Part shown: positions 1 through 64,000 of the stretch, piece after piece | Position numbering within the stretch: position 1 is the first letter of the stretch | Layout of the letters: the number at the start of each line of letters is the position of its first letter | Assembly: GCA_017469935.1 (NCBI GenBank) | Contig: JAFUFL010000044.1 | Span: forward strand, 1-64,000 | Direction of reading: 5' to 3' | Origin: Lachnospiraceae bacterium | GTDB lineage: Bacteria; Bacillota; Clostridia; Lachnospirales; Lachnospiraceae | Length of the DNA: 64,000 nucleotides | The notes under the pieces: model-generated | The model's database searches: none | The model's input: the letters and a program-made list of their open reading frames with translations, nothing else | What the model was told of the DNA's origin: nothing | Translations under genes and position numbers: made by a program

Positions 1-1844
1 AGGAGGGCTCTCGAAATGCCCAGCGTGTCCACGGTCGTAAACGGGCAGTCGTAACCAAGCCTCTTGCAGTTTTCCCGCACGAAGCCGATATCGAAGCCAA
101 CATTATGTCCCACCAGAACACAGCCTTCCGAGAATTCCAGGAAGCGGGGAAGCACCTTTTCGATCGGATCGGCGTCGATGACCATGTCGTCCGTGATGCT
201 TGTCAGCTGTGTGATCCTATAGGGAATCGGGATGCCCGGATTGACGAATTCCGAAAAGCGGCCGGTGATCTCGCCGTTCTCTACTTTGACGGCGCCGAAT
301 TCGATGATCCGGTTCTTTTCGGGTGAAAAGCCGGTCGTCTCCAGGTCGAAGACCACAAATTTCTGCGAGCCCAGCTCGTCGCCCGGCTTCTCGACTGTTC
401 CCAGTTCGACGCTCTTCTTCAGGTCGTCGACCAGGTAGCACTCCACGCCGTAAATGACTTTAAAGAATTTCTGGGGATCCACCGGAGGAAGCCCCTCTTC
501 TTTTCTCTTCTTGTTCTCCGAGGAGAGGAGCGCCTCGCGGACGTGATTGGCGTCCGGGAAGGCCTGTACATTGCCGTGGTCCGTGATCGCGATGGCCGGC
601 ATTCCCCAGGCGTACGCTCTTTTGACCAGGTCCTTGCACTCGGACACGCCGTCCATGTCGCTCATCTTCGTGTGGCAGTGCAGTTCAACCCTCTTGACCT
701 GGGCGTTGTCCTCTCTCTTCTTCTCCACCGCGGGAATGGACATGATCCCCTGCAGGGAAGAGATGCTGACTTCCTTATCAAAAGTGTCGAAGACCGCCGC
801 GCCCTTGAGTTTGATCCAGCTCCCGGGTTTGAGGGAGCCCAGCAGCTCTTCGGAGAGCGGCGTGGGCACGAAAACTTTGCAGTAGATCGAATCCGTCAGA
901 TCCGTCAGCGAGAATTTGACGATCGTCTTGTCATTTTTGATATTTCTGCTGCTGTTTGTCAGGATCTTGCCGCGCACGACCACTTCGCCGATCTCACCGA
1001 CGACATCGCAGATCGGAATCGCGTCCTCGCTGATCTCCCTGCCGTAAATGACGTCGGGATTGTTGGACCTCTTGAGGCTGACGACCTTTTTGCCGCCCTG
1101 CGCGCCGCCACCGGAAAACCTGCGCCCGCGCCTGTCCCCATCGGAGGAAGACGGCTTGGCGTTCTCCTCTTTTTTGACAAAAGAGAGTTTGGGCGCTTCT
1201 TCCTTCCCCGCCTCTTCCTGCTGCCCGGCTGCAGCCGGATCCCAGGGCGGGAGCTCCGCCGGCGCGTTTTCCGAGATCGTAAAGGCGGCCTCTGCGCCCT
1301 GCAGCGGCTTCACTCGCTCCACCTTCTCGTAAGTATTCTTCCTGCGCTGCTCCAGCGATACGGTCACGGTCGCCGGTACGCCGCACCTCTCGCGGAAGAT
1401 CCTGTTGAGAGCCTCTTCCAGTGCAAAGGACAGTTTGCGGCTCAGGCATGTGTCCTCGATGACAACGACAATCGCGCCGTCTTCCTTGTAATCCACCCTG
1501 GCTTCCCGGAAGTACAGGCCCATGACATGCGAAAAGCTCGCAATCTCGCTCACCAGTGAGTCAAAATATTCCTCCATGAGCCTTTTTGGCGTATACTGGG
1601 CGCTCAGCGTGTAGTGTTCATCGATATAAACCTCCGGATTTTTCTCGCGAAAGACCTGTCTCGAGATTTCATCCTGCATTCTGTAGATGCGGTTTTTATG
1701 GATCAGGTGCCCGGAATGAAGGACCACTTTGATCCTGGTGTGTTCCTTATTGGTTGTAAGGCGTTCGATTTCCGTCTCGGTAAAATAGTCTCTGAGGTCC
1801 GTCTTGACCTGAAGAGTCGGAAAAACATCAAAAAAAGCTTTCAT
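1..1844 (-). CDS. polC: DNA polymerase III subunit alpha, PolC type (N-terminal part; runs off left edge)
   Basis: PolC is the replicative DNA polymerase of low-GC Gram-positives and carries its own 3'-5' proofreading exonuclease. About 614 N-terminal residues are visible of the roughly 1,450 usual for the family; the palm and fingers lie outside the window. In order: an N-terminal domain starting MKAFFDVFPTL, a charged Gly/Ser-rich linker near residues 190-255, an OB-fold region, a PHP domain opening with LHCHTKMSDMDG near residue 386, and the inserted exonuclease opening with FVVFDLETTGF near residue 495, later GHNVGFDIGF. I chose ATG 1844 because GGGGA lies just upstream; an in-frame ATG 27 nt earlier lacks such a site. 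It is the last gene of the pyrH-to-polC block, behind a hairpin that follows ispG. Confidence 0.96.
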   Translation of the reverse strand, partial: MKAFFDVFPTLQVKTDLRDYFTETEIERLTTNKEHTRIKVVLHSGHLIHKNRIYRMQDEISRQVFREKNPEVYIDEHYTLSAQYTPKRLMEEYFDSLVSEIASFSHVMGLYFREARVDYKEDGAIVVVIEDTCLSRKLSFALEEALNRIFRERCGVPATVTVSLEQRRKNTYEKVERVKPLQGAEAAFTISENAPAELPPWDPAAAGQQEEAGKEEAPKLSFVKKEENAKPSSSDGDRRGRRFSGGGAQGGKKVVSLKRSNNPDVIYGREISEDAIPICDVVGEIGEVVVRGKILTNSSRNIKNDKTIVKFSLTDLTDSIYCKVFVPTPLSEELLGSLKPGSWIKLKGAAVFDTFDKEVSISSLQGIMSIPAVEKKREDNAQVKRVELHCHTKMSDMDGVSECKDLVKRAYAWGMPAIAITDHGNVQAFPDANHVREALLSSENKKRKEEGLPPVDPQKFFKVIYGVECYLVDDLKKSVELGTVEKPGDELGSQKFVVFDLETTGFSPEKNRIIEFGAVKVENGEITGRFSEFVNPGIPIPYRITQLTSITDDMVIDADPIEKVLPRFLEFSEGCVLVGHNVGFDIGFVRENCKRLGYDCPFTTVDTLGISRAL

Positions 1845-1890
1845 TCTTCCCCGTTTCTCATGATAGATCATTGTCGTCAATGATAATAAA

Positions 1891-1934
1891 TTCAGCACCC
1901 CGAATGTGCTGCATTTGGGACTTGGGGTGCTGAA
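1891..1934 (-). terminator. Hairpin between ispG and polC
   Basis: An 11-bp inverted repeat (TTCAGCACCCC paired with GGGGTGCTGAA) encloses a 22-nt loop. Read on the minus strand it is followed by TTTATTAT, so it resembles an intrinsic terminator for ispG or a partial attenuator before polC. The U-tract is imperfect, so read-through is likely. Confidence 0.6.
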
Positions 1935-1975
1935 TAATGTAAATTTAAACAACTAATCAGGCCGCGCGCATCACT

Positions 1976-3031
1976 TCACAGCATGCTGTCCAGCTCCTGC
2001 CTGAGCGCGTCCAGAAGCTCTCCCTCCGGAACCTTGCGGATAATCTTTCCGTGCTTCATGAGCAGCCCTTCTCCGACACCGCCCGCGATGCCCAGGTCCG
2101 CTTCTCTGGCTTCGCCGGGTCCGTTGACGGCGCAGCCCATGACTGCCACCTTGATATTCAGGGGATACCCTTGCACCATCGTCTCTACCTGATTGGCCAG
2201 TCCGATCAGGTCTATTTTGGTCCTTCCGCAGGTGGGACATGAGACGACGTCGATTCCGCCGGTTCTCAGGCCCAGTGTGCGCAGAATCTGCTTTCCGGAT
2301 TTGATCTCCTCCACGGGATCTCCCGTCAGGGAGACGCGGATCGTGTCGCCGATCCCCTGATAGAGGATGACGCCCAGGCCCACTGCCGACTTGATGTTTC
2401 CGCTCATGAGCGTTCCCGCCTCCGTGATTCCCACGTGGAGCGGATAATTAGTCTTCTGCGCCAGAATCTCATGGGCGCGGATGCACATCATGACGTTGGA
2501 GGACTTGATGCTGATCACGATCTGATCATACCCGCAGTCCTCGACCATGGCAACCTTGTCCAGGGCGCTCTCCACGAGTCCCTCCGCCGTGACGCCGCCG
2601 TATTTTTCCACCAGGTCCTTTTCCAGGGAGCCGCTGTTGACGCCCACTCGGATCGGAACCTGTCTCTCCTTGGCGCACCGGACCACTTCCTCGATCTTCT
2701 CTTTCCCGCCTATGTTGCCGGGATTGATGCGGATCTTGTCCGCGCCGTATTCCATGGCGGCGATCGCCATCTTGTAATCGAAGTGGATGTCGGCCACAAG
2801 CGGAATGGTGATCTCTTTTTTGATCTCGGCGATGGCCTTTGCCGCCTCAAGGGTCGGCACCGTGCAGCGGATGATCTCGCATCCCGCCTGCTCCAGCCTG
2901 TGAATCTGCTCCACGGTCGCCTTTACGTCTTCCGTCCTGGTATTGGTCATCGACTGGATCAGAATGGGATTTCCGCCTCCGATCAGCCGGTCGCCGATCT
3001 TAACTACTTTGGTGTTGTCTCTGTATGTCAT
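1976..3031 (-). CDS. ispG: 4-hydroxy-3-methylbut-2-enyl-diphosphate synthase (flavodoxin)
   Basis: IspG (GcpE) is a cytoplasmic [4Fe-4S] enzyme converting MEcPP to HMBPP in the MEP isoprenoid pathway. The 351-residue length is normal for the bacterial short form. The N-terminal TIM-barrel part is recognisable (ILIQSMTNTRTEDV, ADIHFDYKMA, RINPGNIG), and the C-terminal cluster-binding part carries SCPTCGRTKID and GCAVNGPGEA, the conserved cysteine segments. It lies 45 bp downstream of rseP in the same direction. ispF is in this window at 25 kb and uppS, which consumes the product, is 2 kb upstream, so the pathway is represented although dxr is not found here. Confidence 0.97.
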   Translation of the reverse strand: MTYRDNTKVVKIGDRLIGGGNPILIQSMTNTRTEDVKATVEQIHRLEQAGCEIIRCTVPTLEAAKAIAEIKKEITIPLVADIHFDYKMAIAAMEYGADKIRINPGNIGGKEKIEEVVRCAKERQVPIRVGVNSGSLEKDLVEKYGGVTAEGLVESALDKVAMVEDCGYDQIVISIKSSNVMMCIRAHEILAQKTNYPLHVGITEAGTLMSGNIKSAVGLGVILYQGIGDTIRVSLTGDPVEEIKSGKQILRTLGLRTGGIDVVSCPTCGRTKIDLIGLANQVETMVQGYPLNIKVAVMGCAVNGPGEAREADLGIAGGVGEGLLMKHGKIIRKVPEGELLDALRQELDSML

Positions 3032-3076
3032 ATAATACCTCTGTTTGGTTATGTCTATGTCAAGGACCGCCGTCCC

Positions 3077-4147
3077 TCATCGGAACAGCCTTGAAATGTC
3101 GTTGAAGAGCACGAAGACCATCAGGGCCATCAGTGCCATAAATCCTGCCAGATGCACCATGCCCTCCTTTTCCGGCGGGATGGGCTTTCCGCGGATCGCC
3201 TCGATGACCAGGAATACCAGCCGTCCGCCGTCCAAGGCGGGAAGCGGAAGCAGGTTGATGATTCCCAGGTTAATGGTGAGCAGCGTCGACAGGTTCAGGA
3301 GCGACATGATCACCACCATAGGGCCGTAGGGCTGCGCCTCCGTATAGGTGTCGTTGACCACCTGCACGACGCCGACAGGTCCCGAGACGTCATCCTTGGA
3401 AAAATGTCCCGTGAAAATAGTGCCGATGGACTTAAGCGTGACCCGCATCCAGTATTCGATCTCGTAGAAGCCGTATTGGAACACCTCGATCGCATTGCAC
3501 TTGTGCGCCTGGCCGGCCCCCAGAATTCCGATATAGTAGCGGCCCGCCTCCTCATCGAATTTGGGCGTGACGGTGACCGTATTTCTCGCGCCGTCTCTCT
3601 CGTAGGTGATCTCCAGCGGTTCTCCGTAATTCATCATGGAAGCGAGACTGACTTCTCTGTAGAGATGGATACTCTCGTTTCCGATCTTCACGATCCTGTC
3701 GCCATCCTGAAGTCCCGCCTCCATGGCCGCCGAATCGTCCATCACTTTGTTGATGATCGGCAGGTCCGTCCCGCAGAAGGCCACGATGATCAGGGCGAAA
3801 ATATAGCCGATGATAAAGTTAGCCGCCGGTCCCGCGAGAACGGTCGCGATCCTGGCTCCGACGGGCGCGTTCGGGAAGGCGTCCGGCGCCAGCGAATCTC
3901 TCTCCTCCTGATCCAAAGCGTCCATGCCCTCAAAGATGCAGGCGCCGCCCAGAGGCAGTATTTTCAGACAGAAATCTGTCTCGCCGATTCTCTTTTTGAG
4001 GAGGGTCGGCCCGAAACCGACATCAAATTCATTGACACGGATCCTGTTCCTTCTCGCTATGATGAAATGTCCGAACTCGTGGGAGACCACAATCACTCCA
4101 AGAATCAATAAAAAGATCAGAATACTGACAATCCAATTGCTGCCCAA
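3077..4147 (-). CDS. rseP: Site-2 intramembrane zinc metalloprotease RseP
   Basis: Member of the RseP/RasP/SpoIVFB site-2 protease family, which cuts transmembrane segments of anti-sigma factors and remnant signal peptides. The 356 residues show an N-terminal membrane helix with the zinc motif HEFGH (residues 24-28), a central PDZ-like domain, and the second active-site motif NLLPLPALDGGR in a C-terminal membrane region. The start is TTG at 4147, preceded by AAGGAG with 7-8 nt spacing; no in-frame ATG fits better. It sits 58 bp downstream of cdsA, and a terminator-like hairpin occupies that gap. Clostridial blocks of this kind usually have dxr in between, and it is missing here. Confidence 0.94.
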   Translation of the reverse strand: MGSNWIVSILIFLLILGVIVVSHEFGHFIIARRNRIRVNEFDVGFGPTLLKKRIGETDFCLKILPLGGACIFEGMDALDQEERDSLAPDAFPNAPVGARIATVLAGPAANFIIGYIFALIIVAFCGTDLPIINKVMDDSAAMEAGLQDGDRIVKIGNESIHLYREVSLASMMNYGEPLEITYERDGARNTVTVTPKFDEEAGRYYIGILGAGQAHKCNAIEVFQYGFYEIEYWMRVTLKSIGTIFTGHFSKDDVSGPVGVVQVVNDTYTEAQPYGPMVVIMSLLNLSTLLTINLGIINLLPLPALDGGRLVFLVIEAIRGKPIPPEKEGMVHLAGFMALMALMVFVLFNDISRLFR

Positions 4148-4164
4148 TTTAATTACTCCTTATC

Positions 4165-4197
4165 AAAAAGAAAGGCGAACATTGCGCCCGCCCTTCT
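4165..4197 (-). terminator. Terminator-like hairpin between cdsA and rseP
   Basis: On the minus strand AGAAGGGCG pairs with CGCCTTTCT (9 pairs, one G-U) around an 11-nt loop and is followed by a short U-run, then by the rseP ribosome binding site. It may attenuate read-through from cdsA into rseP. It occupies the place where dxr usually lies. Confidence 0.55.
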
Positions 4198-4205
4198 GTA
4201 TTTTG

Positions 4206-5072
4206 TCAAAATGATGCCGTTCCGAGAAGGAAGACGCCCAAAATATAGATCAGAGGCGCCGTGAAGATGATACTGTCGAAGCGGTCCATGATGCCGCCAT
4301 GACCGGGTATCAGATCACCGTAATCCTTGATATTGTGATTTCTCTTGATCGCCGAAGCGGCCAGGTCTCCGATCATGCTGATCAGAGCGCCGCAGATTCC
4401 TATGATCAGGAACTGGATCCGAAAATCGGCATCGGGCTCCGCCAGTTTAACCAGATAGGCAACGATCACGGAACAGACCGCCGAGCCGATCAGTCCGCCC
4501 ACAGCTCCCTCGATGGTCTTCTTGGGGCTGAGGACCGGCGCCATCTTGTGCTTTCCGAAGGCCATTCCGGCCGCCAGTGCGCAGGTGTCACAGACCGAAC
4601 TGCATACGAAGATGAGCGCGTACATAAAGATTCCGTACGGCAGTGTTCTGGTCCGGTACACAAAGCCCATCAGGACCGGCGCGTAGATAAAGCTGAAGAA
4701 GGCCGCCATCACCTGCTCCGACCGGAACCTGGGAAAAGTAAGGACATAAATCGTCATCAGTCCCAGGAAAGCCAATACAATGATCATCATTGTAAAAAAA
4801 TCGGAGGAAAAGACCAGCTGCTTCGGGTCTGCGCCCCATCTCGCCTGCATGATCATGAGGCCGATATAGGAAGCGGCGGCCATGACAAGGGCAAAACCCG
4901 TGAGCGGATTCACTTTCTGTCCGTGCTCCAGAACGCCCGTCGCCCGGGCCAGTTCCTGGAAACCGATCATGGAGCAGACCATGATCAGCGCTGCCAGCGC
5001 ATATCCGCCCAGCACTCCGGCGCCTACGATCAGCGCGGCGATGATCACGCCGCTGATCACTCTCTGTTTCAT
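4206..5072 (-). CDS. cdsA: Phosphatidate cytidylyltransferase (CDP-diglyceride synthase)
   Basis: CdsA makes CDP-diacylglycerol from phosphatidic acid and CTP, the branch point for membrane phospholipids. The 288-residue protein is a run of hydrophobic helices ending in the family signature: KHKMAPVLSPKKTIEGAVGG, then SMIGDLAASAIKRNHNIKDYG and GHGGIMDRFDS. These are the conserved Asp- and Lys-containing segments of the metal/CTP site. The start overlaps the end of uppS by four bases (ATGA), so translation is probably coupled. Length and motifs are typical. Confidence 0.96.
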   Translation of the reverse strand: MKQRVISGVIIAALIVGAGVLGGYALAALIMVCSMIGFQELARATGVLEHGQKVNPLTGFALVMAAASYIGLMIMQARWGADPKQLVFSSDFFTMMIIVLAFLGLMTIYVLTFPRFRSEQVMAAFFSFIYAPVLMGFVYRTRTLPYGIFMYALIFVCSSVCDTCALAAGMAFGKHKMAPVLSPKKTIEGAVGGLIGSAVCSVIVAYLVKLAEPDADFRIQFLIIGICGALISMIGDLAASAIKRNHNIKDYGDLIPGHGGIMDRFDSIIFTAPLIYILGVFLLGTASF

Positions 5073-5785
5073 GAGATCAGACCTCCGTATCTGCGCTCTC
5101 TGTGATTGAATGCGTCCACAGCCTTTTCAAGCTCTGCCTTGTTGAAATCCGGCCAGGCCGCATCGCAGAAGTAGAGTTCGGAATAAGCGGTCTGCCACAG
5201 GAGGAAATTGGAGATCCTCTGCTCTCCGCCCGTTCTGATCAGCAGGTCGGGATCCGGAATGCCGCCGGTATCGAGGCTGTCGGATAAGAAGCTCTCCGTG
5301 ATATCCTCGGGACTCATCTCTCCGTCCTTCACCTTCTGTGCGGCCGCCCGCACTGCCCTGACCATTTCGTCTCTGGATCCGTAGTTGATTGCGATCTGGA
5401 AGCCGATTCCGGTGTTGGATGCGGTCTCCTTCTCCAGGTTCGCGATGGAGGCCTGCAGGTCCTTGTCGAGCCTGCTCTTGTCCCCGATCACCCTGATCCT
5501 CACATTATTTCTGGCGCACTTGGCCAGACTCGTCTTCATGTAGGTCCGCAGCAGATTCATCAGGGCCTTGACCTCGCTGTCCGGTCTGCTCCAGTTCTCC
5601 GTGGAAAAGGCATAAACAGTCAGATAGCGGATCCCCATGTGATCCGCATCCTCGAGGATCTGCTCCACTGTCCTTGCGCCCTGCGCGTGTCCCGCCGTTC
5701 TGGGGAGCCCGCGCCTCTTGGCCCATCTTCCGTTTCCGTCCATGATGATCGCCACATGGACCGGTATCTTGCGTTCGTTATCCAA
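5069..5785 (-). CDS. uppS: Isoprenyl transferase (undecaprenyl diphosphate synthase)
   Basis: Cis-prenyltransferase that condenses isopentenyl diphosphate onto farnesyl diphosphate to give the C55 carrier lipid for wall synthesis. The 238 residues open with HVAIIMDGNGRWAKRRGLP, which holds the catalytic Asp of the family, followed by GHAQGA, TVYAFSTENWSRP and, near the C-terminus, the RTGGEQRISNFLLWQ motif that binds substrate diphosphate. It lies between frr and cdsA and overlaps cdsA by 4 bp. All expected motifs are present. Confidence 0.97.
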   Translation of the reverse strand: MDNERKIPVHVAIIMDGNGRWAKRRGLPRTAGHAQGARTVEQILEDADHMGIRYLTVYAFSTENWSRPDSEVKALMNLLRTYMKTSLAKCARNNVRIRVIGDKSRLDKDLQASIANLEKETASNTGIGFQIAINYGSRDEMVRAVRAAAQKVKDGEMSPEDITESFLSDSLDTGGIPDPDLLIRTGGEQRISNFLLWQTAYSELYFCDAAWPDFNKAELEKAVDAFNHRERRYGGLIS

Positions 5786-5879
5786 GTTGAAACCTCTTCA
5801 AAACTTCTACATCAATAATCTGCGGCAGGCATGTATAGAAAGACTCCTTCATACTGCCCTGCCGCTCGGCTTATGCCCG

Positions 5880-6437
5880 TCAGATCGTGGTGATCTCCTT
5901 GGTCTTGTCTTCGATCATCTTGTCGATCTTCTTGATATACTTCTCCGTGATCTTCTGGAGTTCATCCTGAAGCTCGGTGACCACGTCCTCCGAGACATCT
6001 TCCGACTTCTTGAGCTTCTTGAAGGCGTCATTGCCGTCTCTTCTGATATTGCGCAGTGCTACCTTGGAGTCCTCTCCCATCTTCTTGACATCCTTGGAGA
6101 GCTGTTTCCTTCGCTCACCGGTCAGCTCGGGGAATACGAGGCGGATCGTGGAGCCGTCGTTTGTGGGGTTGATTCCCAGATCAGAAGCGTTGATGGCGCG
6201 GCTGATCTCCTTGATCATCTTCTTCTCCCAGGGAGCGATCTGAATGATCCTGGCCTCGGGCACGGACACATTGGCCACCTGCTGGATGGGCGTGGGCGAT
6301 CCGTAATAGTCTACACGAATCTTGTCCAGAACGTGCGGATTGGCGCGGCCTGCGCGGACCGTCTGCAGATCCGACTGCAGATAAGTGATGGTCTTCTCCA
6401 TTCTCTCTTCATAAGGTTTTACTCTTTCACTGCTCAT
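5880..6437 (-). CDS. frr: Ribosome recycling factor
   Basis: RRF splits post-termination ribosomes together with EF-G. The 185-residue length is exactly that expected. The sequence shows the three-helix-bundle pattern, with TVRAGRANPHVLDKIRVDYYG near residue 25 and a highly charged C-terminal half (RKQLSKDVKKMGEDSKVALR). A strong GGGAGG site precedes the ATG. It follows pyrH by 78 bp and precedes uppS by 94 bp, the usual bacterial order. Confidence 0.98.
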   Translation of the reverse strand: MSSERVKPYEERMEKTITYLQSDLQTVRAGRANPHVLDKIRVDYYGSPTPIQQVANVSVPEARIIQIAPWEKKMIKEISRAINASDLGINPTNDGSTIRLVFPELTGERRKQLSKDVKKMGEDSKVALRNIRRDGNDAFKKLKKSEDVSEDVVTELQDELQKITEKYIKKIDKMIEDKTKEITTI

Positions 6438-6515
6438 AATTAACCTCCCTGCGTTTACTCAACCGGCGCATTGGCCGTATAACTGTTAATTCTCAGAAAT
6501 AAATCAAGCCCAAAA

Positions 6516-7211
6516 TCAGACTGTGATCGTTGTGCCGTTAAAGTCACCGGACGCCGCCTTGATGATGCTGTTCTCCTCCTGCAGCGCAAATACGCGCATG
6601 GGCATGTGGTTCTCCTTGGCGAGAATGGACGCTGTCATATCCACGGCCTGCAGCCCTCTCTCGACCACTTCGTCGATGGAGATCACGTCGAACCTCTTAG
6701 CGTCGGGGTTCTTCGCCGGATCACTGTCGTAGATGCCGTCAATGTTCTTGGCCAGAAGGATCATGTCCGCCTCGGACTCAATGGCCCTGAGCAGGATGCC
6801 CGTATCCGTGGAGAAATAGGGATGTCCTGTTCCGCCTGCATAGAACACCACTTTCCCCTCGCCAAAATATTGATTGGCCTTATCCTTGGAAAACAGTTCC
6901 GTAAACGCGCCGACCTGGAAAGGCGTCATCACGACTGTCTTCATTCCTTCCGTCCTGAATATCTCCGATACATAGATGCAGTTCATGACCGTGGCGAGCA
7001 TTCCGATCTGGTCAGCCTTGACGCGGTCGATCTCATTTCCTGTACGGCCTCTCCAGAAGTTGCCGCCTCCGGTCACGACGCCGACTTCATAGCCTTCGTC
7101 CACCAGCTGACGCACCTGCTTCGCAACGCCTCTGACGGTGTTCTCGTCAAATCCCATGCTCTTGGGGCCTGCCAGAGCCTCGCCGCTCAGTTTTAATATG
7201 ATTCTGCTCAT
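6516..7211 (-). CDS. pyrH: UMP kinase
   Basis: Amino-acid-kinase-fold enzyme phosphorylating UMP to UDP. The 231 residues carry the lysine/glycine phosphate-binding start IILKLSGEAL, the VVTGGGNFWRGR loop, and the late FYAGGTGHPYFSTDTG segment of bacterial PyrH. GGAGG precedes the ATG. It is the first gene of the block reaching to polC; the rpsB-tsf pair often found upstream is not here. Instead the gene has its own long leader with two hairpins and a promoter that overlaps the typA promoter. Confidence 0.97.
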   Translation of the reverse strand: MSRIILKLSGEALAGPKSMGFDENTVRGVAKQVRQLVDEGYEVGVVTGGGNFWRGRTGNEIDRVKADQIGMLATVMNCIYVSEIFRTEGMKTVVMTPFQVGAFTELFSKDKANQYFGEGKVVFYAGGTGHPYFSTDTGILLRAIESEADMILLAKNIDGIYDSDPAKNPDAKRFDVISIDEVVERGLQAVDMTASILAKENHMPMRVFALQEENSIIKAASGDFNGTTITV

Positions 7212-7239
7212 CTGTCAATCCTCCAAAGAAAAATATTCA

Positions 7240-7263
7240 AGGCTCGCTTGCGAGTCTTGGCGC
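7240..7263 (-). promoter_or_regulatory. GCTCGC hairpin in the pyrH leader
   Basis: On the minus strand CAAGACTCGC pairs with GCGAGCCTTG around a very short AA turn, with one mismatch, and is followed by AATATTTTTC before the pyrH ribosome binding site. It could act as a leaky terminator or as a protein/RNA target. Similar hairpins lie in the leaders of the PBP gene (16060) and the IMP cyclohydrolase gene (31209). Confidence 0.5.
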
Positions 7264-7326
7264 CGGATGCGGGTCGCCGGGGGGCGACATCTTCCGCTCC
7301 GATCCGTGCGCATCCTCGCGGAGCGT

Positions 7327-7358
7327 ATATCAGATGGGAGTCATCTCCCATCTGATAT
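7327..7358 (-). promoter_or_regulatory. 14-bp stem-loop at the 5' end of the predicted pyrH transcript
   Basis: A perfect inverted repeat, ATATCAGATGGGAG / CTCCCATCTGATAT, with a 4-nt loop. Transcription from the promoter at 7367-7395 should begin within a few bases of this stem, so the pyrH mRNA would start with it. A 5'-terminal stem of this kind can protect mRNA from decay; here that is inference. Confidence 0.55.
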
Positions 7359-7366
7359 CATTAACC

Positions 7367-7395
7367 ATTTTACATTAGATATCAACCATTTACAA
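7367..7395 (-). promoter_or_regulatory. pyrH promoter (-35 TTGTAA, 17 bp, -10 TAAAAT)
   Basis: On the minus strand TTGTAA (7395-7390) and TAAAAT (7372-7367) are 17 bp apart, a good sigma-A promoter. Its -35 box occupies almost the same base pairs as the -35 of the divergent typA promoter. Confidence 0.6.
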
Positions 7396-7418
7396 GGGAC
7401 GGTATCCGATGCTATACT
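7389..7418 (+). promoter_or_regulatory. typA promoter (-35 TTTACA, 18 bp, -10 TATACT)
   Basis: TTTACA at 7389-7394 and TATACT at 7413-7418 with 18 bp spacing. Transcription would start near 7425 and give a leader of about 90 nt before typA. Confidence 0.6.
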
Positions 7419-7514
7419 GTTTGAGTTTGTGAGGAAAATCAAGTATTACTTCTTATTATTAAGAAAAACCGGGTCAAAAGATTGACAACGGCCCATGAAA
7501 TGTGAGGAGAAGGA

Positions 7515-9371
<1,857 letters not shown>

Positions 9372-9414
9372 ACTGCCCGCCTCAGAACTTTAATAAGTCA
9401 AAAAAGAGCAAACT

Positions 9415-9465
9415 AATACCGCTGCAGCAGGACCGTAAATGTCCTGTCGCAGCGGTATTTTATTT
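9415..9465. terminator. Bidirectional terminator between typA and mgtE
   Basis: AATACCGCTGC...GCAGCGGTATT with an inner AGGAC/GTCCT stem. T-rich sequence follows in both directions (TTTTATTTC on plus; TTAGTTTGCTCTTTTTT on minus), as expected between two convergent genes. Confidence 0.85.
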
Positions 9466-9487
9466 CTCTGTCATTGACCGATCCGGT

Positions 9488-10849
9488 CTATGCCGTCAAA
9501 TGCAGCACATTCGTCGCGATCATAAAGTAAATAGTCAGCGAGATCGCATCTACGATCGTCGTGATCAGGGGACTCGCCATGACCGCCGGGTCAAAGCCCA
9601 GCCTGTGAGCCAGAAGCGGCAGCGTACAGCCGATTGTCTTGGCGACCAGAACGACAAGTACCAGAGTCCCACAGACGATCAGGGCAATCTGGAAGCCCAC
9701 TCTATCGAAAAGCATGAGCTTTGCAAAATTGCAGACCGACAAGGTGATGCCGCAAAGCGCCGCGACTCTCACCTCTTTCCACAGAGCTTCCAACAGGTCA
9801 CTGAATTCGATCTCCTGCAGGGAAATACCACGGATGATCGAGACGCTGGCCTGGGAGCCCGCGTTACCGCCGGTGTCCATCAGCATGGGAATATAGGCCG
9901 TCAGGATCACATAAGAAGCGAGTGCCTTCTCATAACTGGTAATAATCGCGCCGGTAAAGGTGGCCGAAATCATCAGGAGCAGAAGCCAAGGCATTCTGTT
10001 CTTGTAAGTGTCAAAAATTCCCGTCCTGAAATAGCTCTTATCAGAGGGAATGATAGCTGCCATCTTCTCGATATCCTCCGTAGCCTCTTCCTGGATGATA
10101 TCGACGACGTCGTCGATGGTGATGATACCGACCATACGGTTCTCGTTATCCACGACAGGCATGGCCGTAAAGTCGTATTTCTGGAAGATGCGGGCCGCTT
10201 CTTCCTGGTCGGTAAGGGTGTTGATACTGATGACATTTTCATTCATCACTTCCCCGATGATCGCATCGGGATTGAGAATGACCAGGTAGCGCAGGGCCAC
10301 GGTTCCGATCAGGACTCTCTGCTGATCGACGACATAGCAGATATTAACCGTCTCGGAATCCAGTCCGATCTTGCGGATGCGGTCGACCGCGTCGCTGACG
10401 GTCATGTTCTCTTTGAGGTCGACATACTCGACCGTCATGATACTTCCTGCCGAATCCTCCGGATATCGCAGCAGATGGTTGATATCCTTTCTGGTCTCCG
10501 GTTTCGCGTTCTTGAGGATCTTCTTGACGATGTTGGCCGGCATCTCCTCCAAAAGGTCCGTAGCATCGTCCGCCATCAGGTTATCGATGATGCTGGATGC
10601 TTCCTTATCGGACAGCGACTGGATGATGTACTGCTGCACTTCGATCTCAAGGTTTGCGAATACGTCCGCCGCAATTCCCTTGGGCAGGATCCTGAATATT
10701 CTAAGGGACTCCTCGTCTTCCATCTCGTCCATGACCGCCGCGACGTCCGCCACGTTCATGTCCGCGACTTCCTGGCGGAGCTTGGTGTACTGTTTCTGCT
10801 CCAGAAGTTCTCTCAGAAGTTTGCCATATTCAATATTTTTATCTTCCAT
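9488..10849 (-). CDS. mgtE: Magnesium transporter MgtE
   Basis: MgtE is a Mg2+-gated channel-type importer. The protein has an N-terminal superhelical domain (residues about 1-130), two CBS domains (about 130-260) that sense cytosolic Mg2+, and a C-terminal membrane domain of five helices with the pore segment AYIPMLMDTGGNAGSQASV. Two in-frame ATGs lie six bases apart: GGAGG abuts the first (10855) but is 6 nt from the second (10849), so the second is the better start, giving 453 residues. A short leader ORF starting at 10938 overlaps this start region, and a consensus promoter lies at 11036-11064. There is no room for a full M-box riboswitch. Confidence 0.95.
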   Translation of the reverse strand: MEDKNIEYGKLLRELLEQKQYTKLRQEVADMNVADVAAVMDEMEDEESLRIFRILPKGIAADVFANLEIEVQQYIIQSLSDKEASSIIDNLMADDATDLLEEMPANIVKKILKNAKPETRKDINHLLRYPEDSAGSIMTVEYVDLKENMTVSDAVDRIRKIGLDSETVNICYVVDQQRVLIGTVALRYLVILNPDAIIGEVMNENVISINTLTDQEEAARIFQKYDFTAMPVVDNENRMVGIITIDDVVDIIQEEATEDIEKMAAIIPSDKSYFRTGIFDTYKNRMPWLLLLMISATFTGAIITSYEKALASYVILTAYIPMLMDTGGNAGSQASVSIIRGISLQEIEFSDLLEALWKEVRVAALCGITLSVCNFAKLMLFDRVGFQIALIVCGTLVLVVLVAKTIGCTLPLLAHRLGFDPAVMASPLITTIVDAISLTIYFMIATNVLHLTA

Positions 10850-10938
10850 ATCCATCCTCCGTCATTAAAGTGATCTTTGTTTCTTCGCGTTCGTGGAAGG
10901 GGATTGTCTGTACCGGAACTATATGTACTTCTATCCAC
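10813..10938 (-). CDS. Leader peptide ORF upstream of and overlapping mgtE (41 aa, GTG start)
   Basis: The ORF has a very strong ribosome binding site (AAAGGAGGTGG, 5 nt before GTG 10938) and encodes 41 residues. Residues 11-20 read DNPLPRTRRN, a proline segment followed by arginines. This is close in character to the PLPRRR core of the enterobacterial MgtL leader, which senses Mg2+ through ribosome instability (known for that system). The ORF runs through the mgtE ribosome binding site and ends 36-42 bases inside mgtE in another frame. A short stem (CTTTCAT/ATGAAAG, 10951-10981) touches its own ribosome binding site. A regulatory role is inferred; the peptide itself probably has no function. 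Confidence 0.6.
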   Translation of the reverse strand: MDRSTYSSGTDNPLPRTRRNKDHFNDGGWIWKIKILNMANF

Positions 10939-11035
10939 AAAAACCACCTCCTTTCATGACTTGGGGACTTCTGTATGAAAGCCCGGGTTTCTCTTACTTA
11001 ACCGGCAAAAAAGCAATAATTTTAATGTTCAACTC

Positions 11036-11064
11036 AGTTTAGTCTCTAATATTTCTTTTGTCAA
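11036..11064 (-). promoter_or_regulatory. mgtE promoter (TTGACA, 17 bp, TAAACT)
   Basis: Minus-strand TTGACA at 11064-11059 and TAAACT at 11041-11036, 17 bp apart. Transcription would start near 11029, leaving about 90 nt before the leader ORF. Confidence 0.75.
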
Positions 11065-11077
11065 TCTGACTCGCCCG

Positions 11078-11188
11078 TCACTCCTCTTCGCTCACCCGCA
11101 GCGGGAAAAAACCGTCATTCCTCTTCACTCAACCGCGACGGGAAGAAGCCCTCATTCCTCTTCACTCACCCGCAGCGGGAAGAAGCCC
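11078..11188 (-). repeat. 37-bp tandem repeat, three copies, made from the 3' end of the yigZ-like gene
   Basis: Three copies of a 37-bp unit lie at 11188-11152, 11151-11115 and 11114-11078 (minus reading). The first is the last 12 codons and stop of the YigZ-family gene; the other two lie beyond the stop and each ends in TGA. The unit contains the small hairpin CCCGCTGCGGG. Copies 1 and 2 differ at few positions, copy 3 at more. This looks like slippage duplication of a gene end. Confidence 0.8.
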
Positions 11189-11802
11189 TCCTCCACTTCT
11201 AGGATCTCTGCCTTGCCTCCCGAGAGCGAGATCAGCCCTTCGCAGATCTGGTCCGCCCTGTCCCGCGCAATCGTGAGCATGAAGGACACCTTGTCCGTGT
11301 AGACCTGATCGTACGGCGTCACCTTCTGCTGCTTCAGATAATACAGCACCTTATCCAGCAGGCTGTATTCGATCTCTACGCCGATCACCCTGCACAGGCA
11401 CATCCTGACCACTTCCGCGTCCGCCAGCGCTGCCTGCGCCGCCTGCGTGTAGGACCTGACCAGCCCGCCTGTCCCCAGCAGTGTCCCGCCAAAATAGCGC
11501 GTCACCACCACGACCGCATTTCGAATGCCGGCTCCGTCCAGGACCTTGAGCATGGGAATTCCTGCCGTTCCCGAGGGTTCACCATCGTCAGACGCTTTTT
11601 TGACAGAGCCGTCGTCTCCAAGGATCCACGCGTAGCAGTGGTGCCTCGCGTCATAGTAGCGCTTTCTGGCCTGCGCGACCACGGCGGCCGCTTCCTCCTC
11701 CGTGGAGACCGGATGGATCTCCCCGAGGAACCGGGACTTTTTCTCCGTATACTCGCCCTTTCCGACGCTTCCTATTGTCAGGTATTCTTTTCCGGCAGCC
11801 AT
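11152..11802 (-). CDS. YigZ/IMPACT family protein
   Basis: The 216-residue protein matches the UPF0029/IMPACT family (E. coli YigZ, B. subtilis YvyE). Visible hallmarks are KKSRFLGEIHPVSTEEEA near the N-terminus, the RYYDARHHCYAWILG motif, DDGEPSGTAGIPML, and VVVTRYFGGTLLGTGGLVRSY. The C-terminal third is the ferredoxin-like DUF1949 part. The biochemical role is not settled; the eukaryotic relative regulates translation through GCN1. AGGAGG precedes the ATG. The 3' end is tandemly copied downstream. Confidence 0.92.
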   Translation of the reverse strand: MAAGKEYLTIGSVGKGEYTEKKSRFLGEIHPVSTEEEAAAVVAQARKRYYDARHHCYAWILGDDGSVKKASDDGEPSGTAGIPMLKVLDGAGIRNAVVVVTRYFGGTLLGTGGLVRSYTQAAQAALADAEVVRMCLCRVIGVEIEYSLLDKVLYYLKQQKVTPYDQVYTDKVSFMLTIARDRADQICEGLISLSGGKAEILEVEEGFFPLRVSEEE

Positions 11803-11961
11803 TCGGACCTCCTAAAAAGTATCGTAACTAAATTATTTTACCATACTTTAAGAGTATGCGTCTATTATGCCTTCATTTTCATAAAATCAGCCCTGCCCGC
11901 CTCAGCGGACAGGGCCTGCGTCATTTGTCGGCACGGAAATCTTTTCCTGTTACACGGTTCA

Positions 11962-12705
11962 TTATAACAGCTGAAGCGGTTTCCACTTCAGGTAGTCTCC
12001 GGATACGAGCCGATATATCCTTCCCCGATACTCTCCCTGAATGCTGTCATGGAAACGACTCTCGCCGTGGCTGTGAGCGTAGATCACCTGCTCTGCCCCA
12101 TATTCCTCAGCCATATCCGTAAAAGCACTGCGTTCCTCCAGGATATTCGTCGGAGGATAGTGCAGGAACATGATGTATTTCCTGTATCCGTCCGCCTTTG
12201 CCAGTTCGAATGATTTGCGAAGACGTTCCAGCTCCCTCTTTACCAGTTTCCGGGCATGCTCTTCCTCTTTCTCATCCCAGCCAACGATACGCCCCCGCCG
12301 GTCCAAATAGAAAGGCCCCTCGAATGTGAACCCCTTTGTCCCGACCAAGGCGTAATCATTGTAAACCTCATAGCTATCCTGCAGAAATGTCAGTCTCGGC
12401 TGATACAGCTCATTGAGCTGCGCTGTCTTCTTCGCGTCCCAGAACATGTCGTGGTTACCACGGGTCAATATTTTCCTTCCCGGAAGGTCACAGATATACT
12501 GCAGGTCCGGCTCACATTCCGACAGGTTCTTCCCCCAGCTATGATCTCCGACCAGGACAAGGGTATCATCGTCCGACACGGTCTTTCCGCAGTTCTTTCT
12601 GAACTTCTCTTCGTGATTCTTCCATACGCGTCCATGCAGCTGTCCGGGCGCCTTCAGGACGGACCGGTAATGCAGGTGCAGGTCGCCAATCGCATATAAA
12701 CTCAT
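11962..12705 (-). CDS. Calcineurin-like metallophosphoesterase
   Basis: Cytoplasmic 247-residue metallophosphoesterase with no signal peptide. The dinuclear-metal motifs are in order: AIGDLHLH (residues 6-13), VLVGDHSWGK, RGNHDMFW, then FLHYPP and YAHSHGE. The substrate cannot be told from sequence. It lies alone between the YigZ-family gene and tRNA-Thr. The terminator-like hairpin at 12737-12779 separates it from the tRNA upstream. Confidence 0.88.
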   Translation of the reverse strand: MSLYAIGDLHLHYRSVLKAPGQLHGRVWKNHEEKFRKNCGKTVSDDDTLVLVGDHSWGKNLSECEPDLQYICDLPGRKILTRGNHDMFWDAKKTAQLNELYQPRLTFLQDSYEVYNDYALVGTKGFTFEGPFYLDRRGRIVGWDEKEEEHARKLVKRELERLRKSFELAKADGYRKYIMFLHYPPTNILEERSAFTDMAEEYGAEQVIYAHSHGESRFHDSIQGEYRGRIYRLVSGDYLKWKPLQLL

Positions 12706-12736
12706 AGTAAACCGTCTTTCCTTTTAAACATGCCGA

Positions 12737-12779
12737 AAAGCAAAAGCCCCAGAAGCCTTTATTTATGGCTTCTGGGACT
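12737..12779 (-). terminator. Terminator of tRNA-Thr
   Basis: On the minus strand CCCAGAAGCC pairs with GGCTTCTGGG around an A/T loop and is followed by GCTTTTGCTTTT. It lies just downstream of the tRNA. Confidence 0.8.
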
Positions 12780-12790
12780 CATATAAAAAA

Positions 12791-12862
12791 GCTGGCAACG
12801 AGAATCGAACTCGTGACCTCCGCACTACCAATGCGACGCACTACCGACTGTGCTATGCCAGC
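12791..12862 (-). tRNA. tRNA-Thr (anticodon GGU)
   Basis: A 72-nt cloverleaf: acceptor GCTGGCA/TGCCAGC, D-arm GCAC/GTGC, anticodon arm TCGCA-TTGGTAG-TGCGG giving anticodon GGT, and T-arm ACGAG-TTCGATT-CTCGT. No CCA is encoded; a T-run follows directly. Promoter at 12892-12920. Confidence 0.93.
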
Positions 12863-12891
12863 TTATTTGCTGTCTTGGCGACAACAAATGT

Positions 12892-12920
12892 ATAATATCA
12901 TAGTGGTCTGTTCTTGTCAA
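12892..12920 (-). promoter_or_regulatory. tRNA-Thr promoter (TTGACA, 17 bp, TATTAT)
   Basis: Minus-strand TTGACA (12920-12915) and TATTAT (12897-12892) with exactly 17 bp between them, 30 bp ahead of the tRNA. Confidence 0.8.
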
Positions 12921-12975
12921 ACACTAATTTGCGTCAACCTGCTGTCGAATTTGTGAATTTGTGATGCATCCGGCT

Positions 12976-13140
12976 GGCGATACCGACGGATCAGAAGTTT
13001 CCCCCATTCCGTAGGGCTGTACATGGCTAGTCCCACCCACGCGATACCGACGGATAACGAACTTCTCCCTTACCGTAGGACTATACAAGACAAGTCTCGC
13101 CTGGTTATACCCACATCCAGTAATTCTACCTTACGGCAGG
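12976..13140. repeat. Degenerate ~65-bp repeats, two copies plus a partial third
   Basis: Copies begin GCGATACCGACGGAT at 12977 and 13041; a weaker third (ATACCCACATCCAG...) starts near 13108. Each continues to a CCGTAGG-type block. Read on the minus strand, the unit matches the CCCTACG...ATTCGTCGGTGTC repeats at 43.8-44.4 kb, so both loci hold one family. No gene is seen here. Confidence 0.65.
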
Positions 13141-13409
13141 AATCCACCTGAGCGGGTGCGATATGCCCCTTTTAACTTCCTTTGAATGAACAGCCGGATG
13201 AACCTGATCCTTCCCGAGCAAAGGAGGGAATGAGGGCGGCATCACATATGCCGCCCGAAAGCCCGTTGTTTGAGCCGTCCGGTCATCGGAGCGGACGGCG
13301 AGTTCAGGAATGCGGTTCCCTCCTTTGCTCGGGAAGGATCTGTGTGAATCCCTGTGAAATCAACGCAAGTTAGAAGGGGCATTTTGCACCCGCTCAGGAT
13401 TGAATCCTG
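13137..13409. repeat. 273-bp nested palindrome (structured element of unknown type)
   Basis: The outer arms 13137-13178 and 13367-13409 pair over almost their whole length (CCTGAGCGGGTGC with GCACCCGCTCAGG; ATGCCCCTT with AAGGGGCAT). An inner perfect 24-bp stem pairs 13207-13230 with 13316-13339. Its top holds two more hairpins: GGGCGGCAT/ATGCCGCCC (13234-13256) and GCCGTCCG/CGGACGGC (13274-13299). No open frame of note is present. It could be a MITE-like non-autonomous element or a structured RNA; the sequence does not decide. Confidence 0.7.
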
Positions 13410-13443
13410 TCTACTAAATGCAACATGCCCCTATTCCTCAAAC

Positions 13444-13472
13444 TGTGTCAGCTGATACGTCCCCGTGACACA
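13444..13472. terminator. Hairpin 3' of the PBP gene
   Basis: GTGTCA...TGACAC encloses GCTGATACGTCCCC. The 21 bases at 13444-13464, read TGTCAGCTGATACGTCCCC in their core, recur in the long hairpin at 47057-47131. It lies four bases beyond the PBP stop codon and probably terminates that transcript, although no U-run follows. Confidence 0.5.
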
Positions 13473-13475
13473 CTT

Positions 13476-16001
13476 TTAATTACCGCCGGACTCCGCCGCC
13501 TTCTTCTTCGCTTCCTCCGCCGCTTTCTTCTTGGCCTCCTCAGCTGCCTTCTTCTTGGCTTCTTCCGCCGCTTTCTTCTTGGCCTCTTCTTCCGCCTTCT
13601 TGCGCTCTTCCTCTTCTCTGCGCTTCATCTCGAGGTACTCCTCGTAGTGGTAATCGCAGTAGTCGTCGTCGAACACCGTATCCTCGTCAAAATATTCCCT
13701 GACGGACGGGCAGACGCCGCTGAGCGGGAGCTGACCGGAAACCTGGCAGACCGTCCTCTCGACGATTCCGTCGGGGCGGTTGAAGTCCTGCCACTCCTGG
13801 TTGCCGGGAAGTTCCTGCATAACCTCTCTCCAGATGGTCTTGGCAAGTCCCTGCTCCTCGGATGTCGTCAGGTCTTCGTTGTTGTCATAGCCGACCCATA
13901 CGGTAGCCGTGTAGCTCGGAGTATAACCGCAGAACCAGACGTCGTTCTCATCGGAAGTCGTACCGGTCTTGCCGGCGGTCATAGTGGATCCGAAATCTGC
14001 GCTTCTTCCTGTACCGGATGTCAGAACATCCTCCATGGCCGATGTGAGAAGCCAGGCCGTTCTCTCTTTGAGTACTCTTCTGCCGACTGCGGTCTTGGAG
14101 CTGTCAAGCAGAAGGTTCCCTTCGTGATCGTAGACCTTCGTGTACATCTTGGGCTCGATATAGAAGCCGCCGTTCGCGATCGTGGCATAGGCCGCGTTCA
14201 ATTCAATGTTCTTGACACCGTAGGTGATACCTCCGAGAGCCAGCGTCTCGTTGACATCCGTGAACATGCTGCCGTTGATCTCTACGCCGTCGACGAGGGT
14301 GGAGATACCGAACTTCTGGGCGAAATCATAGCCGACTCTGGGACCCATTTCAGACAGGACCTTGACAGTGACGATATTCATGGACTGCACAATACCCTCT
14401 CTGAGAGTAGATAGTCCTCTGTAGCCCTTGTACCAGTTTCTGACCGGTACGCCGCTCTCATAGCTGTAAGGCTCGTCGTCTTCCGATGAGGCCAGCGTGA
14501 ACTGCCCCGTCTCCAGAGCGGGCGCGTATGTCGTGATGATCTTGAAAGTGGAGCCCGGCTGGCGGAGCGTATCGGTCGCTCGGTTCAGCGTCCTGTTCGC
14601 TTCTTTGTCGCCTCGGCCGCCGACCATAGCAAGAACGTGGCCGGTGGACTGATCCTCGATCGTAAGAGAGATCTCCGGCTGCGGCGCCAGGCTGACGCTT
14701 TCCGTATATTTCTGCTTGTCGGGATTGGCGATGACCGAATTCCTGAAATCCTCGATATCGCTGTAAGCGTTGTCTTTGGAGCTGTACATCAGATCCGCGT
14801 CCCAATCCTGCTCCATGAGCCAGTTGGCCAGGCTGTTGCTGTCATAATTGGAAGTAGTGCCGTCCTCGTTGATGACCGACAGCTTGTAGCTGAGCATGTA
14901 CTTGACATTCTCGGGGAAGTTGCCGGAATCCTCGCTGCACTCCTCGTCGCAGATCGCCTGGATCTCCGGATCCAGCGTCGAATATATCTTGAGGCCGCCG
15001 CTGTACAGAAGCGCGTAAGCTTCTTCCGCCGTCTTGCCCGCGTCCTCCTGCAGATCGGCCAGGATCTGGTTCTGGAGCGCGTCGACAAAATAGGAGTTGA
15101 TCCGGTTGTCTTCCACCTGCTTCTTGATATTGACTTCCTGAATGCGGGTGTAGACGTCGTCATCCTTTGCCGCTTTGAGCTGTTCCTGATCGATGTATCC
15201 CTGATTGAGCATGTACTGCAGAACGACTTCCCGTCTCTGGGCGTTCTGTTCGGGATAGACGACCGGGTCAAACTGCGTCGGATTCTGCGGGATCGCCGCA
15301 ATGACTGCACATTCCGAAACGCTCAGTTCATTGCAGTGCTTGTCAAAATATCGCTGGGAAGCCGCTTCGACGCCGAGCGTGCCGTGCCCGAGGTTGATGG
15401 TGTTCAGATAATTGAGAAGGATGGTGTCCTTGCTCATCGTCTTTTCCAGATTGATCGCCAGGTACTGCTCCTGCAGCTTTCTCTTTATTCTCTCCACACT
15501 GGACTCGTTGGTCCACTCGGTAAAGACATTGTTCTTGATCAGCTGCTGCGTGATCGTACTGGCGCCCTCCGAAAAGTTTCCGCTTGTCAGGCCGATCACG
15601 GCCGCGCGCAGAATACCGGGCGCATCGATTCCCTTGTGCTCGTAGAATCTCTCGTCCTCGATGGCCACAAAAGCATGCGCGAGGTCTTTGGTGATCATAT
15701 CACCGGAGACAGGAATTCGGTTGGAGTCCGCCGAGACCAGCTTCGCGACCTCGTTGTTGTCCGCGTCGTAAACAAATGATGAGAACCCTTTGGGGCTGAC
15801 ATCGATGACTGTCTGATTGGGGGCGCTGTCGATGACACCGCGAAAGACGCCTATTCCGAGGCTGGCTCCTGCCACGCAGAGGCCGACGACACCCACCAGA
15901 AGGAGGTGTCCCGCGCCGAGAATGATCTTTTTCATTCTCTTGCGGCTCTTCGAGGCAAGATACTCCTGCCTGTTGCGTATTCCTCTTCTGCCAAAATTCA
16001 T
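13476..16001 (-). CDS. Class A penicillin-binding protein (glycosyltransferase/transpeptidase)
   Basis: Bifunctional peptidoglycan synthase of the PBP1a type. With the start at 16001 it has 841 residues: a basic cytoplasmic tail, one membrane helix near residues 24-50, a GT51 domain with catalytic EDERFYEHKGIDAPG (Glu115 region), a linker, and a transpeptidase domain with STFK (Ser484), SMN and KTGTT. The C-terminus is a hydrophilic tail of four EEAKKKAA-type repeats. I chose ATG 16001 because the 30 codons before it run through the dispersed GCTCGC palindrome and lack a good ribosome binding site, whereas AAAAGG precedes 16001. Confidence 0.95.
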   Translation of the reverse strand: MNFGRRGIRNRQEYLASKSRKRMKKIILGAGHLLLVGVVGLCVAGASLGIGVFRGVIDSAPNQTVIDVSPKGFSSFVYDADNNEVAKLVSADSNRIPVSGDMITKDLAHAFVAIEDERFYEHKGIDAPGILRAAVIGLTSGNFSEGASTITQQLIKNNVFTEWTNESSVERIKRKLQEQYLAINLEKTMSKDTILLNYLNTINLGHGTLGVEAASQRYFDKHCNELSVSECAVIAAIPQNPTQFDPVVYPEQNAQRREVVLQYMLNQGYIDQEQLKAAKDDDVYTRIQEVNIKKQVEDNRINSYFVDALQNQILADLQEDAGKTAEEAYALLYSGGLKIYSTLDPEIQAICDEECSEDSGNFPENVKYMLSYKLSVINEDGTTSNYDSNSLANWLMEQDWDADLMYSSKDNAYSDIEDFRNSVIANPDKQKYTESVSLAPQPEISLTIEDQSTGHVLAMVGGRGDKEANRTLNRATDTLRQPGSTFKIITTYAPALETGQFTLASSEDDEPYSYESGVPVRNWYKGYRGLSTLREGIVQSMNIVTVKVLSEMGPRVGYDFAQKFGISTLVDGVEINGSMFTDVNETLALGGITYGVKNIELNAAYATIANGGFYIEPKMYTKVYDHEGNLLLDSSKTAVGRRVLKERTAWLLTSAMEDVLTSGTGRSADFGSTMTAGKTGTTSDENDVWFCGYTPSYTATVWVGYDNNEDLTTSEEQGLAKTIWREVMQELPGNQEWQDFNRPDGIVERTVCQVSGQLPLSGVCPSVREYFDEDTVFDDDYCDYHYEEYLEMKRREEEERKKAEEEAKKKAAEEAKKKAAEEAKKKAAEEAKKKAAESGGN

Positions 16002-16059
16002 AAAATGAACCTTTTCCTTTCCGTATTCATAAGTAGGTTCGCCGCGCGAACCGCTGTCA

Positions 16060-16078
16060 TGGCTCGCCTTGCGAGCCT
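16060..16078 (-). promoter_or_regulatory. GCTCGC hairpin in the PBP gene leader
   Basis: Minus-strand GGCTCGC-AAG-GCGAGCC, a perfect 7-bp stem, 60-80 nt before the chosen start. It is a near-copy of the hairpins in the pyrH and IMP cyclohydrolase leaders. Confidence 0.5.
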
Positions 16079-16244
16079 TTGAATTCATCATAGTATTATA
16101 GCAAAAGAATTCTACATAATAAAGAACTTCACAGAATTGTCACTTTAATTTGATTTTCTTTTTTAGCGAATACGCTATAATTAAAATCGCTTCGATCGTT
16201 AACCCGAATCAGCAGACTTATTATAAGGAAGCAGAAAACGAATC

Positions 16245-17315
16245 ATGAAACATCACTTTAGAAAGCGTCCACGCTCCCATGACGCTGCCAAAATATACAA
16301 AAAGCGCTTCACGCGGATATGGTGTATCGTGTCCGTGTCTGTCATTGTGCTCTGGACCCTCTGGACCCTCCTCGATGCTTTTGTGATCCCCAGGGATATC
16401 GTCATCGCGGATCAGACGGCGGGCACGGCTGCGCAGGCAGATTCGCAGCAGGAGGATTTTCAGGCCGACGCGCAAGACGAGACGGGCACGGCTACGCAGG
16501 AAGGAGCCGACGAGACACAGGCTCCGAGCGACGAAGAAGCCGCCGGTGAAGCCCCGAAAGAGAAATTGACCGAGCCGGTCATCACAGACTCTTCCTATGA
16601 CAACGGCGAGATCTACATTGAGATCCGCTACATGAGGACGCTCGACACCGACGTCTACATAGCGGACATCATATTAAACGACCCTGCTTTTCTGAAAACG
16701 GCCCTGGCCGAAGGCGCATTCGGCCGCAACCTAACCGACACGACCTCCAGCATTGCCGAGCAAAACGGAGCGATCCTGGCGATCAACGGAGATTTTTACG
16801 GTTTTCGCGATACCGGATATGTGATGCGAAACGGATATCTTTACCGCTCCAAACCGGGCAAAGACCCGGAGCAGGAAGATCTTGTCCTGTTCGAGGACGG
16901 CACCGTCCGGATTCTCAGGGAGTCGGAGTACACCGCCGAAGAAATCCGCGACTTAGGGGCGGTCGATATTTTTTCCTTCGGTCCCGGTCTCGTAATCGAC
17001 GGAGAAATCAGCGTTTCCGGCGGTGACGAGGTCGAGCGCGCCCAGGTCACAAACCCCAGGACCGGATTCGGAGTGATCTCTCCCCTTCACTATCTCTTTG
17101 TCGTATCGGACGGTCGCACGGAGGAGAGCGTCGGGCTTTCGCTCCTGGAGCTTGCCGATCTGATGAAGGAAATGGGATGCGTCACCGCCTATAATCTGGA
17201 CGGGGGAGGCTCCTCCACCATGTGGTTTAACGGCAAGGTCCTCAACCGACCCACGACATTCGGCGACACCGTCGAGGAAAGGAACGTCAGTGATATCGTC
17301 TATATTGGAAAGTGA
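16245..17315 (+). CDS. Membrane-anchored phosphodiester glycosidase (NAGPA-domain) protein
   Basis: 356 residues: short basic N-terminus, one membrane helix (about 25-45), an acidic Ala/Glu/Gln-rich spacer to about residue 105, then a phosphodiester glycosidase domain. Its motifs are AINGDFYGFRDTGYVMRNG and, at the C-terminus, NLDGGGSSTMWFNGK, both typical of the NAGPA/DUF2233 family. Family members hydrolyse sugar phosphodiesters or act in exopolysaccharide systems; the substrate here is unknown. It would act outside the membrane. It lies divergent from the PBP gene and overlaps the next gene by 26 bp. Confidence 0.88.
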   Translation: MKHHFRKRPRSHDAAKIYKKRFTRIWCIVSVSVIVLWTLWTLLDAFVIPRDIVIADQTAGTAAQADSQQEDFQADAQDETGTATQEGADETQAPSDEEAAGEAPKEKLTEPVITDSSYDNGEIYIEIRYMRTLDTDVYIADIILNDPAFLKTALAEGAFGRNLTDTTSSIAEQNGAILAINGDFYGFRDTGYVMRNGYLYRSKPGKDPEQEDLVLFEDGTVRILRESEYTAEEIRDLGAVDIFSFGPGLVIDGEISVSGGDEVERAQVTNPRTGFGVISPLHYLFVVSDGRTEESVGLSLLELADLMKEMGCVTAYNLDGGGSSTMWFNGKVLNRPTTFGDTVEERNVSDIVYIGK

Positions 17316-17709
17316 AAATGACAGCAAGTCTATGCGGCGGGCTCTGTTCGGATCCGTCTGCTGCACTCTTTTTTGCTTGCTCTTTTATATAATCTACAAT
17401 CTGTTTTCCCACGGGGTCCATTCGCCTTTCATGACCTTTCTCTTTGCCTGGCCCCTGGTTTTGTGCGTCCTTCCCTGCGCACTGTTCGTCGCCCTGCCGG
17501 AGTATCCGGGGCCGAGCCTTCTGTGCGCCCTTGTGTGGAATACAGGTGCGGCGCTTGTGACAATCAGCAGTCTTCTGCGCGGCGTATTTGATATAGCGGG
17601 CAACTCTTCCGTACATCAGGTTGTGATGATGGCGGTGGGCTTTGGCATGCTTTTTGCCGGCGTGATGCTGTATATTGCGGGTGTGATCTTACTGAATAAG
17701 TCAATTTAG
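17290..17709 (+). CDS. Small four-helix membrane protein, unknown function
   Basis: 139 residues with four hydrophobic segments (roughly 22-42, 48-70, 78-95, 110-132) and no recognisable motif. The GTG at 17290 lies inside the preceding gene, 5 nt after an AGGAAAGGAA ribosome binding site, which points to translational coupling with the glycosidase gene. An in-frame ATG at 17332 is the alternative but has a poor ribosome binding site. I do not recognise the family. Confidence 0.7.
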   Translation: MISSILESENDSKSMRRALFGSVCCTLFCLLFYIIYNLFSHGVHSPFMTFLFAWPLVLCVLPCALFVALPEYPGPSLLCALVWNTGAALVTISSLLRGVFDIAGNSSVHQVVMMAVGFGMLFAGVMLYIAGVILLNKSI

Positions 17710-17815
17710 TATCACTTTTGCAATCATTTCTATATATATTTTAAAATTTCCTTAACATTTTTGTAATTATATGTTACTCTTATTCTGGTACGTAATCTAA
17801 GAGTATTAGAATCGA

Positions 17816-17837
17816 CCCCGATTGTACAGCATCGGGG
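17816..17837 (+). promoter_or_regulatory. Hairpin in the 5' leader of the large wall protein gene
   Basis: CCCCGAT/ATCGGGG with an 8-nt loop ends 15 nt before the start codon and close to the GGGG ribosome binding site. There is no U-run, so it is more likely an mRNA stability or translation element than a terminator. The AT-rich DNA upstream (17710-17790) should hold the promoter, but no clear box pair stands out. Confidence 0.4.
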
Positions 17838-17852
17838 CAGTCAGGGGTAACT

Positions 17853-20800
17853 ATGAACAGACAAAATTCTTCAGGGAAACACCGTCTATTGTCGTCGCTC
17901 GGGCGCTCTCTCTTTCTGATCGCCATGGCCGTCATGATGGCCGTGTCATCGGTCGCACCGGTCCTTCCCGCCAAGGCAGCGAGCGGGAATATGCAGATCA
18001 CGCCGATCGATTTCGGAGACGCCGGTGTCTGGGGAGACAGCACAATGCTTTCCAGCGGCGGCAAGAACCTTCTGATGGACACTTATATCAGAGATAAGTA
18101 CGACACTCTGATCAATTATCTGGACGACCATCATTTCTACAACTTCGATATTTATCTCTCCCACTATCATTATGACCATATGGATCAGATCCCCGCGATC
18201 ATCGAGGATTCAAGGTTCCACGTAGGCACCGTCTATCTTCCGGATCCCGCTTACGTGAAAAGGGGTGCGCAGTCCACAAGCTACTGCAAGGACTTCCTGA
18301 ACGGTTATAACAATATCGTGAATACGGCCAATGAAAACGGCTGTAAGATCGTCTACCTCAAGAAAGGTTCCACCTTCAAAGTCGGTGAAGCCACGGTCAA
18401 GGTCCTCTGGGGATGCACCTACAACAGCAACTCTTATGACGCCAGTTATATCAACAACAACTCTCTGGTCACGAAAGTTACTGCCGGAACGGTCTCCTAC
18501 CTCACCTGCGGCGATATCGAGAGCGAAGTCGAGAATCAGATCGTAGCGAGCGGGATCGATATCAGCGCCGATATTTTCAAGTTCAACCACCACGGCGGAA
18601 ATTCCAGCAATACGGCTGCCTTTGTCAAAAAAGTGAACCCCTCTTTTGCCTACTACAACTGGCTCGGTGACAGTCCCTCTTCCTTTGGCGGCGGATGGGT
18701 GCAGACACCGATCAACAACCTCAAGAATACCTGCAATATTTACAGCACGAGATACAACGGCATGCTCACCTTTACCGTCAAGGCCGGGCATATCAGCGTT
18801 GCCGGCGAGAGAAACATGCGCACGGTGACGGCCAATATCAAGGACAGCAGCGGCAACATTGTCAACACGGTATCCTATCAGTTCAACGACGCGCTGGATT
18901 ATCATATCACCGCCAAAATGAAGGCGACGGCGGCAACGGTATCGGCGGACAATTCGACAACCGCTCTTCCCGCAAGGTACTCTTACACTGCCAGATTCGT
19001 CGAGACTTCGGGCGGCGTCAAATACCGCAATAAGGACGGCTCCTACAGCACGAACAAATTCCAGACCATTGACGGCGATACCTACTATTTCAACGCAAAC
19101 GGATACCGCCTGACCGGCTGGAAGAAGATCGGCGGAAAGCTGTACTATTTTGACTCCCAGGGCAAAATGTATCTGCGCTGGAAGCGCGTAAACGGCAAGA
19201 AATTCCTCTTCGACCCCGTCGACGGCCATATGCACACCGGCTGGGAGTGGGTAGCCGAAAAGAATGCCTGGTATTACCTGAGTCCCAAGTACGGCTATCT
19301 TCTCGAGGGATGGAAGTCCATCGGCGGCAAGCTCTACTATCTCACACCCGGTGAGTTCTACGCCAAGACAGGATGGCAGACTTTTAGCGGAAAGCGGTTC
19401 TACTTTGACCCGCAGAAGGCCTTCATGTACACCGGCTGGCAGACAATCGGCGGCAAGAAGTACTATTTTGGCACAAACGGCGTCATGGTGACCGGCAAGC
19501 AGATCATCGACGGCAGAACTTATGTGTTTAACGGCAGCGGTGTTCTGACGAGTTCGTCCGCAGGCACTGCGACGGCGAGTGCGACCACCACTACTACTTC
19601 GGGCACCACGGCAGGAACGACCACCGGCGGTAAGACCGGATCCACAACGACAGACACAACCACCGGCAGCAAGACCGGATCCACTACGGCAGACACAACC
19701 ACCGGCAGCAAGACCGGATCCACCACGGCAAACACAACCACCGGCGGCACGACGCCCTCCAAGACTTCGGGAAGCACATCTTCCGGTACGTCCTCCTCTC
19801 TCCAGGCAACCGGCAACAAGACCGGCTGGGTCAAGGTCGGAGACGGCTATAAGTATCAGAAAGGAACCACCTATGTAGCGAATCAGATGCTGACCATCAG
19901 CGGTGAGACCTACTACTTCGATTCCAACGGTTACCGCGTCACCGGGTTCAAGTCCATCGGCGGCAAGACCTACTACTTTGACGGAAGCGGCAAGCGGCTT
20001 TACCGCTGGAAGCGCATCAATAATAAGAAATATTACTTTGACCCCATCGACGGCCACATGCACACCGGCTGGGAGTGGGTCGAAGAGAATGACGCCTGGT
20101 ACTATCTGAGCACCAAGTACGGCTATCTCCTTGAGGGATGGATCTCCGTGGGCGGCAAGATGTACTATCTGACACCGAATGATTTCTACGCCAAGACGGG
20201 CTGGCAGACCATCAGCGGGCGCAAGTATTACTTCCACCCGACGGACGCCTATATGTACACCGGCTGGCAGACCATCGGCGGCAAAAAGTACTATTTTGGC
20301 ACGAACGGCGTCATGGTGACCGGAACACAGACGATCAATGGGCAGGTGTGCACCTTTAATTCCAGCGGCGTTCTCGTTTCCGGAAGCGCGGTTGGCAGCA
20401 CCACGAGCACTGCCACTACTACATCCACCAAGACCATCTGGAACAGCAGCCCTTATGTGACCTCCGCTGTGACAAACACCTGGGCCAAGAGCACGGACAT
20501 CGATATGCCTTTCGACGTGACAACGAAGAGAAACGCGGCCTTTGTCAACAATATGCTCGCTTACGCGACTTACTTTGTCGGCAAAATGGATTACGCTTCT
20601 TCCGTAACTAACAACGACCCCAACGGTCTCCGCTTCCGCAGACTGATCTCGGGCGGAAAGACCGACTGCTCCTGGTTTGTCTACCATGTTCTGTACAAAT
20701 ACGGCCTTGCAGGAGAAGAGTTTATCCACTCCTACCAGTGGGGCAACGATCCCAGCACCTATCCGGGCGGCGTCAACATCGGAACGGACATCAGCAAGGC

Positions 20801-21440
20801 ATCCCCCGGCGACATCATCTGCACCGGCAAGGGCACACAGAGCAGCAACAGCCATGTCATGATCTACCTCGGCGGAGGCAAGGTCGTGGAATGCGCGGCG
20901 GGCTACGGCGTCATCCTCAGCAATGCACCGAGTTCCTGCAGGCAGATCGTACACTTCAGCTGTCTGCCCAACAACCCCGGCGCCGACTATACCAAGTCGA
21001 CCACGGGCACATGGGTCAAATCCGGCACCGACTATAAGTTCAAGGTCGGCAGCTCTTACCTGACCAACTGCTTCCAGAACATTGACGGCGACATCTATTA
21101 CTTCAACGCAAACGGTGTCCGCCTGACCGGCTGGAAGAAGATCGGCGGCAAGATGTACTACTTTACTTCGGACGGCAAGATGTATCTTCGCTGGAAGAGA
21201 ATCAATGGCAAGAAGTACTATTTTGACCCCATCAGCGGTTACATGCACACCGGCTGGGAATGGGTGGCAGAAAACAACGCGTGGTACTACCTGGATCCTT
21301 CCAGCGGCGCGCTCGTCACGGGATGGCAGACCATTGATGGCAAGAAGTACTACTTCGATTCGGGCAACAAGATGGTCACGGGCACGCGGACCATTGACGG
21401 CAAGTCCTACACATTCGGGAGTGACGGAGTGCTGAAATAA
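17853..21440 (+). CDS. Secreted MBL-fold / cell-wall-binding repeat / NlpC-P60-like multidomain protein
   Basis: 1195 residues, exported (signal peptide about 1-44, cut near PAKAA). Residues about 47-340 are a metallo-beta-lactamase fold of the ComEC C-terminal type: SHYHYDH (His104, His106, Asp108, His109), LTCGDIESE, and FNHHGGNSSN (His246, His247). Then come aromatic/glycine wall- or glucan-binding repeats (about 390-570), a Thr/Ser/Gly linker with 14-residue repeats, a second repeat block (655-845), an NlpC/P60-like peptidase (Cys939 in KTDCSWF; His1001 in NSHVMIYLGG), and a third repeat block to the C-terminus. It probably sits on the wall and cleaves peptidoglycan; the MBL substrate is unknown. 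Monocistronic, with terminator at 21457. Confidence 0.88.
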   Translation: MNRQNSSGKHRLLSSLGRSLFLIAMAVMMAVSSVAPVLPAKAASGNMQITPIDFGDAGVWGDSTMLSSGGKNLLMDTYIRDKYDTLINYLDDHHFYNFDIYLSHYHYDHMDQIPAIIEDSRFHVGTVYLPDPAYVKRGAQSTSYCKDFLNGYNNIVNTANENGCKIVYLKKGSTFKVGEATVKVLWGCTYNSNSYDASYINNNSLVTKVTAGTVSYLTCGDIESEVENQIVASGIDISADIFKFNHHGGNSSNTAAFVKKVNPSFAYYNWLGDSPSSFGGGWVQTPINNLKNTCNIYSTRYNGMLTFTVKAGHISVAGERNMRTVTANIKDSSGNIVNTVSYQFNDALDYHITAKMKATAATVSADNSTTALPARYSYTARFVETSGGVKYRNKDGSYSTNKFQTIDGDTYYFNANGYRLTGWKKIGGKLYYFDSQGKMYLRWKRVNGKKFLFDPVDGHMHTGWEWVAEKNAWYYLSPKYGYLLEGWKSIGGKLYYLTPGEFYAKTGWQTFSGKRFYFDPQKAFMYTGWQTIGGKKYYFGTNGVMVTGKQIIDGRTYVFNGSGVLTSSSAGTATASATTTTTSGTTAGTTTGGKTGSTTTDTTTGSKTGSTTADTTTGSKTGSTTANTTTGGTTPSKTSGSTSSGTSSSLQATGNKTGWVKVGDGYKYQKGTTYVANQMLTISGETYYFDSNGYRVTGFKSIGGKTYYFDGSGKRLYRWKRINNKKYYFDPIDGHMHTGWEWVEENDAWYYLSTKYGYLLEGWISVGGKMYYLTPNDFYAKTGWQTISGRKYYFHPTDAYMYTGWQTIGGKKYYFGTNGVMVTGTQTINGQVCTFNSSGVLVSGSAVGSTTSTATTTSTKTIWNSSPYVTSAVTNTWAKSTDIDMPFDVTTKRNAAFVNNMLAYATYFVGKMDYASSVTNNDPNGLRFRRLISGGKTDCSWFVYHVLYKYGLAGEEFIHSYQWGNDPSTYPGGVNIGTDISKASPGDIICTGKGTQSSNSHVMIYLGGGKVVECAAGYGVILSNAPSSCRQIVHFSCLPNNPGADYTKSTTGTWVKSGTDYKFKVGSSYLTNCFQNIDGDIYYFNANGVRLTGWKKIGGKMYYFTSDGKMYLRWKRINGKKYYFDPISGYMHTGWEWVAENNAWYYLDPSSGALVTGWQTIDGKKYYFDSGNKMVTGTRTIDGKSYTFGSDGVLK

Positions 21441-21456
21441 TCAGGTTCTGACATTC

Positions 21457-21494
21457 AAAAAGTCCCTGCAGAAATACATTCTGCAGGGACTTTT
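21457..21494. terminator. Bidirectional terminator
   Basis: AAAAGTCCCTGCAGAA/TTCTGCAGGGACTTTT with a 5-nt loop. A/T runs on both sides serve both convergent transcripts. Confidence 0.9.
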
Positions 21495-21508
21495 CATGGT
21501 CTGAGCGA

Positions 21509-21742
21509 TCAGCCTTTCAAATCTTTAATGATCCCGATGGTCTCGATATCCTCTTCCGTCAGCCTCATATTCGTCACCGACACTTTCCCGTCCAGGTCCG
21601 TGACGCGAAGCTCCAGGATCACCCCCGGCTGCAGGTTGTTCCTTCCCACCGCCTGGATGAATTCCAGCACTCTGGGGTGCTGATCCCTGAAAATCTTAAG
21701 TCGTTCTGCCAGCTGCACGAACTGCAGGGGATTTTTTGCCAT
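21509..21742 (-). CDS. Conserved small protein downstream of sigH, unknown function
   Basis: 77 residues, soluble, starting MAKNPLQFVQLAERLKIFRD. It has no known catalytic motif. The stop-to-start gap to sigH is 6 bp, so it is co-transcribed and probably coupled. A small conserved protein in this position is plausible for clostridia, but I do not know its role. The clear ribosome binding site overlaps the sigH end (GGAGGTAGACATAC). Confidence 0.8.
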   Translation of the reverse strand: MAKNPLQFVQLAERLKIFRDQHPRVLEFIQAVGRNNLQPGVILELRVTDLDGKVSVTNMRLTEEDIETIGIIKDLKG

Positions 21743-21748
21743 GTATGT

Positions 21749-22360
21749 CTACCTCCACTTTTTTAGTTTCGTCCTGATCCGCTGAAGCGCATTATCCGTC
21801 GACTTTTCGTCCCTGTTCAGGACGTGCGCGATCTCCACATAGCCCATTCCGGTCAGGTGCAGCTCCAGGACCTGTCTCTCGAAGGGACTCAGCTCCTTCT
21901 CGATCTTCTCTTCCAGCCTCTCCAGCTCTTCCTGTCCGATCAGGTACACTTCCGGATTAGAGCTGGCGTCCGCCTCCAGGCAGTCGAGGAATTCTTCCTC
22001 TTCTTCGCCGTCTTCCCGGACCGGGCGGCTGAGCGAGATGGCTGTATTCAAGGGCAGGTGCTTCTTCCTGCTGGACGCCTTGACTGCCGTATAGAGCTGG
22101 CGCGTCACGCACAGCTGGGCAAAAGTCCGAAAGCTCGCATCTCTTCCGCTGTCATAATCGCGCACGGCCTTAAACAGGCCGAGCATTCCCTCCTGGATCA
22201 GGTCGTCCGAATCGCCTCCGAGTATGTACATGGATCTGGCCTTTCCCAGGACCATCTCTTTGTACTTGTTCAGGAGCTTCTCCATGGCGTCCTGGTCGCC
22301 GTCCCGGAAAAGGGCGATCAGCTCCTCGTCCGTCAGGTCTTCATACTTTTCTCTGTTCAT
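21749..22360 (-). CDS. sigH: RNA polymerase sigma factor SigH (sigma-30 type)
   Basis: 203-residue sigma-70 family factor. Region 2 shows DLIQEGMLGLFKAVRDYDSGRDASFRTFA; region 4 shows LSPFERQVLELHLTGMGYVEIA followed by the recognition helix STDNALQRIRTKLKKW, the pattern of Firmicute SigH. In Bacillus it controls entry into sporulation and competence; some non-sporulating clostridia also keep it. It sits at the 3' end of the ispF-cysS-mrnC-rlmB run, the common Firmicute order. Confidence 0.94.
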   Translation of the reverse strand: MNREKYEDLTDEELIALFRDGDQDAMEKLLNKYKEMVLGKARSMYILGGDSDDLIQEGMLGLFKAVRDYDSGRDASFRTFAQLCVTRQLYTAVKASSRKKHLPLNTAISLSRPVREDGEEEEEFLDCLEADASSNPEVYLIGQEELERLEEKIEKELSPFERQVLELHLTGMGYVEIAHVLNRDEKSTDNALQRIRTKLKKWR

Positions 22361-22368
22361 AAATCCGG

Positions 22369-23103
22369 TTACAGACTCCTCTGTCTTACGATCTCATAGG
22401 TCAGAACGGCCATGGCGACGGAAGCGTTGAGCGAATCGATCTCTCCCTTCATGGGGATCGAGGCGATCATGTCGCATTTCTCCTTCACGAGCCGGCTGAC
22501 GCCGCTCCCCTCGGCTCCGATCACGAGGCCGATGGGTCCTTTCATGTTGAGCTCGGTCATGGGTGTGCCGTCCATGTCCGCACAGACGAACCAGAGACCT
22601 TTCTCCGCCAGCTTTTCCATCGTGCGCACCATATTGGTGACCTTTACGACGGGCGTGTAGTTGATGGCGCCGGCGGAAGCCTTCGCCACCGTAGCGGTCA
22701 GCCCGACTGCCCTGTCCCCCCGTATGATCACGCCGTGTGCGCCGGCCAGGTTGGCGGTTCGGATGATCGCCCCCAGGTTGTGGGGGTCTTCAATGCCGTC
22801 CAGAAGGATGAAGAAGGGATCCTCCCCTTTCTCCGCCGCTTTCGCGAACAGGTCCTCCATCTCCGCGTAGGAATAGGCGGCGATCTCCGCGATGACTCCC
22901 TGGTGCCGTCCGGTCTCGGACATTTGGTCCAGGCGCTGCTTCGTGACATATTTGACGGGCGTTCCGTGCTTGGCCGCCTCCTTGCGGACAGTCTGCATCG
23001 CGCCTTCCCGGCTGCCGTCGAGCATGTAGAGCCTGTCGATCGTCCTGCCCGACCGAAAAGCCTCGATCACGGCATTTCTGCCCTCGATCCGATTCTCATT
23101 CAT
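22369..23103 (-). CDS. rlmB: 23S rRNA (guanosine-2'-O)-methyltransferase RlmB family
   Basis: SpoU/TrmH-class knotted methyltransferase, 244 residues. There is an N-terminal L30e-like substrate-binding domain (RIEGRNAVIEAFRSG) and a C-terminal SPOUT domain with LDGIEDPHNLGAIIRTANLAG, GVIIRGDRAVGLT and, at the knot, LVIGAEGSGVSRLVKEKCD and IPMKGEIDSLNASVAMAV. It most likely methylates G2251-equivalent in 23S rRNA. It overlaps mrnC by 8 bp. Confidence 0.94.
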   Translation of the reverse strand: MNENRIEGRNAVIEAFRSGRTIDRLYMLDGSREGAMQTVRKEAAKHGTPVKYVTKQRLDQMSETGRHQGVIAEIAAYSYAEMEDLFAKAAEKGEDPFFILLDGIEDPHNLGAIIRTANLAGAHGVIIRGDRAVGLTATVAKASAGAINYTPVVKVTNMVRTMEKLAEKGLWFVCADMDGTPMTELNMKGPIGLVIGAEGSGVSRLVKEKCDMIASIPMKGEIDSLNASVAMAVLTYEIVRQRSL

Positions 23104-23580
23104 AACTATCGTTTTCTCCTATCTCTTCCGTCCCTTCGCTGCGGAGCTTTCTCGGTCCCAGTTTTCCCTTGCGGTCCGTCTTGCGGATCCCTTCCCTCAG
23201 CAGCTCCATGAGCCTTTCCGTCCTGTCCTGTAAATACAAGTAACCGCACAGGGTCTCCAGTGCGGTTGCTTGCAGGTATTCCTCCAGAGAGGAACTCTTT
23301 GCATGGTGATATGGATTGGAATTTCTTCCGCGTCTGTATACTTTCTTTTCTTCGTCTGTCAGAAGATCGTAGACGGCAATTCCGATCGCCGCCTGCTGCT
23401 CGGCGCGCACATAGAAAGTTGTCTCATTGTGCAGCTTCTCCGCCTGGCGGTTTCCCTTGGACACCAGGATGGTCCTGATCACAAGGGAATAGACGGCATC
23501 CCCCAGAAACGCCAGCGTCCCCGGGGAATACGTCCTTATATCGATCTCATTGTGCGGAAACTCCCTAAGGATCAGACCTC

Positions 23581-23596
<16 letters not shown>
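23096..23596 (-). CDS. mrnC: Mini-ribonuclease III
   Basis: Single RNase III catalytic domain without a double-stranded RNA-binding domain (166 residues), the Firmicute enzyme that matures 23S rRNA. The signature is TLAFLGDAVYSLVIRTILV, with the catalytic acidic residues, then RRGRNSNPYHHAKSSSLEEY and ATALETLCGYLYL. It overlaps cysS by 16 bp and rlmB by 8 bp, consistent with a tight operon. Confidence 0.95.
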
Positions 23597-24996
<1,400 letters not shown>

Positions 24997-25004
24997 TGTA
25001 TTCC

Positions 25005-25550
25005 TCACTTTCCATTTCTTGCCGGGCAATTCGCGCATCCGCCTTCCGAACTGAAGACCGGCCTGGCCTCCAGATCCATGGGGGAAGTGATCAGCGCCAC
25101 TGCCTGCACCGAGATCCCTTCTCCGCGGCCGGTAAACCCGAGCCACTCTTCTGTCGTCGCCTTCACGCTCACCTGAGATATGTCGATCTCCAGCGCGTCG
25201 GCAATATTTTGACGCATCTTATCAATGTGCGGCCGCATCTTGGGGGCCTGCGCGATGATCGTCGCGTCCACATTTTCGATCAGAAAGTAATGCTCCTGCA
25301 GGATCCGTCTCACTTCTCTCATCAGCATCAGAGAATCTGCGCCTCTGTACTTCTCATCCGAGTCCGGGAAGTGCTTTCCGATATCACCGAGCGCCGCCGC
25401 GCCGAGCAGGGCGTCCATGATCGCATGCGCGAGAACGTCCGCGTCCGAGTGACCGAGGAGCCCCTTCTCATGAGGGATCTCGACGCCGCCCATGATCAGC
25501 TTCCGCCCTTCCACAAGCTTATGTACATCATATCCTGTTCCGATTCGCAT
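25005..25550 (-). CDS. ispF: 2-C-methyl-D-erythritol 2,4-cyclodiphosphate synthase
   Basis: IspF cyclises CDP-ME-2-phosphate to MEcPP in the MEP pathway; ispG at 2 kb codes for the next enzyme. Motifs are all present: GYDVHKL (zinc Asp/His), [34 protein letters not shown] and [16 protein letters not shown]. The protein is 181 residues, about 20 longer than usual, with a Cys-containing tail ([15 protein letters not shown]). It is the first gene of the operon, with promoter at 25589-25617. Confidence 0.96.
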
Positions 25551-25588
25551 AACTGTTCCTCACTTACGGTATTCTGTTACGGCATACT

Positions 25589-25617
25589 ATTATAGCATTC
25601 CGATTACAAAGCGTCCA
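25589..25617 (-). promoter_or_regulatory. Promoter of the ispF-cysS-mrnC-rlmB-sigH operon
   Basis: Minus-strand TGGACG (25617-25612) and a perfect TATAAT (25594-25589), 17 bp apart, about 40 bp before the ispF start. Confidence 0.65.
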
Positions 25618-25628
25618 CTGCAAGCGCC

Positions 25629-25676
25629 AAAAAAACAGGCCGGTGCACATCGATCTGCTCTGCACCGACCTGTTAA
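25629..25676 (-). terminator. Terminator of the [FeFe] hydrogenase gene
   Basis: On the minus strand AACAGGTCGGTGCA pairs with TGCACCGGCCTGTT and is followed by TTTTTGG. Confidence 0.85.
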
Positions 25677-25726
25677 TATGTCCGTTTGCTGCCCGCCGGG
25701 CGGGCCTGTTCACCGAATCCTATGTA

Positions 25727-27229
25727 TTACCCGTTGATCTCCACCTTGCAGACCTCATCCATGTGGCCGTCGCGGTACATGGAGAACTTGTCCATAGGAT
25801 AAGCCTTGAGGTTTTCGAGAACCTTGCGGCCGTCCGCTTTCTTGAGCAGGCCTTCTCTGGCTCTCTTGATCTCCATCTCTGTCTTATGCTTGGAAGGTCC
25901 GCCTACGCAGCCGCCTTCGCAGATCATGCCTTCTACGAAGTCTTCCTTCAGACGGCCGGCCTTGAGCATGGTCAGCGTGGTCTTGCACTCTACGCCGCCC
26001 GCGACCTGTACATAAGTGATGTGGGAGGTGTCCTGTCCTCTCTCGTGCATGCACTCGAGAACAGCGTTCGCAACGCCGCCGGAGGTGGCGAAGCGCTTGC
26101 CCCAGATTGAGGACTCCTGATAGGAGTTGTCATCCGCCGTAACTTCGATGCCCTTAGATCTCATCAGAGCGCGGAACTCGCCGTAGGTGATGACGTAATC
26201 GGCGTTGCCCGGGATGCTCTTGTCAGCCGCTTCCGACTTCTTGGCGATGCAAGGGCCGAGGAATACGGTCACGCAGCCGGGGCGTGTTGCCTTGAGGTAT
26301 CTCGAAATCGCGCACATAGGAGAAACCGTAGCGGATACGTTCTCTTCGTACTGCTTCGGGAAGTGCTTCTTGATCATGTTCATGAAAGCCGGGCAGCAGG
26401 AAGTGGTCATCTTCTTGCCCTCTTCCTTGGCCTCATACCATTCCATGGACTCATAGGCAGCTGTCATATCGCCGCCGAGGCCTACCTCGACCATATCCGC
26501 GAATCCCATCTTGAGGAAAGCTTCCTTGATGGACTTCATGGTGATATCGCCGCCGAACTGGCCTTCCGTCGCAGGCGCTACCATCGCGATGACTTCCTTG
26601 CCTGCGCGGATGTCGTTGATGATGTCGACCAGATAAGTCTTGGAGCCGATGGCGCCGAAAGGACAGGAGTGGATGCAGTGGCCGCACTGGATGCACTTGC
26701 TCTCATCGATCACGCAGATGCCGTGGTCATCGTAAGTGATCGCGCCGACGGGGCAGGCCTTCTTGCAGGGACGAACCAGGTGAGCGATGGCGCCGTAAGG
26801 GCAGGCCTTGGCACACATGCCGCACTCTTTGCACTTATTGGGATCGATATGGGTCCTGCGCTCACCGATGGAGATCGCGCCGAATTTACAGGAGTTGATG
26901 CACGCTTTTCCCATACACAGACGGCAGTTGTCCGTTACTGTGTAAGCGGAAAGAGGACATTCCTCACACGCGGGACGAATGACCTGAACGATATTCTCGG
27001 ACTGGGAAATTCCGTCCGGGCACTTTGCCAGAGACAGATTGATTCTCTGCTTGACCAGCTCTCTCTCTTTGTATACGCAGCAGCGGTATGTAGCCATGGG
27101 GCCGGGAATGATCTCGTAGATCAGCTTCTCTTTGTTTTCTTCATCGAGTTTGCCATCCCATGCCAGTCTGGCCGTTTCCTCCATGATCCTGTGCTTGAGG
27201 CGCACCAGGGTCGCGTCATTTGTTACCAT
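25727..27229 (-). CDS. [FeFe] hydrogenase, group B type, with ferredoxin-like clusters
   Basis: 500-residue soluble protein. The N-terminal half holds several [4Fe-4S] motifs: CRLCMGKACINSC, CKECGMCAKACPYGA, CKKACPVGA and CIQCGHCIHSCPFGA. The C-terminal half is the H-cluster domain, with TSCCPAF, SPMCAISRYLK and EGGCVGGPSK at the positions of the L1, L2 and L3 signatures. The L2 segment departs from the MPCxxKxxE of catalytic group A enzymes and fits the less studied group B. Its likely role is H2 metabolism or redox balancing with ferredoxin; no maturase (hydE/F/G) is in the window. Monocistronic; AAAGGAG precedes the ATG. Confidence 0.88.
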   Translation of the reverse strand: MVTNDATLVRLKHRIMEETARLAWDGKLDEENKEKLIYEIIPGPMATYRCCVYKERELVKQRINLSLAKCPDGISQSENIVQVIRPACEECPLSAYTVTDNCRLCMGKACINSCKFGAISIGERRTHIDPNKCKECGMCAKACPYGAIAHLVRPCKKACPVGAITYDDHGICVIDESKCIQCGHCIHSCPFGAIGSKTYLVDIINDIRAGKEVIAMVAPATEGQFGGDITMKSIKEAFLKMGFADMVEVGLGGDMTAAYESMEWYEAKEEGKKMTTSCCPAFMNMIKKHFPKQYEENVSATVSPMCAISRYLKATRPGCVTVFLGPCIAKKSEAADKSIPGNADYVITYGEFRALMRSKGIEVTADDNSYQESSIWGKRFATSGGVANAVLECMHERGQDTSHITYVQVAGGVECKTTLTMLKAGRLKEDFVEGMICEGGCVGGPSKHKTEMEIKRAREGLLKKADGRKVLENLKAYPMDKFSMYRDGHMDEVCKVEING

Positions 27230-27423
27230 ATCCTTCTCCTTTCAGCGTTCCTGTATTATGTGCATATCGTATAAAGCTGTCACAAATTTAACCAAGTATA
27301 TTGTACCAAATGTGCAGACATTTTTATAGAACTTTTATTGCCACTTCACACTTTTCTTTTGGATTTATCTTATAATAGGAACTGTACTATTAATCAGTTA
27401 TTGCATTTAAGGAGTATTCTGCC

Positions 27424-27999
27424 ATGTCCGATATTACAAATGACCGCAAGGTCGCCCTTTTTCTTGCAAACGGATGTGAGACCATCGAGGCGCTCACGGT
27501 AGCCGATCTGTTATACCGCGCAGGTATCCCGTGCACCAAGGTATCCGTGAACAGTACGCCCGTTGTCGTCACCTCCCACAATGTGACGGTGGTTGCCGAC
27601 ACCACGATCGATCATCTGAATTTTGACGACTACGACATGCTCGTACTTCCCGGCGGAATCCCCGGGACGCCCAATCTCAAGGCGTGCGAGCCCCTTATGG
27701 TCCAGGTCGTGCGCTTCCATGCGGAAGGAAAGATGATTGCCGCGATCTGTGCGGCTCCCTCTATTTTTGCCGAGCTGGGACTGCTCAAGGGAGTGCCGGC
27801 CGCCTGCAATCCCAGTGTGGAGCAGATCCTGATCGACGGCGGCGCCAGGCTCGAGAAGAAGAACGCGGTGACTTCCGGCAACATCATCACCAGCCGCGCG
27901 ATGGGAACGGCCATTCCCTTCGGACTCGCCATCGTCGAGCACTACAAGGGCAAAGCGGCCGCCGAGCAGCTCGGCAGAAACATACTCTACATCCAGTAA
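27424..27999 (+). CDS. DJ-1/PfpI family protein (YajL/ThiJ-like)
   Basis: 191 residues of the DJ-1 superfamily. The nucleophile elbow is AAICAAPS, with Cys near residue 104; the conserved acidic residue lies in NGCETIEALT and the LVLPGGIPG loop is present. Family members act as deglycases/glyoxalases or redox chaperones; which applies here is not known. AAGGAG precedes the ATG. It is followed within 16 bp by a CBS protein, so the two form an operon. Confidence 0.9.
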   Translation: MSDITNDRKVALFLANGCETIEALTVADLLYRAGIPCTKVSVNSTPVVVTSHNVTVVADTTIDHLNFDDYDMLVLPGGIPGTPNLKACEPLMVQVVRFHAEGKMIAAICAAPSIFAELGLLKGVPAACNPSVEQILIDGGARLEKKNAVTSGNIITSRAMGTAIPFGLAIVEHYKGKAAAEQLGRNILYIQ

Positions 28000-28015
28000 C
28001 AGAAAGGACCACTCT

Positions 28016-28432
28016 ATGAATATTCTCTTTTTTCTGACCCCGAAGAAAGATGTCGGATTCGTTTATTCCTCCGATACCGTAGGCGAGGCCATTGAAAAGA
28101 TGCTCCGGTACAAATTTACGACCGTACCGGTGATCAACGAAGTCTCGGGAAGATATGAAGGCACTCTCGCCAATGACGATCTTCTTCGCGAATTGTATTA
28201 CGGCACATCAGGCCCCGTAGCCGAGATCAGCAACAAGCCGCTGAAATCCGTCACCAGAAGACGCGATTACGGAGCGGTCAGAGCCGACGCTGACATGGAA
28301 GATCTTCTCGCCACGGCCGCCATACAGAACTTCGTACCGGTGGTCGACGACACCGGCGCCTTTATCGGCATCATAACAAGGCGGGAAGTCATGAACTATC
28401 TTCGCGAGCACCTGGTAAAAGACCTGACTTAA
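28016..28432 (+). CDS. Tandem CBS-domain protein
   Basis: 138 residues, nearly all a pair of CBS domains (FVYSSDTVGEAIEKMLRYKFTT near residue 16 and VRADADMEDLLATAAIQNF near residue 90, each ending in a V(V/I)N/DE...G pattern). Such stand-alone pairs bind adenosine nucleotides and act as sensors. It is co-transcribed with the DJ-1 family gene. The partner is unknown. Confidence 0.88.
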   Translation: MNILFFLTPKKDVGFVYSSDTVGEAIEKMLRYKFTTVPVINEVSGRYEGTLANDDLLRELYYGTSGPVAEISNKPLKSVTRRRDYGAVRADADMEDLLATAAIQNFVPVVDDTGAFIGIITRREVMNYLREHLVKDLT

Positions 28433-28440
28433 ACAACGTC

Positions 28441-28486
28441 AAAAAAGAGCCTGGATCACATTTATTGCGGTCCAAGCTCTTTTTTC
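28441..28486. terminator. Bidirectional terminator
   Basis: AAAAAAGAGC...GCTCTTTTTT with inner TGGA/TCCA pairing, between convergent genes. Confidence 0.85.
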
Positions 28487-28488
28487 TG

Positions 28489-29238
28489 TCATAAGACGCT
28501 CAGAAGCGTCTTTCTGTATTCATTGGCCAGTTCAATCCGGTCGGTCAGCTCCGAAGCCATGAAGCACTCCGCGCAGAACTCGTAGATATTCTCAAATCCG
28601 TCCCTGCACTTTGCGAACAGCTTTCTGACCTTTTTGTTGTCCACGGCTCCGCTCTCCTCGGAGAGCATGTGCCCGATCTCATGGATCAGGAGCCGCTCTA
28701 TGCTCTGCGTGTTTTCCAGCATTCGGATTGCCTGCACATCGGCAAAATATTGCTCGCCGACAGGAAGCAGATTCTCCGCGCAGCGCTCGATCCCCATCTC
28801 CTCCATGATCCGGTTCTCGATCTGCGGCCAGGGAACTCCCTGCGTCAGCAGTTCGCCCTGCCTCCGCGCATAGCGGCCCGGCAGATCCGCGTACCTGTCA
28901 TAATAGCCTTTTATCTCCCGGATTTCTGCCCGGTCGGCCTCGCAGGGCATCTTCCGGACTCTGGCGTGATTGATGGAAATGGTCAGCATCTGCGCGTTGT
29001 AGACAGCGTTGTCCCGGCTCTCTTCAAACACGCCGTACTTTTCCCCCTGTACGGGGTCTCCCTCTTCCATGCCGAAATCCCAGACCGCATTGATCCTCAG
29101 ATCCGGATACCTGCGGCGGTACTCCATCACGAGGTCCGCCACATAGAGCTGCTGCTCGGCGCTGAGTCCGCCCTTTTCAGGTTCCGTCAGATAGAAGTCC
29201 GTACTGCCCTTTCCCGGCAGCGTTTTTCTCAGCTGCAT
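28489..29238 (-). CDS. Putative zinc metallopeptidase-like protein (HEIGH motif), unknown family
   Basis: 249 residues, no signal peptide. Near residue 187 is LLIHEIGHMLSEESG, a classic HExxH zinc motif, followed about 25 residues later by EFCAECFMA, which could supply the third ligand, as in gluzincin-like and ImmA/IrrE-like proteins. The N-terminal half has no familiar motif. It lies 8 bp downstream of the AICAR transformylase gene, so it is co-transcribed with the last two purine steps, an unexpected neighbour. No clear ribosome binding site precedes the start, which suggests coupling. The function is not established. Confidence 0.75.
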   Translation of the reverse strand: MQLRKTLPGKGSTDFYLTEPEKGGLSAEQQLYVADLVMEYRRRYPDLRINAVWDFGMEEGDPVQGEKYGVFEESRDNAVYNAQMLTISINHARVRKMPCEADRAEIREIKGYYDRYADLPGRYARRQGELLTQGVPWPQIENRIMEEMGIERCAENLLPVGEQYFADVQAIRMLENTQSIERLLIHEIGHMLSEESGAVDNKKVRKLFAKCRDGFENIYEFCAECFMASELTDRIELANEYRKTLLSVL

Positions 29239-29245
29239 TCGCGGA

Positions 29246-30424
29246 TCAGTGGTGGAACAGACGGATTCCGGTGAAGCACATTACCATGTTGTGGTCGTTG
29301 CAGGCCTGGATGACATTGTCATCTCTGACGCTGCCGCCGGGCTGTGCGACATACTTCACGCCGCTGCGGAACGCTCTCTCGATGTTGTCGCCGAAGGGGA
29401 AGAAGGCGTCAGAACCGAGTGTCACGTCGGTATTGCCGTCCAGCCATGCTCTCTTCTCCTCTGCGGTAAAGACAGCGGGCTTCTCCGTAAAGAGCGCTTC
29501 CCACTTGCCGTCCGCCAGAACATCCATGTAATCCTCGCCCATGTACAGGTCGATCGCGTTGTCTCTGTCCGCTCTGCGGATGCCTTCCTTGAAGGGAAGT
29601 CCCAGAACCTGGGGAGACTGGCGCAGATACCAGTTGTCGGCCTTGCTGCCGGCAAGTCTCGTGCAATGGATTCTGGACTGCTGGCCGGCGCCGATTCCGA
29701 TGGCCTGGCCGCCCTTGACATAGCACACGGAGTTGGACTGGGTGTACTTGAGGGTGATCAGCGCGATTGCCATGTCGTCGCGGGCCGCCTTGGGCAGCTC
29801 TTTGTTCTCGGTCACGATGTTGGCAAACAGAGCGTCGTCGATGACCAGCTCATTTCTGCCCTGCTCGAAAGTGACGCCGAAGACCTGCTTCTTCTCGAGA
29901 GCAGCGGGCTTGTAGTCAGGGTTGATCTTCAGCACGCAGTAATTGCCTTTTTTCTTCTTCTTGAGGATCTCAAGTGCCTCGGGCTCATAATCGGGAGCGA
30001 TGATTCCGTCGGAAACTTCTCTGGACACCAGCTTCGCGGTGCACACGTCGCAGGTATCGGAGAGAGAGATGAAATCGCCGAAGGAGGACATTCTGTCCGC
30101 GCCTCTTGCGCGCGCATAAGCGCTGCCCATAGGAGTCAGCTCGCCCATGTCGTCGACCCAGTAGATCTTCTTCTCGACATCCGAGAGGGGAAGACCGATC
30201 GCCGCGCCTGCGGGGGAGACGTGCTTGAAGGAAGTCGCCGCGACCATGCCGGTCGCTTTCTTGAGTTCGCTTACCAGCTGCCAGCCGTTGAAGGCGTCCA
30301 GAAGGTTGATGTATCCGGGTCTTCCGCAGAGGACCTCGAAAGGAAGGTCAGAGCCGTCTTCCATAAAAACGCGGGAAGGCTTCTGATTGGGGTTGCAGCC
30401 GTATTTGAGTTCCATTTCTTTCAT
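29246..30424 (-). CDS. AICAR transformylase, stand-alone PurH C-terminal-type enzyme
   Basis: About 392 residues similar to the formyltransferase half of PurH, without the MGS-like IMP cyclohydrolase domain. Motifs: KYGCNPNQKPSRVF at the start, ATSFKHVSPAGAAIG, YTQSNSVCYVKGGQAIGIGAGQQSR and DAFFPFGDNIERA, then QPGGSVRDDNVI. It formylates AICAR to FAICAR in purine synthesis. A GTG at 30448 overlapping the upstream stop is possible, but the protein family starts near MELKYG, so ATG 30424 is favoured; AAGGAG lies ahead of it. The cyclase is the separate gene directly upstream. Confidence 0.92.
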   Translation of the reverse strand: MKEMELKYGCNPNQKPSRVFMEDGSDLPFEVLCGRPGYINLLDAFNGWQLVSELKKATGMVAATSFKHVSPAGAAIGLPLSDVEKKIYWVDDMGELTPMGSAYARARGADRMSSFGDFISLSDTCDVCTAKLVSREVSDGIIAPDYEPEALEILKKKKKGNYCVLKINPDYKPAALEKKQVFGVTFEQGRNELVIDDALFANIVTENKELPKAARDDMAIALITLKYTQSNSVCYVKGGQAIGIGAGQQSRIHCTRLAGSKADNWYLRQSPQVLGLPFKEGIRRADRDNAIDLYMGEDYMDVLADGKWEALFTEKPAVFTAEEKRAWLDGNTDVTLGSDAFFPFGDNIERAFRSGVKYVAQPGGSVRDDNVIQACNDHNMVMCFTGIRLFHH

Positions 30425-30444
30425 TTCTGCCTTGTTCTCCTTAC

Positions 30445-31164
30445 TCACTGATTCTTGTTGACGATTCTGGTCTCATAAGTTCCCGTCGCGATATCGATAA
30501 AGCGCACGAACAGGGAGACCTTGTTGTCCTCATTGAGAGCGCTCCATACGCGCTGCGTGAAGACATCGATGTTCTCGGTGAAGGATGCATCCAGCTCCAG
30601 CGCCCTGGGCTCGCCTTCGAAGCTGGGAAGCGGGTTGCCGTCGCCCATGTAGGTCGAAATGAAACGGCCTTCGCCCGCCTTGGGGTTCTCATACGCAAAT
30701 GTGTAGCGAAGACATGACGAAGGATCCCCCTGGTCACTCTTCAAAATAGACATTGCATAGCTGTACTTGCCCTTCTCCACGTGCATGACGCCGGAGATCC
30801 TGGGCGTGTAATTGGGCGCGTCAGGTTCGAATTCTCTGCTGCGGAGTGCCTGCTCAAATGTGTACTGCTTGTCCAGTCCCTCATAGATCGTATCCGTCTG
30901 GTCGCCGTTTGTTACGATCGTCTTGTTGCCGTAGACACGGACAGGTGCATAGATGATAAGACTGGGATCTTCCATCTTGGAAGGGTCAAAAGCCTGTGTG
31001 CGGATTCCTTCGCCGTCCTCGACGAAGACGCGGTTGCGGCTGTTGACGCTTCTTCCCATAATGAAGTAGGCAGTCACTGCCTTGAGTCCGTCGGCCGTCT
31101 TGCCGATCATAATGCCGCGGCCCGGATAGCTGGTCTCTCTCAGAATCTTCTCAAAATCTGCCAT
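30445..31164 (-). CDS. IMP cyclohydrolase, archaeal PurO-like
   Basis: 239 residues of the PF07826-type IMP cyclohydrolase family, which closes FAICAR to IMP and replaces the N-terminal domain of bifunctional PurH. Seen: SYPGRGIMIGKT, YFIMGRSVNSRNRVF, APVRVYGNKTIVTNGDQTD and FISTYMGDGNPLPSFEGEP. I chose ATG 31164, behind GGAAAGGAAACGA, rather than the ATG 27 bases earlier. It is the first gene of a three-gene operon with the transformylase and the HEIGH protein; promoter at 31240-31268. Confidence 0.88.
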   Translation of the reverse strand: MADFEKILRETSYPGRGIMIGKTADGLKAVTAYFIMGRSVNSRNRVFVEDGEGIRTQAFDPSKMEDPSLIIYAPVRVYGNKTIVTNGDQTDTIYEGLDKQYTFEQALRSREFEPDAPNYTPRISGVMHVEKGKYSYAMSILKSDQGDPSSCLRYTFAYENPKAGEGRFISTYMGDGNPLPSFEGEPRALELDASFTENIDVFTQRVWSALNEDNKVSLFVRFIDIATGTYETRIVNKNQ

Positions 31165-31208
31165 TCGTTTCCTTTCCTCTCTTCTGTTCATCGTCCCAAT
31201 ACATGATC

Positions 31209-31226
31209 AAGGCTCGTGCGCGAGCC
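31209..31226 (-). promoter_or_regulatory. GCTCGC hairpin near the 5' end of the IMP cyclohydrolase transcript
   Basis: Minus-strand GGCTCG-CGCA-CGAGCC, starting within about 10 nt of the predicted transcription start. It belongs to the same short hairpin family as those at 7240 and 16060. Confidence 0.5.
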
Positions 31227-31239
31227 AATTTGCACCTGT

Positions 31240-31268
31240 ATCATAAAGCAAGTTCGGAAAAATCGCAA
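31240..31268 (-). promoter_or_regulatory. Promoter of the IMP cyclohydrolase operon
   Basis: Minus-strand TTGCGA (31268-31263) and TATGAT (31245-31240), 17 bp apart. Confidence 0.6.
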
Positions 31269-31301
31269 TGTCGCAGAATGATTTAATGCTAAAAAATAAA
31301 G

Positions 31302-31356
31302 AAAAAACAGCACTTTCAAGTTCCGAATGCATTGCACCGGCACTGTGGAAGTGCTG
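31302..31356 (-). terminator. Terminator downstream of sstT
   Basis: On the minus strand CAGCACTT...AAGTGCTG with a long, partly paired loop, followed by TTTTTTC. It ends the sstT transcript before the IMP cyclohydrolase promoter. Confidence 0.7.
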
Positions 31357-31393
31357 CGTAATTTTTCTTAGTGGTTTGAGCTGCGGGCTCTCA

Positions 31394-31530
31394 CTGTTTT
31401 GACGGAGTCGTCACTGATTGGCAGAGCTGCCGCTGTTTTGACAAAGTCGTCACAATTTCGGCAGAGCTGCCGCTGTTTTGACAAAGTCGTCACTATTTTG
31501 GCAGAACTGCCGCTGTTTTGACGGCGCCTT
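31394..31530. repeat. Tandem 39-40-bp repeat, three copies plus a partial fourth
   Basis: Units start CTGTTTTGACAAAGTCGTCA at 31394, 31433, 31473 and 31513 (with changes) and end in GGCAGAGCTGCCG, itself a small hairpin. The array lies in the 3' region of sstT, before its terminator. The rest of 31165-31537 contains only the terminator, promoter and hairpin already listed. Confidence 0.75.
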
Positions 31531-31537
31531 CAGCCGA

Positions 31538-32809
31538 TCAGACCTCGACCTTCTTCTTTCCGCCCAGGAACGTGGGAAGATCGTCCGCCCTGCCCTCTTT
31601 GATCCATGTGGCGTACTCTGCGGTCGCTGCAAACATGACGTCGCCCGAGGAGTTGAGCATGGTCTCGACGCTGTCCTGCACGACGCCGATGATAAAGCCG
31701 ACGCCTACGACCTGCATGGCCACGTCATTGGAAATGCCGAACAACGAGCAGGCCATGGGGATCAGCAGAAGGGATCCGCCCGCCACACCGGATGCGCCGC
31801 AGGCCGCCAGTGTGGACAGCACGCTCAGAAACAGAGCGGAGGGAACGTCCACGTGGATTCCCAGTGTGTTGGCCGCCGCGAGAGTCATGATCGTGATCGT
31901 GATCGCCGCGCCGTCCATGTTGATGGTGGCGCCCAGCGGAATGGATACGGAGTACATATCCCTGTCAAGTCCGAGCTTCTCGCAGAGCTCCATGTTGACG
32001 GGAATATTGGCCGCGCTGCTTCGCGTGAAGAATGCGGTGATTCCGCTCTCACGAAGGCAACGGAAGACAAGCGGATAAGGATTTCTCTTGAGATAAATAA
32101 ACACGATCAGCGGGTCGATCACCAGCGCCACGAACATCATGCAGCCGACCAGCACCAGCAGAAGCTGACCGTAATCCTTGAAGATCACAAGTCCGTACTC
32201 AGAGACAGTGGTGAAGACCAGGCCGCAGATTCCGAAAGGCGCCAGGTTGATGATCCCGCGCACTGCCATGGATACCGCCTCGGAGGCGTCCTGCAGCATT
32301 CTTCTTGTTTCCGGTGCCGCGATCTTGGAAAAACCGATGCCGAGAACGGCCGCCCAGAACAGGATGCCGATATAGTTGCCGTTTACGATAGCCGACACGG
32401 GATTCTCCACCATCTTCAGCAGAAGATTCTGCAGGACTTCCCACACGTTATGGGGAACCGTGTCAGACTGTGCCGCTTCGCCCAGCTTCATGGTCACCGG
32501 GAACATAAAACTGGCTGCCACCGCGGCCGCCGCCGCGAGAAACGTACTGAGCATGTAAAAGAACAGGACCAGTCCGAATTTCTTATCCAGCTTGCTCTGT
32601 CCGGAGCTGAGCGCACTGATGATCAGTACGAACACCAGAACCGGCGCCACGGCGCGCAGCGCGCCGACGAACATGCTTCCCATGATCCCGATCCAGGTCC
32701 AGCTTTTCAGCGTCACGCCCAGGATCGCGCCGATCACCAGACCGATGGCGATCCTGAGGATCAGGCTCGTGCCCGTGTATCTTTTCATAAGACTGCTTAA
32801 AAATTTCAT
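31538..32809 (-). CDS. sstT: Serine/threonine:sodium symporter SstT (DAACS family)
   Basis: 423-residue membrane transporter of the dicarboxylate/amino acid:cation symporter family. SstT features: an N-terminal LMKRYTGTSLILRIAIGL, the long hydrophobic segments, and the family's substrate/sodium-site motifs ATINMDGAAIT and CGASGVAGGSLLLIPMACSL. It imports serine and threonine with Na+. AGGGGA precedes the ATG. A promoter lies at 32847-32876. Confidence 0.93.
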   Translation of the reverse strand: MKFLSSLMKRYTGTSLILRIAIGLVIGAILGVTLKSWTWIGIMGSMFVGALRAVAPVLVFVLIISALSSGQSKLDKKFGLVLFFYMLSTFLAAAAAVAASFMFPVTMKLGEAAQSDTVPHNVWEVLQNLLLKMVENPVSAIVNGNYIGILFWAAVLGIGFSKIAAPETRRMLQDASEAVSMAVRGIINLAPFGICGLVFTTVSEYGLVIFKDYGQLLLVLVGCMMFVALVIDPLIVFIYLKRNPYPLVFRCLRESGITAFFTRSSAANIPVNMELCEKLGLDRDMYSVSIPLGATINMDGAAITITIMTLAAANTLGIHVDVPSALFLSVLSTLAACGASGVAGGSLLLIPMACSLFGISNDVAMQVVGVGFIIGVVQDSVETMLNSSGDVMFAATAEYATWIKEGRADDLPTFLGGKKKVEV

Positions 32810-32846
32810 ATTTTCCCCTTTTCATCCAAAATATTGTGTAGAAATC

Positions 32847-32876
32847 ATTATACCAAAGAAAACTTACGTTTGTATA
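32847..32876 (-). promoter_or_regulatory. sstT promoter
   Basis: Minus-strand TATACA (32876-32871), 18 bp, TATAAT (32852-32847). The -10 is perfect and the -35 weak. Confidence 0.5.
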
Positions 32877-32887
32877 GCGATAATGCG

Positions 32888-34903
32888 TTACTGCGTTGAA
32901 GATTCTGCCGCGCTGTTGTCTTCTGACTGCTCCGTCACGGCTTCGCCGCTGTCCTCCGACTGCTCCGTCACCGCTTCGCTGCCATCCTCCGGCTGCTCCG
33001 TCTCCGCTTCGCCGTTGTTTTCCCCCTCCTGTGTCGCTTTGTCACTCCCATCGTCCGGGTTGATGGACTTATAGACCATGGAGGAGAGCTTGCGGATCTC
33101 GTCAATTCTTCCATACGTATCGCTGCTCATTATGACCAGGATATAAGTGGCGTTCGGAGACCATACGATTGCAGCATCATTGTCGACATTATCGAGCTCA
33201 CCCGTCTTGTTGCCCGTCTCCACCTCAAACGGCACGCCTGCCGGGATCTTCCCTTTTCTGTCCTGATTTTTCAGCGCTGTCAGAATCCGTTCCGAAGCCG
33301 CCTCAGAGACATATTTTCCGTTCAGCACCTCTTCCAGGAGTACCCCGCAGTCTCTCGCCGAAGTATAATTCTCCGTTCCGTTCCACTCGAGCATGCGGCG
33401 GTTCAGTTCCGTCTCATTAAAACCATATTCTTTGGAAAACTCGTTGACTTTCTCCATCGTGCACGCATTGATCAGCGTGTTTGCCGCGTCGTTGTCGCTG
33501 ACGGAGATCATAAGATCCGGCTGGGTGGAATAGTCTTCTACGTTCAGTTCGCCTTTTTCACAAAGTGTATAGAACTCGCCGGCGACAAAAAGCTTGATCA
33601 GGCTCGCCGCGACCATTTTCTCATCTTCATTGATGCCGATCGTCTCATTCGTGTCGAGCCGTTTCATGTACAGAGACCACTTTCCTTCGAGCTTTCCGAT
33701 CTCGTCTCTGAGTTCCTTCTCCAGCTCGCTAATCTCCGCACCGGTTTCTTCTTTTTGGTCTTCGCTGCCGCTCCCCAGAATGCTCTTGCAGAGATCCTCG
33801 ACAATGCGGTTCATCTCATCGGCTGATTTCTCTGTTTTCCTGGCGGGTACCGTACCTGCCTGGGCCAGTTCCTCCTTAGCGGCTTTCGCCTTCTCTTCCC
33901 TCTCTTTTTTTAGGCGCTCCTCTTCGATTCGGCGTTCTTCCTCGAGCCTGCGCTCTTCTTCATTGTCTTCTTCATTGGATTCCCCCCCTGCAGGCTCTTC
34001 TCCCTCGGCCGCCTCGCCTGCAGGCTGTTCTCCCTCGGCCGTCTCGCCTGCAGATGCGTTTTCCGCACCTTTCTCCTCTTCGGAGCCCGCTTCTGCACCG
34101 GCTGCCGCCCCGGTTCCTTCCGCTGCGGGCCCATCGCCATTCTTTTCACTCAGATATGCTTCTATGCCATCTGCTATTCCCTTGACCATCAGCTTCTGGA
34201 ATTCATCGTCCTGCATTTTTTCATCCTCGTCAGGATTGGTCATATAACCCACTTCCAGGATCGTGACCGGGACTTCACACCAGTTGATGCCGCTCATGTC
34301 ATCCCTCTCCCAGACGTATTCCTTCCTTATTCCCGTGGCCTCGACATAGGCATCCAGGACCAAGTCCGACAGCCTTCTGGATTCTTCATAGAGGTCAGCG
34401 TTATAGGGATTCGAAGGCGTCTGGCAGATGGTCATGGCACCATTTGCGGATGAACTCTCCGATCCGTTGGCGTGTATTCTTATAAACGCGTCCGCATTCG
34501 CCTCGTTGGCCATCTGTGCCCGCTCGGAGTTTGTGATATCCACGTCATTGGTCTCGCGGATCATGAGAACCTCGTACCCTCTGTTCTGGAGTTCCTCCTG
34601 CAGCTGCAGGCTGATGTCGAGCGTCAGTTCGTATTCCGGTACGCCCGTGGAGGTTCCTCTGGTCCCGCCTGCGACTTTCGTCTTGGTCTCGGATGCACCC
34701 GGCCCGATCGGTTCTTGCCCGAAGTTTCCGTGTTCCTGATGTCCTGCATCGATTGCCACCAGAAATTTCGACGCCTCTTCTTTTTCCCCTGCTTCCGCTT
34801 CTGATCCTGTTACCTCTCCGGCGGCCGCGCTGAAATTTACGCTGCCGACAGTTACAGCAACACTTACGAACATTGCCGCGATCACACGTATAAGTCTTGT
34901 CAT
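32888..34903 (-). CDS. Secreted N-acetylmuramoyl-L-alanine amidase fused to a class A beta-lactamase-like domain
   Basis: 671 residues from ATG 34903 (GGGAGG upstream; a longer frame to 34951 lacks a site). Signal peptide about 1-27. Residues about 45-255 are an Amidase_3 domain: VAIDAGHQEHG, then RIHANGSE and LEVGYMTNPDED, with zinc His and Glu. A Glu/Ala-rich segment with ERRLEEERRIEEER coiled-coil leads to a serine beta-lactamase-like domain, with SLIK, SDN and KTG in order. The tail repeats TEQSEDxxEA. It should act on the wall outside the cell. The beta-lactamase-like part may be a penicillin-recognising peptidase rather than a resistance enzyme. Confidence 0.87.
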   Translation of the reverse strand: MTRLIRVIAAMFVSVAVTVGSVNFSAAAGEVTGSEAEAGEKEEASKFLVAIDAGHQEHGNFGQEPIGPGASETKTKVAGGTRGTSTGVPEYELTLDISLQLQEELQNRGYEVLMIRETNDVDITNSERAQMANEANADAFIRIHANGSESSSANGAMTICQTPSNPYNADLYEESRRLSDLVLDAYVEATGIRKEYVWERDDMSGINWCEVPVTILEVGYMTNPDEDEKMQDDEFQKLMVKGIADGIEAYLSEKNGDGPAAEGTGAAAGAEAGSEEEKGAENASAGETAEGEQPAGEAAEGEEPAGGESNEEDNEEERRLEEERRIEEERLKKEREEKAKAAKEELAQAGTVPARKTEKSADEMNRIVEDLCKSILGSGSEDQKEETGAEISELEKELRDEIGKLEGKWSLYMKRLDTNETIGINEDEKMVAASLIKLFVAGEFYTLCEKGELNVEDYSTQPDLMISVSDNDAANTLINACTMEKVNEFSKEYGFNETELNRRMLEWNGTENYTSARDCGVLLEEVLNGKYVSEAASERILTALKNQDRKGKIPAGVPFEVETGNKTGELDNVDNDAAIVWSPNATYILVIMSSDTYGRIDEIRKLSSMVYKSINPDDGSDKATQEGENNGEAETEQPEDGSEAVTEQSEDSGEAVTEQSEDNSAAESSTQ

Positions 34904-35087
34904 TTTTATCCTCCCGGTCTTAATGCTGGTCCTGCTCTGTCTATTCAACACATGGAGACATGCTCATGGCATTATTCTCGTCAACTGTTTTCAGCTCTTG
35001 TAAAGCATTAATACATAGTTTAGATTCTAACAAATATCCTCCCATAATATTAGCATAATATTGTCTCGATTTTTTTATTTTTTGTAG

Positions 35088-35116
35088 TTGACAAATATGA
35101 GAGCGTTTCGTATACT
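35088..35116 (+). promoter_or_regulatory. tRNA-Met promoter (TTGACA, 17 bp, TATACT)
   Basis: TTGACA 35088-35093 and TATACT 35111-35116 with 17 bp spacing, 34 bp ahead of the tRNA. Confidence 0.85.
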
Positions 35117-35150
35117 ATAAAAGCTGACTGATGAAGCGGCAAACAAATAT

Positions 35151-35224
35151 GGCGAGATAGCTCAGCTGGCTAGAGCACGCGGTTCATACCCGCGGTGTCG
35201 AGGGTTCAAGTCCCCCTCTCGCTA
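35151..35224 (+). tRNA. tRNA-Met (anticodon CAU), elongator type
   Basis: 74 nt: acceptor GGCGAGA/TCTCGCT, D-arm GCTC/GAGC, anticodon arm CGCGG-TTCATAC-CCGCG, T-arm GAGGG-TTCAAGT-CCCCC. It lacks the GGG/CCC anticodon stem of initiator tRNA. A lysidine-type tRNA-Ile cannot be excluded from the anticodon alone. No CCA is encoded. Confidence 0.9.
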
Positions 35225-35226
35225 CG

Positions 35227-35277
35227 TCCCGAGCCTTGAAAAGCTGATAAATAACGGCTTTTTGGGGCTTATTTTTT
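35227..35277 (+). terminator. Terminator of tRNA-Met
   Basis: AGCC..AAAAGC pairs imperfectly with GCTTTTTGGGGCTT, followed by ATTTTTTTG. Confidence 0.6.
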
Positions 35278-35326
35278 TGTAACATTGTGCCAAAAAACAG
35301 TTTTGGTACTGCCCGTGCCGTTTCCG

Positions 35327-35599
35327 TCATTTCCCCGTCACATTTCCGATCTCTGCCACCCTGTCCAGCGCCTCGGCTATTTCCAGCGCGCGCTTCCGGT
35401 CACGGTGATAGCAGGCTTCCGTGATGCCCATGTCGACGTGTCCCAGCTGCCGGATGACCATCCGGCTGTCCACCTCGTCCGCCTTTTCCAGCAGGCGGGC
35501 CGCCTCTTCGGTATCAATGATACCCGCATCCAGCAGCCGCCGCAAGTCCGCGGCCAGGTCCCTTTCCCTGTCTGTTCCGTGTCTGTCCTCTTTTTCCAT
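35327..35599 (-). pseudogene. Tyrosine-recombinase (integrase) C-terminal remnant beside tRNA-Met
   Basis: A 90-residue frame whose C-terminal half, RQLGHVDMGITEACYHRDRK, matches the LGHxxxxxTExxYxHR block of rumen/gut phage and ICE integrases, including the position of the catalytic tyrosine. The catalytic Arg/Lys core upstream is missing, and residues 1-45 are only a charged helix. It has its own AGGAG ribosome binding site and may still be translated. Together with the adjacent tRNA it looks like the scar of an integrated element. Alternatively it could be a small domesticated protein. Confidence 0.65.
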
Positions 35600-35696
35600 A
35601 AAATAGAAAACTCCTTTTATATTCTATATGTAGGATTTTTTTCAAAAATTTCCGATTTTTGCTCCGTTTTGCACGGATTTGGAGCATTTTTTTAAA

Positions 35697-35767
35697 AAAA
35701 GAAAAATGCCCCTTCCTGGCAGCAAGCTTTTTGTTATTTTGCTTGTCTACCTGGAAGGGAGCATATC
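35697..35767 (-). terminator. Terminator of the radical SAM gene
   Basis: On the minus strand GGAAGGG pairs with a like arm (ATGC.CCCTTCC) enclosing an inner AGACAAGC/GCTTGCT hairpin, followed by TTTTTCTTTTTTT. Confidence 0.8.
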
Positions 35768-35802
35768 AGAATATCTTTTTCTCTTATCATCAGGATACCT
35801 GC

Positions 35803-36420
35803 TCAGTCTCTCTTCACATATTCGAAGAGATCCAGCCTCTTAATGCCCATTTCCCGGAGCTCTCCGGCGCTGCTCTCCTGCGCCTGCGCAGTATTGTATT
35901 CGGGGATCAGGGGCACTCTGACGATAATCCGGTCCGGATCCGTTCTCTGCAGGAGGAATTCCAGGTTCTCCTTCATCACGGAACCGTCCTCTCCCGTATA
36001 CGCACTGTACGTGTCCTGATTCATATCTTTGCAGTCAACAATAAAAAGGTCCACTGCGTCCGTCACTGCCGCCAGATAATTTTTGGGAACAAAGAGACTT
36101 GTTTCCACCGTGATCTTCCAACCCGCCGGGCATATTTCCCGAAATTCTCTGATAAAATCAGCGTGCAGAAGCGGTTCTCCGCCTCCGAAAGTGATCCCGC
36201 CGCCGGACGCCAGAAAATACAGACTGTCTACTTTGACACGTTCAAACAGTTCCTCAGCAGTCACAATCTGCGGATTACCTTCCTGAAGAAGTCTTTTGTT
36301 GATGCACCACTTGCAGTGCAGCGGGCATCCCGCCCCTGCCACCAAAGTTGTGACGCCCTCTCCGTCTGTCGCCATGCGATGTCTGTTCAGAGCCAGAAGC
36401 GGAAACGTAACAGTACTCAT
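35803..36420 (-). CDS. Radical SAM protein, glycyl-radical-activase-like
   Basis: 205 residues, short for the superfamily. CPLHCKWC (Cys32, Cys36, Cys39) is the CxxxCxxC site for the [4Fe-4S]/SAM cluster, followed by GGGITFGGGEPLLH (GGE motif), VETSLFVP and VDCKDMNQDTY. It resembles the core of pyruvate formate-lyase activase and NrdG but lacks an extra ferredoxin insert. No glycyl radical enzyme is in the window. Its start overlaps the end of the upstream Cys-rich membrane protein gene by four bases (ATGA), so the two are translationally coupled and probably work together. Confidence 0.87.
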   Translation of the reverse strand: MSTVTFPLLALNRHRMATDGEGVTTLVAGAGCPLHCKWCINKRLLQEGNPQIVTAEELFERVKVDSLYFLASGGGITFGGGEPLLHADFIREFREICPAGWKITVETSLFVPKNYLAAVTDAVDLFIVDCKDMNQDTYSAYTGEDGSVMKENLEFLLQRTDPDRIIVRVPLIPEYNTAQAQESSAGELREMGIKRLDLFEYVKRD

Positions 36421-36947
36421 TTGTTTTCTTCCTCCACAGCGGCGGACTCTGCGGTATCCCCGGATGCAGCATTCTCGCCGCTGTTATCCGCTGCGGCTTT
36501 CTCCTCTGTATCCTCGGATGCGGCATTCTCGCCGGTGTCCCATTCGTCCTCCCAAACTGCCACATCGCCTTCCCGCTCATATTCGTCGTAATAATCAGGT
36601 CCGACTTCTCCATCCAGCACTTCGGTATAGTCCGGTTCAGGCGACGGTTCGACTGCACCTTGCAGTTCTTCAACACTTTCTTTTCCCTTGTTATTCGGGA
36701 CCGTCGCACAGCTGCTCAGACTGAAAGTCATTCCGGCACAGAGGGCTGCGATTGCTATGCGTTTACCCGCCGCTGCGCGGGCGGCGAGCTGTTTTTCCAG
36801 ATACCTTAATTCGCTCTCACATTTGGGACAGGTCCCTCTGCAGTCACCCTTGTGTGTGCATTCACGCGTCACATAGACGATGTCGTTTTCGTCAGCTATT
36901 TTTTGACGGATCTCCTTGAGGATCCTGCATTTTTCTTTTCCAATCAT
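36417..36947 (-). CDS. Cys-rich membrane protein coupled to a radical SAM enzyme, unknown function
   Basis: 176 residues in three parts. Residues 1-60 form a compact conserved-looking segment with Cys7 and a C-x5-C-x3-C-x2-C cluster (Cys30, Cys36, Cys40, Cys43; ECTHKGDCRGTCPKCESEL), likely to bind a metal or be modified. Residues 62-79 are one membrane helix ending in LSSC, lipobox-like but too far from the N-terminus for a standard lipoprotein. Residues 85-176 are an acidic, low-complexity tail rich in Glu, Ala and Asp, with GENAASxDT repeats. I do not know the family's function. The gene starts the two-gene unit with the radical SAM protein, which may act on it. Confidence 0.75.
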   Translation of the reverse strand: MIGKEKCRILKEIRQKIADENDIVYVTRECTHKGDCRGTCPKCESELRYLEKQLAARAAAGKRIAIAALCAGMTFSLSSCATVPNNKGKESVEELQGAVEPSPEPDYTEVLDGEVGPDYYDEYEREGDVAVWEDEWDTGENAASEDTEEKAAADNSGENAASGDTAESAAVEEENK

Positions 36948-37145
36948 AACTGCCTCCCGGGTTCAAGATTTGATTCGTAAGCTGCTCGAGTGTAGATCTG
37001 TAAAGTCACTTATATTAGATAAGACGTAATCTTTATCCTATGCTTTCATTATCTACTATGGTAAAGGAAAAAGAACTCCGAACCTGTTCATTAAGGAATT
37101 GTGGGTTGCTCCCCGTCAGTTTACCACACTTGGGCGACAAACCCT

Positions 37146-37429
37146 ACAAAACAAGTGAAATGCTGAACGAGTGCTGATGTAGGGGGGAACTTCGGCATGA
37201 GAATGGCAGAAACTCTACAAAACAAGTGAAATGCTGATTGAGTGCTACAGTAGTGGGGAACTGCGGCATGAGAATGGCACAAGCCCTGCAAAACATGTGA
37301 AATGCTGAACGAATGCTGAGGAAGGGGGTAACTTCGGCATGAGAATAGCACAAGCCAAACCAAACATGTGATGTGCTGAACGAGTGCTGATGTTGGGGGT
37401 AACTGCGGCATGAAAATGGCAGTTTCTTA
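37146..37429. repeat. 71-bp tandem repeat array A, four copies
   Basis: Units start at 37146, 37217, 37288 and 37359 with an exact 71-bp period. Shared blocks are ACAAGTGAAATGCTGAACGA near the start and CGGCATGAGAATGGCA near the end. An open frame crosses it on the minus strand, but the period is not a multiple of three and the translation looks non-biological, so I read this as non-coding. The flanks 36948-37145 and 37430-37753 show no gene. Confidence 0.75.
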
Positions 37430-37753
37430 AGGCGGCAGAGTGCGTTGGACTATTTGCATGTCTTTTTCTTTCTTGGCCCCCATCATTTTTTTGATTAGCG
37501 GCATATAATGAAGAAATCAAGGGAAATACATAGCGGGTTGGATTATAATCAAGAATTCTTTCTTGCTGGCCTCCATACCAGGCAGTTGTCACTGCACTGT
37601 ATGGGGCCAGCTCCATTATAATGAGCCTTTTGATCCAACTTGCCTGGAAATTAGGCTGATATTTACAAATTATTAGTTTCTTGCTTGTTTTCCATGGGGG
37701 CAGGTTGATCCAATTCCCTTCAAATAATCCAACCGTCAGCTGCCGGGTGGGGA

Positions 37754-38117
37754 GTGACGCCCAAATGGTTGTGGAGGTATCTCCACAACCACTCCACCGT
37801 CACAAACGCCACAACACAGCAAAAGTGACGCCCAAGTGGTTGCCGAGCTTGCTCCACAACCACTCCACCGTCACAAATGCCACAACACACCAAAAATGAC
37901 GCCCAAATGGTTGCCGAGCATGCTCCACAACCACTCCACCGTCACAAACGCCACAAAACAGCAAAAATGACGCCCAAGTGGTTGTGGAAGTATCTCCACA
38001 ACCACTCCGGCGTCAGATTCCGACTAAATCGAGTGAAATGGCGTCAGATCCCGACTAAATCAAGTAAAATGACGCCCAAGCGCTCACCGAGCATACTCGG
38101 CAACCACTTGGGCGTCA
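37754..38117. repeat. 71-bp hairpin-forming tandem repeat array B
   Basis: Units start at 37754, 37825, 37896 and 37967 (period exactly 71) with a diverged fifth at 38069. Each unit folds back: GTGACGCCCAAGTGGTTGTG faces CCACAACCACTCCACCGTCA around a short loop. The last unit pairs TGACGCCCAAG with CTTGGGCGTCA. Between units is a CACAACACACCAAAA spacer. No coding sense is seen. Stretch 38118-38274 is otherwise empty except for the 3' part of a broken gene. Confidence 0.75.
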
Positions 38118-38274
38118 AATTTCAACTAACCCCTTCCTTTTATTACTCTCTCACCCCCTCACTACTAAACGTAAACCAACTATTCCCAATCTTGCAGCGC
38201 CCTGTAACCATCTGACCGTTATCTTTGAAGTTACAAGACAGTCTGCTGCCGGCTCTCCGTTGATCGTGAAGATA

Positions 38275-38379
38275 TTAATCGTCTCCCGCTGTCTCTGCCG
38301 CCATGGCAGGAATAACAGTATTCATGACTATGGTTGCGGCCAGAAGTGCAGCAATTCTTTTTTTGTTAAGCATCTTCAT
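38275..38379 (-). pseudogene. Broken secreted-protein gene (signal peptide retained)
   Basis: GGGAGG precedes two ATGs (38379 and 38373); the second is better spaced. The frame encodes a signal peptide (MLNKKRIAALLAATIVMNTV...PAMA) and stops after ETAGDD. In another frame the sequence continues without stop as INIFTINGEPAADCLVTSKI and further to about 38160, so an indel near 38280 probably truncated a longer exported protein. It could also be a genuine 32-34-residue peptide. Confidence 0.5.
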
Positions 38380-38402
38380 ACCTCCCATATATCTCGATAA
38401 GT

Positions 38403-38846
38403 TTAAAAGAACAGATCTAAGAAGCCGAACACATTATTGAAAAACAGCGCATTAGAATACTGTGTTTCCCGGTAACTGATAGCAGTGGCTCTGTCATATA
38501 AGAAAAAGCAGCAAACAATTCCGATCCAGATCCATATGCTTTTGAAACCTCTGATTCTCGCAGATACCAGCAGTATCACTGCTATAAATGCTGTTAATGC
38601 TCCGGATGACCCCATTACGATCGTGAGCAATGTGAGGATCAGTCCGAAGGCGGCCAGTTTTGATCCCGGAATACCGTCTTTTCCGAGGTCACTTAAGCCA
38701 AATGACTTACTCTTCTCTTTTTTCTGCTCATCCTTTACATCTGGTCTTATTCTCTTTATATTCAAATCTGTGTTCGCCGCCGCCCCGCACTTTGTGCAGA
38801 ACTTCTCTCTGATTTTCATCTTTCCGCCGCAATTCGTGCAATTCAT
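38403..38846 (-). CDS. Zinc-ribbon membrane protein, unknown function
   Basis: 147 residues from ATG 38846 (GGGAGGAAAAAAAG upstream; the frame is open 19 codons further but without a site). The N-terminus is a zinc ribbon, MNCTNCGGKMKIREKFCTKC, followed by a basic/Ser-rich linker and three hydrophobic helices. This layout is common in clostridial proteins of unknown role. It lies in the repeat-rich 37-44 kb region, downstream of the larger zinc-ribbon gene at 39-40.6 kb. Confidence 0.8.
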   Translation of the reverse strand: MNCTNCGGKMKIREKFCTKCGAAANTDLNIKRIRPDVKDEQKKEKSKSFGLSDLGKDGIPGSKLAAFGLILTLLTIVMGSSGALTAFIAVILLVSARIRGFKSIWIWIGIVCCFFLYDRATAISYRETQYSNALFFNNVFGFLDLFF

Positions 38847-38976
38847 CTTTTTTTCCTCCCTGTTGAATGAATCATTACGTTTTTCTATATTCATACAATA
38901 CAACAGGGAAGACCTCGTTCCGTAAACTCAATGTCCGAATGCCTGCCGCCGCAGCCGGTTATGCGCATAACTAAAT

Positions 38977-39001
38977 AGAGGCCCGCAAGGCGAGCCTCTA
39001 C
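38977..39001 (-). terminator. GCTCGC-family hairpin 3' of the zinc-ribbon gene
   Basis: On the minus strand TAGAGGCTCGC-CTT-GCGGGCCTCTA (one G-U) followed by TTTAGTT. It is a fourth relative of the short hairpin seen in three gene leaders, here in terminator position. Confidence 0.55.
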
Positions 39002-39020
39002 GCCATATTTTTATCTTCTG

Positions 39021-40652
39021 TCACCCAAATCCAAATGCCGTCAGGTAACACATCGTACAAAAGCAGGCAATCCCAAACCACACCGCCAAACACGCCGGCG
39101 GCACGAAAAGCAGCCGCAAAACCGACTTCCATGTGATTCCGCTGCTATTCTTTTCTCTGTACCTTTTCATTGTCCCATCTTCCGATACAACGTAGATCCA
39201 GGGCCTGTCATACATGTCAATGCGCCCGAACTTGATGAGGTAGATTGGAATGACCGGCACAAAGATGCAGAACCATACGGCACTGCCGGCCAGGTTCAGG
39301 CGGGAGAACTGAAACCCGTTCATAAAGAGGGCGACCAGAACCGGAAGGAATAAGACCACAAGAGCTGTCAGGATCATCCCGGCGATCCGAAGCGGCGAAG
39401 AAAAGCGCAGCACCACTTCTTCTCTTTTCCCGTTCAGGGTCTTGAAGAAGACCGGCGGCGTGATATTCCTCGCGGGAGGGGTTGTCCCGGTCAGCTTGCC
39501 GCCCACTCTTGTAAACGCCTCATCGCCGGAGGTAAAGATCTTCCTTCCGCTCTCGACACGAAAGCGCAGGCGGTCCGTATCGCTGTAGGCGCACAGCGTC
39601 ACGATCAGTGTAAAGAACGCCAATACGGCGGTCATAAGAAGACTCTGCCCTCTTTCCATCCCGAACAGGGAAAAGCCTGCGAAGGCTGCCGCACTGACCG
39701 CCAATGTCGCAAGTAGTGACTTCAGCCACCAGGGCAAAAAATAGTAATGCGATTCCTCTATAGCACGAACACTGACTTTCCCTGTCTGCCCGTTGACCGC
39801 TGCCATCAGCTGCCCGTCGGACAGATAGTAGACCGGAAGGAGCGCCGGCATTCTGACGACCGAAGATACATCCGCGTCTACATGGACGGCCTTCGTCTCC
39901 AGCACTTTTCGGACCGCGGGCGCGTAGGATTCCCCGACTTCCTCGCGGATCCTTTTCTCCAGTTCCTTGCCGCTGATATTGTCAGTCTTCACCTTGTGAC
40001 CCGCGACATAGCCGAAATCAAATTCGGTCAGTGCGCTCAGGTCAAAGGGCTCCATGCCGTCCAGCAGCAGGTTGTCCAGCTGTTCGGAGCAGTTCACGAG
40101 CACCTCGTCGATAAATCCGCCGCAGGCGTAGGTGCCGCCGTCGGCAAATCTCCTGACGCTGCAGGAAACCGGGCCACGAACGAATTCATAGGGCAGATAG
40201 AATCCCTTTAAGCTGCCGGCCTTCTCTTTCAGAAGACCGGCCTCTTTTTTTCCGCGATTCTTTTCGCACCAGTCCAGAAGTAATTTCTGCGCCTCCTCTT
40301 CCGTGATCCGGAAAGGGATGACGATCTCCGGCAGATCCTTTTTGTGAAGGAATTTTTTCCTGACCAGCGCGCGCCCGCAGAAGGCGCAGTTCGCAAGAGC
40401 TTCATTTTCTTCGAAAACGACTTCCGCCCCGCAGCCGGAGCAGGATGCCCGGTCCAGTCTGTATTTTGGCGCCATTTCACGCATCTTCGTCTGCTGAAGA
40501 CTGCGGAATCCCCGCTTCTCTTCCAAAGCCTGTCCGACCGTCACCTTGCCTCCGCAATGCTGACAGGCGTAGATGCCCTTTCGAATATCATAAGAGGCGG
40601 GCGCGCCGCAGTTCGGACAATGTATATCCGTGATCTTGTTTGTTGTACTCAT
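39021..40652 (-). CDS. TFIIB-type zinc-ribbon membrane protein, unknown function
   Basis: 543 residues from ATG 40652 (AAGGAAGGTG upstream). Two zinc ribbons open the protein: HCPNCGAPASYDIRKGIYAC-x2-C (about 11-34) and CSGCGAEVVFEENEALANCAFC (about 70-91). A soluble middle of about 220 residues with ADVSSVVRMPALLPVYYLS follows, then four membrane helices (about 310-370 and 435-540). No enzymatic motif is seen. The type resembles zinc-ribbon membrane proteins annotated as hypothetical in Lachnospiraceae. Confidence 0.8.
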   Translation of the reverse strand: MSTTNKITDIHCPNCGAPASYDIRKGIYACQHCGGKVTVGQALEEKRGFRSLQQTKMREMAPKYRLDRASCSGCGAEVVFEENEALANCAFCGRALVRKKFLHKKDLPEIVIPFRITEEEAQKLLLDWCEKNRGKKEAGLLKEKAGSLKGFYLPYEFVRGPVSCSVRRFADGGTYACGGFIDEVLVNCSEQLDNLLLDGMEPFDLSALTEFDFGYVAGHKVKTDNISGKELEKRIREEVGESYAPAVRKVLETKAVHVDADVSSVVRMPALLPVYYLSDGQLMAAVNGQTGKVSVRAIEESHYYFLPWWLKSLLATLAVSAAAFAGFSLFGMERGQSLLMTAVLAFFTLIVTLCAYSDTDRLRFRVESGRKIFTSGDEAFTRVGGKLTGTTPPARNITPPVFFKTLNGKREEVVLRFSSPLRIAGMILTALVVLFLPVLVALFMNGFQFSRLNLAGSAVWFCIFVPVIPIYLIKFGRIDMYDRPWIYVVSEDGTMKRYREKNSSGITWKSVLRLLFVPPACLAVWFGIACFCTMCYLTAFGFG

Positions 40653-40664
40653 CACACCTTCCTT

Positions 40665-41717
40665 TTACCTCCAGGGCATTGGCTCCGCGTGAATTTCTTT
40701 CCAGGGATCGGCGAGCGCCTCCTCCATGAGAATTCGGAACCAGGCGTCCTCCAGCGCTTCCTGCAGCGGATACACTTCGGTCCCGTTTTCGATAAACTCC
40801 TTCATATCGTAAAGCATGGACGCGATCGCAAACTCATCCTGCAGGTTGTCCATGGACAGGGCGGCGCCGGGCGCTCTCCTGGCATCTCTGAGCATCGCGG
40901 TATCCAGTTCCCTGTATCGGGAAGGCACCACCGGAGAAAGCATTTCCCGGATCGGCTGTCCGCTCTCATCGAGACCGTACAAAACAGTGTCGCACCACTC
41001 ACCGCGGTCTCCCCGCACAATGACATGGCGGGACCGGATAAAGGAGTGATACTGTACCCCGGAGAAATCATAAAGAGCCGTCTTTCCCGACGCAAACGTG
41101 ATCCAAACTGTATCCCTCGCTTTATCCCGCACGGGATTGCCCGGAATCGGCCCCGTCCTGGAATCCGTCTCCGTCACGGGATGCATGGTCCGCTCGCCGC
41201 GGATCGTATAGGACTCCCCTTGTGTGAGAAGCATTCTCCGAAGGAGGCTCATTCCGTGATAATCATGTGCCAATGAAAGGTAGGCGGAGCCGGGCGTCCC
41301 GATCTTCCCCGCTGCCACAGCCTCCAGCCCGGCGATCAGTTCCGGATAGCGATGATACTGCTCGGCGACCGCTATTTTCGCGCCCTTCTGCCGCAGCTCC
41401 CACAGCCGCAGCAGCTGTTCCCTTGTCATCCCGGCCGGCGTCTCCATGAGAACGGGGTAGCCGCGCTCGACCCACTCGGCGCAGACGTCGGTAATGGATG
41501 CCTTATTTACGGCAATGACCACAAAATCCGGCTTGAATGCTTCCCCTTCTTCGATCGACCACACTGCGGGAATTCCGGTCTCCCGGGTCATCAGGGCGGC
41601 TTTTTCTTCTGACCGGCACAGGAACATGGCGGAGAACAATGAGGGATAGGTCCCTGCGATACGCGCATAAAACTTTGCGCGGTAGCCGGATCCGACGATT
41701 AAATAAGATAGATGCAT
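40665..41717 (-). CDS. Gfo/Idh/MocA-family NAD(P)-dependent oxidoreductase
   Basis: 350 residues. The N-terminal Rossmann fold starts YLIVGSGYRAKFYARIA (GxGxxA-like), followed by PDFVVIAVNKAS, YPVLMETPAGMT (the E-K/P motif region of the family; here ETPAG replaces EKPxA) and AEQYHRYP, then the C-terminal alpha/beta domain. The substrate is probably a sugar or sugar-acid derivative and cannot be specified. AAGGAGG precedes the ATG. It lies 12 bp upstream of the zinc-ribbon gene, possibly in one operon. Confidence 0.87.
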   Translation of the reverse strand: MHLSYLIVGSGYRAKFYARIAGTYPSLFSAMFLCRSEEKAALMTRETGIPAVWSIEEGEAFKPDFVVIAVNKASITDVCAEWVERGYPVLMETPAGMTREQLLRLWELRQKGAKIAVAEQYHRYPELIAGLEAVAAGKIGTPGSAYLSLAHDYHGMSLLRRMLLTQGESYTIRGERTMHPVTETDSRTGPIPGNPVRDKARDTVWITFASGKTALYDFSGVQYHSFIRSRHVIVRGDRGEWCDTVLYGLDESGQPIREMLSPVVPSRYRELDTAMLRDARRAPGAALSMDNLQDEFAIASMLYDMKEFIENGTEVYPLQEALEDAWFRILMEEALADPWKEIHAEPMPWR

Positions 41718-41759
41718 GGATTCCTCCTTCTATAGCGTGAATGCTGCATTAAGGATGGG

Positions 41760-41814
41760 TTAGCTGCTCTGATGACTTAGTTGCTCTGCCTAGCTATTTG
41801 GTTTAGTTGCTCTG
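41760..41814 (-). repeat. Copies of the phosphoesterase 3' end (CAGAGCAACTAA, three times)
   Basis: The last three codons and stop of the gene at 41803 (CAGAGCAACTAA) recur at 41788-41777 and, with one change, at 41771-41760, each including the TAA. This parallels the 37-bp duplication at the 3' end of the YigZ-family gene. Confidence 0.6.
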
Positions 41815-43728
41815 ATCCCGTCTTACTCTGACGACAACGGCCGCCTGCATTGCCAGACACATGATAACGAGCCACATCGGCCACTGATCCTGGTCGGCCG
41901 TCCGGGGCGAAGCCGCCGTTCTCGGATTTTCTGTTTCTACTTCTTTTGTCTGCTCGCCGGCTCCCGAGTCCTTTGTCTCTTCGGAAGAAGCAGGTTCACT
42001 CGTCTTCTCCGCTTCTAGCTTCGGAATGGGACGGGTCTCTTTTTTGCCGCATTCGCTGCAGGTTCTGACTTCCTCCCCTTCCACTGTCTGCGTGGCTTTT
42101 CGTGCCACGGTCCACTCGCCCCAGCTATGGCCGAGCGCTTCCGTCTCGATGTGAGTGCAATGCAATTCCTCTCCGCAGACGGAGCAGCAGATGACAACGT
42201 CATAAGCGCCGCCGTGCTCACAAGTCGCCGCCGTAACATTCTGCTCGAGAGCCGCTCCATCGCGGTGCCTCTGCGCAGCAATCGTCAGGCTTTCGCCCAT
42301 CGGGTCGCTTGTGACGCCGTTGCTGCCCAGACTCACGGTCTGTCCCCCGTTGAACTTCGTCAGGTTCAGGGCCCCGTTGGCGATTGAGACCAGCGTCGCA
42401 TTTCCGCTCGTCTTCAGATATCCCGCCGTCAGATACGTATAGTAAATGTTGGAGAGTATTCCTTCCGCCTTCCCGTGCGGAGGCCGCTCGTGTCCGCCCG
42501 AAGGGTTCGCAGGATCGCTCGACGACTCCGATGATTTGTCAACCTGAACGCTCAGCGTAGTACCCGCGCCAAAATAGTGCTCCACCGGATCATTCGTGTG
42601 ATTATGGCCGTGCAGGAAGAGAACGTTTCGGGTTATATCGGCCGTCACGTCGGTCGTCGTGATTCCTTCCACTCCCGTCGCCGCATAATTCAGCGCCTCG
42701 TTCCAGTAAGAAGCTCCGTTGTTGTCGCCGCGGCTGGCCTGGATCGGCATATGGCACAACACGATCACAGGAATCGTGTGATTGACCTGGTTCACCCACT
42801 TCTTAAAGACGGAAGCCGCTTCCGCGCTGGTCGAGTTCCCCTTTTTCATATCGTAGAAGCCGATGCCGTAAATATAGTAGGCGGGAGTATTGTCTTTGTT
42901 GATCCCTTCTCTGATCAGTTCCGACACTCCGTCCATACACTTGACAATTCCGGTCCCCTCGTCATCGACACTTGCGTCGTGGTCCGCCCAGACGATGGAA
43001 ACGCTCTCGTTGTCCAGTTCGGGAAATACTTCCTGGACAAGGTCCAGAATCTGTTCGGACTCATACTCCGGATGGGAGCCGCCCCTGTCTCCGACCATGT
43101 CGCCGATCAGGCTCACATATTCCACGTCCTCCGGCATTCCTTCCATGGCGTTCTGGATGCTGCCTTCCGTGTTGTGGTAGTCGGAGGCGAAGGCAAGGTG
43201 GTGTTCTTCTGGGGCGGATGCCGATGGCACTGCGGCCAGTTCTGCGGCTGCGGGTGCCGCAGCAGGTTCTGCTTTTGCTGTTGTCGCGGTCAGTTTTGCG
43301 GCGGCGGGTGCCGCAGCAGGCATAGAAGTTGGCTCGTCAGAGACGTTTGTTGCAACAAGTGTTTCACCTGCGTTCTCTGCGGCAGGTTCAACATTTTCAT
43401 TTTCTGCAGCAATCTCTTCACTTGCGTTCTCAGTGGCAGGTTCCTCACTCATTTTCTCTGAAACAGGTGCTTCACTTGTCTTCTCTTCTGTCGATTCTTC
43501 AGTACCTTCTGACTCATTCGTCTCTTCAGCGCCTGCGTCAGTCTCGGATTCTTCGACATTCTCCTGCTCATTTTGAACAGAATTCTTCTCTTCTTCCGTA
43601 CTTTCGGCTTCGTTTTTAATCACGTTTTCTGCTTCCGCGGCAAATGCTGTCGCAGGAAATACTGCCGTATTTGCACAAACTGCCATAACTAATGCCAGTA
43701 ATATTTGGGTTGTCTTACTCTTCCTCAT
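41803..43728 (-). CDS. Exported, probably wall-anchored metallophosphoesterase
   Basis: 641 residues from ATG 43728 (GAGGT upstream). Signal peptide about 1-31, then about 150 residues of Glu/Ala/Thr-rich low-complexity repeats. A calcineurin-like domain follows, with AFASDYHNTEG, SLIGDMVGD, VWADHDAS, VLCHMPIQ and LHGHNHTND, where HD replaces the usual NHD/E. Downstream is a Cys-rich region (CEHGGAYDVVICCSVCGEEL; GHSWGEWTVARKATQT), then SPRTADQ before a final hydrophobic helix and basic tail. That arrangement is like a variant sortase signal. The substrate is unknown. Confidence 0.82.
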   Translation of the reverse strand: MRKSKTTQILLALVMAVCANTAVFPATAFAAEAENVIKNEAESTEEEKNSVQNEQENVEESETDAGAEETNESEGTEESTEEKTSEAPVSEKMSEEPATENASEEIAAENENVEPAAENAGETLVATNVSDEPTSMPAAAPAAAKLTATTAKAEPAAAPAAAELAAVPSASAPEEHHLAFASDYHNTEGSIQNAMEGMPEDVEYVSLIGDMVGDRGGSHPEYESEQILDLVQEVFPELDNESVSIVWADHDASVDDEGTGIVKCMDGVSELIREGINKDNTPAYYIYGIGFYDMKKGNSTSAEAASVFKKWVNQVNHTIPVIVLCHMPIQASRGDNNGASYWNEALNYAATGVEGITTTDVTADITRNVLFLHGHNHTNDPVEHYFGAGTTLSVQVDKSSESSSDPANPSGGHERPPHGKAEGILSNIYYTYLTAGYLKTSGNATLVSIANGALNLTKFNGGQTVSLGSNGVTSDPMGESLTIAAQRHRDGAALEQNVTAATCEHGGAYDVVICCSVCGEELHCTHIETEALGHSWGEWTVARKATQTVEGEEVRTCSECGKKETRPIPKLEAEKTSEPASSEETKDSGAGEQTKEVETENPRTAASPRTADQDQWPMWLVIMCLAMQAAVVVRVRRDQSN

Positions 43729-43802
43729 TCTTCTACCTCTGTCATTTATATAGTGAAAGCTCTTTTTATAATACAACAATATCTTCCTATTCAACCATGG
43801 AC

Positions 43803-44370
43803 ACCCCTACGAGATTAAAAATCTTGATTTTTGTCGGTTATCCATAACCGAGACTTGCTGTGTGCAGCCATACGATATGATAAAAACTTGTTATTCGTCG
43901 GTGTTCCCCGCCGGAACTTGACCTGAACTAATTAAAACCGCCATACGAAATGAGAAAAACTTCTTATTCGTCGGTGTCTCCTGGCTGAACTTAACCTGAA
44001 CAAACTAAACATGCCCCTACGATATGAGTAAAACTTGTTATTCGTCGGTGTCCCTCAAGCTAAACTTGCCTGGCACGCCCCTACGATATGAGAAAAACAT
44101 CCTATTCGTCGGCGTCCCCCGCCGGAACTTAACCTGAACAAACTAAACACACCCCTACGATATGAGAAAATCTTGTTATTCGTCGGTGTCCCCCGCCGAA
44201 ACTTGACCTGAACAAACTAAACACACCCCTACAATATGAGTAAAACTTGTTATTCGTCGGTGCTCCCCGCCGGAACTCAATCTGAACAAACTAAACACAC
44301 CCCTACGATACGAGAAAAACTTCCTATTCGTCGGTGCCCCCCGCCGGATTCGGACTGAACTTGCCGGCAC
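43803..44370. repeat. Array of eight ~65-75-bp repeats
   Basis: Eight imperfect units, each starting CCCCTACGATATGAGAAAAA and running through ATTCGTCGGTGTCCCCCGCC and, in most, CCTGAACAAACTAAACACA. Units 5-8 are best preserved; unit 1 is badly decayed. There are no unique spacers, so it is not a CRISPR array. The first half of the unit matches the inverted copies at 12976-13140. The array fills the space between two divergent genes. Confidence 0.8.
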
Positions 44371-44441
44371 ACGATGAGTTTCATTTTAACGTACATCATT
44401 ATATAATAAATGATTAAGAAATAACGTTCAGGAGGTAATTT

Positions 44442-47051
44442 ATGATCCCCTTTTTCTTTACGGGCTCAATTATTGTAATGCTCATCATCTGGGCTGTGTA
44501 CGCAGCCTGCTACTCCGGAATCCTCCGGAAGATGGGAGCAGAGACCTGGTACTCTTTCGTGCCGGTCGCGGCAGAATGGCGCATGTCCAAGGTTCTCTTC
44601 GCCGGCATGTGGTCCTTTTACCACGCCGCTCTCTCCGCGCTCGTCTTTCTGGGCGCGTCCTATTATGTGGGGAAATCTTCTGTTTACTATGTCATTTTCC
44701 GGCTGGCCGGCATTGCCGTGTACAGCATCTTTCTTGAGATACTGAACTGGCGGATCAGCAGTGCCTTTAACATGGGCATCCTCTTCCATATCCTGATGCT
44801 CCTGTTCCCAATCCCCTGCCTGCTCTATCTGGGCTTTAGCAGAGCGCAGTTTACGGCGCCTGAATTTATGATCCGGCATGCTCATCCGATCGTGCGCTTT
44901 CTCATAAACGGCACAATCTTTCTGTTCACGGCGGCGGAATTTCTCTGCCTGGTGGCGGTAGTCGGCTTTTTCTCCATCACTGAGAAGATGCCCAGGCCTC
45001 TTGTAGAATATCTGATCAATGACACCAATGAAACGATGGGCAATGTGACCGAACAGGGGAAAGTCATGCGGCGCGAAGATGTGCTGGATGCGGAAAGCGC
45101 TAAGGCCGCCGCTGCACAGCGGAGCAGGGACTATTTTGCCCCCGATCACTCCGCGGATCAGAGCGTCATCGTCATGGAATACATAATCGGGACTGACCTG
45201 GAGTCCAAGAAAGGCCTGGCCTCCGTCAATATAGAGCAGATCCGGAAGGCCACCGAGCAGGGCTCCGATCTGACCTTTGTCCTTGAGGCGGGCGCCGCGG
45301 AGCGCATGTTCACGAGAGGCATGGAAGACGGGTCTTATGCGCGCTACACCGTACAGGACGGCGAAATAGAGAAAGTCCTGGATCTGGACCCTTCCACCAG
45401 CATGGCGGAAAAAGAATCGCTCAGCGACTTCATTCGCTGGACCAAGGAAAACTATCCCGCCGACCGCTATATGCTCGTCCTGTGGGATCACGGCGGCGGA
45501 CTCACTTACGGCTTTGGAGAGGAAGGGATCAACAAGAGAGCCGACGGCACCAGCTCCATGCCCACCAGTGAGATCGTGGAAGCCGTCAAAGACAGCGGCG
45601 TCCGATTTGACCTGATCGGTTTTGACACCTGCCTCATGCAGGATTTCGACCTGGCTTACAAGCTCGAGCCTTACGCGGATTATTTCCTGGCTTCCGAGGA
45701 GACGGAGAGCGGATTCGGCTGGAACTACACCCTCGGCTTCTCCGAGCTGGCAATGAACCCCGGCATGAACACGGAGGACTTCGGTACCAGTATGGTCGCA
45801 AGCTTTGACCCCTACAACACCATAGCGAAGGACGGCCAGGAGGATACGATGTCCACACTGTCCCTGCTCGACCTGACTTATGTGGCGCCGGCGCGCGACA
45901 AGCTGGACACGCTCTTTGAGAACGAACAGAAAGCGATTCGCGAGAATACGGAGAACTATGCCAATATTTCCATTGCGGCCTCCGGCGCCTACACATTCAC
46001 CGGAGATACGCAGATCGACCTCGTCGATTATCTCACAAGGCTTGCGGATTTGGACTATAACAACAATATTTTGGCCGAGGCGCAGTACAAGGATCTGATT
46101 AATTCCGTCAAGGCCTGCGTGGTGGTCCGAAACGGCAATGCGCCCGAAGGCACCAACGGCGTGGCCTTCTGCTTCCCCGCGAGAATGATCAGCAGCTACT
46201 CTCCCACCTACGAGCAGCTTGACGCCATGGGACTCGAAAATGAGAAGGCCGTGTGCAATGACTACTTCAGCATCATGGCCAGTCAGCAGACGAAGGCGTT
46301 GAGCAACGATTCTTTCCTGAGTGAGTTTATCCCTGACTTCACGAAGGAACCCTGGTATGTGAAGGGATTTGAAAACTATGACACGGCGGACGCCTTCATC
46401 GACATTCCTCTGAAGGACACAGGCGCCGGTTATCAGATTGAGCTGCCCGATAAAGTATGGAAGACGGTCATCGACTGCCAGGTAGGCGTCTATATGCGGA
46501 CCGGAGAAGGCAGCATGTATCTGGGAAGCGATCACATCGGATCGATCGACCAAAACGGCAATCCCATGGTCGCCCTGGAAAACTCCTGGCCCCACATTGG
46601 CGGCGAGCTCATCTGCTACAACGCGCATCAGGCAAGAGAAACGGAGGAGGGAACCGTCTTCTCCGGCCGGACCAGAGCTCTCCTTAACGGAAGGGAAGAG
46701 ATCGAGCTTTTCATCGAGTGCGACCCTGTCAAGGAGGCGTCCGACCAGCCTATGGAGGCCTACATCCTGGGATATGAATATGTCAATGATCCGCTCTCCT
46801 TTATGGCCAAAGGCCTGTATACGCTGCAGGCGGGCGACACCCTGCAGTTCCTCTTTGATTTTTACGACGATGAGGGAAAACTTGTAAAGACAGACACCTA
46901 CGGCAAGAAAGTAAGGGTTCTCAGGGACGGCGCACTGTCAGTAAAAGACGAGCCTTTCGGCGAGTGTGATCTGCAGTTCGGCGGTATGCTGACGGATATT
47001 TACCAGAGGACATTCCTCACGGAGACGCTGGAGACACACGTAGAGAAATAA
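44442..47051 (+). CDS. Membrane-bound clostripain-family (C11) cysteine peptidase
   Basis: 869 residues. The first about 190 form five hydrophobic helices of the kind seen in small 'YSFVPVAAEW' membrane proteins. Then comes a C11 peptidase domain: LVLWDHGGGLTYGF holds the catalytic His350 and GFDTCLMQDFDLAY the Cys397; the following ASEETESGFGWNY is also typical. The C-terminal 300 residues are a beta-rich region without known motif. Clostripains cleave after Arg/Lys and are usually secreted zymogens, so a polytopic N-terminal anchor is unusual. GGAGG precedes the ATG. Confidence 0.87.
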   Translation: MIPFFFTGSIIVMLIIWAVYAACYSGILRKMGAETWYSFVPVAAEWRMSKVLFAGMWSFYHAALSALVFLGASYYVGKSSVYYVIFRLAGIAVYSIFLEILNWRISSAFNMGILFHILMLLFPIPCLLYLGFSRAQFTAPEFMIRHAHPIVRFLINGTIFLFTAAEFLCLVAVVGFFSITEKMPRPLVEYLINDTNETMGNVTEQGKVMRREDVLDAESAKAAAAQRSRDYFAPDHSADQSVIVMEYIIGTDLESKKGLASVNIEQIRKATEQGSDLTFVLEAGAAERMFTRGMEDGSYARYTVQDGEIEKVLDLDPSTSMAEKESLSDFIRWTKENYPADRYMLVLWDHGGGLTYGFGEEGINKRADGTSSMPTSEIVEAVKDSGVRFDLIGFDTCLMQDFDLAYKLEPYADYFLASEETESGFGWNYTLGFSELAMNPGMNTEDFGTSMVASFDPYNTIAKDGQEDTMSTLSLLDLTYVAPARDKLDTLFENEQKAIRENTENYANISIAASGAYTFTGDTQIDLVDYLTRLADLDYNNNILAEAQYKDLINSVKACVVVRNGNAPEGTNGVAFCFPARMISSYSPTYEQLDAMGLENEKAVCNDYFSIMASQQTKALSNDSFLSEFIPDFTKEPWYVKGFENYDTADAFIDIPLKDTGAGYQIELPDKVWKTVIDCQVGVYMRTGEGSMYLGSDHIGSIDQNGNPMVALENSWPHIGGELICYNAHQARETEEGTVFSGRTRALLNGREEIELFIECDPVKEASDQPMEAYILGYEYVNDPLSFMAKGLYTLQAGDTLQFLFDFYDDEGKLVKTDTYGKKVRVLRDGALSVKDEPFGECDLQFGGMLTDIYQRTFLTETLETHVEK

Positions 47052-47056
47052 TGTAA

Positions 47057-47131
47057 GATGTGACAAGGGGACGTATCAGCTGACACATTTGGAACAAAAT
47101 GTGTCAGCTGATACGTCCCCTTTGTCACATC
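47057..47131. terminator. Very long hairpin between convergent genes
   Basis: The arms 47057-47090 and 47098-47131 pair over 34 bp with one bulged base around a 7-nt loop. The core TGTCAGCTGATACGTCCCC also occurs at 13446-13464. It lies 6 bp past the clostripain stop and 12 bp before the permease stop, so a two-way terminator is likely, but the stem is far longer than needed and U-runs are weak. Confidence 0.7.
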
Positions 47132-47142
47132 TCAAGTCTGTA

Positions 47143-48558
47143 TTACTGCTCCCGCTTCTTAATAATGGGAAGAATAATTCCGAGCGCCGTCAGCACGCAA
47201 GGAGTGATGATGTTGAGGCACATCGTAAACAGGTCCGTATCATAGACGCCCAGCAGGCAGCACGCCGCCGTGACGAAGAAGCACCAGCCGCCCGCTATGA
47301 GCGCCAGCGTGTCATTCTTTACAAACCTGTATTCCGGATTGAACTTATTGCCGGCCTTGCGCAGCGCAATATAGGCCGTGAACACCCAGAGGTAACGCAT
47401 GGGCATGCAGACGGAATTGAGTTTGGTGAGCTGCTTGAGTACCGCTGCCGCGCCGGGAACGAAGGACTGGATCAGGATGATGGAACCGGAAAGGATCGCG
47501 ACCATCTTGATGCCGTTTACATAGGCGCCCACGTCGTTCTTTTCCAGAAGCTTCGAAGGAATGAATCTCTGCGCTTCCTCATTGTCCAGAAGCATACGAA
47601 GAGGTGCGTCAATACTGATAACAAGTGTGGAGAGCTGACCGACCGCATTGCAGATCGCGTAAACGACCAGCAGCGTATCGCCGATGCCGTAGTACTGTCC
47701 GAGTTTCTGGAAAGCCCAGTAAGAGCCGTTGGATACATAGGAGTTGAAGCTCTCTTCCGAAGCGTTGATCACAGCGGGATCGAACATCATTCCCATGGCG
47801 ATGGTTCCCAGGATCGCGCACACAACGACCATGATGGCCAGCGTGATCATAGCTCTGGGGAATCCCTTGCTGGGATCTTTCACCTTGTTAACATAGGGAG
47901 AGATCTTCTCGCATCCGCCCACCGCAAATACAAGGATGGACAGAGAGGTAAAGTACTTGACATTGAACTCCGGGATCAGGTTCTTCAGGCTCAGGTCCAG
48001 AGACACATAGTCGGCGCCGGGATTGATCGCGCGCGCCGCGAAAATCATGATGATGTAGAGAATGGACATCACGAACATGCTGGTTCCGGCGATTGTAGCG
48101 AGCTGCTTGAGCGGGTTGAGACCGCGGCTGGCGACCCAGCAGAAGATCAGCAGCACCGCGAAAGTGACCAGCTGCACGCCGATAGTCGGGAATGTATCAT
48201 AAGTCTCCGCATTTCTGAAGACCGCCCAGCTCAGCGCCTTGAGGCCGCCCGAAGACTTACTGGCGATATACGTGATGTGGCAGGCCCAGTAGGTCCAGCC
48301 CGCATAGTAGGCCAGTTTCGGTCCCGTCGTCTTGAGGATCCAGGAACTGACGCCGCCGCCCGACTCCTTGAAGGCCGATCCGAGCTCACCTACCATAAGC
48401 GCGTAAGGGACAAAATAGAGAGCGAACATCAGGATCCAGCTGAAGATGACCTGTATTCCGTTAAAATATACAAAACCGTTTAGAACATTACCAAATCCCC
48501 ACACTGTGGAAAACGCCATAAATGCGAGCGTTGACCACTTAATATACTTTGTTTCCAT
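47143..48558 (-). CDS. APC-superfamily amino acid permease
   Basis: 471 residues, 12 hydrophobic segments. The N-terminus FMAFSTVWGFGNVLNGFVYF carries the APC helix-1 glycine signature, and helix 6 shows SLSILVFAVGGCEKISPYVN, typical of the glutamate/GABA-antiporter-like and YjeM-like branches. The substrate is not determinable. TAAGGAG precedes the ATG. Directly upstream lies an M18 aminopeptidase gene in the same direction (45 bp), so peptide breakdown and amino-acid transport may be linked. Confidence 0.88.
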   Translation of the reverse strand: METKYIKWSTLAFMAFSTVWGFGNVLNGFVYFNGIQVIFSWILMFALYFVPYALMVGELGSAFKESGGGVSSWILKTTGPKLAYYAGWTYWACHITYIASKSSGGLKALSWAVFRNAETYDTFPTIGVQLVTFAVLLIFCWVASRGLNPLKQLATIAGTSMFVMSILYIIMIFAARAINPGADYVSLDLSLKNLIPEFNVKYFTSLSILVFAVGGCEKISPYVNKVKDPSKGFPRAMITLAIMVVVCAILGTIAMGMMFDPAVINASEESFNSYVSNGSYWAFQKLGQYYGIGDTLLVVYAICNAVGQLSTLVISIDAPLRMLLDNEEAQRFIPSKLLEKNDVGAYVNGIKMVAILSGSIILIQSFVPGAAAVLKQLTKLNSVCMPMRYLWVFTAYIALRKAGNKFNPEYRFVKNDTLALIAGGWCFFVTAACCLLGVYDTDLFTMCLNIITPCVLTALGIILPIIKKREQ

Positions 48559-48603
48559 TTTCCTAAAGCTCCTTAGTTCAAGTAAAGATATTCCGTCTTT
48601 GCT

Positions 48604-49923
48604 TTAAAATCTGAGTTTATAGTTACCGTTTCCTGTTCCCTCGATCGAGGATGAGAATAAAACTTTTGCCGCCTCAATGAGATAGGCTGTATCTTTTGCT
48701 CCTGCCGTCTCATAAGGCGAATGCATCGCAAGCTGCGCAAGCCCGATGTCCACTGTGTTGAGGGCTACCTGGCTCTGTGAGATATTGCCCAGTGTCGATC
48801 CGCCGAGCATGTCGGACCGATTTACAAACGTCTGGAAAGGCACCCCGGCCTTTCTGCAGATCTCGCGCATAATAGCTCCGGAGACCGCGTCCGTCGTGTA
48901 CTTCTGGTTGGCGCTGTACTTGATGACGATCCCTTTGTTGAGGTAAGGACGGTTGGTCGGATCCGTCTTCTCCGTATGGTTGGGATGCACCGCGTGCGCG
49001 TTATCCGCGGACACAAGGAAGCTGGACGCGATGCTCATCAGATACTCGTCCTCCGTTCTTCCCATCGCCCGGTTGATGCGATGAAGCGTGTCGCTCAGGA
49101 ACGTACCTGCTGCTCCCTGCTTTGTGCCGGAGCCGACTTCTTCATTGTCAAATACGCAGTGTACAGCCACGGAATCTTTGGGCGTTGCAGCGATAAATCC
49201 CTTCAGCGAAGCAAAGGCGCACTGCAGATCGTCCAGACGTCCGCTGGCGATAAACTCATTATTCAGCCCCAGGGTCACCGCCGGCATGCGGTTGTAGAGG
49301 AACAGGTCCGCATCGATGATGTCCTCTGCGCTGACGCCCGCCTCCGAGGCGATGAGCCCGCGGAAAGCATCCGTCTCCTCTCCCTTCTCACAGAAAAGGG
49401 GCAGCATGTCCACCTGCGCGTTGAACTTGTAGCCGTCATTGACCTGCCGGTTCATATGAATCGCCAGGTTGGGGATGATCATGAGATCGCGGTCGACATT
49501 CACAAGTCTGGTCTCAATCCCCTCCTGCGTCCTTACGATCACTCTTCCCGCGACGGAGAGCGGCCGGTCGAGCCAGGGGGCACACAGCATGCCGCCGTAT
49601 TTCTCGACGTTGAGCTTCACATACTGCTTGTCCGCCGCGATCTCCGCATTTGCCTTGATCTTGAAGACCGGTGAATCGCAGTGGCTTGCCATCATCTGGA
49701 ATCCCGTATAATCCGCTCTGGGAATACGGAAGGCGATGACCGCGGAGTCATTTCTGGTGACATAGTACCCTTTGCCCGCCTCAAGTTTCCACGGCGCGCC
49801 CTCATTCAGACGCGTCATGCCGGCCTGCTCCAGGATGCCGCACATGTTGCGGACGGCATAAAAGGCATTGGGACTATGATCAAGAAATGAAAAGAGTTCC
49901 TCATTAACATGATTAATATTCAT
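48604..49923 (-). CDS. M18-family aminopeptidase
   Basis: 439 residues from ATG 49923 (GGGAGGAAAAGAG upstream). The M18 tetrahedral zinc aminopeptidase motifs are in order: MASHCDSPVFKIK, LNVEKYGGMLCAPWLDRPLSV, IPNLAIHMNR, VFDNEEVGSGTKQGA and HAVHPNHTEKTDPTNRPYLN, ending with an ISQSQVALNTVDIGLAQLAM segment. It removes N-terminal, often acidic, residues from peptides in the cytoplasm. It is probably co-transcribed with the permease. Confidence 0.94.
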   Translation of the reverse strand: MNINHVNEELFSFLDHSPNAFYAVRNMCGILEQAGMTRLNEGAPWKLEAGKGYYVTRNDSAVIAFRIPRADYTGFQMMASHCDSPVFKIKANAEIAADKQYVKLNVEKYGGMLCAPWLDRPLSVAGRVIVRTQEGIETRLVNVDRDLMIIPNLAIHMNRQVNDGYKFNAQVDMLPLFCEKGEETDAFRGLIASEAGVSAEDIIDADLFLYNRMPAVTLGLNNEFIASGRLDDLQCAFASLKGFIAATPKDSVAVHCVFDNEEVGSGTKQGAAGTFLSDTLHRINRAMGRTEDEYLMSIASSFLVSADNAHAVHPNHTEKTDPTNRPYLNKGIVIKYSANQKYTTDAVSGAIMREICRKAGVPFQTFVNRSDMLGGSTLGNISQSQVALNTVDIGLAQLAMHSPYETAGAKDTAYLIEAAKVLFSSSIEGTGNGNYKLRF

Positions 49924-50052
49924 CTCTTTTCCTCCCTTATTCAATTTTTTTCATGTTGTAGACAAAAGCGATTATAGCACTAAAACAAAAAAGCCTCAAC
50001 TATTACAGGGTTATCCGTTTGTGAGAGAAAATTTTCAGCTCTGTGCATAAGA

Positions 50053-50090
50053 ATACACCCCTCGGACCGTCACCGGCCCGAGGGGTGTAT
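50053..50090 (-). terminator. Hairpin 3' of the SHOCT protein gene
   Basis: ATACACCCCTCGG pairs perfectly with CCGAGGGGTGTAT around a 12-nt loop, followed on the minus strand by TCTTAT. It could be a weak terminator. Confidence 0.65.
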
Positions 50091-50111
50091 GAAAGGCGTG
50101 TTTCTGCAAAG

Positions 50112-51041
50112 TTACATACCTATCAACTTTTTCTTCATAGCTTCAAACTCTTCCTTCGTGATCACGCCGCTGTCAAGAAGTCCCTTTAACCTGCTGAGCT
50201 CATCAATTTGTCCCTGGGGTGTATTCATGGGAACATTTCCGTTTGCCCCGTTGTCATTGCGGGAAGAAGCCGCATTGTTCGGTCCGTAATAATTCGCGGC
50301 CTCATTATTCGGAGGATAATTTCCGGAGGCAGGATTATTATTCGGAGGATAATTTCCGGAGGCAGGATTATTCTGCGGCGCAGCTCCCCCGCCGGGTGCG
50401 GAAGCATTATACCGCCTGTACTGTCTTAAAGGCCTGCCGGGCTGGCCGGCCGCGTACTGTCCGGCTGTCCTTTGCGGCGCATCGACCGAAAAAGGAACGC
50501 TGTCACAAGTCAGTCCCAGCAGAACTATTCCGGCTATTAAGAGAGCGGCATAGAAATAGAACATGAAGCCATAATGTATTCCGGTTCCGTAGGCTATTTG
50601 ATTGATAATCATCATCGATGCTCTGCTGGAAGCTATAAGCCCCCCGCCGATGATTCCCAATATCTTGCCGAATTTATCCCCCTTGAACGCAATGAGGATG
50701 ACCATTGCCATAGCGCCGATCATTGTAATGTTTCTGAGCAGTGTCCCCATAAATTGTTGCATGTTGTAAAAATATCTGAGATTCGTAACAAGGTTATACA
50801 AATTGTTTAAAATTGCGACAGCTCCTCCGCAGGCAAGCAGCATAGGATTGGATAAGACTATTGCCACTGCAATAAGAGCAAACGAAATCATCGGAACCAC
50901 GTAAACCATGAGCGTATAGCCCATCGGTATAGTATAACTGGAAGATGAAATGATAGTCTGGACCAGTTCATACACATTAATCAGAAAACAGGCCCCGAAA
51001 CAGCCCGCAGAAACATAGCGCAAAATATTTTTGTTCTCCAT
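50112..51041 (-). CDS. Membrane protein with Asn/Pro-rich linker and C-terminal SHOCT domain
   Basis: 309 residues: six hydrophobic segments to about residue 190, then an Ala/Gly/Pro/Asn linker with repeats of NPASGNYPPNN, and at the end LSRLKGLLDSGVITKEEFEA, a clear SHOCT (short C-terminal) domain, a module thought to mediate oligomerisation. The membrane part is not recognised. AAAGGGGGA precedes the ATG. The gene is probably monocistronic. Confidence 0.82.
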   Translation of the reverse strand: MENKNILRYVSAGCFGACFLINVYELVQTIISSSSYTIPMGYTLMVYVVPMISFALIAVAIVLSNPMLLACGGAVAILNNLYNLVTNLRYFYNMQQFMGTLLRNITMIGAMAMVILIAFKGDKFGKILGIIGGGLIASSRASMMIINQIAYGTGIHYGFMFYFYAALLIAGIVLLGLTCDSVPFSVDAPQRTAGQYAAGQPGRPLRQYRRYNASAPGGGAAPQNNPASGNYPPNNNPASGNYPPNNEAANYYGPNNAASSRNDNGANGNVPMNTPQGQIDELSRLKGLLDSGVITKEEFEAMKKKLIGM

Positions 51042-51102
51042 ATTGTCCCCCTTTCACAAATGGAATTGTTTTTTAGAATTCTTTTTCAAAATGTTTTTCA
51101 GC

Positions 51103-52446
51103 TTATTTTTTTCCTTTGACGACAAATACGGGAACCGTCCTCTCATTATCGTGAGCCACGATAATATTCTCTTCACAGGCCATGCGCATCAGCACGCCGG
51201 CGAACTTTCTGTTGTAGACATAGAGCCCCGGCATGTTGATGTAAGGGTGCCACTCTCCGTCTCCCCAGGCGAAATCAATATTGTCTGTCATATACTGTCT
51301 GCAGTATTCCTGGCAGAGATATCCCGTTCCGTAAAGGTCACCGGTCAGTTTGTCCCAGTCCTCCTGCGAGTAGTCCTTGCCGGCCGCGTAAATTCCCTTA
51401 GAGGCATATGCGTCCATGGGTTTGATGATCCACCTGTCCTTGGTGCTGCGCACTTCCTCGAGCGAGATATACTCGGGTGTCAGCTCCAGTGTGAGCGGGA
51501 TATGCTTCTCTGCGAAGTCAAATTCCTCCTGCGTCAGTATGGCCTTCGTCATCTCGTGGCGCAGGACATGGAAAATCCACTTGTTGTGGATGATCTGCGT
51601 CACGAAGGCGCCGGCAATAAAGACAGCGTCATCGCGGACGGCATTCACAAAATCCTCCACTTCTTCAAAGTGGGCCATGATATCCGCCGTAACAGCTCTG
51701 CGGTAGATGGCGTCGATCCGCTTTCCTTTCGCCGTGTACAGAGCGCCGCTGGTATATTTGAGTGTCCTGATATCACAGATTTCACAGTCGATGCCCGCTT
51801 TCTTAAAGCTGCGCTCAAACTCCTCGAACTCCTTGATCGTGGCGTTCTCCAGAAAATCCGCCATGACGACAAAGGGATTCTCTTTCTTCTTCCCATAAGT
51901 GCCGTACAGGGAGAGAAAGGTCTGTACCCAGGAGTCAAACAGTTCGAACGGCTCCAGTTCGAAGGACTCTTCCACTGCCTTCTGTGCGGGGTTAAAGCCC
52001 AGCGCCTTTCGCATCTCCAGATCCCTGTACATGGCCGCCGTGCCGTCCGTATTGATCTCGCAGAAGCGGAAATCGCCGCTGTCTTTGTCATAGAAAAGAT
52101 CCAGACGGGCGATGGCAAGATTTCCGTCATAAGCGGGAGGAAGAAGGATCAGTTCCTCCAGCTCTTTGGAAAAAGGAAAGAGCCTGCGGTATTCCGGGTT
52201 TTTCCTGTACTCCTCGATCACCTTGTCGAAGATCCGGATCGTAGTCTCCGTGATAGCCTCAAACTGCTCCACCGTCTTCTCATCAAACACCTTGGGGATC
52301 TGCAAAGTCTTCTCCAACACTCCGTTGTGATTGAGAGGGGACTTCTCCAGCGCCTCCTTCATCAGAAGGGCACCTTTGCGGTTTTCCTCCATGTTCTCGT
52401 TAATATTATTCTTATAAACTTCGTATACCTGATCCTGCAGTCGCAT
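51103..52446 (-). CDS. Glutathionylspermidine synthase-like / ATP-grasp family protein
   Basis: 447 residues from ATG 52446 (CGGAGGAGCTAC upstream; the frame is open 6 codons further). Seen: RLDLFYDKDSGDFRFCEINTDG, a metal/phosphate-binding ATP-grasp-like Glu-Asn segment, DAIYRRAVTAD, DRWIIKPMDAYASKGIYA, and CQEYCRQY. This arrangement fits the glutathionylspermidine synthase/circularly permuted ATP-grasp group, which forms amide bonds between an acid and an amine. The substrate is unknown. No partner gene is adjacent. Confidence 0.75.
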   Translation of the reverse strand: MRLQDQVYEVYKNNINENMEENRKGALLMKEALEKSPLNHNGVLEKTLQIPKVFDEKTVEQFEAITETTIRIFDKVIEEYRKNPEYRRLFPFSKELEELILLPPAYDGNLAIARLDLFYDKDSGDFRFCEINTDGTAAMYRDLEMRKALGFNPAQKAVEESFELEPFELFDSWVQTFLSLYGTYGKKKENPFVVMADFLENATIKEFEEFERSFKKAGIDCEICDIRTLKYTSGALYTAKGKRIDAIYRRAVTADIMAHFEEVEDFVNAVRDDAVFIAGAFVTQIIHNKWIFHVLRHEMTKAILTQEEFDFAEKHIPLTLELTPEYISLEEVRSTKDRWIIKPMDAYASKGIYAAGKDYSQEDWDKLTGDLYGTGYLCQEYCRQYMTDNIDFAWGDGEWHPYINMPGLYVYNRKFAGVLMRMACEENIIVAHDNERTVPVFVVKGKK

Positions 52447-52610
52447 GTAGCTCCTCCGATCCATCTGTATTTTGACACTATAGTACCAAAAAAAATGCGA
52501 AATTTGTAGACCTTAATCTTCCGCGTGATCAATCTGCTCTTTTTTTTACATAATGAAAGAGATCCGGTCTCCTGACGCCCATCTATCTGAGCTTCCGGAG
52601 AATAACAAAG

Positions 52611-52660
52611 CGGCGGCCTCCATAACGCAGGATATAATCCATGCGGTATGGAGGCCGCCG
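52611..52660 (-). terminator. Terminator of metY-cysK
   Basis: CGGCGGCCTCCATA pairs perfectly with TATGGAGGCCGCCG around 22 nt, downstream of cysK on the minus strand, followed by CTTTGTTATT. The long perfect stem partly offsets the poor U-run. Confidence 0.7.
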
Positions 52661-52681
52661 CCCATTCAATCACTCACTGAA

Positions 52682-53614
52682 TCACTCACTGAACAGCGCC
52701 GTAGAATAATACCTGTCCCCGCTGTCCGGCAGCAGTGCAACGATCACTTTTCCTTCGTTCTCCGGCCGCTTGGCAAGCTCTATTGCCCCGTAGAGCGCCG
52801 CTCCGGAAGAGATTCCCACGGAGATTCCCTCCTTGCGGGCGAGAAGCTTGGCTGCCGCAAAGGCCGCCTCGTTGGGGGCTTTGATGACCTCATCGTAAAT
52901 CTTCGTATTCAGGACATCCGGCACAAATCCCGCGCCGATTCCCTGGATCTTATGAGCTCCGCTCTTCCCTTCGGAGAGCACCGGTGATCCCTCCGGCTCA
53001 AGCGCCACCACTTTGATCGCCGGATTCTTCTCCTTGAGATACTCCCCGGTTCCCGTCACTGTCCCGCCGGTTCCTACTCCGGCGATGAAAATATCGACAT
53101 TTCCGTCCGTGTCATTCCAGATCTCAGGGCCCGTTGTCGCCTTATGGATGGCAGGGTTAGCAGGATTCACAAACTGCCCCGGGATAAAGCTTCCCGGAAT
53201 CTCCGCCGCCAGCTCATCCGCCTTGGCGATCGCGCCCTTCATTCCCTTTGAGCCTTCCGTCAGGACTATTTCCGCCCCGTAAGCCTTGAGGATATTTCTT
53301 CTCTCTACGCTCATGGTCTCCGGCATTGTCAGGATGATCCTGTATCCCTTAGAGGCCGCAATAGAAGCAAGTCCGATTCCCGTATTTCCGGAAGTGGGCT
53401 CGATAATGACCGATCCTTCCTTAAGAAGTCCCTTCGCTTCCGCATCCTCGATCATGGCCTTGGCAATGCGGTCCTTCACACTTCCTGCGGGGTTAAAATA
53501 TTCCAGCTTTGCCAGGATCGTCGCTTTCAGCCCCAGCTCCTTTTCGATATTGACCACTTCCACGAGCGGTGTGTTTCCGATCAGGCCAAGAGTTCCTTTG
53601 TAGATATTAGACAT
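52682..53614 (-). CDS. cysK: Cysteine synthase A (O-acetylserine sulfhydrylase)
   Basis: 310 residues from ATG 53614 (AAGGAGGATAAAA upstream; the longer frame to 53746 overlaps metY). PLP enzyme making cysteine from O-acetylserine and sulfide. Motifs: IGNTPLVEV, NPAGSVKDRIAKAMI with the PLP lysine, IEPTSGNTGIGLA, GTGGTVTGTGEYL and GISSGAALYGA. It lies 85 bp downstream of metY and is probably expressed from the metY promoter and leader. Confidence 0.96.
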   Translation of the reverse strand: MSNIYKGTLGLIGNTPLVEVVNIEKELGLKATILAKLEYFNPAGSVKDRIAKAMIEDAEAKGLLKEGSVIIEPTSGNTGIGLASIAASKGYRIILTMPETMSVERRNILKAYGAEIVLTEGSKGMKGAIAKADELAAEIPGSFIPGQFVNPANPAIHKATTGPEIWNDTDGNVDIFIAGVGTGGTVTGTGEYLKEKNPAIKVVALEPEGSPVLSEGKSGAHKIQGIGAGFVPDVLNTKIYDEVIKAPNEAAFAAAKLLARKEGISVGISSGAALYGAIELAKRPENEGKVIVALLPDSGDRYYSTALFSE

Positions 53615-53699
53615 TTTTATCCTCCTTGCTTTTTGCACGCTACGGCTGGCAGCCTGGCCCGGCAGGCAGTCAGTCTGTGACTTTACGTTAACTGGTTTC

Positions 53700-54983
53700 T
53701 TATCCGATCGCCGCAAATCCGTTCTCCAGATCCGCGATGATATCATCTATATGTTCCGTTCCGATGGAGAGACGGATCGTATTCTGCTTAATTCCCTGGT
53801 CGAGCAGTTCCTCTTCCGAGAGCTGGGAATGGGTTGTCGACGCCGGGTGAATGACAAGGCTCTTGACATCCGCCACGTTTGCCAAAAGAGAGAATATCTT
53901 CAGGTTGTCGATAAACTTCCAGGCTTCTTCCTTTCCTCCTTTGATCTCAAAGGTGAAGATGGATGCGCCGCCGTTCGGGAAATATCTCTCATAGAGCGCG
54001 TGATCGGGGTGATCCGGGAGAGAAGGATGGTTTACCTTCTCGACCTGCGGATGGTTCCTGAGGAATTCCACGACCTTCGCGGTGTTCTCCGCGTGCCTGT
54101 CCAGTCTCAGGGACAGAGTCTCAACGCCCTGCAGCAGCAGGAATGCGTTGAAAGGAGAAATCGTTGCACCGGTATCCCGGAGCAGAATGGCTCTTATATA
54201 AGTCACAAAAGCAGCCGGTCCTACCGCATCATAGAAAGAGATTCCGTGATAGCTGGGGTTGGGATCCGCGATATTGGGATATTTCCCGCTGGCTTTCCAG
54301 TTGAATTTTCCGGATTCCACGATTATGCCCCCGAGTGTTGTCCCGTGACCGCCGATGAACTTGGTCGCGGAGTGGACAACGATGTCGGCGCCGTGCTCGA
54401 TCGGCCGGATCAGGTAAGGAGTGCCGAACGTGTTGTCGACCACCACCGGAAGTCCGTATTTGTGCGCGATCTCGGAGATCGCGTCGATGTCCGGGATATC
54501 GCTGTTGGGATTGCCCAGTGTCTCAATGTAGATGGCTCTCGTATTCTCTTTAATGGCCGCTTCGACTTCCGAGAGATTGTGAGCATCCACAAAAGTAGTC
54601 TCGATCCCATACTGCGGAAGTGTATGTTCCAAAAGATTGAAGCTCCCTCCGTAGATTGTCTTCTGCGCCACAATATGTCCGCCGTTTGCAGCCAGCGCCT
54701 CAATGGTATAGGTAATCGCTGCCGCTCCGGAAGCCAGGGCCAGGGCTGCACTTCCGCCCTCCAGGGCCGCCAGTCTCTTTTCCAGTACGTCCTGGGTCGA
54801 ATTCGTGAGCCTTCCGTAAATATTGCCGGGGTCGGCGAGCCCGAATCTGTCAGCCGCGTGCTGACTGTTGTGGAAGACGTAAGAAGTAGTCTGGTAGATC
54901 GGCACCGCGCGGGAATCCGTGGCCGGATCCGCCTGCTCCTGTCCGACGTGTAACTGCAGTGTCTCAAATCTATAGTTTGCCAT
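53700..54983 (-). CDS. metY: O-acetylhomoserine sulfhydrylase / aminocarboxypropyltransferase
   Basis: 427 residues from ATG 54983 (AAAGGAG upstream). PLP fold-type I enzyme that makes homocysteine from O-acetylhomoserine and sulfide. Motifs: TLQLHVGQEQADPATDSRA, PIYQTTSYVF, GGSFNLLEHTLPQYG, VVDNTFGTPYLIRP and VVHSATKFIGGHG with the PLP lysine, then HPASTTHSQLSEEE. It is the first gene of metY-cysK. Upstream lies a 400-nt leader with a consensus promoter, a Met/Cys-containing leader peptide and a terminator/antiterminator pair, pointing to attenuation by sulfur amino acids. Confidence 0.95.
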   Translation of the reverse strand: MANYRFETLQLHVGQEQADPATDSRAVPIYQTTSYVFHNSQHAADRFGLADPGNIYGRLTNSTQDVLEKRLAALEGGSAALALASGAAAITYTIEALAANGGHIVAQKTIYGGSFNLLEHTLPQYGIETTFVDAHNLSEVEAAIKENTRAIYIETLGNPNSDIPDIDAISEIAHKYGLPVVVDNTFGTPYLIRPIEHGADIVVHSATKFIGGHGTTLGGIIVESGKFNWKASGKYPNIADPNPSYHGISFYDAVGPAAFVTYIRAILLRDTGATISPFNAFLLLQGVETLSLRLDRHAENTAKVVEFLRNHPQVEKVNHPSLPDHPDHALYERYFPNGGASIFTFEIKGGKEEAWKFIDNLKIFSLLANVADVKSLVIHPASTTHSQLSEEELLDQGIKQNTIRLSIGTEHIDDIIADLENGFAAIG

Positions 54984-55060
54984 TGTTTTTCTCCTTTTTA
55001 TTTCATTACTTTCCGAAATCGGTTCGGGCCGCCCCTCCGCCGGATTTCGCGCATCATTCC

Positions 55061-55104
55061 GGGTAAAAGAAGTGCCCGGGAGTTTCAAAGCGGACTCCCG
55101 GGCA
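55061..55104 (-). terminator. Leader terminator (attenuator) of metY
   Basis: On the minus strand TGCCCGGGAGT (55104-55094) pairs with ACTCCCGGGCA (55083-55073) around 10 nt and is followed by CTTCTTTTA. The 5' arm can instead pair with CTCCCGGGCA at 55213-55204, inside the leader ORF, which would break the terminator. Confidence 0.7.
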
Positions 55105-55173
55105 AATGGCTTTCTTAATACTTATCTCAAAGCTTTGCAGCAATCAACATCGTATCGGATCAAGGCGTACGCA

Positions 55174-55269
55174 TTAAAAGGAAACCGCCTCAGCCATATT
55201 ACATGCCCGGGAGACTCGCATTCGACACCACATCCCCATGTTCTGATACTGTTTGTTTCTGCTCTTCAT
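55174..55269 (-). CDS. metY-cysK leader peptide (31 aa, containing Met and Cys codons)
   Basis: ATG 55269 follows an AGAGGTG ribosome binding site. The 31-residue peptide contains QNMGMWCRMRVSRACNM: four internal Met and two Cys in 15 residues, the two amino acids whose synthesis depends on the genes downstream. Codons 19-22 (GTC TCC CGG GCA) are the antiterminator arm. If the ribosome pauses on the Met/Cys codons, this arm is free to pair with the terminator's 5' arm; if it runs on, the terminator forms. This is the logic of classical amino-acid attenuators; the application here is inference from sequence. Confidence 0.65.
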   Translation of the reverse strand: MKSRNKQYQNMGMWCRMRVSRACNMAEAVSF

Positions 55270-55386
55270 TTTCTGCACCTCTGACCTCGCCTTTGCCTGC
55301 GGTCTTATTTGTTGTAAAACCTGCGGCCGGGTCTGTTTTCCTGTACTTCTTTCGTATGGGAAGCACTTTCTGCTTGATTTATTGGC

Positions 55387-55415
55387 ATTATATTTCTATT
55401 CGCCTACTATGTCAA
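55387..55415 (-). promoter_or_regulatory. metY promoter, full consensus
   Basis: Minus-strand TTGACA (55415-55410), 17 bp, TATAAT (55392-55387). A perfect sigma-A promoter suggests control lies after initiation. The leader is about 400 nt. Confidence 0.88.
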
Positions 55416-55472
55416 TAGGTTATTAGTAAAAAATAGTTTTTTGCTCCATCCTTTCCGCACGCGTGTGCATCA

Positions 55473-55565
55473 TTTAACTCAGTGGGGGATTGTCTCCCGC
55501 CACTGAGTAAGATTTGCTTCAAACTCACCGCCTGTAGAGGCGAGAGACTTCCCACCTGAGTTAAA
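55473..55565. repeat. Nested inverted-repeat element
   Basis: TTTAACTCAG (55473-55482) pairs with CTGAGTTAAA (55556-55565). Alternatively ACTCAGTGG (55477-55485) pairs with CCACTGAGT (55500-55508). A second small hairpin CGCCT-GTAG-AGGCG lies at 55529-55542. The right end covers the stop codon of the zinc-ribbon gene. The shape recalls the ends of IS200/IS605-type elements, but no transposase is present; it may simply be a terminator region. Confidence 0.5.
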
Positions 55566-57453
55566 AATCCTGCCACTCATATTCCGCAGGATTCACTTTT
55601 CTGAATTCTGCATTGAACTCGTCCTCGGTGAGTCTCCCTTCTCCGTTATAATAAGGCTCATCCGGATAATTCTCGAAATCCGCCTCATACAAATCAGTTT
55701 TGATCAGTCTGTTTCCGGCCTCATTAAGCGCATGCACTGCGTACTCTCCGTAAAAAGCGCCGCCGGAGCTGTATCGGATCACGCTTCCGTCTTCACACGC
55801 CCAGCAGACAGTTCTGTAAAAGCAATCGGTGATCAGCGGGATCAGCCTGCCTTCTTTCTGTGTATAGAGCGAATAGAAATTACCGAGTTCTCTTGTATAT
55901 TCATCACCTATGAGAAGCTCTTTGGTTCCGTCATTGTTGATGTCGTAGAGGCAGTAACAGAGCTGCGTCGGATTGGTTGCCCACTCCTGGATCAAATTGA
56001 GATTGACCATCGGATATTCCTTATGGAGATAGTACATCTGATCAGCGTCGAAAACGCTCATCACTGCCCTGTACTGATCAAGTATATCCTCGTAAGTGTT
56101 CCGGGAAAATGCTCTTTCACGCTCTTCCCTTCCCGAAGGAGGTATATTCTGCTCGCCCGCTTTATACTCCGAACGGTTTTCAATCTCCGAGTACATCCGG
56201 GAGGTCTGTACATAGTCATACGTATTCTCTTCGCTGGCAGTAATAAGTGAGTATCCTCCCCTTACCAGGTCTGTTTTCCAGTATTCGGCGCCTTCCGTGA
56301 GCTGATTCCTGGGCGCACTCAGCTCCACGCCGATCTGTTTCCAACACACTGTATCGCATTCATAGCGATTCTCATAATCGTATATGAGGTAGTCCTCTGC
56401 AAATGTCTCCCCTCCGTTATTATACCTTTGGACCGATGTATCCTGTGCACAGTAGACAGTCTTGTAGTTCTCCTCGTCCGTATAAGTGTTCACAAGAAAT
56501 TCCATTTCCGCAGAACCCAACCCGAGTTCTCCCAGTTCATAGGCCTTTCTGAAAGTGCCCCCATCCAGCGTGTACAATACCCAGTAGCCGGTCTCTCCGT
56601 TAGCAAACACGCCGCCTCTGAATTCAAATTGAAAGAGGTACTCTTTTCCTTCCAGACTGATAATTCCGAACTGTTCCAGAGAAGCATTGCTCCCTGAGAG
56701 TCCATCCGGGAGTCTGATCGAATCAACTTTCTCTACCTCTTTCGCCGCGTTGAACCTGTAAATATCCGTAATGAGATTGACAAGTTTCCAAGAGGAGTTA
56801 TTGTAAACGTCCGTCTCTGTCACGATTCGATAAATGACCATCTCTTTATTGCCGTCGCTGTCCAGGTCCGCCAGGTCCATACCGACCACTCCTTCGCGCA
56901 GACACCAGTTCTGAGCCTCCGTATAGTAAGTATCGGATGTCAATACAGCTTCTAACCGTGATTCATCGACTGCGCCGTAGGCGGAAACCTCCTCGGCAAA
57001 ATATTCTTTAAAGGCCGCGATTGCCTCTTCCTCCTGGGATGTCTCATCTTTTGGCACGTTCCCGGCATCCGGCCCCGCTCCTCCTCCCCGGTCCGCAGGA
57101 GTGTCTTGATCTGTCTCTTTTTTCGGCGTATCGGCAACCGGCACCGTTTCCTGTTTATTCTCTTTGAGAATAGCGGCCCCGACCAAAATAACCCCGGCAA
57201 AAAGCACGGCGATCAAAGACACAAGCGCTATGGTTACGATTCTGGTCTTATTTGTCCCGCCGTCATTAAAGCCGTCATAATCGTTCGGCATATTCTGCCT
57301 GTTCGGCGGCATCTGCCGGTTTGGTCCGCCGCCGGGTGTCATTTTCCTGTATCCGCCGGGCGCCGATCCGTTTACGAAAAGCTCTTTCCCGCAGTTCTCG
57401 CAAAATTTTGAGTCATCGGTATTTTTATGTCCGCATTCTGTACAGAATTTCAT
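55561..57453 (-). CDS. Zinc-ribbon membrane-anchored protein with FG-GAP-like calcium loops
   Basis: 630 residues: zinc ribbon MKFCTECGHKNTDDSKFCEN-C, a Pro/Gly/Asn-rich linker, one membrane helix (about 72-93), then a large extracellular-looking part. Two DxDxDG-like loops occur, DLADLDSDGNKEMVIY (about 195-210) and YDINNDGTKELLIGDE (about 525-540), as in FG-GAP/VCBS and dockerin-like folds. No enzyme motif is seen. The start overlaps the end of the DNA polymerase IV gene by four bases (ATGA), so translation is coupled to it. Confidence 0.78.
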   Translation of the reverse strand: MKFCTECGHKNTDDSKFCENCGKELFVNGSAPGGYRKMTPGGGPNRQMPPNRQNMPNDYDGFNDGGTNKTRIVTIALVSLIAVLFAGVILVGAAILKENKQETVPVADTPKKETDQDTPADRGGGAGPDAGNVPKDETSQEEEAIAAFKEYFAEEVSAYGAVDESRLEAVLTSDTYYTEAQNWCLREGVVGMDLADLDSDGNKEMVIYRIVTETDVYNNSSWKLVNLITDIYRFNAAKEVEKVDSIRLPDGLSGSNASLEQFGIISLEGKEYLFQFEFRGGVFANGETGYWVLYTLDGGTFRKAYELGELGLGSAEMEFLVNTYTDEENYKTVYCAQDTSVQRYNNGGETFAEDYLIYDYENRYECDTVCWKQIGVELSAPRNQLTEGAEYWKTDLVRGGYSLITASEENTYDYVQTSRMYSEIENRSEYKAGEQNIPPSGREERERAFSRNTYEDILDQYRAVMSVFDADQMYYLHKEYPMVNLNLIQEWATNPTQLCYCLYDINNDGTKELLIGDEYTRELGNFYSLYTQKEGRLIPLITDCFYRTVCWACEDGSVIRYSSGGAFYGEYAVHALNEAGNRLIKTDLYEADFENYPDEPYYNGEGRLTEDEFNAEFRKVNPAEYEWQDF

Positions 57454-58766
57454 GTCTTTCCTTTCCTGAGCGTCCCGCTGCCGTACCTGCCGTTTACCTT
57501 ATTCATCATATCGTCAAGCTTAGCCTGCCGCGCGCTCCTGGCTTTCTGCGCTCGTCGAATTGCCTCCTCCGCCAGCCGTGCCTCTTCTTCCGCTTTCCGG
57601 GCCTTCTCGTCCTCCTCGTTTCGGTCCGCCCATTCAAACAGGTCCATCTGATGGATCTGCTTTTCGCTGATCCTGGATACGCCCACGCCGATCAGCCTTA
57701 TGGTGACTCCGGCTTCGAACAGGCCGTCCGGCCCATTCAGCAGTTTATCCGCCAGTAGAAGCGCCGCCGCTTCTATATCCTTCGCGCGGTCGGTCATGTC
57801 CGGCAGAGACATCTGTCTTGAGTATCGCTCGAAGCCTGACGACTTGACCTGGAAAGTGACCGTCTGCCCGGTCAGGCCGCTCTTCTGCAGTCTTCCCGCC
57901 ACTTTTTCCGAGAGCATACGGATGACGGGAACGCCGTCCGTCTGATAATTCTCCCTTGTGATGTCTTCCGACAGCGTGCGCTCGTTCGAGACGCTCTTGG
58001 CCTGCTCCCTTTCCGGATCAACGCGGGATTTGCTGATCCCGTTGGCGCTGTTCCAGATATAGGCGCCGCTTTTTTGCCCCAGCACAGACTGAAGGAGCGA
58101 CAGGTCCGCTCCCGCCGCGTCCCCGATCGTGTTGATCCCGATCAGCTGCAATTTCTGCGCAGTGGACTTGCCGCAGCCGTGCAGCGTGCCGATGGAAAGC
58201 GGCCACATCTTGACCGGCACTTCCTCGGGGTACAGCGTGTGCGTCTTGTCCGGTTTTTCAAAGTCGCTCGCCGTTTTGGCCAGGAGTTTGTTGACCGAGA
58301 TGCCGACATTGACGGTAAACTTCAGTTCCTCCCGGACATGGTCCCGGATCTGCTTTGCCAGAGCCAGTGCGCCCTCCCGGTCCGTCGGCGCTATGCGGTC
58401 TGTGAGATCCATGTAGGCCTCATCGATCGACACCTGCTGGATCAGCGGCGTATACCCGGCCAAAATATCCATCAGCGCGCGGGAATACTTCCGGTAGGTC
58501 TCAAAATCCGGTGGGACCAGCACCAGCTGCGGGCACTTCTGGAGTGCCTTGACAACAGGTTCTCCTGTTTGGACGCCGTACTTTTTGGCCGGAATAGACT
58601 TCGCAGTGATGATCCCATGCCGCGTTTTCACGTCCCCGCCGACGCCCGAAGGGATGGTCCGCAGATCTACCGCGCCCGGGTCCTCCGCCAGGATCTTAAG
58701 CGCGGACCAGGACAGAAAGGCACTGTTCACATCCACATGAAAGATTGTACGTTCATAGCCGTCCAT
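57450..58766 (-). CDS. dinB: DNA polymerase IV (Y-family translesion polymerase)
   Basis: 438 residues from ATG 58766 (AGGAGAAGGAAA upstream; the frame is open 58 codons further but without homology). Y-family motifs: IFHVDVNSAFLSWSAL (catalytic Asp), GGDVKTRHGIITAKS, QVSIDEAYMDLT (Asp-Glu pair), NVGISVNKLLAKTASD, and the helix-hairpin-helix GTLHGCGKSTAQKLQLIGI, then a little-finger domain. Error-prone bypass of DNA lesions. The C-terminal 60 residues are an unusual run of Glu/Ala/Arg (EEDEKARKAEEEARLAEEA). Confidence 0.93.
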   Translation of the reverse strand: MDGYERTIFHVDVNSAFLSWSALKILAEDPGAVDLRTIPSGVGGDVKTRHGIITAKSIPAKKYGVQTGEPVVKALQKCPQLVLVPPDFETYRKYSRALMDILAGYTPLIQQVSIDEAYMDLTDRIAPTDREGALALAKQIRDHVREELKFTVNVGISVNKLLAKTASDFEKPDKTHTLYPEEVPVKMWPLSIGTLHGCGKSTAQKLQLIGINTIGDAAGADLSLLQSVLGQKSGAYIWNSANGISKSRVDPEREQAKSVSNERTLSEDITRENYQTDGVPVIRMLSEKVAGRLQKSGLTGQTVTFQVKSSGFERYSRQMSLPDMTDRAKDIEAAALLLADKLLNGPDGLFEAGVTIRLIGVGVSRISEKQIHQMDLFEWADRNEEDEKARKAEEEARLAEEAIRRAQKARSARQAKLDDMMNKVNGRYGSGTLRKGKT

Positions 58767-58791
58767 TTTCCTTCTCCTGCTCCATTTTATA

Positions 58792-59286
58792 TCACGCTGT
58801 CGCCAGCGCCTGCATGGAATAAATAAGTATATAGAGAGAGAATATAATGATATTTGACCGAATCGAGCGCGCCGCTTCCAGCGCAAAATCCTTTCTTTTC
58901 CTTCCGTATCTCCATAGATAAAGACACTTGAACCCCTCATAAAAAAGAATACACAGAAAACAGCCCGTCCAGGAAAACCCGGAAGCTATCGTGATCAGCG
59001 ACATCACTGCGAAAATAGTCACTTCAATAACTTCATGTTCGGGCGGAATCGGGGCATGACAATACTTGCACTTTCCCCCGTGAACAATAAATGCAAAGAT
59101 CGGGATCTGTTCGTGGAGGGCAAGCTTATGGCCGCACGACGGGCAATATGCCTGTTTGTCACTTACGGAGACCCGCGCGCCGTCGCGAAGGCGCAGTATA
59201 TCTGTAGTGCCGTAAGCTCCTATACAATAATAAACCAGCAGTATGGCACCTCTTACTATGATTAAGTCTTTATTTAACATGTGCAA
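58792..59286 (-). CDS. Orphan prepilin-peptidase N-terminal (DiS_P_DiS-like) membrane protein
   Basis: 164 residues. A hydrophobic start is followed by AYCPSCGHKLALHEQIPIFA and GGKCKYCHAPIPPEHEVIEV, the two CxxC pairs and spacing of the cytoplasmic loop in type IV prepilin peptidases (PF06750 region). After that come two or three helices but no catalytic aspartates of the A24 peptidase, so this is only the N-terminal module. No pilus genes are near. The start is uncertain: no good ribosome binding site precedes the first ATG. It could be a remnant or a specialised zinc membrane protein. Confidence 0.7.
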   Translation of the reverse strand: MHMLNKDLIIVRGAILLVYYCIGAYGTTDILRLRDGARVSVSDKQAYCPSCGHKLALHEQIPIFAFIVHGGKCKYCHAPIPPEHEVIEVTIFAVMSLITIASGFSWTGCFLCILFYEGFKCLYLWRYGRKRKDFALEAARSIRSNIIIFSLYILIYSMQALATA

Positions 59287-59351
59287 TTAACTTATGTCTA
59301 TTATACCAACAGCCAAACGTAATTCCTGATTCTGATGTCACCGGAAGCTCT

Positions 59352-59882
59352 TTACTGAGCCCCCTGTGACGCCCTCTCTTTCACTACTTTGATAAAAGTC
59401 TTCGCGTACATCGGAAGATCCGGAGGTCTTCTCCCCGATACGATATTGCCGTCTACGACCGTCTCCTCGTCTACCCAGATGCCGCCCGCATTGCTCATAT
59501 CGTCCTTGATGCCGGGCGTGCTCGTCACTTTTTTGCCGCGGAGTATGTCCGCGCTGATCAGCACCCAGCCCGCATGGCAGATCTCCCCGATCGCTTTTCC
59601 GTCCGCATTCATCTTTCTGACAATGCTCAGGACTTCGGGGAAACGGCGCAGTTTGTCGGGAGCCCATCCGCCTGGAACCAGAAGTCCGTCATATTCATCC
59701 GGATCGAGATCTTTAAAGCTAAGCTTTACCTCGCAAGGTACGCCGTACTTGCCGTAATAGGTGCCGGGCTTCTCGGCGGCAAAATCCACCTGCCAGCCTT
59801 CTTCTCTGCACCTGTACACAGGATACCAGACTTCCAGGTCTTCAAAATCTGCGCTGATCAGCTGCAAAATCTTCTTGCTCAT
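59352..59882 (-). CDS. PfpI/YhbO-type DJ-1 superfamily protein
   Basis: 176 residues. The nucleophile region is GEICHAGWVLISADILRGKK, with the Cys-His pair characteristic of the PfpI/YhbO branch; the LLVPGGWAPDKLRR loop and N-terminal SADFEDLEVWYPV contain the other conserved acidic residues. Members are described as intracellular peptidases or deglycases; the true activity here is open. GGGAGA precedes the ATG. It follows the 5'-nucleotidase gene by 48 bp on the same strand. Confidence 0.92.
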   Translation of the reverse strand: MSKKILQLISADFEDLEVWYPVYRCREEGWQVDFAAEKPGTYYGKYGVPCEVKLSFKDLDPDEYDGLLVPGGWAPDKLRRFPEVLSIVRKMNADGKAIGEICHAGWVLISADILRGKKVTSTPGIKDDMSNAGGIWVDEETVVDGNIVSGRRPPDLPMYAKTFIKVVKERASQGAQ

Positions 59883-59930
59883 AATCGTTCTCCCTTCTTA
59901 ATTGATGGTTTTCAGCCTTCTGCTTCCCTC

Positions 59931-61850
59931 TTAAGCCGCATCCGGCAGTTTCAGGACCTGTCCGGGCAGGATCAGGCCGGGCCTTTTAATAATATCTCTG
60001 TTGTTCTCGTAGAGCAGCGTCCACTTGGTGCCGTCGCCGTACAGCTTCTCCGCGATGTTCCACAGGCAGTCCCCGCGCTCAACGGTGTAGGTATCTCCCG
60101 CTGCCGCGCCGGCTTCGGCGGCCGGCGCATCGCCCGATTGATCCGACGCCCCCGTCTCGCCTGCGCCTTCCGAGGATGCAACCTCATCCTGCGCAGCATC
60201 GCCGTTCTCTGCAAGTATAATGGTCTGCTCCTTGCGGGCCGTGCCGTATTTCTCAGCAGACAGGACACCCCCCAGCTCATTCGTTATATAATCGATCAAA
60301 AGCTCGTCGAACAGGACTCCCGTTTCGATCCCTTCCGTCATCGCAAAGGCGAAGTAGGTATCTCCGCCCGCCGCCATGAAATCGTTCATGGCTACCGCAT
60401 AGGTATCATTGGGATCGAAGGGCTTTCCGTTGATGCTCTCAATGCTGACCCTTTGGATGGACGCGGGGCTGTAATAGGACGATCCGGGATATTGGTCCCC
60501 TTTGTCGTACTCCTTGGTCGTATCGAGCGTCATGGTAATGCCTCCGGTCTGCGGATATCCCCCGATCGGTTCCGGCGTACAGAATGTTGACGCTTCCAGT
60601 GCTTCAAGAAGATCTTCTCCGGTCACATACCTTACTACCAGCGAGTTTGTAAAAGGATAGACCGTATTGACGTCTTCCTTGGTCACCTCTCCGGCCGGAA
60701 TGGCGGCGCGGATCGATCCGCCGTTTATGATCGCCACCAGATGGTCTTCCGGTACCTCAAGCATGCTCGGATCTTCCAAAAAATACCAGCGCATAGCATC
60801 CACGATCAGGTCTCCGCTATTCGTCTCCCCGGTCCGGTTGGCGGATTTATCCGCCTCAAAGGCCACCTCGCTCTCACCGATCTTTACTCCGTATTCCTCG
60901 TCGATGCGGGCCTGTATCTCTTTTGCCGCCGCATATGCCGCCGACGATTCGTCCGCCGCGATCTGGTCCGTGGCGACAAGATAATGGTCCTCCGCTTTTC
61001 CGTCTTCGCCAATGACCAAAACACCGATATTTTCGAATTTAGTCCCTGTTGACTGGATGAGGTCATTCTCCCCGTCTCCGGTCATCACGGTGTGGGAGTG
61101 ACCGTCGAAGATCGCATCGATCCCGGTCGTATTCTTTACAAGATCAATGGAGCGGTTGCCGCCCGCGGCGGACTCCTCGTCCACTCCGAGATGCGTGATA
61201 GCAATCACAATGTCCGCGCCTTCATCGCGCAGGGCTTTCGCCTCCTCTTCCGCGATCCGGTACATATCACTTCCGCCGTAGAAGGTCAGGCCGATGATCT
61301 TGGACGGATTCGCCTTGGTTTGGGACTCTTGAGTGTCCAGTCCGAGAAATCCGATCTTCAGTCCGGATTTTGCCTCATACAGATAATGAGGGGCTGCGAT
61401 CGGCGCTCCGTTCTCATAGATGTTGGCGCAGATCACCTTAAACTCGGCCTTTTCCAGATTTTCCCTGAGTTTATCATAACCGAAGTCGAACTCGTGATTC
61501 CCCAGGCCTGCTACCGTGTAGCCCGCCGCGTTCATCATCGTAATCGCATCTACCCCGGAAGATACGTTCACATAGGGGCTTCCCTGACTGAAATCGCCCG
61601 CATCGGCCAGGATCACTTCCGCGCCGAGCGCCTCATAGGCCTTGCGAAGAGCGGCCATCTTTGCGTAGCCTTCAATCGCGCCGTGAACATCGTTGGAATG
61701 CAGGATGACGATTTTTCCCATGAGATCCTCCGTGGGAACGGGACGGATATCCTGCGGATAGGTTCCCTCCGCGTGAACTCCTGTAGAGAGGCACAGCAGC
61801 ATCAGCGACAACATTAAAACAAATTGTAAAACATGGTGTTTTCTCTGCAT
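59931..61850 (-). CDS. Exported 5'-nucleotidase / 2',3'-cyclic phosphodiesterase with C-terminal LysM
   Basis: 639 residues. Signal peptide about 1-27; N-terminal metallophosphatase domain with ILHSNDVHGAIEG, LADAGDFSQGSPY, GLGNHEFDFGYD, AITHLGVDEE and FDGHSHTVM; C-terminal 5'-nucleotidase domain with NSGDLIVDAMRW, NGGSIRAAIPAG and the VAMNDFMAAGGDTYFAF nucleoside-binding part. After an Ala/Glu-rich linker, a LysM module ends the protein (YTVERGDCLWNIAEKLYGDG...). It probably sits on peptidoglycan and salvages nucleosides and phosphate. GGGGA precedes the ATG. Confidence 0.93.
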   Translation of the reverse strand: MQRKHHVLQFVLMLSLMLLCLSTGVHAEGTYPQDIRPVPTEDLMGKIVILHSNDVHGAIEGYAKMAALRKAYEALGAEVILADAGDFSQGSPYVNVSSGVDAITMMNAAGYTVAGLGNHEFDFGYDKLRENLEKAEFKVICANIYENGAPIAAPHYLYEAKSGLKIGFLGLDTQESQTKANPSKIIGLTFYGGSDMYRIAEEEAKALRDEGADIVIAITHLGVDEESAAGGNRSIDLVKNTTGIDAIFDGHSHTVMTGDGENDLIQSTGTKFENIGVLVIGEDGKAEDHYLVATDQIAADESSAAYAAAKEIQARIDEEYGVKIGESEVAFEADKSANRTGETNSGDLIVDAMRWYFLEDPSMLEVPEDHLVAIINGGSIRAAIPAGEVTKEDVNTVYPFTNSLVVRYVTGEDLLEALEASTFCTPEPIGGYPQTGGITMTLDTTKEYDKGDQYPGSSYYSPASIQRVSIESINGKPFDPNDTYAVAMNDFMAAGGDTYFAFAMTEGIETGVLFDELLIDYITNELGGVLSAEKYGTARKEQTIILAENGDAAQDEVASSEGAGETGASDQSGDAPAAEAGAAAGDTYTVERGDCLWNIAEKLYGDGTKWTLLYENNRDIIKRPGLILPGQVLKLPDAA

Positions 61851-62007
61851 AATTTCCCCTTTTTGAGTCTGTATGTAAACTCTTTTCCTTACAAAACAGT
61901 ATATCCACTACCTGCAGATTATGAAAAGGGCAAAACATACAGATTTTGTTACTTTTACTGCTCCGGCTCTATTTTGCCGTATCCGCATGCAAAAAGAACT
62001 GCCGCTC

Positions 62008-62036
62008 TTGATTTACCCATTTACCCACTGTATAAT
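62008..62036 (+). promoter_or_regulatory. Promoter of the Rrf2 regulator gene
   Basis: TTGATT (62008-62013), 17 bp, TATAAT (62031-62036). The rest of the 61851-62059 gap shows nothing else clear. Confidence 0.75.
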
Positions 62037-62059
62037 AGGAAAAATAAAGGAGGTACGCT

Positions 62060-62455
62060 ATGATTTCAACACGCGGACGATATGCGATCCGGGTTATGCT
62101 GGATCTTGCTGAACACGATAACGGAAACTATATTCCGCTGAAAGATATTGCGGCCAGACAGGGTATATCCAAAAAGTATCTGGAAATCATCGTGAAAGAT
62201 ATGGTCCAAGGAGGTCTGCTCGTCGGAGCCAGCGGAAAAGGCGGCGGATATAAACTGGTTCGCAAACCGGAAGACTATGCGGTCGGCGAAATTATAGAAT
62301 TGATGGAAGGGTCCCTCGCTACCGTTGCCTGCCTGGCAGAAGGCGCTGCTCCCTGCCCGCGGTCTTCTTCCTGTGAGACCCTTCCTCTTTGGACGGAATA
62401 CGATAAATTGACGCATGACTTTTTTTACGGCAAACGTCTCAGCGACCTGTTATGA
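62060..62455 (+). CDS. Rrf2-family transcriptional regulator
   Basis: 131 residues. Winged helix opening MISTRGRYAIRVMLDLAEH and LKDIAARQGISKKYLEIIV, a wing GASGKGGGYKLVRKPEDY, and a C-terminal cysteine cluster ACLAEGAAPCPRSSSCET (C-x7-C-x5-C) like that of IscR/NsrR-type [Fe-S] sensors. It probably responds to Fe-S or redox status, or to cysteine as CymR does. Its target may be its own promoter or the convergent membrane ferredoxin genes. AAAGGAGG precedes the ATG. Confidence 0.92.
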   Translation: MISTRGRYAIRVMLDLAEHDNGNYIPLKDIAARQGISKKYLEIIVKDMVQGGLLVGASGKGGGYKLVRKPEDYAVGEIIELMEGSLATVACLAEGAAPCPRSSSCETLPLWTEYDKLTHDFFYGKRLSDLL

Positions 62456-62559
62456 CCGGAGGAAGAAAGCATTCTTCCTCCATAGCCTGCGGTTGCCTTT
62501 TAGAGACTGCGCAGTCAGCAATTCCGTCAAAAAATCATTGCTTCACGGCTCAGCTGCAA

Positions 62560-62886
62560 TCAGATACCGATTGCATTTTTCATATAGCTAAGGGTGCTGT
62601 CATTTTCGATGCTCCCCTGCAAAACAGCGCATTTCTCTGCCTTCTTACAGATGTCAAACAAATCCGGATCCGCCGCTTTAAGAACGGATTCAAACGCACC
62701 GGTGAACCATCCGTCGATCCACTCGCCGTGAGCTTCTCTTGTGAAGGTTCGTATATCAAGTGCTTCCGGAAGCTCATCGACTTTGTGCTTTTTCTGAGAC
62801 ACTTCCAGCTCTTCGCCGGATACACCAAAAATCACATAAAACAGGAACGGCTTATACCCGATGTCTTGATAATACTTTCTTTCCAT
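62560..62886 (-). CDS. Small soluble protein, unknown function
   Basis: About 108 residues, acidic and soluble, with FYVIFGVSGEELEVSQKKHK near the start and GEWIDGWFTGAFESVLKAAD in the middle. No motif is known to me. GGGAG precedes two nearby ATGs (62892 and 62886); the second is better spaced. It follows the polyferredoxin gene by about 40 bp, so both probably form the end of the rdgB operon. Confidence 0.65.
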   Translation of the reverse strand: MERKYYQDIGYKPFLFYVIFGVSGEELEVSQKKHKVDELPEALDIRTFTREAHGEWIDGWFTGAFESVLKAADPDLFDICKKAEKCAVLQGSIENDSTLSYMKNAIGI

Positions 62887-62928
62887 TCTCATTACTCCCT
62901 TATCTTTCTGATACAGACTTATTTCATG

Positions 62929-63747
62929 TCACAGTGCCTTTTTCGGACAGTTCCTGACACATTCCATACAGAGAATACACTCTGTGCCATTCTTTCGGTT
63001 CCTTGAGTTGTCCGTGACATCCACATCCATCGGACATACTCTCTTGCACTTTCCACATGACACACACTTTTCCTTATCACATTTTACCCGTATGCGTGCA
63101 AAATAGCTCATAGGTTTCAGGAACACAGTGACGGGACAGATATATTTGCAGAAGGCGCGATTATCTTTAAAGGCATAGGCCAGAATGATTCCAACGGCAT
63201 AATACGCCGCATTTCCGACAATAAATGCCCGGAACATGATCTTTTCAAGGTTCCCGACATGGGCCAGAAAAAGCGATGCCACAAAGATCAGGGACAGAGC
63301 AAAAGTGCAGTATCTGATCCATTCGATCTTCTTTCTCGGCTGTGCGGGAACCGGATAGGGAAGAAAATCAAGCACCATCGCAGTCCAACAGGCATAGCCG
63401 CACCATCCGCGCCCGAAGATCAACGGTCCGAAAATCTTGGCCACAGCGTAATGGATCGTCGCCGCCTCAAATACGCCTGTGAAAAGATAGTACCAGAAGC
63501 CCTCGATCTGCATATTTTCCCGGCAGATCAGGCCGAGATAAACAAGCATATATAAACCGACGAGCAGCTGGACAATGCGCCGCGCATATTTATACTCTTT
63601 GATGAACAGGAACATCCCCAGTGCTATCGAACACCCGATGTAACTGAAATTAAAAAGATAAAAAATATTGCCTTTTGTGAGCCATAGTGTAACAGCGATT
63701 GTTTCAAAAACAATCAGCATAAGGATGGGCATGGCATACTTCTTCAT
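62929..63747 (-). CDS. NapH-like membrane polyferredoxin
   Basis: 272 residues with about five membrane helices, a juxtamembrane FGRGWCGYACWTAMVLDFLP motif and KYICPVTVFLKP, both typical of NapH/CcoG/RnfB-like ferredoxin-membrane proteins. The C-terminal domain carries two [4Fe-4S] sites (CDKEKCVSCGKCKRVCPMDV and CILCMECVRNCPKKAL). It would pass electrons between membrane and cytoplasm; the partner is unknown. GCGGAGG precedes the ATG, 17 bp after the rdgB stop. Confidence 0.88.
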   Translation of the reverse strand: MKKYAMPILMLIVFETIAVTLWLTKGNIFYLFNFSYIGCSIALGMFLFIKEYKYARRIVQLLVGLYMLVYLGLICRENMQIEGFWYYLFTGVFEAATIHYAVAKIFGPLIFGRGWCGYACWTAMVLDFLPYPVPAQPRKKIEWIRYCTFALSLIFVASLFLAHVGNLEKIMFRAFIVGNAAYYAVGIILAYAFKDNRAFCKYICPVTVFLKPMSYFARIRVKCDKEKCVSCGKCKRVCPMDVDVTDNSRNRKNGTECILCMECVRNCPKKAL

Positions 63748-63764
63748 GAATGTTCCTCCGCAAT

Positions 63765-64000
63765 TTATCGGGACTGAAGATAGCTGATCAATTCCCTTAC
63801 CGCTTTTGCCCTGTGAGAATAAGTTTCCTTAAAGGAAAGAGGCATGCTTGCTGTCGTTTTTCCATTCCCATCCTCTGAGATAAAAATCAGATCATAGCCG
63901 AAGCCATTTGTACCTTCCTCTTTTTCGGCAATCACTCCGTTCCAGATACCTGTGAAGAGATGCGGCTGTCCCTTTTCGTCAATAAAACATATACAAGTTA
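63765..64000 (-). CDS. rdgB: XTP/dITP diphosphatase (RdgB/HAM1), C-terminal part; runs off right edge
   Basis: The last 77 codons of a gene entering from the right. It reads FTGIWNGVIAEKEEGTNGFG-YD, then GKTTASMPLSFKETYSHRAKA, the conserved C-terminal blocks of the Ham1 family (GxNGFGYDxxF; SHRxxA). The enzyme removes non-canonical purine nucleotides (XTP, dITP). The TAA is at 63765-63767, directly upstream of the polyferredoxin gene. Confidence 0.93.
   Translation of the reverse strand, partial: TCICFIDEKGQPHLFTGIWNGVIAEKEEGTNGFGYDLIFISEDGNGKTTASMPLSFKETYSHRAKAVRELISYLQSR

Follow-up and report, generated by a model that had tools for sequence, protein, structure and literature searches.

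The window, the whole 64,000-nucleotide stretch of DNA analysed here, carries on its minus strand the gene metY, followed by cysK. The sequence-only reading had named both genes, and the assignments agree with NCBIfam models that score above their cut-offs. It had also placed a perfect promoter and a leader of about 400 nt before metY, and the distance from the predicted promoter to the metY ATG at 54983 is indeed about 400 nt. The elements of the locus, in the order in which they are transcribed, are as follows.

55403..55419, minus strand: operator-like site CCTATTGACATAGTAGG, 17 bp, overlapping the -35 box, exact here
55387..55415, minus strand: promoter TTGACA-17-TATAAT, 12 of 12 consensus matches
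55174..55269, minus strand: leader ORF of 31 codons, MKSRNKQYQNMGMWCRMRVSRACNMAEAVSF, from reading of the sequence
55219..55239, minus strand: Met/Cys codon cluster M-G-M-W-C-R-M with CGA ATG, supported by Met/Cys enrichment by position
55225..55227, minus strand: codon 0, TGT, within the Met/Cys cluster
55204..55213, minus strand: 5′ arm of the predicted antiterminator helix P1, CTCCCGGGCA, inside the ORF, covarying with the 3′ arm
55193..55197, minus strand: 5′ strand of the predicted antiterminator inner helix P2, ATGGC, supported by ATGAC:GTCAT compensations
55186..55191, minus strand: 5′ strand of hairpin P3, supported by covariation of P3 and overlapping the 3′ side of a proposed protector, H1
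55162..55167, minus strand: 3′ strand of hairpin P3, CGCCTT, from alignment and covariation
55106..55110, minus strand: 3′ strand of P2, GCCAT, partner of ATGGC
55095..55104, minus strand: arm TGCCCGGGAG, at once the 3′ arm of P1 and the 5′ arm of the terminator, pairing in both folds
55064..55104, minus strand: intrinsic terminator with T-rich tail, -21 kcal/mol
53700..54983, minus strand: metY, O-acetylhomoserine sulfhydrylase (TIGR01326, 634.7 bits, above cut-off)
52682..53614, minus strand: cysK, cysteine synthase A, with a presumed start at MSNIYK (TIGR01139, 444.3 bits, above cut-off)

As claimed from the letters, the 31-codon ORF holds four internal Met codons (11, 13, 17, and 25) and two Cys codons (15 and 23), and it contains an arm, CTCCCGGGCA, that can pair with the 5′ arm of the terminator, TGCCCGGGAG. 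The terminator itself is an 11-bp helix of TGCCCGGGAG with a second CTCCCGGGCA, followed by CTTCTTTT. Three features of this leader had escaped the sequence-only reading, namely the location of the -35 box inside a conserved 17-bp site, the Trp at codon 14, and the CGA that follows Cys-15. An Rfam scan of the window leader confirms the absence of an S-box or T-box noted before, since neither these nor any other family scores above cut-off, and at E ≤10 it returns three chance-level matches only, with no T-box (RF00230). A nested inverted repeat seen by eye, TTTAACTCAGTGG ... CCACTGAGT ... CACCTGAGTTAAA, lies at about 55474-55567, in the gap that separates the metY promoter from the end of the gene upstream.

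The leader had been described as a single element; the leader itself stands, and it is actually one member of a multi-operon family. The module is present three times in its own genome, the window copy included. Searching that genome with the leader DNA gives one other place (L002/L003), 0.2 kb before a sulfate-binding protein gene (NF008022, 389 bits, cut-off 288), where the ORF reads ...TMMCCRMLHSQACNMAG..., and the third copy (L110), before the gene of a family-3 amino-acid-binding protein, was found by the covariance model R1. A codon-level pattern hits exactly the window and L002 places in the own genome, and adds two more genomes when applied to 397 family genomes, own included, with 0 control hits in both searches. 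A degenerate pattern run over about 85,000 species genomes returns 70 stretches, 67 of which are real by manual reading; L051, L052, and L074 lack a 3′ arm and are chance hits, about one being expected by estimate. L013 and L014 were dropped as the same records as L008 and L009.

R1 was built from 58 copies, themselves pattern hits, and was run over 49 carrier genomes and then over the 397 family genomes. It finds the module in 39 of the 397 family genomes and 37 of the 334 genera, as well as in five of 398 genomes of a phylum sample, the own genome being included each time. The sole other genome of the same genus that was searched has no copy by pattern or by R1. The family run produced 52 R1 matches, of which 40 were fetched, six were already in hand, and the five weakest were left out; one further match inside the fetched L157 stretch is uncounted. 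One model hit, L128, proved false and was dropped. The 59 pattern-missed copies read here (19 from the carrier-genome run and 40 from the family run) lean towards variation at the fixed positions of the pattern, and R1 leans them towards its consensus. The recurrence of the module across its own and other genomes is thus far above chance. The carriers are mostly rumen and gut Clostridia by their record titles, and since at least two of them (Butyrivibrio AE3009 and strain LC2019) are not labelled as MAGs, an assembly artefact is unlikely. One full copy, L063, comes from a record titled Slackia (Coriobacteriia), which may reflect horizontal transfer or mis-binning.

Within the family, the codons ahead of the arm are the most telling part of the ORF. 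Counting from codon 0, Cys and Met occur in the 59 pattern-missed copies 49 and 4 times at codon 0, 47 and 9 times at codon -1, 16 and 35 times at codon -2, and 5 and 29 times at codon -3, so that Cys or Met is found in 53, 56, 51, and 34 copies, respectively; the background further upstream in the same copies is 17 of 465 codons. Neither the pattern nor R1 includes codons -2 and -3. The claim that the leader would sense Met and Cys therefore keeps its codon cluster and is refined in its emphasis, as Cys is the main codon and Met lies mostly at -2 and -3. Of the starts chosen for 128 copies, 125 are ATG and three GTG, and 119 are 12-16 codons upstream of codon 0; these figures are not independent evidence, because the selection gave preference to ATG, to an SD match, and, where candidates tied, to a distance of 13 codons. 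Likewise, the SD-like sequence that precedes the chosen start in nearly all listed loci was partly a basis for picking that start.

The codon after codon 0 is CGA in all 68 pattern copies, where the third base was free in the pattern, and in 55 of the 59 pattern-missed copies; the rare copies L159, L160, and L164 replace it with CGC, TGC, or CTT. Among the mechanically listed ORFs of at least 300 codons in the window, CGA is the rarest Arg codon (64 of 951). The next codon, +2, is ATG in 57 of the 59 pattern-missed copies. Neither NCBIfam, searched with five leader peptides, nor Pfam, searched with four, gives a match even at E 10, searches in which HMMER filters may hide weak, short matches.

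The predicted antiterminator covaries. Its outer helix P1 is recovered by RNAalifold, and its covariation is invisible in the pattern-selected set, in which most of the bases concerned were fixed by the pattern itself; the test therefore used copies found by R1. In the 59 pattern-missed copies, 548 of 590 cells of P1 are paired, as compared with a maximum of 531 in 2000 whole-arm shuffles, and an exchange of G-C for A-U is seen at pair 6 (nine times) and at pair 8 (seven times). For the inner helix P2, the partner is GTCAT in five of seven copies with ATGAC but in only seven of 60 with ATGGC (p=0.0014). Hairpin P3 is variable in sequence yet covaries. Alignment A3 contained 58 of 69 copies, A4 82 of the 88 copies collected by then, and A5 100 sources out of 128 copies; L077 was dropped where the 3′ arm was needed, as the locus ends before that arm. 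In the pattern-selected A3, the covariation score is above shuffles (0/500 reach it), and the count of pairs with double changes is not (102/500). In A5, which leans towards R1 and retains three antisense matches (L008, L032, and L141) and the second copy in L157, 15 of 20 pairs have double changes, and the double-changed cells number 139 vs 28.7 when shuffled (0/500 reach it) and 23-53 when slid. A T-rich stretch follows the terminator in 119 of 127 copies.

These pairings bear on whether it is the peptide or the RNA that selection has kept. The family could also be explained by arrest of the nascent peptide in the manner of TnaC, with the sequence CRMxxSRACxMA stalling the ribosome upon a sulfur metabolite and the position of the stall setting the fold. 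The peptide does look highly conserved in the pattern-selected set, and Met follows Arg in nearly all copies, as the ATG at codon +2 attests. In the pattern-missed copies, however, the Cys of RAC is replaced by six other residues (His, Trp, Leu, Gln, Gly, or Tyr), and over and after the arm the peptide tracks the RNA pairing, in that changes from Arg to Gln and from Ala to Thr accompany compensating changes in the pairs. The wobble base of CGA is kept as well, which a constraint on the peptide would not need. Moreover, in six of the 47 scored copies (the rule found no strand in 12 others) the P2 strand does not keep to the frame of the ORF, and thus the RNA, not the peptide, is kept past the Cys codons. 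Peptide arrest is accordingly considered improbable, and attenuation by a ribosome that reads Met and Cys codons is the preferred reading.

A further helix, H1, is proposed as a protector. It would consist of CGAAUGC:GCGUUCG with an inner CCCGG:CUGGG and is seen in many minimum-energy folds, with at least four such pairs in 55 of 87 copies and none in 31. In H1, 77.6% of cells are paired as compared with 34-41% when slid, and its covariation score shows no excess (210/500). H1 is kept as no more than a possibility because consensus folding of the 5′ part of the leader gave no pairs, hence no H1 consensus fold. Another pairing noticed by eye, CGAATG:CATTTG beside the 3′ arm, was rejected, as the partner varies without compensation.

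Folding was carried out on 126 of 127 copies, L009 being left out for its run of N. With a ribosome block at codon 0 and the terminator not yet made, P1 is dominant in 126 of 126 copies, and with the block on the arm, the terminator is dominant in 115. Without a ribosome and before the terminator is made, P1 is still favoured (124/126). At equilibrium of the whole leader, P1 dominates in 101 copies and the terminator in 20 if a ribosome is stalled, and in 91 and 31, respectively, if the leader is empty, while a ribosome at the stop codon yields the terminator in only 46 of 126. For the window leader, P1 comes to 0.61 stalled vs 0.998 free at whole length, and to 0.68 stalled vs 0.63 free with a shorter 3′ end. 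These results speak against a plain copy of the trp attenuator. Since P1 is favoured without a ribosome and the effect of the stall on the whole leader is small, termination under rich conditions may, by these folding models, need ribosomes that move onto and across the arm, or else a kinetic effect.

That P1 is favoured without a ribosome is what would be expected of an RNA in which CGAAUG and P1-P3 form a riboswitch-like receptor for a metabolite or a protein, the ORF being incidental. The near-invariant CGAAUG, the long conserved core, and the placing of the cassette before many sulfur genes, as with riboswitches, also speak for such a receptor. An incidental ORF nevertheless leaves the in-frame enrichment of Met and Cys at -3 and -2, outside both pattern and model, without a role, and a plausible start is found 12-16 codons upstream in most copies, subject to the bias in start choice given above. 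The few copies in which CGA is replaced also argue against a receptor built on this motif. The receptor is judged unlikely, to about the same degree as peptide arrest, and translation of the ORF is retained as the proposed sensing step.

The genes that follow the copies are mostly metY or genes for the uptake of amino acids and sulfur compounds. In a survey of 87 loci, some of which end before any gene, a metY homologue comes first in 55 (window not counted; 53 at ≥60% identity), and cysK lies within 3.5 kb downstream in 29 of these. The other loci examined include genes for a sulfate-binding protein, an NlpA/MetQ-type lipoprotein, a MetN-type ATPase with a NIL domain, a sulfonate-like (NMT1-type) binding protein, a ThiF protein, a GST-domain protein, a family-3 amino-acid-binding protein, an amino-acid-type permease, and PepT-like peptidases with cysK further on. 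Models for cystine transport match the amino-acid transporters below cut-off only, and cystine is for this reason a presumed substrate.

A metY homologue follows 23 of the 40 family copies (19 at ≥60% identity and four at 35-41%), and cysK comes first in one. The remaining 16 include nine (L142, L147, L149, L150, L154, L158, L163, L164, and L166) with a downstream gene for a fused protein, in which a family-3 amino-acid-binding domain is joined to an NlpA/MetQ-type domain. A family-3 binding protein follows in three more, and a GST-domain protein, a putative cyclase, and a gene without any match in one copy each. The make-up of the fused lipoprotein suggests that it may serve both cystine-type and methionine-type uptake, which would fit a combined Cys and Met signal. 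L155 precedes a gene for (2S)-3-sulfopropanediol dehydratase (NF048011, 1397.7 bits, cut-off 1000), a sulfonate-degrading glycyl radical enzyme. The downstream genes of L113, L144, L152, and L167 are not tied to sulfur in this analysis, the one after L113 having no match. L122 and L123, whose P1 arms deviate from the consensus, are followed by PepT-like peptidase genes and, about 2.6-2.8 kb downstream, by cysK, a context hinting at a possible salvage of cysteine from peptides. The proposed regulon would take in operons with metY, cysK, sulfate, sulfonate-type, methionine-type, and amino-acid uptake, sulfopropanediol dehydratase, and peptidase genes.

The check that the sequence-only reading had suggested, namely whether the ORF and the alternative pairing are conserved in relatives, speaks for conservation: Met and Cys codons before the arm, covariation of the antiterminator, and sulfur genes downstream all recur. 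By comparison of sequences, the leader is one of a real, conserved family of sulfur-gene leaders. It is very probably a ribosome-mediated transcription attenuator of these genes, and the best reading is that it would answer mainly to Cys, also to Met, and form a regulon. The ORF, the Met/Cys cluster, the covariation of P1 and P2, the terminator, and the sulfur genes are established by sequence comparison; the position of the stall, the direction of the response, Cys as the main signal, and the roles of CGA and H1 are what we infer.

In the proposed mechanism, RNA polymerase would transcribe the leader and a ribosome would start to translate the ORF. A shortage of charged Cys-tRNA (and probably of Met-tRNA) would stall this ribosome at the Met/Cys codons. 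In the usual ribosome footprint, an A site on the last Cys codon puts the leading edge about 12 nt downstream. The last Met/Cys codon starts 14 nt ahead of CTCCCGGGCA, so the edge of the stalled ribosome should stop just short of the arm. The free CTCCCGGGCA could then pair with TGCCCGGGAG to form P1, together with AUGGC:GCCAU as P2, and the resulting antiterminator would allow the genes to be expressed. If Cys and Met are plentiful, ribosomes would enter the arm, leaving TGCCCGGGAG to pair with the downstream arm as the terminator. A more far-reaching proposal is that the leaders represent a widespread class of ribosome-sensing RNA with a regulon like those of T-boxes and riboswitches, which integrates two amino acids and in which CGA would serve as a timing pause and as the 5′ strand of a protector hairpin; this is offered tentatively and is, on balance, somewhat doubtful.

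Attenuation by a leader peptide is a known mechanism of the trp and his operons. Polycysteine uORFs of mycobacteria, leaderless according to the title of a 2020 study by Canestrari, reportedly confer cysteine-responsive attenuation of operons; they share Cys codons in a uORF with the present leader, which, in contrast to what that title states, has an SD-like sequence before its ORF and Met as well as Cys codons. Actinobacterial cys leaders are described, in the portion of the paper available, without conserved terminator hairpins (PMC1262725), whereas the present leader has an intrinsic terminator; as far as these partial sources go, the covarying antiterminator counts as a further difference from the mycobacterial and actinobacterial cases. 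Closer in design is uORFC-8-2, upstream of cysS in Rhodobacterales, for which ribosome-mediated attenuation has been proposed and which, in the excerpted account, likewise combines tandem conserved Cys codons in a uORF with RNA stems and a terminator (PMC8632094). It belongs to another phylum and, by that account, is found only before cysS, and the excerpt mentions no such arm sequence or sulfur regulon (PMC8632094); the two are set apart by description, not by a covariance model.

The bacillar hisS and hisZ genes have a histidine leader peptide, and, from the available extract, a leader peptide rich in the amino acid under control and mutually exclusive hairpins are common to these attenuators and the present one (PMC2965389). 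Classical leader-peptide attenuators are tied to one pathway, whereas in the present family a single conserved cassette stands before many sulfur operons, and codons for two amino acids occur together. For Clostridium perfringens, Cys T-box and S-box control of sulfur genes is described, which, as far as the extract covers it, shares with that proposed for the present leaders its physiological role and the control of cysteine, cystine, and methionine genes by premature termination (PMC2940859); the present leaders differ in having no T-box or S-box match and in sensing, as proposed, through a translated ORF. The open-access literature yielded these related cases and no description of the present element, which may be described elsewhere. 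What appears undescribed in the literature searched is the family, with its regulon-like spread and its combination of Cys and Met; the type of mechanism is known. The family would add a further conserved sulfur route in Lachnospiraceae and, by record titles, in other gut and rumen Clostridia. It would also predict which sulfur genes answer to the supply of cysteine and methionine, help to name transporters by their regulon, and provide a case of a leader-peptide attenuator that is maintained and redeployed in front of many operons, much as riboswitches are, and in which RNA pairing prevails over peptide sequence.

The attenuator may be joined by a second, protein-based layer of control, to which the operator-like site at the -35 box points. 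CCTATTGACATAGTAGG occurs within 4 mismatches in 107 of the 126 copies with at least 200 nt upstream, as compared with one of 126 for the reversed pattern, and a 17-nt promoter spacing is the best fit in 96 of these 107. The window also contains a gene for an Rrf2-family regulator (62060-62455, plus strand; PF02082, 104.6 bits), and a second Rrf2 gene is present elsewhere in the own genome. CymR and IscR are the models for linking CCTATTGACATAGTAGG to an Rrf2 protein, and that such a protein targets the site is a guess by analogy; no clostridial Rrf2 site for comparison was found in the open-access literature. The frequency of the site and the nearby Rrf2 gene would also suit regulation by a CymR-like repressor at the promoter only, the leader structure being a passive relic. 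This is highly improbable, as 19 of the 126 copies, L002 among them, have the leader without the site within 250 nt, and covariation of the antiterminator requires selection on the RNA. The favoured arrangement remains attenuation in the leader, with the promoter site as a possible added control.

A known type of sulfur riboregulator is present in the same genome. The T-box (RF00230) and the SAM riboswitch (RF00162) have no match at gathering score in 17 related loci, and the own genome holds five sub-threshold T-box matches and one SAM riboswitch above cut-off (L170, contig 110), so the new element would work beside known systems. The gene behind the SAM riboswitch reads, by eye, as metK, so that the sulfur genes of this genome seem to be shared out between SAM sensing and the new attenuator.
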